Shown here piece by piece: positions 1 through 41,035 of a stretch of DNA of 41,035 nucleotides. The position numbers and the translations under genes were made by a program. The stretch covers positions 1-41,035 of the forward strand of contig CAMDKR010000002.1 in NCBI GenBank assembly GCA_945901225.1, given 5' to 3'. Under the pieces are notes generated by a model. It ran no database searches, was not told the origin of the DNA, and saw nothing but the letters and a program-made list of their open reading frames with translations. The stretch is from Bordetella parapertussis (GTDB lineage: Bacteria > Pseudomonadota > Gammaproteobacteria > Burkholderiales > Burkholderiaceae_C). Positions within the stretch are counted from its first letter, which is position 1, and every line of letters starts with the position of its first letter.

Positions 1-1659
1 GTTGCCGGTATTGCTCTAGGGTTTATTGGGTTGGTTGCACGCGCAGCCTATGTCCAAGTATTTGATAACAATTTCTTTATCAAACAGGGACAGGTGCGTT
101 TTGAGCGAACCTTAGAAATACCCGCAAACCGAGGACGTGTGCTCGATCGAAATGGGCTCATCTTGGCTTCAAGCGTTCCCATGCCAAGCATTTGGGCCAG
201 TCCCGAGGAAATGGACACGAGCAATCCCAAGCTCAAGGAGCTTGCACATCTGCTTGAAATTCCTCAGCGCGAGCTTCAAGAAAAAATCAAAGACCCCAAG
301 CGCAAGCATGTATGGCTCAAGCGTCAAGCAGACATGGCATTAGGGAAAAAAATCACAGAGCTCGGTGTTCGCGGCATTTACACCACCATGGAATACAAGC
401 GCATGTACCCAGAGGGCGAAGCCGCAGCACATGTGGTGGGCTTTACAAATATTGAAAATATTGGGCAAGAGGGGGTGGAGCTCGCCTTCAATAAACATTT
501 GGCAGGCAAGAGTGGCTCACGACGCGTCATCAACAATGGTCACAAACAAGTTGTTGAGGGTATCGGCGAAGAAATTCCACCAGAAGACGGCAGAGATTTA
601 CAACTTAGCATCGATAGCAAAGTTCAGTATTTTGCTTATCAAAAATTGCGCGAGGCAGTGATTGACAACAAGGCTGCTGCTGGCAGCGTGGTGGTCTTAG
701 ATGCACAAACAGGGGATGTGCTGGCGTTGGCGAATTACCCAAGTTATTCCCCAGAAAAACGAAGCAATTTCAATGGCGTGCAAATGCGCAACCGCGCATT
801 GACAGATACCTTTGAGCCAGGATCGACCATGAAGCCATTTGTGATCGCCTTGGCGATGGAAAAAGGCATGGTTAAAGCAGATACGCCTATTGATACATCG
901 CCTGGCAAACTCAATATGAACGGCAAGACCATCACAGACGCCCACCCCCACGGAATGCTGAGCGTGTCAGAGGTCATTCAAAAGTCGAGCAATGTTGGCA
1001 CAGTCAAAATTGCAATGAAGATGACGCCAAAAGATATGTGGGAGATGTATACCCAGGTAGGGTTTGGACAAAAGCCTCAAATACCCTTTCCAGGCGCGGT
1101 TGCTGGACGTTTGCGCCCCTACAAAACATGGCGTCCCCTTGAACAAGCCACCATGAGCTATGGCTATGGTTTGTCCACCAGTTTGTTTCAATTGGCACAG
1201 GCCTATACGGTTTTTGCAAGAGATGGTGAGGTCGTGCCAGTCAGTCTGATCAAACGAGAAGAAAGGGTGGTCGGCGTTCGCGCGATCAGTGCGCAAAACG
1301 CTGTGGCAGTTCGCAACATGCTCAATATGGTCACAGGACCAGGTGGCACTGCACCCAAGGCCCAAACCATGGGCTACTCCGTAGGCGGAAAAACGGGTAC
1401 TGCCCATAAGCAAGAAGGCAAAGGCTACGCAGACAAAAAATACAGAGGATTTTTTGTAGGCATGGCCCCCATAGAAACGCCCCGTATCGTGGTTGCAGTG
1501 ATGATTGATGAGCCTAGCAATGGGCGTTACTACGGTGGCGAAGTTGCTGCACCCGTTTTCAGTGAAACTGTTCAGCAAACTTTGCGTATGTTGGGTATTC
1601 AACCCGACAGGGCTGTCAAGCCACAAGTCGTTGCCAAAGCCGAGCCGGAGTCGTTTTGA
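1..1659 (+). CDS. ftsI: Peptidoglycan D,D-transpeptidase FtsI (PBP3), 5' truncated
   Basis: Septal class B penicillin-binding protein that cross-links peptidoglycan at the division site, working with FtsW. The frame is open from base 1, so the start lies upstream; the first residues (VAGIALGFIGLVARAAY) are the end of the single N-terminal membrane anchor. All three penicillin-binding motifs are present: STMK with the acylated serine codon at 823-825, SSN at 985-993 and KTGT at 1390-1401. A pedestal/dimerisation region precedes the catalytic domain. The stop TGA (1657-1659) shares its A with the murE start ATG, a TGATG junction that implies translational coupling. First gene of the dcw run in this window; mraZ, mraW and ftsL would be expected just upstream. 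Assignment to ftsI rather than another class B PBP rests on context plus motifs. Confidence 0.96.
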   Translation, partial: VAGIALGFIGLVARAAYVQVFDNNFFIKQGQVRFERTLEIPANRGRVLDRNGLILASSVPMPSIWASPEEMDTSNPKLKELAHLLEIPQRELQEKIKDPKRKHVWLKRQADMALGKKITELGVRGIYTTMEYKRMYPEGEAAAHVVGFTNIENIGQEGVELAFNKHLAGKSGSRRVINNGHKQVVEGIGEEIPPEDGRDLQLSIDSKVQYFAYQKLREAVIDNKAAAGSVVVLDAQTGDVLALANYPSYSPEKRSNFNGVQMRNRALTDTFEPGSTMKPFVIALAMEKGMVKADTPIDTSPGKLNMNGKTITDAHPHGMLSVSEVIQKSSNVGTVKIAMKMTPKDMWEMYTQVGFGQKPQIPFPGAVAGRLRPYKTWRPLEQATMSYGYGLSTSLFQLAQAYTVFARDGEVVPVSLIKREERVVGVRAISAQNAVAVRNMLNMVTGPGGTAPKAQTMGYSVGGKTGTAHKQEGKGYADKKYRGFFVGMAPIETPRIVVAVMIDEPSNGRYYGGEVAAPVFSETVQQTLRMLGIQPDRAVKPQVVAKAEPESF

Positions 1660-3149
1660 TGCATTCATTACAGACGCCATCCCAAGCAGCTCAGTGGTTG
1701 AGAGAAATGGTCTCAGGGCAACTCCATATTGACAGTCGAAAAGTCAAAAAAGGGGATGGTTTTTTTGCTTGGCCAGGCTTGACCCAAGATGCTCGTCAAT
1801 ATGTAGCTCAAGCCTTGTCACAAGGGGCAAGCGCATGCCTTGTGGAGTCCAGCGGAATTGAACAATACCCTTGGATGCACGAAGAGATAACAGTTGGCGT
1901 TTATAAAGATTTAAAACAAGCCTGTGGCCTTATTGCGGACGCGTACTTTGAGTCACCAAGTCAAAACCTGACGATGCTGGCTGTGACTGGGACCAACGGA
2001 AAGACATCCACTGCATGGTGGTTATCACATGCGCTTAGCCGATCGGGTCAACGATGCACCTTGGTGGGTACATTGGGCATGGGTGAAGCGCATCAGTTAC
2101 ACATCACTGGGATGACAACACCCGACCCCTTGCAACTTCATGCGCAATTACGTCAATGGGTCGATGATGGTGTCAAAGCATGCGCCATTGAGGCATCGTC
2201 TATTGGTTTGAGTGAACATCGTTTAACTGGGACGCGACTGAAGGTCGCGATCTTCACCAATTTCACCCAAGACCATTTGGATTACCACGGCAATATGGAT
2301 GCCTATTGGCAAGCGAAGTCAAGTCTGTTTGCTTGGCCAGAGTTGCAAGCAGCGGTCATCAACATCGACGATACCCATGGCAAAGTGTTGGCTGCCCAGT
2401 TGCAAGCAAACAAAGCGCACGAGTCCCCAGATATCTGGACCATTTCTATGCTGGGTGACGCAAGACTGCGTGCGCAGTCTGTACAAAACGGTAAGCATGG
2501 TTTGCAGTTTGAAGTGGTGGAGGGCGATGAAATTCACCTGCTGAAAACTGATGTAGTGGGTGAATTCAATGTGCTTAATCTGCTCGGCGTTTTAGCCTCG
2601 ATGCGTGCAATTGGGATAGAGCTTTCACAGGCCATCAAAGCTTGTCACCAATTACCATCTGTTCCAGGCCGCATGCAAAGTTTGGGCGGAACAAAAACAC
2701 CTTGTGTTGTGATTGACTATGCGCACACACCCGATGCACTGATACAAGCGCTTAAAGCCTTGCGACCCATGGCAAATGCACGTGAAGGGCAGTTGTACTG
2801 TGTCTTTGGATGCGGTGGTGATCGAGATACAAGCAAGCGAATGCCTATGGCGAAAGCGGCAGAGGATGGAGCCGACCGTATTGTTTTAACCAGTGATAAC
2901 CCGCGCACTGAAAAACCGCAAGACATCATTGCGCAAATGGTGGATGGTTTGTCCGACCCATCCAAAGCGATCATTTGCATAGAGCGAGCACAAGCCATTG
3001 AACAAACCATAAGCCATGCCAAGCCACAAGACGTCATTCTTATCGCAGGCAAAGGGCATGAAAATTACCAAGAAATGGGCGGGGTGCAAATCCCCTTTTC
3101 AGATGAAAAGCATGTGTTGGCTGCATTAAGTTTATGGGGTGGTGCATGA
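1659..3149 (+). CDS. murE: UDP-MurNAc-L-Ala-D-Glu:meso-diaminopimelate ligase MurE
   Basis: Cytoplasmic ATP-dependent Mur ligase that adds meso-diaminopimelate to UDP-MurNAc-L-Ala-D-Glu; 496 residues, normal for the family. The ATP loop TGTNGKTST is at about residues 110-118, and the substrate-selecting motif DNPR is at residues 413-416, which in known MurE enzymes marks diaminopimelate rather than lysine. A near-C-terminal AGKGHENYQ segment is also family-typical. ATG at 1659 is chosen because it overlaps the ftsI stop; a TTG one codon earlier is in frame but less likely. The 3' end overlaps murF by four bases (ATGA). Confidence 0.97.
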   Translation: MHSLQTPSQAAQWLREMVSGQLHIDSRKVKKGDGFFAWPGLTQDARQYVAQALSQGASACLVESSGIEQYPWMHEEITVGVYKDLKQACGLIADAYFESPSQNLTMLAVTGTNGKTSTAWWLSHALSRSGQRCTLVGTLGMGEAHQLHITGMTTPDPLQLHAQLRQWVDDGVKACAIEASSIGLSEHRLTGTRLKVAIFTNFTQDHLDYHGNMDAYWQAKSSLFAWPELQAAVINIDDTHGKVLAAQLQANKAHESPDIWTISMLGDARLRAQSVQNGKHGLQFEVVEGDEIHLLKTDVVGEFNVLNLLGVLASMRAIGIELSQAIKACHQLPSVPGRMQSLGGTKTPCVVIDYAHTPDALIQALKALRPMANAREGQLYCVFGCGGDRDTSKRMPMAKAAEDGADRIVLTSDNPRTEKPQDIIAQMVDGLSDPSKAIICIERAQAIEQTISHAKPQDVILIAGKGHENYQEMGGVQIPFSDEKHVLAALSLWGGA

Positions 3150-4567
3150 CTCAGCATCTGCATACTTCATTGGGGCAACTGCATGCTTGGTTGCCCCATA
3201 GTCGCCTGATTGGGGACCCAAGCCTCAAGGTATCCCGTATCCACACCGACAGCCGAAGCCTATTGCCAGGTGATCTGTTCATTGCATTGAAAGGCGATCG
3301 GTTTGATGGGCACGACTTTTTAGGTCAACTGAATGGCCAAGGTATTGGTGCTGCCATTGCAAGCCATGGGTTGAAAGAAGCCGGCTTGATGGGCTTAGAG
3401 GTGGCCGATACATTGAAAGCACTTGGTGAGCTTTCCCATGCTTGGCGCTCCCAGTTTTCAATTCCTTTGATTGCTGTGACAGGCAGCAATGGCAAGACCA
3501 CCGTCACACAGATGATTGCCAGCATATTGAGCGCATGGCAAGGCGATGAATCACTGGCAACCCAAGGAAACTTCAATAACGCCATTGGTCTGCCACTTAC
3601 ATTGTTGCGATTGCAAGCCCACCATCGAAGTGCGGTGGTCGAGTTGGGCATGAACCATGCAGGAGAAATTGCAGAACTCGCCAGTTTGGCTTCTCCCACT
3701 GTTGCATTGGTCAATAACGCACAACGTGAACACCAAGAGTTTCTGCACAGTGTGCAAGCAGTCGCTGCTGAGAACGGCGAAGTGATTGCCGCATTGCCAT
3801 CCAATGGCATCGCTGTGTTTCCAGCAGAGGATACTTACACCGCGCTTTGGCACAAATTAACAGGCACAAGACAAGTGATGTGTTTTGGACGATCAGTTGC
3901 AGCAGATGTGCAACTTATCCATAGTGCATGGTCCAATCATCAGTGGCAACTCAGCGTTCAAACGCCTATGGGAAAGCTTGCCACCAGCTTGTCAGTGGCA
4001 GGTGAGCACAATGTTCACAATGCATTGGCAGCCATCGCCTGTGCGCTTGCCGCAAAAGTACCTTTGGCATTCATTGAGCAGGGCATCGCTTCGTTTAAGC
4101 CTGTCAATGGCAGGTCGCGTTCCATCATTCTCAAATGGGCAGATCGCCAATTGCTGTTGATCGATGACAGCTACAACGCCAACCCAGACTCGGTACGCGC
4201 TGCCATCAACGTCTTGGCCCAATCAACCCAACCACGTTTACTGGTGCTGGGTGACATGGGTGAGGTGGGAACACAAGGGGCAGAATTTCATGCCGAGGTT
4301 GGACGCTATGCGCAAGCCAGTGGTATTGAACATCTCATCACCTTAGGCGAGCTTAGCCGCGACACAGCCAAGGCATTTTCAAATGCAAAGCACTGTCAAT
4401 CTATCGATGAGGTGTATGCACAGGTACAAGCCAGATTACCCATGGTGGAAACTGTGCTGGTCAAAGGATCTCGCTTCATGCGTATGGAGCGTGTGGTGCA
4501 AGCCATTCAGACCTGGGTAAACAGCCGTTCATCTTCTTCCAACACCACGGAGGTTCCATGTTCTTGA
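3146..4567 (+). CDS. murF: UDP-MurNAc-tripeptide:D-Ala-D-Ala ligase MurF
   Basis: Last of the cytoplasmic Mur ligases; attaches the D-Ala-D-Ala made by Ddl to give UDP-MurNAc-pentapeptide. 473 residues. ATP loop TGSNGKT at residues 112-118, followed by [15 protein letters not shown] and [10 protein letters not shown], both highly typical of MurF; the C-terminal domain carries [10 protein letters not shown] and LGDMGEVG. The start is set at ATG 3146 because it forms an ATGA overlap with the murE stop; an in-frame ATG at 3134 inside murE would add four residues (MGWC) and is less likely. The 3' end overlaps mraY by ten bases. Confidence 0.97.
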
Positions 4568-5736
4568 GCTTGGCCCAGTGGCTACAGGCCATGTCGCCAG
4601 ATTATGGGTATTTGCGCGTATTTCAATACCTTACCTTCAGGGCGGTGATGGCCGCGTTGACTGCACTCATGATCGGCTTGATTGCGGGTCCCTTTGTGAT
4701 TCGCAAATTGACACAACTCAAAATTGGACAACCTATCAGAGGCTATGGTGTTGAGGCGCACCTTGTGAAATCGGGCACGCCCACCATGGGAGGCGTACTG
4801 ATATTGCTCGCTATTGCCTTGTCTACTTTGCTATGGGTGGATTTATCCAACCGATTTGTGTGGATTGTGTTGTTGGTTACCTTGGGCTTTGGGGTCATAG
4901 GATGGGTCGACGATTGGCGCAAAGTCGTGCGAAAAGACCCCGAGGGAATGCCCTCTGGCGAAAAATACTTTTGGCAATCCATCATTGGCTTGTTGGCTGC
5001 GCTTTACTTGGTATTCAGCATTTCAGAGGTCAGCAACCTGCGTGTGATGGAACTTTTTTACACTTGGGTGCGTTCAGGCTTTGATGTCAACTTACCGCCT
5101 AAAGCAGGTTTGCTATTGCCCTTCTTTAAAGAAATCAGCTACCCATTAGGGGTACTTGGTTTTGTAGGCTTGACCTATGTGGTGATCGTAGGTTCTAGCA
5201 ATGCAGTCAATTTGACGGATGGGCTAGATGGCTTGGCCATCATGCCTGTGGTCATGGTGGGATCTGCACTGGGTGTCTTTGCCTATGTCACAGGTTCTGC
5301 TGTGTACTCACGTTATCTGTTCTTTCCGCATATTCCTGGTGCAGGTGAGTTATTGGTGTTTTGCGCAGCCATGGCCGGCGCAGGATTGGCCTTTTTGTGG
5401 TTCAACACATATCCCGCTCAAGTCTTTATGGGGGATGTAGGTGCTTTGGGTTTAGGCGCCGCTCTGGGCACTATTGCTGTCATCGTCAGGCAAGAAATTG
5501 TGCTTGCCATCATGGGTGGCATCTTCGTTGCAGAAGCTGTCTCGGTGATGTTGCAGGTGAGTTACTTCAAATACACCAAACGCAAATATGGAGAGGGTAG
5601 GCGCATTTTAAAGATGGCCCCCTTGCATCACCACTTTGAAAAATCTGGTTGGAAAGAAACACAGGTCGTCGTTAGATTTTGGATCATCACCATGCTGTTG
5701 TGTTTGGTGGGTCTTTCTACACTGAAGTTACGCTGA
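4558..5736 (+). CDS. mraY: Phospho-N-acetylmuramoyl-pentapeptide transferase MraY
   Basis: Polytopic inner membrane enzyme that transfers phospho-MurNAc-pentapeptide to undecaprenyl phosphate, making lipid I. 392 residues with about ten hydrophobic segments. Family motifs seen: SGTPTMGG in the first cytoplasmic loop, [10 protein letters not shown] (catalytic aspartates), [11 protein letters not shown] and the HHHFEKSGW loop near the C terminus. The ATG at 4558 follows a clear Shine-Dalgarno GGAGG (4549-4553) that lies inside the murF 3' end. Only two bases separate it from murD. Confidence 0.97.
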
Positions 5737-5738
5737 GT

Positions 5739-7223
5739 ATGAAGACACTGGCCGACCTTCACATATTGGTTTTAGGCTTAGGTGCGTCTGGCTTGGCTAT
5801 GGTTCGTTGGTGTACGTCGCAAGGTGCCAAGGTGACTGTGGTGGACACCCGTGAAAAACCACCATGCTTAGCAACCATGCATCTCGAAAACATCGATGCC
5901 ACATTTGTCCATGGTTCATTTGTTGCAGCCTTGCTAGATGACGCATCGATAAGGGGCGTGTTTAAGAGTCCCGGTTTATCACCTGCACAAGTCGAACCAG
6001 TATGGACGGCAGCCCAGCAAAAAGGGCTTTGGCACGGCACAGAATTGAGCCTGTTTGCGCATGCCATGGACTGTCTTTCCAAAGAGCAGGCATACCAACC
6101 GCATGTGGTGGCTATAACTGGAACGAACGGAAAAACCACGGTGACCGCACTGACCTCACTGCTGCTCAAGCGCGCAGGAATGACCGTGGCCATGGCTGGA
6201 AACATAGGACCAACCTTGCTAGATACATTGCGTGAAAACTTAGCGCATTTGCCGCAAGCATGGGTACTGGAGTTATCCAGTTTTCAGCTGGATGGCGAAA
6301 CGCAATTTGAGCCAACAGCTGCATGTGTGTTGAACCTCACACAAGACCATCTGGATTGGCATGCTGATATGCAAAGCTATGGCGCTGCAAAATCGCGAAT
6401 TTATGGTCAACATGCGTTTGCGGTAATGCCACGGCATGACAAATCTGTTGCGGCACTGTTGCCAAAGGATTTAGCCAAGAAAAAATCAGAAAAACGCCAA
6501 GTGATTTCCTTTGGCGCTGATGTGCCTGTGAATGCGGGTGACTATGGACTAGAGCATGTCAATGGCATGACGTGGCTGGTGCGCGCATCTGTGCCCGAGA
6601 CTGAGGGTAAAAAATCTATTGAGCAAGCACTCCAATTGCAGCGATTGATGCCAGCTGATGCGTTGCGCATTCGAGGGCAACACAATGCAATCAACAGTTT
6701 GGCTGCTCTAGCGTTGGCAAGCACTTGCGGTGCAGCCATGGCAGCCATGTTGTATGCACTGCGTGAATACGCGGGTGAGCCGCATCGATTGCAATCCGTC
6801 GCCGTGATCAACGATATTGAATATGTCGATGACAGCAAAGGCACCAATGTGGGCGCCACAGTGGCAGCCATGAACAGCTTGGGTACGCATCAAAATATCG
6901 TGGCTATCTTAGGTGGCGACGCCAAAGGCCAAGACTTTGTGCCACTGGTAGAGCCGCTAAGAAAATTCGCCCGAGCAGTTGTTTTGATGGGCAAAGATGC
7001 CCCACATATTCAAGAAGTTCTCCATGGCCTTGAATTCCCCGTTTTGCTCGCAGCAGACATGGCCAACGCGGTAGCAAAAGCTACCGAACATGCACACGCT
7101 GCCGATACTGTTTTGCTTTCACCCGCATGTTCAAGCTTAGACATGTTCAAAAACTATGAAGAGCGCGGAAATATTTTCTCTAAATGTGTGCACGCACTGG
7201 TTTTTGAAGAGGGGCACGCATGA
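5739..7223 (+). CDS. murD: UDP-MurNAc-L-alanine:D-glutamate ligase MurD
   Basis: Mur ligase adding D-glutamate to UDP-MurNAc-L-Ala in the cytoplasm; 494 residues, slightly longer than the approximately 440 residues of E. coli MurD. The N-terminal UDP-binding domain begins with [16 protein letters not shown], the ATP loop TGTNGKTT is at residues 127-134, and [11 protein letters not shown] and [11 protein letters not shown] are standard central and C-terminal motifs. ATG 5739 is chosen: it comes two bases after the mraY stop and starts right before the dinucleotide-fold-like segment. An in-frame ATG at 5679 would lie deep inside mraY. The 3' end overlaps ftsW by four bases (ATGA). Confidence 0.96.
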
Positions 7224-8491
7224 GCAATGGCGTACTCTTGATTTGGGCAGACCGCGTGGGAAGTTGGTTTGGCAGTGCGCCCAAAGAGGGACCCGACGCA
7301 CTGCCCGTTCGTGTGCATGGACGGGAGTATGGACGAACACGTGCTGCACCTGTAGGCATTAAAGCATTCGATCAGAACTTGGCTTGGGCGATAGCAGGCT
7401 TATTGATATGGGGCTTGGTGATGGTCTATTCCGCCTCTATCGCACTCAATGATGGTCCCCGTTCCACAGGTTTTTCACAAGTTCAGTATCTTGTGCGTCA
7501 TACGGCCGCGCTGAGTGTTGGATTCATTGCTGCCTTGCTGGTCTTTCAAATTTCAATGGACACATGGGAAAAAGCTGCACCTTGGGTCTTTATTGTGTCA
7601 ATCGTGTTGTTGATCGTGGTGCTACTGCCCTTTATGGGGAAAAGCATCAATGGTGCAAGACGTTGGATCAGTCTAGGTATTTTCAATTTCCAACCTTCAG
7701 AATTGGCAAAATTCGGAACCCTTTTGTATGCAGCCAATTACATGGTTCGCAAAATGGATGTCAAAGAAAAGTTCTTTGCAGCTGTGACGCCAATGGGTGT
7801 TGCGATTGCAATTGTGGGCTCACTGTTGCTGGCAGAACCCGATATGGGTGCGTTTTTGGTGATCGCAGTGATCGCCATGGGCATATTGTTTTTGGGCGGT
7901 GTCAATGCGCGAATGTTCATATTGATTGCACTTGTCTTCCTGATCGCATTTGGTCTCATCATTGGATTGTCTGAATGGCGGCGTGAACGCATTTTTGCTT
8001 ACCTAGACCCTTGGAGTGCCAAGTACGCTCTGGGCAAAGGTTATCAACTGTCCCACTCACTGATCGCATTTGGTCGTGGAGAAATATTCGGGGTTGGCTT
8101 AGGCGGCAGCGTGGAAAAACTGCACTGGTTACCAGAGGCCCACACAGACTTTTTACTCGCAGTGATTGGCGAAGAGTTTGGACTTGTTGGCGTGGTTACC
8201 TTGATTGGCGTTTTCATGTGGATGACGCGACGCATCATGTTCATAGGACGCCAAGCCATCGCCATGGACCGCGTATTTGCGGGATTGGTAGCACAGGGTG
8301 TGGGCATTTGGATTGGGTTTCAAGCCTTTATCAATATGGGCGTGAACTTAGGCGCTTTACCGACCAAAGGCTTGACTTTGCCATTGATGAGTTATGGGGG
8401 ATCAGCCATATTGCTCAACCTCATTGCCTTGGCTGTTGTGCTGCGTGTGGATTATGAAAACCGACTCCTGATGCATGGAGGTCGCGTATGA
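7220..8491 (+). CDS. ftsW: Lipid II polymerase / division SEDS protein FtsW
   Basis: SEDS-family inner membrane glycosyltransferase that polymerises lipid II at the septum together with FtsI. 423 residues, about ten membrane segments, beginning after a roughly 50-residue cytoplasmic, charged N-terminal extension. SEDS hallmarks are visible: [28 protein letters not shown], and the extracytoplasmic loop [18 protein letters not shown], whose aspartate corresponds to the essential SEDS aspartate. It is called FtsW rather than RodA because of its place between murD and murG; a separate rodA is present at 20568. Start ATG 7220 overlaps the murD stop; the 3' end overlaps murG by four bases. Confidence 0.96.
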
Positions 8492-9555
8492 GCATGCCCA
8501 TCGCTTTGGTCATGGCTGGCGGCACAGGCGGGCATATCTTTCCGGGATTGGCCATTGCTGAAGTGTTACGTGCGCAAGGTTGGAAGGTGCATTGGATGGG
8601 CGCACCACATCCCAGCATGGAGTCAAAACTGATTCCTGACAAAGGCTTTGCCTTCGAAGCAGTGCGATTTGGCGGTGTTCGCGGAAAAGGACTGTTCACA
8701 TTGTTGATGTTGCCCTTGCGACTGGTGAAAGCATTCATACAAAGTTTGCAATTGATCAGACGCCTGCAGCCGGATGTGTTGGTGGGTCTGGGCGGTTACA
8801 TCACATTTCCAGGTGGGTTGATGGGCGTGGTAAGTGGTCGACCTTTGATATTGCATGAGCAAAATGCAGTTGCTGGAATGGCCAACCAATGGCTTGCCAA
8901 AATTTCACATCGGGTCTTTAGCAGCTTCCCTCATGCCTTGCCCAAAGCCGAGTGGGTAGGTAACCCACTGCGTGCAGAATTTTTAAACCAAGCCGAACCT
9001 GCACAAAGATTTGCAGGAAGAGCAGGACCCTTGCGGCTGGTGGTCATGGGTGGAAGTTTGGGTGCACAGGCAATCAATGCAGTTGTTCCCCAAGCGCTTG
9101 CCTTGCTACCTGTTGAAGATCGCCCAAGCGTGTTGCACCAAGGTGGTGAAAAACATTTAAAGGATTTAGAACAAGCCTATGCACAAGCTGGCGTAGAAGC
9201 AGAACTCACTGCATTCATAGATAACCCAGCAAAAGCCATGGCACAAGCTGATCTGGTGATATGTCGATCAGGCGCGAGCACGGTCACAGAACTTTCGGCT
9301 GTTGGTGTTGCCGCATTGTTAGTGCCATTTCCTTTCGCAGTGGATGACCACCAAACCATGAATGCCAAGTTTCTTTCAGAACATGGCGCAGCGTGGTTGA
9401 CACCACAAAACACCTTAGCGCCACAAATGCTTGCAAGTCAGTTGCAAGCTCTGAGCAGAGACAAACTGCTGGAGGTGGCCAAGAGGGCTTATGAATTAAG
9501 GAAAACCGATGCGGCCGAGCAGGTCGCACAGGCATGTAACGAGGTGCTGCAATGA
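8488..9555 (+). CDS. murG: UDP-GlcNAc:lipid I N-acetylglucosaminyltransferase MurG
   Basis: Membrane-associated GT-B glycosyltransferase that adds GlcNAc to lipid I to give lipid II on the inner face of the membrane. 355 residues. The N-terminal glycine-rich loop GGTGGH is at residues 11-16, a second GGSLGAQ loop is in the C-terminal domain, and [10 protein letters not shown] followed by [10 protein letters not shown] forms the UDP-GlcNAc site typical of MurG. Start ATG 8488 overlaps the ftsW stop (ATGA), and its own stop overlaps murC in the same way. Confidence 0.97.
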
Positions 9556-10979
9556 AGCACGCCATCAGTCATGTTCATTTTGTGGGTATTGGCGGTGCAG
9601 GCATGAGTGGCATCGCCGAAATACTGCATAACCTTGGATACAAAGTGTCTGGCTCCGATTTGTCAGACGGACCCGTATTGCAACGACTCTCTGCGCTGGG
9701 CATTCAAACCCAAGTCGGGCACGCCGCGCTCAACATAGCAGGCGCAGATGCAGTGGTGACATCGACTGCTGTTCAAGCAGATAACCCAGAAGTCATTGCG
9801 GCACACCAAAAACTGATACCTGTTGTTCCAAGAGCCGTCATGCTCGCAGAATTGATGCGGCTCAAGCAAGGCATCGCCATAGCGGGAACACATGGAAAAA
9901 CAACCACCACCAGTTTGGTGGCCAGTGTGTTGGCGCAAGCAGGCTTAGACCCGACTTTCGTCATTGGAGGCCGTCTCATCAGCGCAGGTGCCAATGCCAA
10001 ACTCGGGGCAGGGGATTACATCGTGGTCGAAGCTGATGAATCCGACGCATCCTTCTTGAACCTCAGTCCCATCATGTCGGTGGTCACAAATATAGATGCA
10101 GACCATATGGAAACCTATGGACATGATTTCAATCAATTGAAATCAGCTTTCATTGAGTTCCTGCACCGAATGCCATTTTATGGTGCAGCAGTGTTGTGCA
10201 TAGATGATCCGGTGGTCAATAGTCTCTTGTCGCAAGTTTCAAGACCCATTACTTCATACGGCTTGTCAGAAAAAGCCCAAGTCCGAGCCGTTGATGTTCG
10301 CGCTGAAGGCGCGCGTATGCATTTCACTGTCCAGCGAAGCAACGGCGTGACATTGCCTGATATGCATATTGTCTTGAACCTACCAGGCATACATAACGTA
10401 CTCAACGCATTAGCGGCAATTGCGATCGCGGTGGAGTTGAATGTGCCAGATATTGCTGTTGTCAAAGCATTGGAAAACTTCAGTGGCGTGGGTCGACGAT
10501 TTCAACGGCATGGAGAAATTGCAGCAAAAGCGGGTGGGCATTTCACACTGATAGAAGACTATGGACATCACCCTGTTGAATTGGCCGCAACAATTGCAGC
10601 AGCACGAGGCGCTTTTCCAGGACGTCGCTTGGTATTGGCGTTCCAGCCACACCGCTTCAGCAGAACCCGCGATTGTTTTGAGGACTTTGTGGCTGTCCTA
10701 CAAAAAGTCGATGTACTTTGGCTGACAGAAGTTTATTCGGCAGGCGAGGCACCGATTGCTGCAGCTGATGGACGTTCACTGGCCCATGCAGTGCGTGTCG
10801 CTGGACAGCAGCAACTGGTGTTTGCCCAAGACTTAAGCGGACTTTGCGACTTGGTGGTTAACAACGCCTGTGATGGCGATGTGGTGATGTGCATGGGCGC
10901 TGGATCCATTGGCTCAGTGCCCGTCATGGTGATTGAAAACTGTGCCAACAGGACTACCTTGAAAGTGGTCAGCGCATGA
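9552..10979 (+). CDS. murC: UDP-N-acetylmuramate:L-alanine ligase MurC
   Basis: First peptide-adding Mur ligase, joining L-alanine to UDP-MurNAc; 475 residues. The N-terminal UDP-binding loop is [12 protein letters not shown] (from residue 9), the ATP loop GTHGKT is at residues 112-117, and [18 protein letters not shown] and EDYGHHPVE are standard motifs. It is paralogous to mpl at 25596-27008, which acts in recycling. Start overlaps the murG stop and the stop overlaps ddl, each by four bases. Confidence 0.97.
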
Positions 10980-11950
10980 GCAGCTTTGACATCGCCATGA
11001 GCAAAGTCGCAGTCTTGATGGGTGGAAGCTCCGCTGAGCGAGAAATTTCACTTTTATCGGGCCAAGGCGTGTTGGGTGCTTTGCAATCACTGGGTGTCAA
11101 TGCAAGCGCATTTGATCCATCGCAACTCGCATTAGAGCAACTGAAAACCCAGCAATACACCCATGCATTTATTGCCTTGCATGGCCGACATGGCGAAGAT
11201 GGGACGGTGCAGGGTGCTTTGGAGTTGATGGGAATTCCGTACACAGGTTCAGGTGTGATGGCTTCTGCCATCGCCATGGACAAACAAATGACCAAGCGCC
11301 TTTGGCGAGCTGAGCATTTGTCAACACCCCCATCCATTTGGTTGCCGCCGAATGAGCAAACCCCCGAAAAGATTAGCCATATCAGCAAGCAACTGGGGTT
11401 GCCGCTGATTGTCAAACCACCGCATGAAGGTTCTTCCATCGGCGTGACCAAAGTCGTGTATGAAGCGCAACTTGCCCAAGCCATTGCACTCGCCACAAGC
11501 CATGACCCCGACTTGTTGTGCGAGATGTTCATTGAGGGCGAGGAACTTACATGCCCCGTCATTGGTCAAGGTGACAATGCCAAAGCCTTGCCTGTGGTGA
11601 AAATTGTGGCCCCTCAGGGGGCTTATGACTATCAAAATAAATACTTCACAGATGATGTCAGCTATCTTTGTCCAAGTGGCTTGGCTGCAGATGAGGAAAA
11701 AACAATTCAGGCTTTGAGTGTGGCTGCCTACCGTGCTTTGGGTTGTCGTGGTTGGGGCAGGGCGGACATCATGGTTCGTGCAAGCGATCGTCAGCCATTT
11801 CTTCTTGAAATGAATACCAGCCCAGGAATGACAAGTCACTCACTGGTTCCCATGTCAGCGTTGGCTGCTGGGATTTCATACCCCCAGCTTTGTCTCATGA
11901 TTTTGTCAAACGCGAGCTTGGATTCGCGAAAAGCGGTGGCCAAGCAATGA
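10976..11950 (+). CDS. ddl: D-alanine:D-alanine ligase Ddl (DdlB type)
   Basis: ATP-grasp enzyme joining two D-alanines in the cytoplasm to supply MurF. 324 residues. Motifs: [17 protein letters not shown] at the N terminus, [27 protein letters not shown] (serine loop), GRADIMV and [16 protein letters not shown] at the C-terminal active site. ATG 10976 is preferred because it overlaps the murC stop; an in-frame ATG at 10997 would shorten the protein by seven residues and also fits the family N terminus. The dcw position between murC and ftsQ matches ddlB in E. coli. Confidence 0.96.
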
Positions 11951-12753
11951 AAGCCAGAAATGCCATGCACTTGAGCGAAGACACGCCAGTTGCGTTGGAT
12001 ATTCGATTGATGAACATCACAAGTGTCATCCTGATGGTGGTTTTTAGCATGGTGCTGGTGAGTGCCTTGTTGTGGTGGGTGATTCGACACCCTGTGTTTG
12101 CGCTGTCTGCCATTTCGGTACAAGGTGATGTGAGACACAACAATGCTGTCACTTTAAGAGCCAATGTTGTTCCACGATTGCGCGGAAGTTTTTTCACTGT
12201 TGATTTGGAACAAGCCCGAACCACTTTTGAAAATGTTCCTTGGGTGAGGCATGCCTTGGTCAGACGCGAGTTTCCAAACCGGCTCAGCGTTGAACTTGAA
12301 GAGCATCAACCCGCAGCATTTTGGGGACATGACGCTGAGTCACGTTTGCTTAACCGTCAGGGTGAAGTCTTCAGCGCAAATTTTGGCGAATTGGACGATG
12401 AAAACTTACCCCGCTTAAGTGGTCCAGATTCAGAGTCTGCACAAGTTTTGCGAATGTATGAATTGTTGAAACCCGAATTGGGAAAACTACAGTTGCAAAT
12501 GAAAGGCTTAGAACTCACCGCACGCGGTAGCTGGCGCGCAGAGCTTAAAAGTGGCGCGCAAATTGAGTTGGGTCGTGGCACAAGCGATGAAGTGCTGGTG
12601 CGCGTTGAGCGCATGACACTCACCTTGGATCAGGTCGCACAAAGATTTGGCCGGCAACCACAGGCGCTGGAAGCGGCAGATTTGAGACACGTGAATGGTT
12701 ACGCCTTGCGCTTGCGCGGGGTAAGTACGCTGACATCAACAACAACAAGGTAA
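11947..12753 (+). CDS. ftsQ: Cell division protein FtsQ
   Basis: Bitopic divisome protein that links early and late division proteins through FtsB/FtsL. 268 residues: short basic cytoplasmic tail, one membrane segment ([20 protein letters not shown], about residues 24-43), then a periplasmic POTRA domain ([12 protein letters not shown] onward) and the FtsQ domain. The start is placed at ATG 11947, which overlaps the ddl stop (ATGA) and gives a normal N terminus; the frame also opens at 11890 inside ddl, which I do not favour. Sixteen bases separate it from ftsA. Confidence 0.93.
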
Positions 12754-12769
12754 ACACACAGAGGTTTCC

Positions 12770-13999
12770 ATGGCAAAAGAGTACAAAGATTTGGTAGTGG
12801 GTTTAGATATCGGCACCAGCAAAGTGATGGTGGTGGTTGCCGAGGTATTGCCTGGGGCAGAGTTAAAGCTCGCCGGATTTGGTATAGCACCAAGTAGCGG
12901 ATTAAAGCGAGGAGTGGTCGTCAATATCGATGCCACCGTTCAAAGCATTCAGCAAGCATTGAAAGAAGCGGAGTTGATGGCCGACTGCAAGATCACGCGT
13001 GTCTACACCGGTATCACAGGTAGCCATATACGCGGTATGAATTCACATGGCATGGTGGCTGTCAAAGACCACGAGGTCACTGCAGCCGATGTCGCGCGAG
13101 TGGTTGAGACGGCCAAAGCCATCAATATTTCAACCGATCAGCGTCTGCTTTTGGTAGAACCCCAAGAATTTGTGATTGATGGCCATGATGTCAAAGAACC
13201 TATTGGCATGAGTGGTATCCGATTGGAAGCGAAAGTGCATATCGTCACCGGCGCTCAAAGTGCGGCAGAAAACATCATCAAGTGTGTGCGTCGATGCGGA
13301 CTCGATGTAGAGCAACTCATGCTCAACCCCTTGGCTTCCAGTCATTCGGTACTCACTGCAGACGAGCGAGAGCTTGGTGTGGCATTGGTCGATATTGGTG
13401 CAGGCACCACCGATGTGGCCATCTTCACCAATGGCGCCATTCGACACACTGCAGTGATTCCGATTGCCGGCGACTTGATTACCAGCGATATCGCCATGGC
13501 TCTGCGCACACCCACCAAAGATGCTGAGGACATCAAAGTCGAGTCTGGCTTTGCCAAGCAACTGCTTGCTGACCCTAATGTGCAAGTCGAGGTACCAGGG
13601 CTGGGCGACAGGGGTCCGAGAATGCTCAGCCGACAAAACTTGGCCGGTGTGATTGAGCCGCGGATAGAGGAAATTTTTTCTTTGGTGCAACAGGTGTTGC
13701 GTGACTCTGGTTACGAGGAAGTTCTCTCATCAGGCATTGTCCTCACCGGTGGTAGCGCCATGATGCCGGGCATGATCGAACTGGGTGAAGACATCTTCTT
13801 GAAAGCGGTTCGCCGCGGTGTTCCACGCTACAGCAGTGCTTTGTCAGACATGGTCTCGCACCCTCGTGCGGCCACAGTGATGGGCTTGCTCGAAGAGGCT
13901 CGTTTGGCGCGTTTGCGAGGTTTTAGAGTGGCTCAGAAAAATGGCTCTATGAAAACAGCCATGGGTCGGGTTAAAGACTGGTTTGTGGGGAATTTCTGA
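12770..13999 (+). CDS. ftsA: Cell division protein FtsA
   Basis: Actin-like ATPase that tethers FtsZ to the membrane. 409 residues; begins with VVGLDIGTSKVMVVVAE (phosphate 1 loop) and has LVDIGAGTTDVAIF (phosphate 2) and VLTGGSAMMPG (adenosine motif). The C-terminal end GRVKDWFVGNF is the expected amphipathic membrane-targeting helix. A Shine-Dalgarno GAGG (12761-12764) precedes the ATG. The stop TGA (13997-13999) overlaps an ATG that opens a 37-codon ORF before ftsZ, listed separately. Confidence 0.97.
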   Translation: MAKEYKDLVVGLDIGTSKVMVVVAEVLPGAELKLAGFGIAPSSGLKRGVVVNIDATVQSIQQALKEAELMADCKITRVYTGITGSHIRGMNSHGMVAVKDHEVTAADVARVVETAKAINISTDQRLLLVEPQEFVIDGHDVKEPIGMSGIRLEAKVHIVTGAQSAAENIIKCVRRCGLDVEQLMLNPLASSHSVLTADERELGVALVDIGAGTTDVAIFTNGAIRHTAVIPIAGDLITSDIAMALRTPTKDAEDIKVESGFAKQLLADPNVQVEVPGLGDRGPRMLSRQNLAGVIEPRIEEIFSLVQQVLRDSGYEEVLSSGIVLTGGSAMMPGMIELGEDIFLKAVRRGVPRYSSALSDMVSHPRAATVMGLLEEARLARLRGFRVAQKNGSMKTAMGRVKDWFVGNF

Positions 14000-14112
14000 T
14001 GATGAAAACGCATTTTTCCTACCTACATCAATATGAATCCAGTTTGTTTGGCGACCACCGTCGATGGCGACCGTGTATTCGAGGAGCTCCGCCCATCAGT
14101 GAAGACATATGA
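13999..14112 (+). CDS. Possible 37-residue small ORF between ftsA and ftsZ
   Basis: Not recognised. The ORF starts at ATG 13999 (or the next codon, ATG 14002), sharing an A with the ftsA stop (TGATG), the same junction style used elsewhere in this operon. GGGGAA at 13987-13992 is a fair Shine-Dalgarno match about six bases upstream. The product begins MMKTHFSYLHQYESSLF, is soluble-looking, rich in His, Arg and Pro towards its end, and ends at TGA 14110-14112, 52 bases before the ftsZ ATG. It could be a coupled microprotein, a chance ORF in untranslated leader, or a device tuning ftsZ translation. Nothing in the sequence proves translation. Confidence 0.28.
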   Translation: MMKTHFSYLHQYESSLFGDHRRWRPCIRGAPPISEDI

Positions 14113-14164
14113 CACATGGATTGAACTTAACGGTTAAACAGACAACACAAAATTGGAGAAAAAA
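14113..14164 (+). promoter_or_regulatory. ftsZ leader with short palindrome
   Basis: Leader just upstream of ftsZ. It holds a perfect 11-base palindrome TTAACGGTTAA (14127-14137) and the ftsZ Shine-Dalgarno GGAG (14155-14158). A TTGAAC (14121-14126) resembles a -35 box but no convincing -10 box lies at the right distance, so no promoter is called. ftsZ is often given extra promoters in this position, so the palindrome could be an operator; this is conjecture. Confidence 0.25.
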
Positions 14165-15409
14165 ATGAACATAGAAATGATTGAAAAAAACGAATTTAGC
14201 TCTGACACCCAAATCCGTGTGATTGGTGTGGGCGGCGGCGGCGGTAACGCTGTGGAGCACATGATCAAGAGCGGTGTGCGAGGTGTGGATTTCATTTGCG
14301 CAAACACCGATGCGCAGGCTTTGCGCGTGAGTTCTGCGCACCGCGTGATTCAGTTGGGTGATAACGGCTTGGGCGCTGGCAGCAAACCAGAGCGCGGTCA
14401 GTCAGCGGCCGAGGCTGCTACCGAAACCATTCGTGAGGTTTTGGAAGGCGCCAATATGGTTTTTATCACGGCTGGCATGGGTGGTGGAACAGGCACGGGG
14501 GCTGCACCCGTTGTTGCCCGCGTGGCGCGCGAAATGGGCATCCTCACGGTTGGCGTGGTCACCAAGCCATTCGACTGGGAGGGCGGTCGTCGCATGACCA
14601 ATGCAGAAGCTGGCTTGGCCGAGCTTGAGGCAAACGTGGACTCACTGATTGTGGTGTTGAATGAAAAATTGCTGGATGTGTTGGGCGACGATGTCACCCA
14701 AGACCAAGCCTTTGCTTATGCGAATGACGTTCTGCGTAACTCTGTAGGCGGGATTGCCGAGATCATCAATGTGGAAGCCTTGGTGAACGTTGACTTTGAG
14801 GACGTTCGCACGGTCATGAGCGAGCAAGGCAAAGCGATGATGGGAACCGCCACTGCCAACGGACCAGACCGTGCCCGCATTGCTGCTGAGCAAGCTGTGG
14901 CTTGCCCCTTGCTCGAAGGTGTCGATATGACAGGTGCCAAAGGTGTTTTGGTGCTCATCACAGCAGCCAAAGGTGGCTTGAAGTTGGCAGAGTCTCGCGA
15001 AGCCATGAACACCATTCGTGCCTTTGCGTCATCTGAAGCCCATGTGATTTACGGCACAGCCTATGACGAATCACTGGGTGACCAAATCCGCGTCACAGTG
15101 GTGGCCACAGGTTTGGCACATGCAGGTAAACGCATCGCACCTCCCCTGACTGTCATTCAACGCACGGGCACTGACAACGTAGGCTATGCCCCACAAGCCA
15201 TCATGCCTAGCAGCACCATGACTGAGAACAGTCCAATGGCCGGCAACACAGCAAGCGCAATAACATCGGCCGATTACGGCAATGTCAATGTGCCCAGCGT
15301 GTGGCGAACACGTGACCGCACACAAGCTGCGGCCAAAGTGGATGCCATGTCCTCAGGTGGAATGGATAACTACGAAATTCCGGCATTCTTGCGCAAACAA
15401 GCTGATTAA
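14165..15409 (+). CDS. ftsZ: Cell division GTPase FtsZ
   Basis: Tubulin-like GTPase forming the Z ring. 414 residues. The tubulin signature GGGTGTG is at residues 106-112, the T7-loop region reads [12 protein letters not shown], and the C-terminal peptide [14 protein letters not shown], which binds FtsA and ZipA-like partners, is intact at the end after a disordered linker. The start is ATG 14165, preceded by GGAG (14155-14158); a TTG at 14153 is in frame but lies over the Shine-Dalgarno. lpxC begins only ten bases after the stop. Confidence 0.98.
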
Positions 15410-15419
15410 AATCCGAGGC

Positions 15420-16343
15420 GTGCTTAAACAAAGAACTCTGCAAACCCTTACCCGTGCGGTTGGTGTTGGCCTGCACAGTGGCCAACGGGTAGAACTGTGT
15501 CTGCGCCCCGCTCCCCCCGAGACAGGGGTGGTTTTCAGACGCATCGATTTGAGTCATCCGGTCGAAATACCAGTCTCAGCGACTGCTGTGACCGACACGC
15601 GTTTGGCCTCCACCATTTCTGCCCAAGGCGTGAAGGTGTTGACCGTCGAGCATCTGATGTCAGCGTGTTCGGGGCTTGGTATCGACAACTTGTATGTGGA
15701 TATCACGGCGGAAGAAGTACCTATCCTCGATGGCTCGTCCGCCTCTTTTGTATTTCTTTTGCAAAGTGCAGGCATTGTGTTGCAAGACGCGCCCAAACGC
15801 TTCATCCGTGTACTCAGTGAAGTCTCTGTGACGGAGGGTGAGGCAGAGCATCGCAAATGGGCCAAACTCTCGCCCTACCACGGCTACAAACTCAGCTTTG
15901 AAATTGACTTTCAACACCCCGCAGTGGACGCCACGGGTCAACGGGTTGAATTTGACACGGAAACCGGTAGCTACGTCAAAGACATTGCTCGCGCTCGCAC
16001 TTTTGGCTTTTCAAAAGACATTGAGCATATGCGGGCCAATGGCTTGGCTTTGGGCGGCGGTTTAGACAACGCCATCGTCATGGATGATTACAAAGTGCTC
16101 AACAGCGACGGCTTACGCTACGACGATGAATTTGTGAAACACAAAATACTCGACGCTATGGGTGACTTGTATCTCTTAGGGCGTCCATTGTTGGCGTCTT
16201 ACAGCGCGTTTCGCTCAGGACACGCCATGAATAACCGCTTGCTGCGCGAGTTACTCAGCCAACCCCAGGCCTATGAAATCGTCAGCTTCCAGGACGAGCG
16301 GCGCGCACCACGCGGTCTTGCCCAACTCGCGCCTGCTTGGTAG
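15420..16343 (+). CDS. lpxC: UDP-3-O-acyl-N-acetylglucosamine deacetylase LpxC
   Basis: Zinc enzyme for the committed step of lipid A synthesis. 307 residues. Zinc ligands by homology are H78 (VEHLMSA), H241 and D245 (HKILDAMGD); ILDGSSASF and [13 protein letters not shown] are also family-typical. The start is GTG 15420, since the family N terminus is MLKQRT and no ATG is available there; GAGG (15415-15418) lies only one base before GTG, so initiation may depend on ribosomes finishing ftsZ ten bases upstream. The last 62 bases overlap the 3' end of ruvC on the other strand. Confidence 0.96.
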
Positions 16344-16857
16344 CTTTAGCACCTCCTTCTCGGATGATTGCACTTTGACGTGCATGCGCATGCGTGATCG
16401 CCAAGCCCAAAGCATCGGCTGCATCGGGTCCTGGTAAAGCCGGCAACTTCAGCAAACGCTTTACCATCTCTTGCACCTGCGCTTTGGCAGCTTTGCCGTG
16501 TCCAGCAATGGCTTTTTTCATTTGTAAGGCGGTGTATTCAGCAACTGGTAAATCTTGTTGTACCAACGAGGTTAAGCAAGCACCTCTGGCCTGACCGAGT
16601 AAAAGGCTGGCTTGGGGATTCATATTGACAAACACAATTTCAACCGCTGTTTCCTGTGGACCATAGCGCTCAACCACTTGCGCAATGCCATTGAAAATCA
16701 CATTCAAGCGGGCAGGTAAATCGTCGCGAGGCAAATGCGTGGTGGTGATGGTGCCGCTGGCCACATAGTGCAATTGGTAGCCCGTGCTGTCAATCACGCC
16801 AAATCCGACGCATTGCAAGCCCGGGTCTATGCCCAAAATGCGAACCACCTCTGTCAT
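16282..16857 (-). CDS. ruvC: Crossover junction endodeoxyribonuclease RuvC
   Basis: Holliday junction resolvase working with RuvAB in recombination repair. 191 residues. RNase H-fold acidic catalytic residues are recognisable: D11 (GIDPG), E73 (AVEIVFV), D145 and D148 ([12 protein letters not shown]), the last two with the same spacing as D138/D141 of E. coli. LGQARG and the basic [16 protein letters not shown] segment also fit. ATG at 16857 overlaps the mtgA stop (ATGA), so it is translated with mtgA. ruvA and ruvB are not in the window. The 3' end runs 62 bases into lpxC, tail to tail. Confidence 0.96.
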
Positions 16858-17597
16858 GGCAATGCCACCAGGGGCATTCGAGCCAAAATCGTAGCGGCAC
16901 GGTCATTCAAATAAGGTGAACGCGGAAATTTTTCATAGTATTTGGGGCGAGGCAACATGACTGCCAGCCGCGCTGCCTCTGCAGCACTCAATTGACCCAC
17001 AGAGCGGCCATAGTAATGTCGGGCTGCCGCTTCAATACCGAAAATACCTTCCCCCCACTCGACGCTGTTGAGATAGATGTCCAAGATGCGCTGCTTGCTC
17101 AAGCATTGCTCCAAAACGACCGTCAAGACCAATTCTTGGGCCTTGCGAAAGAAAGTTCTCTCGCCACTCAGAAAAAGGTTTTTTGCTAACTGCTGTGTGA
17201 TGGTGGAACCACCCACCACTTTAGGGGTTTGATTTTTAGCTTGCGCTTTGGCCTCAGCCCGAGCATTTTTACTCCAAGCGCGCTCAAGCGCCTCCCACTG
17301 GACTCCCGTATGTGACGCAAAAATATCGTCCTCAGAAGCAATGACGGCACGTTGAATATGGACTGGCAGTTTAGGGCGGTTCACCCATTTCTGAGACCAA
17401 CGAACAGCGGAGTACTTGAGACTGATACGCCCCAACTCAGACCTTTGAAAAGCGGTGGAGCCTGGGTCCACATAGCGCATCATCGCAATGCGTGCGACAA
17501 AAAAAACCTGTAAACCCAAAGCGCACCAAAAGACAAAGACAAGCCATCTCAAACCTGCAAGTAAAAGTGGATGACGTCGATGCGAAGGCAAAGTCAT
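16854..17597 (-). CDS. mtgA: Monofunctional peptidoglycan glycosyltransferase MtgA
   Basis: Family 51 glycosyltransferase that polymerises lipid II into glycan strands without transpeptidase activity. 247 residues: one N-terminal membrane anchor ([20 protein letters not shown]), then the GT51 domain with [10 protein letters not shown] at residues 89-98 (E89 catalytic by homology), [29 protein letters not shown] and [12 protein letters not shown]. Length and the lack of a penicillin-binding domain identify MtgA rather than a class A PBP. Overlaps tonB upstream and ruvC downstream by four bases each. Confidence 0.96.
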
Positions 17598-18445
17598 TCG
17601 CCTTGTAAAGTGGTTTGCAAAGTATTGTTATGGTCGAAACTAAAGCGCGTAACCAAGGCGAGTTGGTCCATTTCTCGCCGCATTGCGTCGCTAAAGGCAC
17701 CATAGGGCCCAGCATTGCGTGCAATCTGTTTGGCATGAAAGTCAAGCAAAGGGTTGCCCGAGCCTTGAGAAATATCCGCTGAGATGACTTGGCCGCGCGT
17801 GTCAATCGTGATGACCATGATCAGCGAACCATAAAGCTTTTGGCCTTGCGACTGAGGAAAGTCCAAGGTTCCTTTTGCCTCGATTTTGCGCCTAAGCAAG
17901 TCGTAGTAACGCGCAAATGAAGCCTCCTGTGTGCTGGGGCTGACATAACGTTTGCGCGGCCGTGCGTTTTCTTCTTGTATGCGTTTTTCAATTTGAGCCA
18001 GCAAGTTGATAAGTTGCTGGCGTTGCCGCTCAATCGCAGGATCCTTGTTGGTGTTGTGCGAGGCATTGAGTTTGGCTAAAGTTTGTTTGGTGCGGGTCAG
18101 CAATTCGGCTTGTTCGCGTTCCTTTTCAGCAATTTTTTGCTGAACTTGGTTGTCAGCTTGGCCAGATCGGGTCGTCGGGGAGTTGATCAATGGTGAGGTT
18201 GATCTTTCATTCGTGGTTTCGCCACCGCCCGCCAAATTGGTTTGAGCAATTGCCTTGGGCTTGGCTGGGGCTTTTTCATCTGACTCGGTATTGACCAAAA
18301 TCACCTCCAAGCCAGCGTCGCGCATCAAACGGTCAATATCCTCAGGCGGGCTCAGTCTGACGGCGAGCACGACCGCATGTACAGCCAGCGAAATGCCCAG
18401 GGCCAAGGGCAAAAGTCTGTCAGCATGGAAAAAGGAAACAAGCAT
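17594..18445 (-). CDS. TonB/TolA-like energy transducer
   Basis: Inner membrane protein of the TonB family: one N-terminal membrane segment (LLPLALGISLAVHAVVLAVR), a long periplasmic middle part and a C-terminal TonB-like domain (about residues 190-283; YYDLLRRKIEAKGTLDFPQ, GSLIMVITIDTRGQV, FSDAMRREMDQLALVTRF). 283 residues. The middle has no long Pro-Glu/Pro-Lys stretch typical of classic TonB; it is charged and Gln-rich (QQKIAEKEREQAELLTRTK), probably coiled coil, closer to TolA in style. No exbB/exbD nearby. It is translated with mtgA (ATGA overlap), suggesting an envelope role; ferric siderophore uptake cannot be assumed. Confidence 0.82.
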   Translation of the reverse strand: MLVSFFHADRLLPLALGISLAVHAVVLAVRLSPPEDIDRLMRDAGLEVILVNTESDEKAPAKPKAIAQTNLAGGGETTNERSTSPLINSPTTRSGQADNQVQQKIAEKEREQAELLTRTKQTLAKLNASHNTNKDPAIERQRQQLINLLAQIEKRIQEENARPRKRYVSPSTQEASFARYYDLLRRKIEAKGTLDFPQSQGQKLYGSLIMVITIDTRGQVISADISQGSGNPLLDFHAKQIARNAGPYGAFSDAMRREMDQLALVTRFSFDHNNTLQTTLQGE

Positions 18446-18466
18446 CTGCTTCGTTCAAGAAAACGG

Positions 18467-20527
18467 TTAACCCGATGCACCCGAAGGCGCAGTTTGGGTT
18501 TCTTCTGCATCATTTAAGTCAACGGCAATGGCGAGTGGGCCAGCAGCCATCTCTTCATCTTCTTCGCTAGGTGTGAGTTCCTGGGTTTGCATCAAAGATT
18601 CAATGAATTGAGCATGGATGTCCAAGGCTATCAAATCCATATCCCCTAGACGAACCCGTACCCGACTGCCTCTTTCAAGCGCTGGCGAACCCATGACTGA
18701 AAAAACCAGCGGTAAACGGTCTGCGCGGGCCAGCGCAGGTTCGCCGGGAAAAGATTTGATGACGGTCGCATCGAGTTCGCTCAGGGCGTTTTGGCGTAAA
18801 TATTGCAAAGTCCAAAACCGCTCCATGCTAGCTTGGTGGCTGTTGTAGGCGCTGTAGGCAGATTCAAAAGCGGTGATGATGCCAAACAGTTCTGCATCCT
18901 TGGGTTTGAAGGGGGCAGCCAGTGCGGCGGTAGCACCATGGCGCACGCTTGCAATCAGTTGCCATTGGTTGACCAGATCCGTGTAGCGGCGCAGCGGCGA
19001 GGTGCTCCATGCGTAGCTTGGCACACCGATGCCCGCATGGGGCAAGGCCTTGGTACCCATGCGGACTTTGATGCCAGGCGCCATTGAAGCTTGGCTTCGG
19101 TAAATGGCTGGCACGCCCAAACTGGCCAGCCATTGGCCCCATGTACTGTTGGCCAAAATCATGGCTTCAGCCACGATGAGGTCAAGCGGGGATCCGCGCG
19201 TGCGAACACTGATGTGCACAGTTTCATCTCCAGCCGGGCCCGTATCTGTTGCCGCTGCTAAGCGGAAGTTGTAATCGGGACGGTTGAATGTTTCTGGTTT
19301 ACCGCGAACGACTTCACGCGCTGCTTTCAGATGTTTTGCCAAACGGTACAAGAAGGCCAATTCGGCATGGGGCATGGCGACCACTGTGGTGGTTTGTCCA
19401 TCGCTGGCCTCTTTACTCAACCAGCTTTCGGTGACCACCGTATCGAGTTGGTCGTGTCGCATATTGGCTTGGATAGGAACCAACTCTAGGCGAGTTTCGG
19501 TATTGAGCACAGACAAGGTTTGTGCATCAAAGCTGACGTACAAGGACAAGGCTGGACAGTTTCGCCCTTCTTGCAAAGTGTAGGCCTGCACCACGCTATC
19601 GGGCAGCATGGTGATTTTGTGACCTGGCATGTACACCGTCGACAAACGGGCGCGGCCACACATATCTATGGCATCCCCAGGCTTGAGTGCCAAAGCCGGT
19701 GCAGCAATATGGATACCCACAGTGATGCAGTCGCTGCCCAAACCTTGAACCGATAAAGCGTCATCAATTTCGGTGGTTTGCGAGTCATCGATGGAATAGG
19801 CTTTGACAGTGGCCAAAGGCAAGTCAGTGGTGATCGCGGGCGCTTGTAGCGGAGGGAATGCTGTTCCCTTAGGGAAATGCTCAAACAAAAAACGCTGCCA
19901 GTGAAAGTCGTAGGCTGAGCGTATGGCCCCTGCTTTTTGCAACAACACCAAAGGCGCGGTTTGGCTTTGTTTAGAAGCTTCCACAACAGCTTTGTACTCT
20001 GGGGCATTTTTATCAGGCTTGAAGAGAATCTTGAACAGTTGCGCCTGCACTGGGGGAGGACAGCGGCCATGCATGAGTTCTTGAGCCCAATCTGCGATTT
20101 GCAGTTGAAGTTGCTTTTTCTTTTCGATAGCGATGAGGGCTTGTTGAACGATGTCGGCTGAGGCCTTGCGAAAGCGGCCTTTGCCGGCTCTTCGGAAATA
20201 GTGAGGAGCCTCAAACAGGCAAAACAGCGTGCCCAGTTGCTCGCTGGGACTGGCGTCTTTAGAGAAATAGTCACGCGCCAAGTCGGCAAACCCAAATTCT
20301 TCTTCAGGGGCAAACTCCCAGGCCATGTCCACTTCCATGCTGGAAGCGACTGCTCTGCCGGCAAGCATGAATTCTGTAGGCTGCGGTTTGTCAAACTTCA
20401 TCAGCAGTTGGTTGGATTTGACCTTGACGCGTTTGCCACTGTCGAGTTCAAGTTGTGCCGACGCATCAGCCTCGGACAATACCCGTCCCGTGTGGAATTT
20501 CCCGCTTTCTTCATAAAGTGCATACAT
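18467..20527 (-). CDS. rnb: RNase II/RNase R family 3'-5' exoribonuclease
   Basis: RNB-domain exoribonuclease degrading RNA processively from the 3' end. 686 residues. The catalytic region reads YSIDDSQTTEIDDALSV, with the clustered acidic residues that bind the metal ions; GIHIAAPALALKPGDAIDM and LVNQWQLIA (RNB domain end) also fit. The N-terminal part is a divergent OB region; the C-terminal S1-like part (GSRVRVRLGDMDLIALDI) is short, followed by an acidic tail. The start is set at ATG 20527 (MYALYEESG), where the family normally begins; in-frame starts at 20545 and 20569 would run the gene up to or over the rodA start. The gene symbol is tentative, as RNase II and R are hard to tell apart here. 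Confidence 0.88.
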   Translation of the reverse strand: MYALYEESGKFHTGRVLSEADASAQLELDSGKRVKVKSNQLLMKFDKPQPTEFMLAGRAVASSMEVDMAWEFAPEEEFGFADLARDYFSKDASPSEQLGTLFCLFEAPHYFRRAGKGRFRKASADIVQQALIAIEKKKQLQLQIADWAQELMHGRCPPPVQAQLFKILFKPDKNAPEYKAVVEASKQSQTAPLVLLQKAGAIRSAYDFHWQRFLFEHFPKGTAFPPLQAPAITTDLPLATVKAYSIDDSQTTEIDDALSVQGLGSDCITVGIHIAAPALALKPGDAIDMCGRARLSTVYMPGHKITMLPDSVVQAYTLQEGRNCPALSLYVSFDAQTLSVLNTETRLELVPIQANMRHDQLDTVVTESWLSKEASDGQTTTVVAMPHAELAFLYRLAKHLKAAREVVRGKPETFNRPDYNFRLAAATDTGPAGDETVHISVRTRGSPLDLIVAEAMILANSTWGQWLASLGVPAIYRSQASMAPGIKVRMGTKALPHAGIGVPSYAWSTSPLRRYTDLVNQWQLIASVRHGATAALAAPFKPKDAELFGIITAFESAYSAYNSHQASMERFWTLQYLRQNALSELDATVIKSFPGEPALARADRLPLVFSVMGSPALERGSRVRVRLGDMDLIALDIHAQFIESLMQTQELTPSEEDEEMAAGPLAIAVDLNDAEETQTAPSGASG

Positions 20528-20567
20528 GGGTGCGGATTCTCCCATGGCGCTCCGATAAACTTCGGCC

Positions 20568-21722
20568 ATGGGAACCCAACTTGGTAAATACAGTGTGTTT
20601 CAGCGCATCACGCCGCTGGTCAAAGGCTTTGACACTGTTTTAGGCTTTGCGGTTTTGTTGCTGGCCGTTGTTGGATTGCTGACCATTTATTCATCGGGCT
20701 ACTCCGAAGGGCAGCGTTTTCTGGACCATGGCCGAAATATGCTGATTGCCTGCATCATCATGTTTGTGGTGGCGCAAATTCCCCCCCAACGAATGATGTC
20801 CTTGGCCGTACCCATTTACACCGTGGGATTGGCTTTGTTGGTGGCCGTGGCCTTGTTTGGTTTAACCCGCAAGGGCGCACAACGCTGGCTGAATGTGGGC
20901 ATCGTGATTCAACCCAGTGAAATCATGAAAATTGGTATGCCACTCATGCTAGCTTGGTGGTTTCAAAAGCGCGAGGGCCAACTCAGGACCTTGGATTTTT
21001 TTGTGGGCGGCCTGATCTTGCTTATTCCTGTGGTTCTGATCGTCAAGCAACCCGATTTAGGCACAGCCATCTTGGTCATGGCAGCAGGCTTGTATGTGAT
21101 TTTTCTCGCTGGCCTGAGTTGGTGGCTGATCATTCCGCCATTGGTTTTAGGTATTGTTGGTATTGTTTTGATTGTGATTTTCGAGCCCAGCTTATGTGTC
21201 AAAGGGATGGATTGGCCTTTTTTGAGGGATTACCAACAGCAGCGGGTATGTACTTTGTTGGATCCAGGGCGAGACCCTTTGGGTAAGGGTTTTCACACCA
21301 TACAAGGCATGATTGCCATTGGTTCGGGCGGGTTTTGGGGAAAAGGCTTTATGCAAGGCACCCAAGCCCAACTCGATTTCATTCCTGAGCGCACCACCGA
21401 TTTTGTGTTTGCGGCCTTCGCTGAAGAGTTTGGTTTGTTGGGCAATATCCTTTTGTTAGGTGGATTTTTGGTGCTGGTGCTCAGGGGCTTGGCGATCTCA
21501 CTTGAGGGGCCGACCTTGTTTGCCCGCTTGCTGGCGGGCAGCGTGACCTTGATCTTTTTCACCTATGCTTTTGTCAACATGGGCATGGTCAGTGGTTTTT
21601 TACCGGTGGTTGGGGTGCCCCTGCCTTTTATCAGCTATGGCGGCACGGCCATGGTGACGCTGGGCTTTGGCATTGGTATTTTGCTCTCCATCGCCAAAGC
21701 CAAGCAGTTGGTGCAGTCGTAG
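20568..21722 (+). CDS. rodA: Rod-shape SEDS peptidoglycan polymerase RodA
   Basis: SEDS-family lipid II polymerase of the elongasome, normally paired with PBP2. 384 residues with about ten membrane segments. SEDS motifs: GAQRWLNVG, QPSEIMKIGMPL, KQPDLGTAILVMAAG and the loop FIPERTTDFVFAAFAEEFG carrying the essential aspartate. RodA rather than FtsW because FtsW is already in the dcw cluster and this has the short RodA-like N terminus. It stands alone: mreBCD and mrdA are not next to it. Its ATG is 40 bases from the divergent exonuclease start; no Shine-Dalgarno stands out. Confidence 0.93.
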   Translation: MGTQLGKYSVFQRITPLVKGFDTVLGFAVLLLAVVGLLTIYSSGYSEGQRFLDHGRNMLIACIIMFVVAQIPPQRMMSLAVPIYTVGLALLVAVALFGLTRKGAQRWLNVGIVIQPSEIMKIGMPLMLAWWFQKREGQLRTLDFFVGGLILLIPVVLIVKQPDLGTAILVMAAGLYVIFLAGLSWWLIIPPLVLGIVGIVLIVIFEPSLCVKGMDWPFLRDYQQQRVCTLLDPGRDPLGKGFHTIQGMIAIGSGGFWGKGFMQGTQAQLDFIPERTTDFVFAAFAEEFGLLGNILLLGGFLVLVLRGLAISLEGPTLFARLLAGSVTLIFFTYAFVNMGMVSGFLPVVGVPLPFISYGGTAMVTLGFGIGILLSIAKAKQLVQS

Positions 21723-21730
21723 CCAAACCT

Positions 21731-21752
21731 CAACCCGTGGCGCACAGGGTTG
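21731..21752 (+). terminator. Weak hairpin after rodA
   Basis: Inverted repeat CAACCC (21731-21736) and GGGTTG (21747-21752) around a ten-base loop, nine bases after the rodA stop. There is no T-run, so it would at best be a weak or factor-assisted terminator or a processing hairpin between rodA and tldD. Confidence 0.3.
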
Positions 21753-21776
21753 TTGGGCGCCTCCTACAATGGCAAT

Positions 21777-23237
21777 ATGATTTCACGCGAACCTACCCTC
21801 GAGCGATTGACCATCGCGCAAAACCTGCTGCTTACGCCTTACGGCTTGGACGAATCCCACCTCACCCAAGCTTTGTCGGCCATCCGTGCCCACCAAGTCG
21901 ATGACGCTGATTTGTACTTTCAGTACACCCGCTCCGAAGGTTGGAGCTTGGAAGAGGGCATTGTCAAAACCGGTTCTTTCAGTATCGACCAAGGTGTGGG
22001 TGTGCGCGCGGTCAGCGGCGAGAAAACTGCCTTTGCCTATTCTGACGATATTTCCATGGCGTCACTCATGGACGCAGCGCACACTGTTCGCAGCATCGCC
22101 TCGGCGGGTTTGAGTGCCAGCACCCACGTACCTGCAAGGGTCATCGCGCCCAGTCGTCAGCTTTACCACGGGCTAGACCCCATCGGCAGTTTGGACAGCA
22201 CAGCCAAAGTTCAGTTGCTCGAGCGCATGGAAAAGCAAGCCCGTGCCAAAGACCCACGTGTGGTGCAAGTCATGGCTGGATTGGCCAGCGAGTACGACGT
22301 GGTGATGGTGGCGCGAGCTGATGGCACCTTGGCGGCCGATGTGCGTCCCTTGGTCCGCTTGTCCTTGTCGGTCATCGTCGAGCAAAACGGTCGTCGTGAA
22401 AGTGGCTCGGCCGGCGGCGGTGGCCGCTTTGGTTTGGCGCATTTTGATACGGCTTGCCTCACCCGTTACGTGGACGAAGCTGTAGGCTCTGCTCTCACCA
22501 ATTTAGAAGCACGCCCTGCACCTGCGGGTGAAATGACCGTGGTGCTGGGTTCGGGTTGGCCTGGCATTTTGTTGCATGAAGCCATCGGCCATGGGCTGGA
22601 GGGCGACTTCAACCGCAAAGGTTCAAGCGCATTCAGCGGCAAGATTGGCCAACGTGTGGCCGCCAAAGGCGTCACCGTGTTGGACGACGGCACCATCGCC
22701 GATCGACGCGGCTCGCTCAATGTGGACGATGAAGGCCACGCCAGTCAAAAAAATGTGCTGATTGAAGATGGCATCTTGGTGGGCTATATCCAAGACAGTT
22801 TGAACGCCCGTCTGATGGGTGTTGCCCCCACGGGCAACGGTAGACGCGAAAGCTATGCGCATGTGCCCATGCCGCGCATGACCAATACCTATATGTTGGC
22901 AGGTGAAAAGCCCCCAGAAGAAATCGTCGCCAGCATCAAAAAAGGTTTGTACGCCACCAACTTTGGCGGTGGTCAGGTGGACATCACCTCGGGCAAGTTT
23001 GTCTTCTCTGCCAGCCAAGCGTTTTGGGTGGAAAACGGGAAAATCCAATACCCTGTCAAGGGTGCCACCTTGGTTGGCAATGGCCCTGATGCGCTCACCC
23101 GTGTCAGCATGATCGGCAACGACATGGCGCTGGACCCAGGTGTGGGCACCTGCGGCAAAGAGGGCCAAAGCGTGCCAGTGGGTGTAGGTCAACCCACCTT
23201 GCGCATCGATGGTTTAACGGTGGGCGGCACCGCATAA
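21777..23237 (+). CDS. tldD: Metalloprotease TldD
   Basis: Zinc protease subunit that with TldE (PmbA) degrades unfolded peptides and matures some modified peptides. 486 residues. The zinc motif HEAIGHGLEGD is at residues 267-277, and the C-terminal VGTCGKEGQSVPVGVGQPTLRID holds the conserved cysteine ligand. The start is ATG 21777 (MISREPTLERL); the open frame extends to a start-like codon at 21750 in the rodA-tldD gap but that is not supported. No pmbA is in the window. The next gene region begins with the aro attenuator 30-45 bases after its stop. Confidence 0.96.
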   Translation: MISREPTLERLTIAQNLLLTPYGLDESHLTQALSAIRAHQVDDADLYFQYTRSEGWSLEEGIVKTGSFSIDQGVGVRAVSGEKTAFAYSDDISMASLMDAAHTVRSIASAGLSASTHVPARVIAPSRQLYHGLDPIGSLDSTAKVQLLERMEKQARAKDPRVVQVMAGLASEYDVVMVARADGTLAADVRPLVRLSLSVIVEQNGRRESGSAGGGGRFGLAHFDTACLTRYVDEAVGSALTNLEARPAPAGEMTVVLGSGWPGILLHEAIGHGLEGDFNRKGSSAFSGKIGQRVAAKGVTVLDDGTIADRRGSLNVDDEGHASQKNVLIEDGILVGYIQDSLNARLMGVAPTGNGRRESYAHVPMPRMTNTYMLAGEKPPEEIVASIKKGLYATNFGGGQVDITSGKFVFSASQAFWVENGKIQYPVKGATLVGNGPDALTRVSMIGNDMALDPGVGTCGKEGQSVPVGVGQPTLRIDGLTVGGTA

Positions 23238-23265
23238 CGGCGGCCCAAAGCGCCAAAAAAGCCTG

Positions 23266-23274
23266 TGCTACATT
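23266..23274 (+). promoter_or_regulatory. Extended -10 element ahead of the aromatic leader
   Basis: TGC followed by TACATT (23269-23274) reads as an extended -10 element. No good -35 box lies 16-18 bases upstream, which is tolerable for extended -10 promoters. Transcription would start near 23281-23282, at or next to the ATG of the leader peptide, so the transcript may be leaderless. This is predicted from consensus only. Confidence 0.4.
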
Positions 23275-23281
23275 AACGCGT

Positions 23282-23350
23282 ATGGCTTCTTTGCATTTTT
23301 ACTTTGCTTATTTTTTCTTCTCACGCTTTACCGGCGGTCGAGAGGTCTGA
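23282..23350 (+). CDS. Phe/Tyr-rich leader peptide of the DAHP synthase attenuator
   Basis: Short ORF of 22 codons beginning MASLHFYFAYFFFSRF and ending in TGA at 23348-23350. Eight of 22 residues are aromatic: six Phe and two Tyr, with seven of them packed in codons 6-13 (23297-23320). It lies directly upstream of a terminator and a DAHP synthase gene, the first enzyme of the pathway that makes Phe and Tyr. The arrangement matches classical amino-acid leader peptides such as that of pheA. No Shine-Dalgarno is seen upstream; initiation may be leaderless. The peptide itself probably has no function beyond positioning ribosomes. Confidence 0.8.
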   Translation: MASLHFYFAYFFFSRFTGGREV

Positions 23351-23406
23351 ACGCAAACAACGCTTAGAACCCCGAACCAACCGCCGGCCTCCGGCGGTTT
23401 TTTTTT
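23331..23406 (+). promoter_or_regulatory. Transcription attenuator: antiterminator/terminator switch
   Basis: CCGGCGGT at 23331-23338, inside the end of the leader ORF, is identical to the 3' arm of the downstream terminator (23391-23398). It can therefore pair with the terminator 5' arm ACCGCCGG (23380-23387) and prevent terminator formation. A ribosome stalled on the Phe/Tyr codons up to about 23320 leaves this segment free (antitermination); a ribosome that reaches the stop codon at 23348 covers it, letting the terminator form. Thus high charged Phe/Tyr tRNA should switch the DAHP synthase off. Positions are seen; the mechanism is inferred from the trp/phe/his attenuation model. Confidence 0.75.
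23379..23406 (+). terminator. Intrinsic terminator in the DAHP synthase leader
   Basis: AACCGCCGG (23379-23387), three-base loop CCT, CCGGCGGTT (23391-23399), with a run of nine T residues at 23398-23406. A strong, textbook intrinsic terminator, placed 28 bases after the leader stop and 45 bases before the DAHP synthase start, so it can only act as an attenuator or as the end of upstream transcription. Confidence 0.88.
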
Positions 23407-23451
23407 GCCAAACCCTGTTGCCCCGATCAGAAACGCCTCCAAGGAGCTTTG

Positions 23452-24567
23452 ATGAAAACCCCCAAGCATGATGCTTATGCACCGATCAATGACCAGACCA
23501 GCCAAACCGACAACCAACGCATCAAGGACATCACCGTGTTGCCGCCTCCTGAACATTTGATCCGCTTCTTTCCCATTGCCGGCACGGCCGTTGAGAGCTT
23601 GATCGCCAAGACCCGCCAGCGCGTGCACAAAATCATGGCTGGTAAAGACGATCGTTTGCTGGTGGTGATGGGTCCTTGCTCCATCCACGACCCAGCCGCC
23701 GCCTTGGACTATGCGCGCCGCTTGAAGGTCGAGCGCGAAAAGTACGCTGATACGCTGGAAATCGTGATGCGGGTGTACTTCGAAAAGCCCCGCACCACCG
23801 TGGGTTGGAAAGGCTTGATCAATGACCCTTACTTGGATGAGAGCTTTCGCATTGATGAGGGCTTGCGCATTGCGCGCCAGTTGCTGATCGAGATCAACCG
23901 CGCTGGTGTGCCCGCAGGCAGCGAGTTTTTGGATGTGATTTCACCCCAGTACATTGGCGACCTGATCAGCTGGGGCGCGATTGGTGCCCGCACCACCGAA
24001 AGCCAGGTGCACCGTGAACTGGCCTCGGGCTTGTCGGCACCGATTGGTTTCAAAAACGGGACCGATGGCAACATCAAAATCGCGACAGACGCCATCCAAG
24101 CCGCTGCACGTGGCCACCATTTTTTGTCGGTGCACAAAAACGGCCAAGTGGCGATCGTGCAAACCCAGGGCAACCCCGATTGCCATGTGATTTTGCGAGG
24201 CGGAAAAACCCCCAACTACGACGCCGCCAGTGTTGCCGCAGCCTGCAAAGAGTTGGAAGCCGCCAAATTGCCCGCCAGTTTGATGGTCGATTGCAGCCAT
24301 GCCAACAGCAGCAAGCAGCACGAGCGCCAGTTGGTGGTGGCCCAAGATATCGCCGACCAAATGGCCGGCGGTTCACACAGCGTGTTTGGCGTGATGATTG
24401 AGAGCCACCTCAAAGCGGGTGCGCAAAAATTCACCCCTGGCAAAGACAAGGTGCAAGACTTGGCTTACGGCCAAAGCATCACCGATGCTTGTTTGGCTTG
24501 GGATGACTCCTTGCAAGCGCTGGACGTGCTGTCCAAAGGTGTCAAAGCTCGGCGCGGAAAGAAATAA
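23452..24567 (+). CDS. aroG: 3-deoxy-7-phosphoheptulonate (DAHP) synthase, class I
   Basis: Condenses phosphoenolpyruvate and erythrose 4-phosphate in the first step of the shikimate pathway. 371 residues, normal for the AroF/G/H family. Motifs: GPCSIHDP, YFEKPRTTVGWKG, GARTTESQVHRELASG, GFKNGTDG, and MVDCSHANSSK near the metal site. ATG 23452 follows a clear Shine-Dalgarno AAGGAG (23441-23446); a TTG one codon earlier is ignored. Expression appears controlled by the Phe/Tyr leader upstream. The symbol aroG is by family; which amino acid feeds back on the enzyme (Phe, Tyr or Trp isozyme) cannot be read with certainty, though the leader suggests Phe with Tyr. Confidence 0.95.
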   Translation: MKTPKHDAYAPINDQTSQTDNQRIKDITVLPPPEHLIRFFPIAGTAVESLIAKTRQRVHKIMAGKDDRLLVVMGPCSIHDPAAALDYARRLKVEREKYADTLEIVMRVYFEKPRTTVGWKGLINDPYLDESFRIDEGLRIARQLLIEINRAGVPAGSEFLDVISPQYIGDLISWGAIGARTTESQVHRELASGLSAPIGFKNGTDGNIKIATDAIQAAARGHHFLSVHKNGQVAIVQTQGNPDCHVILRGGKTPNYDAASVAAACKELEAAKLPASLMVDCSHANSSKQHERQLVVAQDIADQMAGGSHSVFGVMIESHLKAGAQKFTPGKDKVQDLAYGQSITDACLAWDDSLQALDVLSKGVKARRGKK

Positions 24568-24575
24568 ACAGCCGC

Positions 24576-24592
24576 CCGGGGCTTGGCCCCGG
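24576..24592 (+). terminator. GC-rich hairpin after the DAHP synthase
   Basis: CCGGGGC (24576-24582), loop TTG, GCCCCGG (24586-24592), eight bases past the aroG stop. A strong stem but without a T-run, so a non-canonical terminator or 3' end-protecting hairpin is likely rather than a certain intrinsic terminator. Confidence 0.45.
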
Positions 24593-24673
24593 TCGGTTGT
24601 GGGCTTTCGGCCGGGATGCGCGCGGGTCGCTTTTGGCACGACAGGACATGCCCATGAAGCAGATATATATGCC

Positions 24674-24697
24674 TATAATGTACATTTGAAAAGTACA
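24674..24697 (+). promoter_or_regulatory. Toxin-antitoxin promoter with operator palindrome
   Basis: A perfect -10 box TATAAT (24674-24679) is overlapped at its last base by a near-perfect 19-base inverted repeat: TGTAC (24679-24683) and GTACA (24693-24697), with TTT/AAA inside, differing from full symmetry by one base pair plus the centre. It covers the expected transcription start. No clear -35 box was found. This is the usual place for autorepression by a Phd/YefM antitoxin, alone or with its toxin. AAAGG (24699-24703) is the following ribosome binding site. Confidence 0.65.
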
Positions 24698-24709
24698 TAA
24701 AGGTTATTT

Positions 24710-25018
24710 ATGTCCATGTCCATTGCCCAGTCTCGACAGCAGCTCTCCGCCCTGATCGCAGCGGCCCAACTGCAACCCCAAACCATCACCAACCGCAACA
24801 AACCAGTGGCGGTGCTGGTGTCGGCCGACTACTATGCCCGCAGCGAAGCCACGGTCAAACCCGAGGTTGAGGGTTTTTACAGCCAGTGGCTGCTGCTGCG
24901 AGAGGCCTTTGCGCCGCTGGACGACACCGGCCTGGGCACTGTCGACGCTGCAGCGCGGCCTGCAGCCTGGCAACGCGAGAATGCTTTTGTGGAGCCCATG
25001 ACAGGGCCACGCCCATGA
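24710..25018 (+). CDS. Phd/YefM-family antitoxin
   Basis: Antitoxin half of a type II toxin-antitoxin pair. 102 residues. The N-terminal part (about residues 1-45: SIAQSRQQLSALIAAAQ, TITNRNKPVAVLVSADYY) is a Phd/YefM DNA-binding fold with the typical 'N/R-x-G/N-K-P-V-A-V-L-V-S' strand; the C-terminal half would wrap the toxin. ATG 24710 follows AAAGG at a spacing of six; ATG 24716 is a possible alternative. The stop overlaps the toxin start (ATGA). Likely autoregulated through the palindrome at 24679-24697. Type assignment is by motif only. Confidence 0.85.
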   Translation: MSMSIAQSRQQLSALIAAAQLQPQTITNRNKPVAVLVSADYYARSEATVKPEVEGFYSQWLLLREAFAPLDDTGLGTVDAAARPAAWQRENAFVEPMTGPRP

Positions 25019-25425
25019 GCGGAACCATCGTTTTGGCCGACACCAATGTCATCAGTGAGTTGGTGAAGAACAAGCCCGACACACAGGTGATGCGCTGGCT
25101 GCAGACGGTGCAAGGGATGGCCATCTCTGCCATCACGCTGGAGGAAGCGCATTTTGGGATGGCGTGGCAACCCAATGCCCGCAAGCTGGCGCTGTTCAAC
25201 GCTTTGGTTGAGCGTCTGCACGCTGTGTATGCCATCAGCCCGGCCATTGCGCAGCGTGGGGGTGTATTGCGTGGGCAATTTCAGGCCCAAGGCATCTCGC
25301 GCAGCGCTCCCGATATGCTGATTGCCGCCACCGCCATGGAGCACCAATTGGTGCTGGCCACGCGCAATGTGCGCGACTTCTTGGGATGTGGCGTGCAACT
25401 CATCAACCCGTTTGAGGCTGCTTGA
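25015..25425 (+). CDS. VapC-family PIN-domain toxin (putative RNase)
   Basis: Toxin half of the pair: a 136-residue PIN domain, predicted metal-dependent RNase. Candidate acidic active-site residues are D9 (VLADTNVISEL), E43 or E44 (ITLEEAHFGM), D100 (SAPDMLIAATA) and D121 (TRNVRDF), the standard PIN quartet order, so it looks intact. The start is ATG 25015, which overlaps the antitoxin stop; the frame is open further upstream inside the antitoxin but that N terminus has no PIN character. It resembles the FitB/VapC group by its DTNVISEL start. RNA target unknown. Confidence 0.88.
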   Translation: MSGTIVLADTNVISELVKNKPDTQVMRWLQTVQGMAISAITLEEAHFGMAWQPNARKLALFNALVERLHAVYAISPAIAQRGGVLRGQFQAQGISRSAPDMLIAATAMEHQLVLATRNVRDFLGCGVQLINPFEAA

Positions 25426-25443
25426 GCATCCCTTTTTGGATGC
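25426..25443 (+). terminator. Weak hairpin after the toxin gene
   Basis: GCATCC (25426-25431) and GGATGC (25438-25443) around a T-rich six-base loop, starting directly at the toxin stop codon. No T-run follows, so termination is doubtful. The remaining 150 bases before the mpl 3' end show nothing else I recognise. Confidence 0.3.
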
Positions 25444-25595
25444 CAAATTGGGCCTGACATGTGGGGCCATGCTGACGTTCGCAGGCCAGGCCTGATTTCG
25501 CCATGCCTCATTTCCGAGTCGCTCGATCACCTGTGATTTGTGGCCGTGTCTTTTTGACAGCCTGGGTTAACCGGTCGATCGGTGGCGCCGCAGGC

Positions 25596-27008
25596 TCAGG
25601 CCTGCAAAGCCTGCAGCAATTTGGCGTGAACCCCGCCAAAGCCGCCATTGCTCATGCACAGCACATGGTCGCCTGGGCGGGCTGCGGCCTTGACCTGCGC
25701 CACCAAGCTGTCGATGTCGCCAGCGGTCTGCGCCCTTGCGCCCATGGGTGACAAAGCTTCTGCGGCGTCCCAGTCCAAACCGGCGGTGTGGCAAAACGCC
25801 AAGTCGGCTTGCTCCAAGCTCCACGGCAATTGCGACTTCATCGCACCCAGCTTCATGGTGTTGCTGCGCGGCTCGAACACCGCCAAGATGCGGTCCGTGC
25901 CCACTTGGCGGCGCAAGCCATCGACAGTCGTGCGAATGGCGGTGGGGTGGTGGGCGAAGTCGTCATACACCGTGATGGCCTGCTCTCCCGCGCCCACGTG
26001 GCCGCGCACTTCCATGCGCCGGCGCACATTCTCAAATGATGACAAGGCTTGGCAGGCATCAGCCACGGCCACGCCCACATGGTCAGCTGCGATGACGGCG
26101 GCCAAGGCGTTCATTTGGTTGTGCACCCCGCCCAAAGCCCATTGCACCCGGCCTTTGAGGGCGCCGTGATGCAGCACCTCAAAGTCTGAAGGTTCGCCAC
26201 GCAGTTGCCATGTGGCATGGGGCGAAGCGCCAAAACCCGCCACCTCGCTCCATTGGCCCAGGCCCAATACCCGCTGCAAACTCTCTTGCTCGGCATTCAC
26301 CACCAAGCGGCCGCTGGCGGGCACGGTGCGCACCAAGTGGTGGAACTGCCGCTCAATCGCAGCCAGGTCGGGGAAGATGTCGGCGTGGTCAAACTCGAGG
26401 TTGTTGAGCACCGCGGTGCGTGGGCGGTAATGCACAAACTTGCTGCGTTTGTCGAAAAACGCGGTGTCGTATTCGTCGGCTTCGATGACAAACAGGGGGC
26501 GGCTTTGGCCCTTGGCTAAACCTCCCAAGCGGGCCGACACGCCAAAGTTCAAAGGCACGCCGCCGATCAAAAAACCGGGTGTCAGGCCAGTGTGCTCTAA
26601 AACCCAGCTCAGCATGGCGGTGGTGGTGGTCTTGCCATGGGTGCCGGCGATGGCCAGCACATGGCGACTCTGCTCGGGGGCATGCAGCACATGGTCGCTC
26701 AGCCACTGCGGGCCGCTGGTATAGGGCAGACCGGCTTCCAAAATCGCTTCCATCAGCGGGTAGCGTGGCGTGCCGTCGGGCAAGCGGGCGCGGGAAACCA
26801 CATTGCCCACCACGAACATATCGGGCTTCAAGGCCAGTTGGTCAGCGCTGTAGCCTTCGATCAGCTCGATGCCCAAAGCGCGAAGCTGGTCGCTCATGGG
26901 GGGGTAGACGCCGCTGTCGCAGCCGGTGACGCGGTGGCCGGCTTCGCGGGCCAGGGCGGCCAAACCGCCCATGAAGGTGCCGCAGACACCTAATATATGA
27001 ATGTGCAT
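25596..27008 (-). CDS. mpl: UDP-MurNAc:L-Ala-gamma-D-Glu-meso-DAP ligase Mpl
   Basis: Mur ligase of cell wall recycling: reattaches the tripeptide released from old wall to UDP-MurNAc, bypassing MurC/D/E. 470 residues. N-terminal HIHILGVCGTFMGGLAALAR and the ATP loop [13 protein letters not shown], then EADEYDTAFFDKRSKFVHY and YDDFAHHPTAI, all characteristic of Mpl rather than MurC. The start is ATG 27008 (MHIHILGV); the open frame extends 125 codons further upstream across the divergent gene but without family character. It pairs functionally with ampD at 38465-39046. Divergent from the 27060 gene with only 51 bases between. Confidence 0.95.
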   Translation of the reverse strand: MHIHILGVCGTFMGGLAALAREAGHRVTGCDSGVYPPMSDQLRALGIELIEGYSADQLALKPDMFVVGNVVSRARLPDGTPRYPLMEAILEAGLPYTSGPQWLSDHVLHAPEQSRHVLAIAGTHGKTTTTAMLSWVLEHTGLTPGFLIGGVPLNFGVSARLGGLAKGQSRPLFVIEADEYDTAFFDKRSKFVHYRPRTAVLNNLEFDHADIFPDLAAIERQFHHLVRTVPASGRLVVNAEQESLQRVLGLGQWSEVAGFGASPHATWQLRGEPSDFEVLHHGALKGRVQWALGGVHNQMNALAAVIAADHVGVAVADACQALSSFENVRRRMEVRGHVGAGEQAITVYDDFAHHPTAIRTTVDGLRRQVGTDRILAVFEPRSNTMKLGAMKSQLPWSLEQADLAFCHTAGLDWDAAEALSPMGARAQTAGDIDSLVAQVKAAARPGDHVLCMSNGGFGGVHAKLLQALQA

Positions 27009-27059
27009 GGGCGCCGATTGTAGGAGCGGGGGCTTTGCAGCCCAGGCACAATCTGCCCC

Positions 27060-27665
27060 ATGATGACGCGCTTGCCAGATGAAATCGCCGCTGCCGCCGC
27101 TCGATGGGTGGTGGAGGAGGGCATGGAGTATGGCCCGGCCAAAAGCCGCGCCGCGCGCGAGTTGGGCGCCGGTCGGCGCTCGGCCTGGCCCGATAACGAC
27201 CTGGTGGAACAAGCGGTGCGGGAATACATCGCTGTGTTTTGTGCCGAAAGCCAAGCCCAGGAGTTGGCGGCTTTGCGCGCCCTGGCCTACCAATGGATGG
27301 AGCGCTTGCAGGCTTTCCGCCCCCATTTGGCCGGGGCGGTGTGGCGTGGCACGGCGACACGTTTGAATGACATTTACCTGCAATTGTTTTGCGATGACCC
27401 CAAATCAGCCGAATTGGCGCTGATTGACCAAGGCGTGCGGTTTCAGCCCAGCGCGGTCACTGGGTTTCAAGGCGAGGTGGTCGATGCCCTGAGCTTTTCA
27501 TGCCCCTGCCCGGGTCTGGGCGAAGAAGTGGGCATCCATTTGATGGTGCACGACCACGATGATTTGCGCGGCGCCTTGCAACCCAATCGCCAAGGCCGTC
27601 GTGGGCGCGGAGATTTGAAGGCATTGCTGGCTTTGCTACAAGCCCCTGAGGGCGTTCAGCCATGA
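27060..27665 (+). CDS. Conserved-looking protein of unknown function, nucleotidyltransferase-like motif
   Basis: Function not recognised. 201 residues, no signal peptide or membrane segment. The N-terminal half (to about residue 80) is helical and acidic/alanine-rich. Residues 91-113 (AGAVWRGTATRLNDIYLQLF) resemble the G-S-x-x-R-G-x-x-T-x-x-S-D-I-D signature of polymerase-beta-type nucleotidyltransferases, but the second aspartate of the D-x-D pair is tyrosine, so if related it is probably inactive or altered. A CPCPGLGEE segment and a basic NRQGRRGRGD near the end follow. The stop overlaps the TlpA-like gene start (ATGA), so the two are coupled. From memory a similar gene sits here in related Comamonadaceae. 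Confidence 0.8.
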   Translation: MMTRLPDEIAAAAARWVVEEGMEYGPAKSRAARELGAGRRSAWPDNDLVEQAVREYIAVFCAESQAQELAALRALAYQWMERLQAFRPHLAGAVWRGTATRLNDIYLQLFCDDPKSAELALIDQGVRFQPSAVTGFQGEVVDALSFSCPCPGLGEEVGIHLMVHDHDDLRGALQPNRQGRRGRGDLKALLALLQAPEGVQP

Positions 27666-28228
27666 CGCAACTTTCACCCCACGCTGAGCCAGGACCGCCA
27701 CATCCTTCTCGGCGCGGCCTGCTCTGGGGCGTGGCCGCCACCGCTGCAGCGGCAGGCCTGGGCTTGGCTGCCTGGCGCGGCGGGCTTTTCGGGCACCCTG
27801 TGGCGCCACTGCCGCCAGGCTGGTGGGACACGCAGTGGGACGCTCCCCAGGGTGAGCCGGTGTCGGTGGCGACCTTCAAAGGCAGGCCCTTGGTGATCAA
27901 TTTTTGGGCCACTTGGTGCGCGCCTTGTGTCGAGGAAATGCCTTTATTGGATGCCTTCTACCGTGAAAATAAGGCTAAAAACTGGCAAATGATCGGCATT
28001 GCCATTGACCAGCCGTCTTCGGTGCGGCGTTTTTTGACCCAGTACCCAGTGTCATACCCCATTGCCTTGGGGGGCCTGCAAGGCACCGAATGGGGCAAGG
28101 CCATGGGCAACGCCCAAGGTGGGCTGCCCTTTACGGTAGTGTTGAATGCCAATGGCGACATGATCGGTCAGTATTTGGGTAAATTAAAAGAAGATCAAAT
28201 CAAATCCTGGTCTTCTTTGGCCTCCTGA
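27662..28228 (+). CDS. TlpA-like thioredoxin-fold thiol-disulfide oxidoreductase
   Basis: Exported thioredoxin-like protein, 188 residues. The N terminus has SRRGLLWG (residues 16-23) followed by an alanine-rich hydrophobic stretch, resembling a twin-arginine (Tat) signal or a membrane anchor. The thioredoxin active site WCAPC places the redox cysteines at 86 and 89, in INFWATWCAPCVEEMPLL; LPFTVVLNANGDMIGQYLG near the end contains the expected cis-proline region. Its likely role is to reduce disulfides in the periplasm, for example in cytochrome maturation; no substrate is indicated. Translated with the preceding gene through an ATGA overlap. Confidence 0.9.
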   Translation: MTQLSPHAEPGPPHPSRRGLLWGVAATAAAAGLGLAAWRGGLFGHPVAPLPPGWWDTQWDAPQGEPVSVATFKGRPLVINFWATWCAPCVEEMPLLDAFYRENKAKNWQMIGIAIDQPSSVRRFLTQYPVSYPIALGGLQGTEWGKAMGNAQGGLPFTVVLNANGDMIGQYLGKLKEDQIKSWSSLAS

Positions 28229-28301
28229 AGCAGTTTTTTTCGGCATTTGCATCTTTTTGGTGTAAATTCGGCCCTCTTGCAGCTCAGGGTGGAATTTGAT
28301 T

Positions 28302-28757
28302 ATGGATTTGAGAAAACTTAAGACGCTCATTGACTTGGTCTCCGAGTCCAATGTGTCTGAGTTGGAAATCACCGAGGCCGAAGGCACGGTGCGCATCGTC
28401 AAGGCGGTGAACAACCCAGTGGTGGCTGCACCCTTGGCCGCGCCAGTGGCCATGGTGGCGGCACCAGCCCCAGCGGTGGTGCCGGCCACCGCGCCAGCCC
28501 CAGCCGCTCCGCCCGAAGTGGTGGGTCATGTGGTCAAGTCGCCCATGGTGGGTACTTTCTACCGCGCCTCCAGCCCGGGCGCCAAGTCGTTTGTCGAGGT
28601 CGGGTCGGTGGTCAAAGAGGGCGATGCCATTTGCATTATTGAGGCGATGAAGATCCTCAATGAGATCGAGGCCGATGCCAGCGGCACCATCACCCAAATT
28701 TTGGTGGACAACGGTCAGGCCGTGGAGTTTGGCCAGCCCATGTTTGTGATCGCCTAA
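28302..28757 (+). CDS. accB: Acetyl-CoA carboxylase biotin carboxyl carrier protein AccB
   Basis: Carries the biotin that shuttles CO2 between biotin carboxylase (AccC) and the carboxyltransferase in malonyl-CoA formation. 151 residues: an N-terminal helical part ([23 protein letters not shown]), an Ala/Pro-rich flexible linker (about 42-72) and a biotinyl domain with EAMK, lysine 117 being the biotinylated residue by homology. The start is ATG 28302; a TTG two codons earlier is in frame but not favoured. Ten bases separate it from accC. The 73 bases upstream are T-rich and may hold a promoter, but I could not fix one. Confidence 0.97.
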
Positions 28758-28767
28758 GCCCCAGCCC

Positions 28768-30117
28768 ATGTTCAAGAAAATCCTCATCGCCAACCGGGGC
28801 GAGATTGCACTGCGCATCCAACGCGCTTGCCGCGAAATGGGCATTCAAGCCGTGGTGGTGTATTCCGAAGCCGACCGCGAAGCCAAATATGTCAAGCTGG
28901 CCGAAGAGGCGGTGTGCATTGGCCCGGCGGCATCGGCCCAAAGTTATTTGCACATGCCGGCCATCATCTCGGCCGCCGAGGTGACCGATGCCGAGGCGAT
29001 TCACCCAGGCTATGGCTTTTTGAGCGAAAACGCCGACTTCGCCGAACGGGTGGAGAAAAGCGGTTTCAAATTCATTGGCCCCAGCCCCGAATCGATTCGC
29101 ATGATGGGCGACAAGGTGTCGGCCAAGCAGGCCATGATCAAGGCCGGTGTGCCCTGCGTGCCGGGCTCAGAAGGTGAGTTGCCCGATGACCCGGTGCAAG
29201 TGCGCCGCATCGCCAAAAGCGTGGGTTACCCGGTCATCATCAAGGCCGCGGGCGGGGGTGGCGGCCGAGGCATGCGCGTGGTGCACACGGAAGCAGCGCT
29301 GATTCACGCGGTGCAAACCACCAAGGCCGAGGCGGGTGCTGCATTTGGCAACCCAGCGGTTTACATGGAGAAGTTTCTTCAAAACCCACGCCACATTGAA
29401 ATCCAGGTGATGGCCGATCAGTTCAAGAATGCTGTTTTCTTGGGCGAGCGCGATTGCTCGATGCAGCGGCGGCACCAAAAAATCATCGAAGAGGGACCTG
29501 CGCCTGGCATTCCGCGCAAGTTGATCGACAAAATTGGCGAGCGTTGTGCAGCCGCTTGCAAGCGCATGGGCTACCGGGGCGCTGGCACCTTTGAGTTTTT
29601 GTATGAAAACGGTGAGTTTTATTTCATCGAGATGAACACCCGGGTGCAGGTGGAGCACCCGGTCACCGAGTTGATCACCGGGGTGGACATTGTGAAAACC
29701 CAAATCATGGTGGCTGCTGGTGAAAGGTTGCCCTTCACCCAGCGCCAGATCACGGTCAAAGGCCATGCCATTGAGTGCCGCATCAATGCCGAAGACCCGT
29801 TTAATTTTGTGCCCTCACCGGGTCGCATCACCATGTGGCACGCACCGGGTGGCCCTGGGGTGCGGGTGGACTCGCATGTGTACACCAATTACTTTGTGCC
29901 ACCGAACTACGACTCCATGGTGGGCAAAATCATTGTGTACGGCGACACCCGCGATCAGGCCATTGCACGCATGCGCACTGCGCTGTCGGAGACCTTGGTC
30001 GAGGGCATCAACACCAATATTCCCCTGCACCGAGAGCTGATGGTGGATGCCAAGTTCATGTCGGGGGGCACCAATATCCACTACTTGGAAGCGTGGATCG
30101 CTGCGCGCAAACGCTGA
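28768..30117 (+). CDS. accC: Acetyl-CoA carboxylase biotin carboxylase subunit AccC
   Basis: ATP-grasp enzyme that carboxylates biotin on AccB using bicarbonate. 449 residues. Begins [20 protein letters not shown]; glycine-rich ATP loop [13 protein letters not shown]; catalytic segments [34 protein letters not shown] and [11 protein letters not shown]. Full length. The stop TGA (30115-30117) shares its A with the prmA ATG, suggesting coupled translation. accA and accD are elsewhere. Confidence 0.98.
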
Positions 30118-31004
30118 TGCATGAGTTGCGTTTGCTCGCGCCGCAAGACCGCGTGGAGTGGTTGAGCGAAGCACTGGAGGCCCTGGATGCGTTCAGCGTG
30201 TCGGTGGAAGACGCCGACGCCCACAGCGACAGCGAATCGCCCTTATTTGGTGAACCCGGCATGCCCCCACCCCAAGCCGGTTGGGACCGCTCACAGGTGA
30301 CGGCTTTGTTTGCCGACCAAGCCCAAGCCCAGGCCGCGGTCAAGGTGCTGGTCTTGCAAGATGGGTTTGAATCATGCGAAATGCTGGGCATCACCGAATT
30401 GGTCGAGCAAGACTGGGTGCGTTTGACGCAATCGCAGTTTGCGCCGGTGGAGATCACCCCGGATTTTTGGATCGTCCCGACCTGGCATGAGCCGCCAGCC
30501 CAAGCGCAGCGGGTGTTGCGCCTGGACCCGGGCTTGGCCTTTGGCACCGGTACCCACCCGACCACGCGCATGTGTTTGCGCTGGTTGGCGCAACACGATG
30601 TGCGCGGCGCGTCGGTGCTGGACTACGGTTGTGGCTCGGGCATATTGGCCATGGGGGCGGCTTTGTATGGCGCAGCCCGCGTCGATGCGGTCGACATTGA
30701 CCCCGACGCGGTGCAGGCCACCGTGCGCAATGCCCAGGCCAACGGGGTGGTGCTGCAAGCGGGTTTGCCAGACCAGGTGCAAGGCCCGTACCAATGTGTG
30801 TTGGCCAATATCTTGGCCTCGCCCCTGCAAGTGCTGGCGCCCTTGCTGTGTGGCTTGGTGCAAGGCAGCGGTGGGCAATTGGTGTTGGCCGGTATTTTGG
30901 AGCGCCAGGTTGAACTGCTGCAACAGGCTTATGCCCCCTGGTGCGTTTTGGGTGTGCATGACCAAGAAGACGGCTGGGCTTTGATGACTGCGCGCTTCGA
31001 TTGA
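30117..31004 (+). CDS. prmA: Ribosomal protein L11 methyltransferase PrmA
   Basis: SAM-dependent methyltransferase that trimethylates ribosomal protein L11. 295 residues. An N-terminal substrate-recognition domain begins [17 protein letters not shown]; the methyltransferase domain has LDPGLAFGTGTHPTTRMCL (a PrmA hallmark), VLDYGCGSGILAMGA (SAM loop) and AVDIDPDAV, then VLANILASPL with the N-I-L-A catalytic-type motif. ATG 30117 is chosen for its TGATG junction with accC and because the family starts here; the frame is open further upstream within accC. Confidence 0.95.
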   Translation: MHELRLLAPQDRVEWLSEALEALDAFSVSVEDADAHSDSESPLFGEPGMPPPQAGWDRSQVTALFADQAQAQAAVKVLVLQDGFESCEMLGITELVEQDWVRLTQSQFAPVEITPDFWIVPTWHEPPAQAQRVLRLDPGLAFGTGTHPTTRMCLRWLAQHDVRGASVLDYGCGSGILAMGAALYGAARVDAVDIDPDAVQATVRNAQANGVVLQAGLPDQVQGPYQCVLANILASPLQVLAPLLCGLVQGSGGQLVLAGILERQVELLQQAYAPWCVLGVHDQEDGWALMTARFD

Positions 31005-31073
31005 GTTGGCGGTGAGCCCCAGCTGCGGCATCTGCGTTTGCATGAGCAGTGTGCCACCTACAATGCCTGCATC

Positions 31074-31883
31074 ATGACCTTGGCTGTGCAGTGCCCCCAA
31101 TGCCTAACCGCTTTCAAGGTGGTGCAAGACCAACTCAAGGTGGCCAATGGTTGGGTCCGGTGCGGTCGGTGCGAACAGGTTTTTGATGCGCGCTCCCACT
31201 GGTTGGACGTGCCCGACAGCGTTACAGCTTTGAACGACGAGCCATCGGAGCCAGTCCCACCATCACATCCCCTTTCAGCCCCGCCTGAGTCCATTGGCGT
31301 TGAAGCCACACCCGACCCAGCGGCCCCCACTGAGGCCGTGTATGCCCAAGCACGGCTGGACGCAGACGACTTCAATGAACTGGACTTGACGCAAGACGTG
31401 TTACACCTTGCGCCCAATCGGCCGCGCCGGGTCTGGCATGTGTTGAACCTGATGCTGGGCTTGGCGCTGTGCGCCCAATGGGCCTGGTGGGCCAAAAGCC
31501 CAGTGTTGGCCCACTGGCCCTCCGCGCACGAATGGGCCCAAGCCCAATGCGCACAGTGGAGTTGCCACATCGATTGGCCACAAGGCCTGAATGCGGTCTT
31601 GATCGAACGTGCCCATTTCGAGCCCGATGGCGAAGGCCATCATCGTTTGCAAATCCAGTTGTCCAATCGTGCCAACCACCCAGTGGCCACGCCGTGGGTG
31701 GACCTGTCCCTCACCGATGCAGAAGATCGGGTGGTGATTCGCCGCGCGCTGACGCCGCAAGAGATGGGCTTGCCCCGACATTTGAACCCTGGGGCCGACG
31801 CGGTCTCCAGTGTGCATTGGCGGGTGGACTCCGATGTGGAAGACCGCTTGAGTGGCTACCGTGCAGAGATTTTTTACCCTTGA
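31074..31883 (+). CDS. Zinc-ribbon and DUF3426 domain membrane protein
   Basis: Function unknown; family known from many Betaproteobacteria. 269 residues. An N-terminal MJ0042-type zinc ribbon has CPQC and CGRC pairs (VQCPQCLTAF, WVRCGRCEQVFDA), followed by an acidic, Pro-rich linker, one membrane segment near the middle (VLNLMLGLALCAQWAWWA, about residues 122-139) and a C-terminal extracytoplasmic DUF3426 domain (LQIQLSNRANHPVATPWVDL). Cysteine-rich cytoplasmic head and periplasmic tail suggest a membrane sensor or adaptor, but no partner is known. The start is ATG 31074, just before the zinc ribbon. Confidence 0.9.
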   Translation: MTLAVQCPQCLTAFKVVQDQLKVANGWVRCGRCEQVFDARSHWLDVPDSVTALNDEPSEPVPPSHPLSAPPESIGVEATPDPAAPTEAVYAQARLDADDFNELDLTQDVLHLAPNRPRRVWHVLNLMLGLALCAQWAWWAKSPVLAHWPSAHEWAQAQCAQWSCHIDWPQGLNAVLIERAHFEPDGEGHHRLQIQLSNRANHPVATPWVDLSLTDAEDRVVIRRALTPQEMGLPRHLNPGADAVSSVHWRVDSDVEDRLSGYRAEIFYP

Positions 31884-31896
31884 AGAAAGAAAAAAC

Positions 31897-32808
31897 ATGG
31901 CTTCTTTGATTTGTGGATCCTTGGCTTTTGACACCATCATGGATTTTGAAGGGCGCTTTGCCGAGCAAATCTTGCCCGACCAATTGCACATCTTGAATGT
32001 GTCTTTTTTGGTGCCGGCTTTGCGCCGCGACTTTGGCGGTTGTGCAGGCAACATCGCCTATAGCTTGCATCAATTGGGTGGTCAGGCTTATCCGGTGGCT
32101 GCTTTGGGCAACGATGGCGGGCCCTATGTCGAGCGCTTGCAAGGCCTGGGCATCGACACCCGTTGGGTGCGCACCATGCCCGACACCTACACCGCCCAAG
32201 CGATGATCATGACCGACCGCGACAACAACCAAATCACCGCCTTCCACCCAGGCGCCATGGGCCTGGCGCACCAAATCCAGGTTGGTGCGGTCGAAGGCGT
32301 GCGTTTGGGCATCATCTCGCCCGATGGGCGCGACGCCATGCTGCAGCATGCGCAACAGTTCAAAGCGGCGGGCATTCCGTTTGTGTTTGATCCCGGCCAG
32401 GGCTTGCCGATGTTCAATGGTGAGGAGTTGACCCGGTTCATTCAAGACGCCGATTGGGTCACCGTCAACGACTACGAAGGCAAGATGCTCAGCGACCGCA
32501 CCGGTTTGAGCCATGCGGACATATCGCGCCAAGTGCGTGGCTTGGTGGTGACCTTGGGCGCACATGGTTGCGAAGTGTGGGAGGGTGGCCAAAAAACCGT
32601 CGTCGCCCCGGTCAAGGCCCAAGCGGTGGTTGATCCCACAGGCTGTGGCGATGCTTGGCGCGGGGCCTTGCTGTTTGGCTTGGAACAAGGCTGGCCGCTC
32701 ACTCGTTGCGCCGCCTTGGGCAACCATGTGGGCGCCTTGAAGATTGCCCAGCGTGGCCCGCAAAACTATCAAATTCCTGCAGGCTTGGTCGCGTCGGTCT
32801 TGGCTTGA
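31897..32808 (+). CDS. PfkB-family sugar/nucleoside kinase (adenosine kinase-like)
   Basis: Ribokinase-fold kinase, 303 residues. Signature 1 region RRDFGGCAGNIAYSLHQLG and the catalytic signature VVDPTGCGDAWRGALLFGLE (aspartate of the G-x-GD motif present, with Cys in place of the usual Ala) are intact; NDYEGKMLSDRTG also fits. Annotated in relatives as carbohydrate or adenosine kinase; the substrate cannot be read from sequence. The start is ATG 31897, thirteen bases after the DUF3426 stop and following a purine-rich stretch. Its last 40 bases overlap the DUF167 gene tail to tail. Confidence 0.92.
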   Translation: MASLICGSLAFDTIMDFEGRFAEQILPDQLHILNVSFLVPALRRDFGGCAGNIAYSLHQLGGQAYPVAALGNDGGPYVERLQGLGIDTRWVRTMPDTYTAQAMIMTDRDNNQITAFHPGAMGLAHQIQVGAVEGVRLGIISPDGRDAMLQHAQQFKAAGIPFVFDPGQGLPMFNGEELTRFIQDADWVTVNDYEGKMLSDRTGLSHADISRQVRGLVVTLGAHGCEVWEGGQKTVVAPVKAQAVVDPTGCGDAWRGALLFGLEQGWPLTRCAALGNHVGALKIAQRGPQNYQIPAGLVASVLA

Positions 32809-33122
32809 TCAGAGGGCAGCAAGGCTGCCCAGTGCGCGTTGACAGCGGCTGCGGCGCCAACGTTCAAGCGTTTGCGCCGTGCGCTTTGTCCTCGCACCCA
32901 TTGAATCTGTCCTTTGGCAATGCCCAGTGTTGATGCCAGCCAGGCTACCAAGGCTTTGTTGGCCTGGCCCTCGATGGGGCGGGCATGCAGTCGCACTTTC
33001 AAAGCACCATCAAACACCCCTGCACTGTGGGTGCGCGCCGCGTTCGGTACCAAGTGAATGTCGATGTGGCAATCGCCATTGGTTTGCCAATGCAGAAAAG
33101 ACCCGGTGGGATGAGAACTCAT
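32769..33122 (-). CDS. DUF167 (YggU-type) protein
   Basis: Small conserved protein of unknown function. 117 residues. Family pattern IDIHLVPNAARTHSAGVFDGALKVRLHARPIEGQANKALVAWLASTLG is clear, including the P-x-A-R-x-x-x-x-G and P-x-x-G-x-A-N motifs. The start is set at ATG 33122 (MSSHPTGSF); an in-frame ATG at 33167 would extend into the histone-gene terminator and is less likely. It ends inside the 3' end of the kinase gene (40-base convergent overlap). Confidence 0.88.
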   Translation of the reverse strand: MSSHPTGSFLHWQTNGDCHIDIHLVPNAARTHSAGVFDGALKVRLHARPIEGQANKALVAWLASTLGIAKGQIQWVRGQSARRKRLNVGAAAAVNAHWAALLPSDQAKTDATKPAGI

Positions 33123-33141
33123 CGGTGTGTGGTGTGAGAAA

Positions 33142-33174
33142 GTAAAAAGCCCGATGCTTTTGGGCACCGGGCTT
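33142..33174 (-). terminator. Intrinsic terminator of the histone H1-like gene
   Basis: On the minus strand: AAGCCCG (33174-33168), a loop of about 14 bases, CGGGCTT (33153-33147), then TTTACT, giving a run of five T residues. It lies 36 bases past the histone-like gene stop and before the DUF167 start, so it should separate the two transcripts. Confidence 0.7.
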
Positions 33175-33209
33175 GAGCAGCGGCGAACCGCTGGCCAGAT
33201 CTTTGCAGA

Positions 33210-33650
33210 TCAGGGCTTATGTGCCGTCGGAAACGGCCAAGCGGCTTGCGGGTTCAGAGTGGTCTGAGCCGCAGGTGCCGCAGGGGCTGGCGCCGCTTTG
33301 GCAGCAGGCTTTTTCGCGGCTTTCTTCGCTGCCGGCTTTTTGGCAGCTTTTTTAGCAGCAGGCTTTTTCGCGGCCGGCTTTTTCTTGGCGATGGCTTTTT
33401 TAGCGGCCTTCTTGACGGCTTTTTTGGCAGCAGGCTTTTTCGCCGCTACTTTCTTGGCCGCTGGCTTCTTCGCTGCAGCTTTTTTGGCGACGGGCTTTTT
33501 AGCTGCCGCTTTCTTGGCCACAGGCTTCTTCGCTGCTACCTTTTTAGCAACCGGCTTTTTGACTGCCGGTTTCTTCTTGGCGGCGGGCTTCTTCGCTGCT
33601 ACTTTCTTTGCTGCCGGCTTTTTGGCGGCGACTTTCTTTGCGGGGGCCTT
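33210..33650 (-). repeat. Imperfect tandem repeats encoding AAKKP units
   Basis: Imperfect 15-base units coding (A/V)AKKP and related 12-base AAKK units fill most of the histone H1-like gene, densest at about 33300-33640. They belong to the coding sequence. Copies differ mainly at third codon positions and by Ala/Val/Pro exchanges, suggesting expansion followed by drift. Confidence 0.75.
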
Positions 33651-33683
33651 GGTTTTTGTGGCCGATTTTTTTGCAGTTGCCAT
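33210..33683 (-). CDS. Histone H1-like, Lys/Ala-rich nucleoid protein
   Basis: Small basic DNA-binding protein resembling the C-terminal tail of eukaryotic H1. 157 residues, composed almost entirely of AAKKP/VAKKP/AAKKA repeats (about residues 14-128), ending with an Ala/Pro patch and a distinct tail TTLNPQAAWPFPTAHKP that recurs, from memory, in Comamonadaceae homologues. Start ATG 33683 is preceded on its strand by AGGAGA (about 33692-33697). Probably binds DNA non-specifically and shapes the nucleoid. The repeat-coding DNA is prone to length change. The antisense frames of this gene look like hydrophobic proteins but are artefacts. Confidence 0.93.
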   Translation of the reverse strand: MATAKKSATKTKAPAKKVAAKKPAAKKVAAKKPAAKKKPAVKKPVAKKVAAKKPVAKKAAAKKPVAKKAAAKKPAAKKVAAKKPAAKKAVKKAAKKAIAKKKPAAKKPAAKKAAKKPAAKKAAKKPAAKAAPAPAAPAAQTTLNPQAAWPFPTAHKP

Positions 33684-33760
33684 AAAGTTCTCCTAGATCA
33701 AGTGAACAGATCGTTGGGTGGAAAACACTTTGTGCGCCTTTGGGGGCACACCAAGCGATC

Positions 33761-33790
33761 CATGGCGTTGGACCCGGGTCCAGCGCCATG
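33761..33790. repeat. 30-base near-perfect palindrome between nrdB and the histone gene
   Basis: The half CATGGCGTTGGACCC (33761-33775) is followed immediately by its reverse complement (33776-33790) with one mismatched pair, at 33768/33783, which would be G-U in one RNA strand. No loop at the centre (CCC|GGG). It lies in the 193-base gap between the nrdB stop and the histone-like gene. It has no T-run, so it is not a standard terminator; a protein-binding site or a cruciform/hairpin is possible. A second hairpin, TGTGC/GCACA at 33731-33750, lies beside it. Confidence 0.7.
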
Positions 33791-33876
33791 AACTCGAAAC
33801 GCAAATTCTCCGCAGCCCAGCGGGCTTGATGTGCAGAGTGATTTGCAAATGGGGTACATGTGTTGCGGCAAGTGGC

Positions 33877-35088
33877 TCAGTCCCAAGACAGGGCGCCACC
33901 CGATTGGTACTCAATGACACGTGTCTCAAAGAAATTGCGTTCTTTCTTGAGGTCGATCATCTCGCTCATCCAGGGGAAGGGGTTTTCCTCGTGCGGGAAC
34001 AGCGCCTCCAGGCCAATTTGGGTGGCCCGGCGGTTGGCGATGTAGCGCAAATAACCTTTGAACATGGACGCATTCATGCCCAGCACACCGCGTGGCATGG
34101 TGTCTTCGGCGTAGCGGTATTCCAATTCAACGGCCTTGTGGAACAAGGCTTTGATCTCTTCTTTGAACTCGCTGGTCCACAGATGAGGGTTTTCAAGCTT
34201 GAGCTGGTTGATCAAGTCAATGCCAAAGTTGCAATGCATGGACTCGTCGCGCAAGATGTATTGGTACTGCTCGGCAGCACCGGTCATTTTGTTTTGACGG
34301 CCCAGGGCCAGAATTTGGGTGAAACCCACATAGAAGAACAAGCCCTCCATCAGGCAAGCAAACACGATCAAGCTTTTGAGCAGGGTTTGATCGGTCTCAG
34401 GGGTGCCGGTGTGGAAGTTCGGATCCATGATCGCTTCGATGAAGGGAATCAGGAACTGGTCTTTGTCGCGAATGGATTGAACTTCGTTGTAAGCGTTGAA
34501 GATTTCGCTTTCATCCAAACCCAGGGATTCCACAATGTATTGGTATGCGTGGGTGTGAATGGCCTCTTCAAAGGCTTGGCGCAGCAAAAACTGTCGGCAT
34601 TCTGGGGCCGTGATGTGGCGGTATGTGCCCAACACGATGTTGTTGGCCGCCAGCGAGTCAGCGGTGACAAAAAAGCCGAGGTTGCGTTTGACAATGCGAC
34701 GCTCGTCTTCGGTCAGCCCGTTGGGGTCTTTCCACAAAGCGATGTCACGGGTCATGTTGACCTCTTGGGGCATCCAGTGGTTGGCGCAGGTGGCGAGGTA
34801 TTTCTCCCAGGCCCATTTGTACTTGAAGGGAACCAACTGGTTCACGTCGGTCTGACCATTGATGATGCGCTTGTCTGCGGCCACCACGCGCCGCGCCGGC
34901 GCACTTTCTTTGGGGGCTGGTGTTGCCAAGATTGGCACCGGTGCGCCATCGTGCAGATGGGTCGGTGCAGCTTGTGCGCTGGACAAGCCAGAATGGTTCA
35001 GGGGTGGGATGTCCATCGAGCGGGCTGAAAGGCCGCTGGCAAGAGGAGATGGCGCTGAGGGTTTGACTTCTTCGTCCCAGGTCAACAT
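33877..35088 (-). CDS. nrdB: Class Ia ribonucleotide reductase small subunit NrdB (R2)
   Basis: Di-iron protein that houses the tyrosyl radical used by NrdA to reduce ribonucleotides. 403 residues, with a disordered Ala/Pro-rich N-terminal extension (about residues 5-65) before the ferritin-like core. By alignment with E. coli R2 the offset is a constant 60: D144, E175, H178 and radical tyrosine Y182 (EEAIHTHAY) correspond to D84, E115, H118 and Y122; the second pair lies in DESMHCNFG. So a normal tyrosyl-radical enzyme, not the Phe-containing class Ic. It follows nrdA after a 132-base gap holding a strong hairpin. Confidence 0.97.
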
Positions 35089-35174
35089 AGGAAAATATCC
35101 ATTCGATGAATTATGCGGTCAGTTGCTAAAAAAGGAAAGCACTCGTTCACTTCGATCGTGAAAGGTGTTGTTCA

Positions 35175-35210
35175 ATTGCATCGAAGCACGTTGTCGCGCT
35201 TCGATGCAAT
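35175..35210 (-). repeat. Strong hairpin between nrdA and nrdB
   Basis: A perfect 13-base inverted repeat: ATTGCATCGAAGC (35175-35187) and its reverse complement (35198-35210) with a ten-base loop. It lies 10 bases after the nrdA stop, with no T-run on the minus strand. It could slow decay of the nrdA message, be an RNase processing site, or partly terminate, setting the NrdA:NrdB ratio. A smaller TTCAC/GTGAA hairpin lies nearer nrdB. Confidence 0.7.
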
Positions 35211-35220
35211 GCGTGAAAAA

Positions 35221-38121
35221 TCACTGACAAGCTTCGCAGGTGGGGTCATCAACCCCGCAAAACTTGATGTCTGTGGCGGGCACGTCGCTCATTTGGGCGC
35301 GCGCTGCCGCAGCAGCGGCGTCCATCGCGCTCATGCCCGTCGCTTGTGAGGAGGACACGGCGTTGTGGCTGCCCGATTGCACTGTGGATTTTTCAGCTTG
35401 GGTGGCGCTGGAGGTGCGCAAGTAATAAGTGGTTTTGAGGCCGCGCAGCCAAGCCAACTTATAGGTCTCGTCGAGTTTTTTACCCGATGCGCCAGCCATG
35501 TAGATGTTGAGCGACTGGGCTTGGTCGATCCACTTTTGGCGCCGCGCTGCCGCTTCGACCAGCCACTGGGGCTCGATCTCAAAGGCGGTTGCATATTGGG
35601 CCTTGATGTCTTGGGGCACCCGGTCGATGGGGCGCAGTGAACCGTCAAAGTGTTTGAGGTCCATGACCATCACGTCATCCCACAGGCCCAGGCGCTTGAG
35701 GTCGCGCACCAGGTAGGCATTGATCACGGTGAACTCACCAGACAAGTTGGACTTGACGGATAAATTGCCAAAGCTGGGCTCGATGGAGGCGTCCACGCCA
35801 ATGATGTTGGAGATGGTGGCGGTGGGGGCGATGGCCACGCAGTTGGAGTTGCGCATGCCATCGGCGGCAATTTTGCGGCGCAGCGCGTCCCAGTCCAATG
35901 TGGCTTTGCGATCGACTTCGACATAGCCACCGCGCTCTTTGGCCAGCATGTCCAAGGTGTCGGGCGGCAAAACGCCCTGATCCCACAGCGAACCTTTGAA
36001 GCTGGAGTACTTGCCGCGCTCACGCGCCAACTCGGTGGATGCCCAATAGGCGTAATAGCAAATGGCCTCCATCGAGGTGTCGGCAAACTCCACCGCGGCC
36101 TGTGAGCCATATGGAATGCGCAAAGCGTACAAGCTGTCTTGAAACGACATCACGCCCAGGCCCACGGGGCGGTGGCGCAGGTTGGAATCGCGCGCCTTTT
36201 TCACCGCGTAGTAGTTGATGTCAATCACGTTGTCGAGCATGCGCATGGCCGTGCCAATGGTGCGCTTGAGTTTGTCATGGTCGACTTGGCCGTTGTTCAG
36301 GTGTTGCAGCAAGTTGATCGAGCCCAAATTGCACACGGCGGTTTCGGTGTCGCTGGTGTTGAGGGTGATCTCGGTGCACAAATTGGATGAATGAACCACG
36401 CCGGCGTGCTGCTGGGGTGAGCGCACATTGCAGGCATCCTTGAAGGTGATCCAAGGGTGCCCGGTCTCAAACAGCATGGTCAGCATCTTGCGCCACAGGT
36501 CGGCGGCTGGCACTTTGCGGCTGGGCTTGATGTCACCACGTTCGGCGCGTGCTTCATAGGCCACGTAGGCTTTTTCGAAAGCGGCGCCAAACAAGTCGTG
36601 CAGGTCGGGCACATCGGAGGGGGAGAACAGCGTCCAGTCGCCCTTTTCCATCACCCGGCGCATGAACAAATCGGGAATCCAGTTGGCGGTGTTCATGTCG
36701 TGGGTGCGGCGGCGATCGTCGCCGGTGTTTTTGCGCAGCTCCAGAAACTCTTCAATGTCCAGGTGCCAGGTTTCCAAATAAGTGCACACGGCGCCTTTGC
36801 GCTTGCCGCCTTGGTTGACAGCCACAGCGGTGTCGTTGACCACTTTGAGGAATGGGACCACGCCTTGGGACTCACCGTTGGTGCCCTTGATGTGCGAACC
36901 CAGGGCGCGCACACGGGTCCAGTCGTTGCCCAGGCCGCCCGCAAATTTGGACAGCAAGGCGTTTTCTTTGATGGATTCGTAAATGCCGTCCAAGTCGTCG
37001 GGCACGGTGGTCAGGTAGCAGCTAGACAGCTGTGAGCGCAATGTGCCGCTGTTGAACAAAGTGGGGGTGCTGGACATGAAGTCAAAGGACGACAGCACCT
37101 CATAAAACTCGATGGCGCGGGCTTCGCGGTCGATCTCATTGAGCGACAGGCCCATGGCCACCCGCATGAAAAAGGACTGTGGCAACTCGATGCGGGTTTT
37201 GCGCACGTGCAAGAAATAGCGGTCGTACAGGGTTTGCAAGCCGAGGTAATCGAACTGCAGATCGCGTTCGGCCTTGAGCGCAGCGGCCAGGCGAGGCAAG
37301 TCAAACTGCGCCATGCGCGGGTCCAGCAAGTCGTTGTCAACGCCTTTTTTGATCAAGGCGGGGAAGTTCTCTTGATAGTGCTGCCCCATCTCCGCTTGGG
37401 TGACCTCGGTGCCAAAAACCTCTTTGGCGATGGTGTGCATCAATAAGCGGGCAGTGGCGTAGGTGTAGTCGGGGTCTTTTTCAATCAGGGTGCGAGCGGC
37501 CAAGATCGCGGCTTTGTAGACCTCTTCGATGGGAACGCCGTCATACAGGTTGCGCATGGTCTCGGCCACGATCGGGTCGGGCTTGACGTCTTGGCCCAAG
37601 CCTTGGCAGGCCGCCGCAATGATTTCTTGCATGCGTGCCAGGTCCAAGGCCACGCGTTGACCGTTGTCGGTCACATGCAAAGCGGGCGCACCGGGTGCCG
37701 CCTTTTCTTGCTGCGATGCGCGCTCGCTGGCGCGGCGCTCACGGTAGAGCACATAGGCGCGTGCGACCTCATGGTGGCCGCTGCGCATCAAGCCCAGTTC
37801 GACCTGGTCTTGCACGTCTTCAATGTGAAAGGTGCCGCCGCCGGGGCGCGAGCGCATCAGGGCGCGCACCACCGACTGGGTCAAACCGTCGACGGTTTCG
37901 CGCACGCTGGCCGAAGCCGCACCTTGGGTGCCGTGTACCGCCAAAAAGGCTTTCATCAGCGCGACCGCGATCTTGGTGGGCTCGAAGGGCACCACGGCAC
38001 CATTGCGGCGAATGATTTGATAGTGGCTCAGGGACAAGGTGGCAGGGGTTTGGGTCGACTGAGTGGGAGAGGACGGGGTGCTCTGGCGTTGGACGGCGAG
38101 CGTTGTCTCTGCGAGTTGCAT
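35221..38121 (-). CDS. nrdA: Class Ia ribonucleotide reductase large subunit NrdA (R1)
   Basis: Reduces ribonucleoside diphosphates to deoxy forms using the radical from NrdB. 966 residues, longer than the 761 of E. coli NrdA, because of extra N-terminal sequence and an ATP-cone regulatory domain (IIRRNGAVVPFEPTKIAVAL, from about residue 36). Redox cysteines lie in SQLSSCYLTTVPDD and AVCNLGSINL, the thiyl cysteine in SSNLCTEI, and the radical-path tyrosine pair in TTYYLRTSSATQ. The C-terminal CGVDDPTCEACQ carries the cysteine pair that is re-reduced by thioredoxin or glutaredoxin. Start ATG 38121 follows AAGGAAAG. Under an NrdR-type promoter at 38212-38259. Confidence 0.97.
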   Translation of the reverse strand: MQLAETTLAVQRQSTPSSPTQSTQTPATLSLSHYQIIRRNGAVVPFEPTKIAVALMKAFLAVHGTQGAASASVRETVDGLTQSVVRALMRSRPGGGTFHIEDVQDQVELGLMRSGHHEVARAYVLYRERRASERASQQEKAAPGAPALHVTDNGQRVALDLARMQEIIAAACQGLGQDVKPDPIVAETMRNLYDGVPIEEVYKAAILAARTLIEKDPDYTYATARLLMHTIAKEVFGTEVTQAEMGQHYQENFPALIKKGVDNDLLDPRMAQFDLPRLAAALKAERDLQFDYLGLQTLYDRYFLHVRKTRIELPQSFFMRVAMGLSLNEIDREARAIEFYEVLSSFDFMSSTPTLFNSGTLRSQLSSCYLTTVPDDLDGIYESIKENALLSKFAGGLGNDWTRVRALGSHIKGTNGESQGVVPFLKVVNDTAVAVNQGGKRKGAVCTYLETWHLDIEEFLELRKNTGDDRRRTHDMNTANWIPDLFMRRVMEKGDWTLFSPSDVPDLHDLFGAAFEKAYVAYEARAERGDIKPSRKVPAADLWRKMLTMLFETGHPWITFKDACNVRSPQQHAGVVHSSNLCTEITLNTSDTETAVCNLGSINLLQHLNNGQVDHDKLKRTIGTAMRMLDNVIDINYYAVKKARDSNLRHRPVGLGVMSFQDSLYALRIPYGSQAAVEFADTSMEAICYYAYWASTELARERGKYSSFKGSLWDQGVLPPDTLDMLAKERGGYVEVDRKATLDWDALRRKIAADGMRNSNCVAIAPTATISNIIGVDASIEPSFGNLSVKSNLSGEFTVINAYLVRDLKRLGLWDDVMVMDLKHFDGSLRPIDRVPQDIKAQYATAFEIEPQWLVEAAARRQKWIDQAQSLNIYMAGASGKKLDETYKLAWLRGLKTTYYLRTSSATQAEKSTVQSGSHNAVSSSQATGMSAMDAAAAAARAQMSDVPATDIKFCGVDDPTCEACQ

Positions 38122-38211
38122 GGGGAAGACTTTCCTTGTGTTTATTGGTTCTTGATATGGTTGTCCGGTGGCTTAAACAAGCCAGATGCCCCGTGTTAAC
38201 CAAACCAGCAC

Positions 38212-38227
38212 ACACTATATCTGGGGT
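38212..38227 (-). promoter_or_regulatory. NrdR box, proximal (over the -10 element)
   Basis: ACACTATATCTGGGGT (plus strand) resembles the NrdR consensus ACACnATATnTnGTGT. It overlaps the TATAGT -10 box of nrdA and starts exactly 32 bases from the second box, the three-helical-turn spacing typical of NrdR sites. NrdR represses ribonucleotide reductase genes when dATP is plentiful. Confidence 0.68.
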
Positions 38228-38242
38228 CTGGGGGCTTTTCAA
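38214..38242 (-). promoter_or_regulatory. Sigma70-type promoter of nrdAB
   Basis: On the minus strand TTGAAA (38242-38237) and TATAGT (38219-38214) are separated by exactly 17 bases, a good sigma70 match. Transcription should start around 38207, giving a leader of about 85 bases before the nrdA ATG. Both NrdR-type boxes touch or flank it: one covers the -10 box, the other is just upstream of the -35 box. Confidence 0.72.
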
Positions 38243-38243
38243 T

Positions 38244-38259
38244 ACGCTATTGGTAGTGT
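38244..38259 (-). promoter_or_regulatory. NrdR box, distal (upstream of the -35 element)
   Basis: ACGCTATTGGTAGTGT (plus strand): a weaker match to the same consensus, with a good TAGTGT half. Its value lies mainly in the 32-base phase with the proximal box. nrdR itself is not in the window. Confidence 0.6.
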
Positions 38260-38400
38260 TTTTCGACTTTTTTGAAATTTATTGCACGCGACCTGTATTG
38301 GGTCATTGAATGGGCGCGAGCTCAGGGCTTCGGTGTTGGGTTTTTTGCCACGCATGGGGTCAAAAAAGTGTGGCGCAAGGTGAGTTCAGTTGAAATTTTG

Positions 38401-38418
38401 CAGTGCAACACTGTTTTT
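38401..38418 (+). terminator. Possible plus-strand terminator
   Basis: CAGTG (38401-38405), loop CAA, CACTG (38409-38413), then five T residues (38414-38418). The stem is short (5 bp). It reads on the plus strand, opposite to both neighbouring genes, so if active it would stop antisense transcription before it enters ampD. Confidence 0.3.
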
Positions 38419-38464
38419 ATGTGTTAAGCAACACCAGTGCTTTGCACCAGGCGGTCAATGGCGT

Positions 38465-39046
38465 TCAGGTGCTGGGGAAATGAGAAGCGTGCCAACCCAA
38501 GTCCCGCTGCAAACGCGCCCAATCAAAGCCTGGGCCCGGGTCTTGTTTGCGGCCCACGGCAATGTGTTCGTGCCCAGCGATGTGTTCAATCGGGTAGGCG
38601 TCGCGCAGGGCTGCACACAAAGTGCTGAGGGTTTCGTATTGGCTGGCTTCAAAAGTGTGGCCGTCCAAACCTTCGAGTTCAATGCCAATGGAAAAGTCGT
38701 TGCACTGGTCTTGGCCATTGAAGCTGGACACCCCGGCATGCCATGCCCGGTCATCGCAGCTCACCAGTTGCCACAACTGGCCTTGGCGGCGGATGAAAAA
38801 ATGGGCCGAGACTTGCAGGCCTTGCAGGCTTTGAAAATAAGGGTGCTCGTGGATCGCCAGTTGGTTGGTGAACAAATCCAGCACGTGGGAGGAACCATAT
38901 TCACCGGGGGGCAAGCTGATGGCATGGACCACCACCAAGTGGATCGACGTTTTCGTTGGCCTGGCGCCAAAGTTGGGGGATGGGCAGCGGCGTGCATAGC
39001 GGTACCAGCCTTGTGCCCACAGCGGCCGCGCCGGAGATTCAAGCAT
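38465..39046 (-). CDS. ampD: 1,6-anhydro-N-acetylmuramyl-L-alanine amidase AmpD
   Basis: Cytoplasmic zinc amidase of cell wall recycling; cleaves the peptide from anhydro-muropeptides and so also quenches ampC-type beta-lactamase induction where AmpR exists. 193 residues. Zinc ligands by homology lie in VVHAISLPPG, in the middle (CDDRAWHAGVSSFNG) and near the end (HIAGHEHIAVGRKQDPGP), with the Amidase_2 fold between. No signal peptide, as expected for AmpD. Three bases separate it from the small upstream gene. The released tripeptide would feed Mpl. Confidence 0.95.
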   Translation of the reverse strand: MLESPARPLWAQGWYRYARRCPSPNFGARPTKTSIHLVVVHAISLPPGEYGSSHVLDLFTNQLAIHEHPYFQSLQGLQVSAHFFIRRQGQLWQLVSCDDRAWHAGVSSFNGQDQCNDFSIGIELEGLDGHTFEASQYETLSTLCAALRDAYPIEHIAGHEHIAVGRKQDPGPGFDWARLQRDLGWHASHFPST

Positions 39047-39049
39047 GGT

Positions 39050-39271
39050 TCATGCGCCGTTGCGCAGCTGGTGCTCTTTGCTGCAAAAAAACACGTCGTT
39101 GGCGACGATGGCATCGGTTTGTGGCAAATGCAATCCACAGTGAGCACAGTGAACCATGCGCTCGGCAGAGGTGGGCGTGGTGGGCGGCACTGGGGGTGTT
39201 TGACTGCGTTTTCGAAGCCGCCACCAGCCCACGCCGACCAAGACCACCACCAACAGCAGCAAGCCTTTCAT
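39050..39271 (-). CDS. PP0621-type small membrane protein with CxxC motifs
   Basis: 73 residues. One N-terminal membrane segment (MKGLLLLVVVLVGVGWW), a short basic stretch (RLRKRS), a Pro/Thr linker and a small zinc-finger-like end: MVHCAHCGLHLPQTDAIV and FFCSKEHQ. This layout fits the PP0621 family, function unknown. It is missing from simple long-ORF views because a longer frame in the same phase starts far upstream; the ATG at 39271 overlaps the stop of the cytochrome assembly-type gene (ATGA). Cotranscribed with ampD. Confidence 0.85.
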   Translation of the reverse strand: MKGLLLLVVVLVGVGWWRLRKRSQTPPVPPTTPTSAERMVHCAHCGLHLPQTDAIVANDVFFCSKEHQLRNGA

Positions 39272-40083
39272 CCGAGGCGATCCAAAACAACCTCCAGCAC
39301 AAAGCGCGAGCCCACATAGGCCAGCAGCAGCAAGCCGGTGCCCGCGTAGAGCACCCGAACCGCCGTGCGACCGCGCCAACCCAATTGGGTGCGGCCAAAT
39401 AGCAACGTGGCAAAGCACAGCCAAGACAACAGAGAAAAAATGGTTTTGTGGTCCCAACGCCAAGCGTGGCCCGAGCCGTACAACTGCTCGCCAAACCACC
39501 AGCCGGCCAGCAATGTCGCGCTGAGCAGCACAAAACCAGCACCGACAAACCTGAAGGTCAGCCGCTCCAGCGTCAGCAAGGGCATGCCAATGGTGGCGTC
39601 CGCAGCCATGCGCATTTGTCGCTCGGCCCGCGTCATCAAGGCCGCATGCACCACGGCAGCACCAAACAAACCATAAGAGGCCAAGCCAAATGCCCAATGC
39701 AGGGGCAACCAAGCAGAGGCGTTGACATTCATGGCTTTGCCAGGAAATGCCATGGTCAGCAGCAGCACTGCGGCGCCCAGGCCACCCAAAGCACCGCGCG
39801 ATCGCACTTGCGGAACCCAGCGCTGTTCCAAGGCATAAAAGGCCATCACCAGCCAGCAGGTCACCGACAGGGCTGGGGCAAAGCCAAAATGAGGACCTGC
39901 GCTGTCGCCGATGCCCATCAGCCCGCTGATCCAGGCCCAGGCATGGGTGCCCCAGGCCACGGAGAGCATGCGCCGGCTGTTGGCCACGCCCAATTGCGGG
40001 CCCAAGAGCGCACTGCCAGCGTACAGCAACACCGCCACAGCGCTGAGCACGAGGTTCAGAGAAAGGTCCGCAGGTAAAATCAT
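39268..40083 (-). CDS. Cytochrome c assembly-type (CcsA/YpjD-like) membrane protein
   Basis: 271 residues with about eight membrane segments; belongs to the CcmC/CcsA/HemX-like cytochrome c assembly superfamily. Conserved features: PLHWAFGLASYGLFGAAVVHAAL with histidines in the membrane, and WRWDHKTIFSLLSWLCFATLLFGR, containing the W-D-x-K-x-x-x-S motif typical of the family. In E. coli the related YpjD has no proven role. Heme handling is plausible but not shown. Back to back with ffh (91 bases apart), an arrangement seen widely in proteobacteria. Confidence 0.9.
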   Translation of the reverse strand: MILPADLSLNLVLSAVAVLLYAGSALLGPQLGVANSRRMLSVAWGTHAWAWISGLMGIGDSAGPHFGFAPALSVTCWLVMAFYALEQRWVPQVRSRGALGGLGAAVLLLTMAFPGKAMNVNASAWLPLHWAFGLASYGLFGAAVVHAALMTRAERQMRMAADATIGMPLLTLERLTFRFVGAGFVLLSATLLAGWWFGEQLYGSGHAWRWDHKTIFSLLSWLCFATLLFGRTQLGWRGRTAVRVLYAGTGLLLLAYVGSRFVLEVVLDRLG

Positions 40084-40174
40084 CGCCAGAGTTTAGCGTT
40101 TTGCCCAAAGCCTGCGCTGCGCTTTTCTTTCAGGGCCTTGGGCCCTCCATCCAACCGCTTTGCAGCGAATCCCC
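40084..40174. other. Divergent intergenic region ahead of ffh
   Basis: 91 bases between two divergent starts, so it should hold both promoters, but no good -35/-10 pair stands out. There is a hairpin AGGGCC-TTG-GGCCCT (40132-40146) in the ffh leader, 28 bases before the ATG, and only a weak ribosome binding site. Confidence 0.4.
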
Positions 40175-41035
40175 ATGGCCACCGCACTTACCGACAAGCT
40201 CTCCAAACTGGTCAAGCACCTCAGTGGCCAGGCCCGCATCACCGAGTCCAACGTCGCCGACATGTTGCGCGAGGTGCGCATGGCTTTGCTCGAGGCCGAT
40301 GTGGCGCTGCCCGTGGTGCGCGAGTTCATTGCCCGCGTCAAAGACAAAGCCCTGGGCCAAGAGGTGGTGGGCTCGCTCACGCCAGGCCAGGCCTTGGTGG
40401 GCCTGGTTCAGCGCGAATTGGCCGCCACGATGGGCGAGGGCGTGGCTGACATCAACTTGGCGGCCCAACCGCCGGCGGTCATCTTGATGGCGGGCTTGCA
40501 AGGGGCCGGCAAAACCACCACCACGGCCAAGCTGGCGCGCCATTTGATTTTGAAGCGCAAAAAAAAGGTGCTCACCGTCTCTGCCGACGTGTACCGACCC
40601 GCGGCCATTGAGCAGCTCAAAACGGTCACGGCCCAAGCCCAGGCGGAATGGTTTCCCAGCGAGGTGGGGCAAAAACCGGTGGACATTGTTGTGGCCGCGC
40701 TGGATCACGCCAAACGGCATTACTTTGATGTGTTGCTCGTCGACACCGCCGGTCGCTTGGCCATTGATGAAGCCTTGATGCTGGAAATCCAGCAACTGCA
40801 CCAAGCCCTGAACCCGGTCGAAACCTTGTTTGTGGTGGACGCCATGCAGGGTCAAGATGCGGTCAACACCGCCCGGGCCTTCCATGAGGCGTTGCCATTG
40901 ACCGGCATTGTCTTGACCAAGACCGATGGTGATTCACGCGGCGGCGCGGCTTTGTCGGTGCGCCAGATCACGGGCGCGCCCATCAAATTTGCCGGCACCA
41001 GTGAAAAAATTGACGGCTTGGAGGTGTTTGATGCC
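40175..41035 (+). CDS. ffh: Signal recognition particle protein Ffh, 3' truncated
   Basis: GTPase of the signal recognition particle; with 4.5S RNA it delivers nascent membrane proteins to FtsY. 287 codons are in the window and the frame is still open at the end. The N domain begins MATALTDKLSKLVKHLSGQA with ARITESNVADMLREVRMALLEADV; the G domain has the P-loop GLQGAGKTTTTAKLA, VSADVYRPAAIEQL, VDTAGRLAIDE and TKTDGDSRGGAALS. The M domain, which binds signal peptide and RNA, lies beyond the window. Start ATG 40175 fits the family N terminus. Confidence 0.96.
   Translation, partial: MATALTDKLSKLVKHLSGQARITESNVADMLREVRMALLEADVALPVVREFIARVKDKALGQEVVGSLTPGQALVGLVQRELAATMGEGVADINLAAQPPAVILMAGLQGAGKTTTTAKLARHLILKRKKKVLTVSADVYRPAAIEQLKTVTAQAQAEWFPSEVGQKPVDIVVAALDHAKRHYFDVLLVDTAGRLAIDEALMLEIQQLHQALNPVETLFVVDAMQGQDAVNTARAFHEALPLTGIVLTKTDGDSRGGAALSVRQITGAPIKFAGTSEKIDGLEVFDA

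Follow-up and report, generated by a model that had tools for sequence, protein, structure and literature searches.

A probably leaderless, aromatic-rich leader and a predicted transcription attenuator upstream of the DAHP synthase gene aroG

In the stretch of DNA analyzed here (41,035 nucleotides, hereafter the window), the gene aroG is preceded by a short reading frame crowded with Phe and Tyr codons and by an intrinsic terminator. Judged from the sequence, these elements very probably constitute a ribosome-mediated transcription attenuator, which would sense the charging of aromatic tRNAs and set read-through into aroG. All parts lie on the + strand, in the 214-base gap between the end of tldD (23237) and aroG (23452–24567). 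The product of the putatively regulated gene matches TIGR00034 with 533.7 bits (cut-off 173.2), which bears out its earlier assignment as a DAHP synthase (class I; 3-deoxy-7-phosphoheptulonate synthase), and a Shine-Dalgarno-like AAGGAG can be read before it at 23441–23446. The analysis goes beyond the original prediction in describing a probable leaderless promoter, a Trp codon in the leaders of relatives, a longer antiterminator, a possible 1:2 hairpin, and a spread of the device past the Comamonadaceae.

The leader ORF (23282–23350) was re-read as first described, with 22 codons plus a stop codon (MASLHFYFAYFFFSRFTGGREV), including six for Phe, two for Tyr and none for Trp. Its aromatic density was matched in 2 of 4000 dinucleotide shuffles of 23238–23451, counting any ORF of 12–40 codons with at least 8 F/Y/W among 12 consecutive codons. 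Across the whole 41-kb window, on both strands, no other ORF of 12–40 codons reached 8 of 12, and one reached 7. Between the leader ORF and aroG lies the intrinsic terminator that had been placed there, AACCGCCGG-CCT-CCGGCGGTT with a T run (23379–23406); its stem (23379–23399) has nine pairs, seven of them G-C, and a loop of three, and the T's extend to 23406. Also as originally noted, CCGGCGGT at 23331–23338, inside the end of the leader ORF, repeats the 3′ arm of the terminator exactly. The leader RNA can be divided into four segments. Segment 1 (CTTCTC-A-CGCT, 23317–23327), within the leader ORF, is the 5′ side of a predicted 1:2 hairpin. Segment 2 (23331–23345), consisting of CCGGCGGT and then CGAGAGG, is the predicted 5′ side of the antiterminator. 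Segment 3 (23361–23387, unpaired bases included) is its 3′ side and overlaps at its end the terminator 5′ arm (23379–23387), and segments 3:4 form the terminator.

Conservation of the aromatic-rich ORF before aroG orthologues had been proposed as a check on the original prediction, which passes it. The AroG protein matches considered are the best 80 of those listed, and hence close relatives; at 62 of these loci an aromatic leader and a terminator precede aroG, as they do at 29 of 29 loci from other genomes of the family. The remaining 18 of the 80 comprise one locus that ends at a contig edge (L007) and 17 without the unit: four Polynucleobacter-type loci (L028, L029, L031 and L059), two copies from Cupriavidus (L036 and L037) and, for the rest, loci that are more distant. 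In the Polynucleobacter-type loci, whose AroG proteins are 76–80% identical, a tldD-like gene ends only some 20–30 bases upstream of aroG, with neither aromatic leader nor terminator upstream of the gene, which may reflect a loss of the attenuator. When 16 genomes were searched for every copy of the gene, the leader was present at all 10 newly fetched loci of the main orthologue and at none of 14 fetched paralogue loci (54–58% identical; at most 4 aromatic codons in 12), one paralogue having been left out. A second copy of the unit is found in the window's own bin (L081, on contig C11). The contig again carries the end of a tldD-like gene and the same attenuator, and its AroG protein is 98% identical. 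Instead of a duplication, the two loci may reflect a bin in which two close relatives are mixed.

For comparative work we assembled a set of 101 loci, the window and 10 further loci included. As the loci were chosen by their leader, leader counts within the set prove nothing. Two loci counted among the 62 (L049 and L056) are not in the set, their stretches being identical to L091 and L052; L048 and L067, with aromatic ORFs and no terminator, were taken as chance and left out, as were the own-genome matches L082–L084, namely a renewed hit on the window and, as L083, a third match to PF00793. L021 was entered by hand (4 aromatic codons in 12), and the cores of L001, L021 and L089 were set by hand. 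Groups are named from leader C-termini rather than from a tree, and the ‘Comamonadaceae-type’ includes some other lineages. A terminator of the form CCGCC..GGCGG with a T run is present in 101 of 101 loci, these having been picked by the leader alone. In several loci (L010, L017, L024, L030, L085, L096 and others), the terminator hairpin has, instead of a plain loop, an internal loop and a repeated inner stem of the form GAAGCTGAAAAGCC or GACGCTG.AAAGCC. At L021, the leader upstream of aroG has His beside its aromatic codons (MRTTVRYHFWHFHIQHLTGAGVANA), together with a normal terminator and an altered GGCGG core.

Searched with an RNA model built from 52 sequences, 289 of 299 family genomes contain the unit, their best E-values running from 2.1e-25 to 7.3e-10, and the other 10 give no match. 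Across the order, 162 of 399 genomes have a match at E 0.001, and 97 of 399, own family included, have a strong full-length match (6.6e-7 or better). In the genomes that were also searched by protein, all 35 strong order-wide matches lie at most 250 nt upstream of a DAHP synthase. Class-wide, the model matches 6 of 274 genomes at 1e-5: the genome of the window itself, two others from its family and three from outside the order. Two of the three outside the order precede a DAHP synthase; the third (L209 in genome G934) is a terminator-like partial match to model positions 48–118 only, in which no DAHP synthase motif was found, and was rejected. In the order to which the first two belong, which falls in the same GTDB class as Burkholderiales, an AroG protein match was obtained in 11 of 61 genomes, and all 11 have an aromatic leader (e.g. 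MNAARASFYFWYYFPKPLAEEGLRSP) followed, by eye, by similar terminators, mostly CCGCCAG..CTGGCGG. By sequence, then, the device extends past Burkholderiales into this second order. A wider regulon was also considered and rejected: the 10 family genomes with extra model matches have one strong match each. The 22 further ones listed are all weak, with E from 1.2e-5 to 9.2e-4, and in 20 cases the match is partial, to the 3′ part of the model. The window has no Rfam match at gathering score. At E up to 10, ten matches fall in 23200–23460, all far below their gathering scores and rejected; the highest bit scores were those of RNAI (16.7; E 0.68) and Phe_leader RF01859 (16.5; E 2.4; gathering score 55).

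Within the 101 loci, the core of segment 2 is GGCGG in 96, GGTGG in 2 and another sequence in 3. Its codon phase is 0 in 63 loci, 2 in 37 and 1 in 1, and it encodes Gly-Gly, Ala-Ala, Leu-Ala-Asp or Lys-Ala-Val, depending on the locus. Because GGCGG is kept while the reading frame shifts, the constraint acts on the RNA. GAGAG follows the core exactly in 82 of the 101 loci, and the antiterminator is predicted to reach into GAGAGG. In eight loci (L010, L024, L027, L030, L096, L110, L118 and L121) the stop codon TGA lies within GAGAGG, and the remainder of the motif is kept, or nearly so, past the end of the ORF. The base 5′ of the core and its partner in the terminator 5′ arm form C-G in 64 loci, T-A in 14, T-G in 6 and A-T in 2, and are unpaired in 15. 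In L081, T-T replaces C-C in the segment and A replaces G in the 5′ arm, and pairing is kept with one G-U. That the core can fold in 101 of 101 loci follows from how cores were picked, and this count carries no evidential weight.

RNAalifold, run on a MAFFT alignment of the antiterminator, recovers the GGCGG:CCGCC helix only. The second helix fails to align, and for this reason we turned to swap tests. Segments 2 and 3 pair best with their own locus: uncorrected for kinship, the mean energy is –18.06 kcal/mol for own partners versus –15.84 for swapped ones, and none of 5000 permutations was as low, either overall or with swaps confined to groups. The second antiterminator helix, likewise uncorrected for kinship, gave 0 of 5000 overall and 0 of 5000 within groups. 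The alternative pairing put forward in the original prediction is thus kept among relatives. Much of the between-group signal may stem from a few old changes. The 1:2 hairpin has a weaker control. Its pairing occurs in 101 of 101 loci, yet also in 3095 of 5050 shuffles, with a median energy z-score of only –1.0; swaps gave 0 of 5000 overall and 2 of 5000 within groups, uncorrected for kinship and with the same pairing common in shuffles. The hairpin is a possible element that would complete a 1-2-3-4 plan.

In the mechanism we propose, RNA polymerase would start at the leader AUG, or a base or two from it, and ribosomes would load on the resulting leaderless mRNA. With aromatic amino acids plentiful, the ribosome would reach the stop codon at 23348 and cover segment 2, and the terminator at 23379–23406 would form. 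Were charged tRNA short, the ribosome would stall at an aromatic codon among codons 6–13 and leave segment 2 (GGCGG plus GAGAGG) free to pair with segment 3 ahead of synthesis of the terminator 3′ arm, so that transcription would go on into aroG. A ribosome reaches 14 nt past the first base of its A-site codon, the value taken here for the geometry, and its usual footprint is 28–30 nt. The claim that stalling at the aromatic codons leaves the segment free holds with this reach for seven of the eight, those at codons 6–13. It fails for Phe16, which is too close, so that a ribosome there would cover the core. A ribosome at the stop codon of the window would, given its footprint, lie over the core. 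Over the 101 loci, 661 of 720 aromatic codons are at least 14 nt before the core, and CCGCC begins at least 20 nt past the stop codon in every locus. By the same footprint estimate, a stop-codon ribosome would reach the GGCGG core in only 41 of the 101; in 46 it would extend mainly to the GAGAGG half, and in 14 less far.

Folding of partial transcripts bears on the order of these events. With the RNA ending at 23390 and a ribosome stalled at codons 6–13, the pairing probability between the core and the 5′ arm is 1.0. Once the RNA ends at 23400, it is at most 0.04 at all 13 stall positions tested, with the terminator fold prevailing at equilibrium. Since equilibrium favors the terminator at each of these positions once its 3′ arm exists, the switch must be kinetic, the first helix formed being decisive. 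With no ribosome on it, the RNA folds into the 1:2 hairpin when it extends to 23365 and into the antiterminator when it extends to 23390.

Just upstream of the leader lies a putative extended –10 promoter box, TGTGCTACATT (23264–23274), which is the only exact copy in the window and is kept in relatives. Its TACATT ends 7 nt before the ATG. Of 82 Comamonadaceae-type leaders, 76 have a TAnnnT box that ends 5–9 nt before the start codon, 74 of them with TGn ahead of it; the box is absent near the start codon in the other 6 and in all 19 Burkholderiaceae- and Oxalobacteraceae-type leaders. Similar TA-rich boxes were seen by eye near most leader start codons of the second order. Transcription is predicted to start at about 23281–23282, i.e. 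at the leader start codon. Given that a start ∼7 nt after the box falls on the AUG, and that a Shine-Dalgarno-like tetramer precedes the leader start in only 1 of 101 loci, the leader mRNA is probably leaderless. A generic sigma-70 scan of 22900–24700, in which a –35 box was required, returned no promoter. No conserved –35 element was seen either in a comparison of sequences picked by a pattern, and this would suit a different reading of TGTGCTACATT, as the operator of a DNA-binding regulator, with transcription starting further upstream. So would the near-invariance of TGTGCTACATT over some ten bases, which is strong for a –10 box. We regard the operator as unlikely nonetheless, because it accounts poorly for the TGnTAnnnT form and the 5–9-nt spacing to the start codon, and because many Burkholderiaceae- and Oxalobacteraceae-type loci have, by eye, TATAAA or TATAGT boxes further upstream.

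In the 101-locus set, codon numbers per leader average 4.48 for Phe, 1.79 for Tyr and 0.86 for Trp. One Trp codon is found in 77 leaders, two in 5 and none in 19; the Trp-free leaders include those of the window, L081 and the genus mate L114. As 82 of 101 leaders hold Trp, the sensor may read Phe, Tyr and Trp in most relatives; in the window it would read Phe and Tyr. In 73 of 87 cases, the Trp codon lies 14–18 nt before the core, at a distance that would still leave the core uncovered by a ribosome stalled there.

The aromatic run itself is alike between groups (FYFxYFWFS, FYFYFFWYL, FYFWYYF), which would be expected if the leader peptide were the active agent, through nascent-chain arrest or as a trans-acting small protein, and the attenuator a side effect. 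Such activity has a precedent in the S. meliloti leader peptide peTrpL, described as acting in trans (PMC7298713). Against this, the C-termini of the peptide vary by group (GGREV, AAGEA, PLADREG, NPKAVE), while the RNA segment is constant. We consider this explanation very unlikely, and action of the peptide would not in any case exclude attenuation. Strong RNA conservation, together with the persistence of GAGAGG past the stop codon in eight loci, could instead mean that leader and terminator work with an RNA-binding protein or a small-molecule aptamer, the aromatic ORF being incidental. That is harder to reconcile with an aromatic ORF before the terminator in 62 of the best 80 loci listed and in 29 of 29 others, despite differing C-terminal peptides and core phases. 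RNAalifold, moreover, sees no conserved fold beyond the core helix, and no Rfam family is matched at gathering score; the idea seems to us highly improbable. We give practically no credence to a plain terminator of tldD accompanied by a chance ORF. The position of tldD would allow it, as the gene ends upstream on the same strand, at 23237. Such an ORF, however, arose in only 2 of 4000 shuffles, and conservation specific to the orthologue (10 of 10 loci versus 0 of 14 paralogues; 289 of 299 genomes) refutes it.

By mechanism, the attenuator we propose is of a classic kind, and the original prediction's view that a mixed Phe/Tyr leader at a DAHP synthase gene represents a different logic is only partly borne out: a mixed leader has already been reported for this enzyme from another phylum. 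In C. glutamicum, aroR before aroF is likewise described as a mixed Phe/Tyr leader with attenuation, and read-through is reported to increase on Phe limitation (PMC4046766, PMC11802643). As described, aroR differs in belonging to the Actinobacteria, in having Phe-Tyr-Phe only and in that Tyr availability was reported to be without effect (PMC4046766, PMC11802643). A candidate uORF in Acholeplasma, uORFC-13-1, likewise places Phe codon(s) just ahead of a terminator before the DAHP synthase gene aroF; it is presented as a proposed motif of 24 sequences (one genus plus environmental) that differs in having an RBS and in requiring at least one Phe codon only (PMC8632094). The E. coli pheA (Rfam Phe_leader) and pheST leaders are also described as Phe leaders with attenuators (PMC11802643). 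They differ in the genes controlled, and with 16.5 bits the window stays far below the gathering score of Phe_leader (55). For a leaderless start there is a precedent in S. meliloti trpL-trpE(G), where the 5′ end of the attenuator RNA is given as the leader ATG and the leader mRNA as possibly leaderless (PMC7298713); this one is a Trp leader before trpE(G), in another class. Also on record are an aroF attenuator of Shewanella, given as literature-supported (PMC2659441), and tyrA-associated attenuators in table 7 of PMC1173090, taken there from Merino's site. The aroG unit, an unusually clean example, stands out by its wide conservation, by a start that is probably leaderless and by a code of three amino acids in its relatives.

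Our literature search, which covered mostly open papers in their main text, returned no report of an aroG Phe/Tyr leader in Betaproteobacteria, and an earlier listing is possible. By term search, neither DAHP nor aroF is named in the main text of a 2010 survey of premature terminators (PMC2965389), nor aroG in the searched text of a B. cenocepacia start-site paper (PMC4603805). In R. solanacearum, aroG1- and aroG2-lacZ fusions are reported to rise about 10–20 fold on deletion of the other gene; 1 mM Phe then lowers them 2–3 fold in the deletion strains, with little change in the wild type (PMC6379268). This behavior would fit attenuation and would also fit other forms of control, and we do not assume that the leader is present there.

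TrpR and TyrR are stated to be absent outside gammaproteobacteria (PMC5343134), and in our own search TrpR was found above the Pfam cut-off in 0 of 100 family genomes, with 2 weak matches below it. A conserved attenuator could therefore be a concrete answer to how entry into the aromatic pathway is controlled in bacteria seemingly without TrpR. We tentatively extend this to a broader reading, to which we give a little less than an even chance: that a single leaderless leader mRNA, shared by Burkholderiales and the second order, would integrate the charging of Phe, Tyr and Trp tRNAs, thereby gate the shikimate pathway at its first committed step, and stand in for TyrR and TrpR. The aroG leader may serve as a natural test bed for how one leader reads several tRNAs and for attenuation on a leaderless mRNA. 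It could also provide Rfam with a family that the database seemingly lacks.

Just 3′ of aroG (24679–25425) lie an ORF for a Phd/YefM-type antitoxin (24710–25018) and a PIN-domain ORF (about 25012–25425), which are likely a toxin-antitoxin pair. An inverted repeat, TGTACATTTGAAAAGTACA, precedes the antitoxin ORF at 24679–24697.
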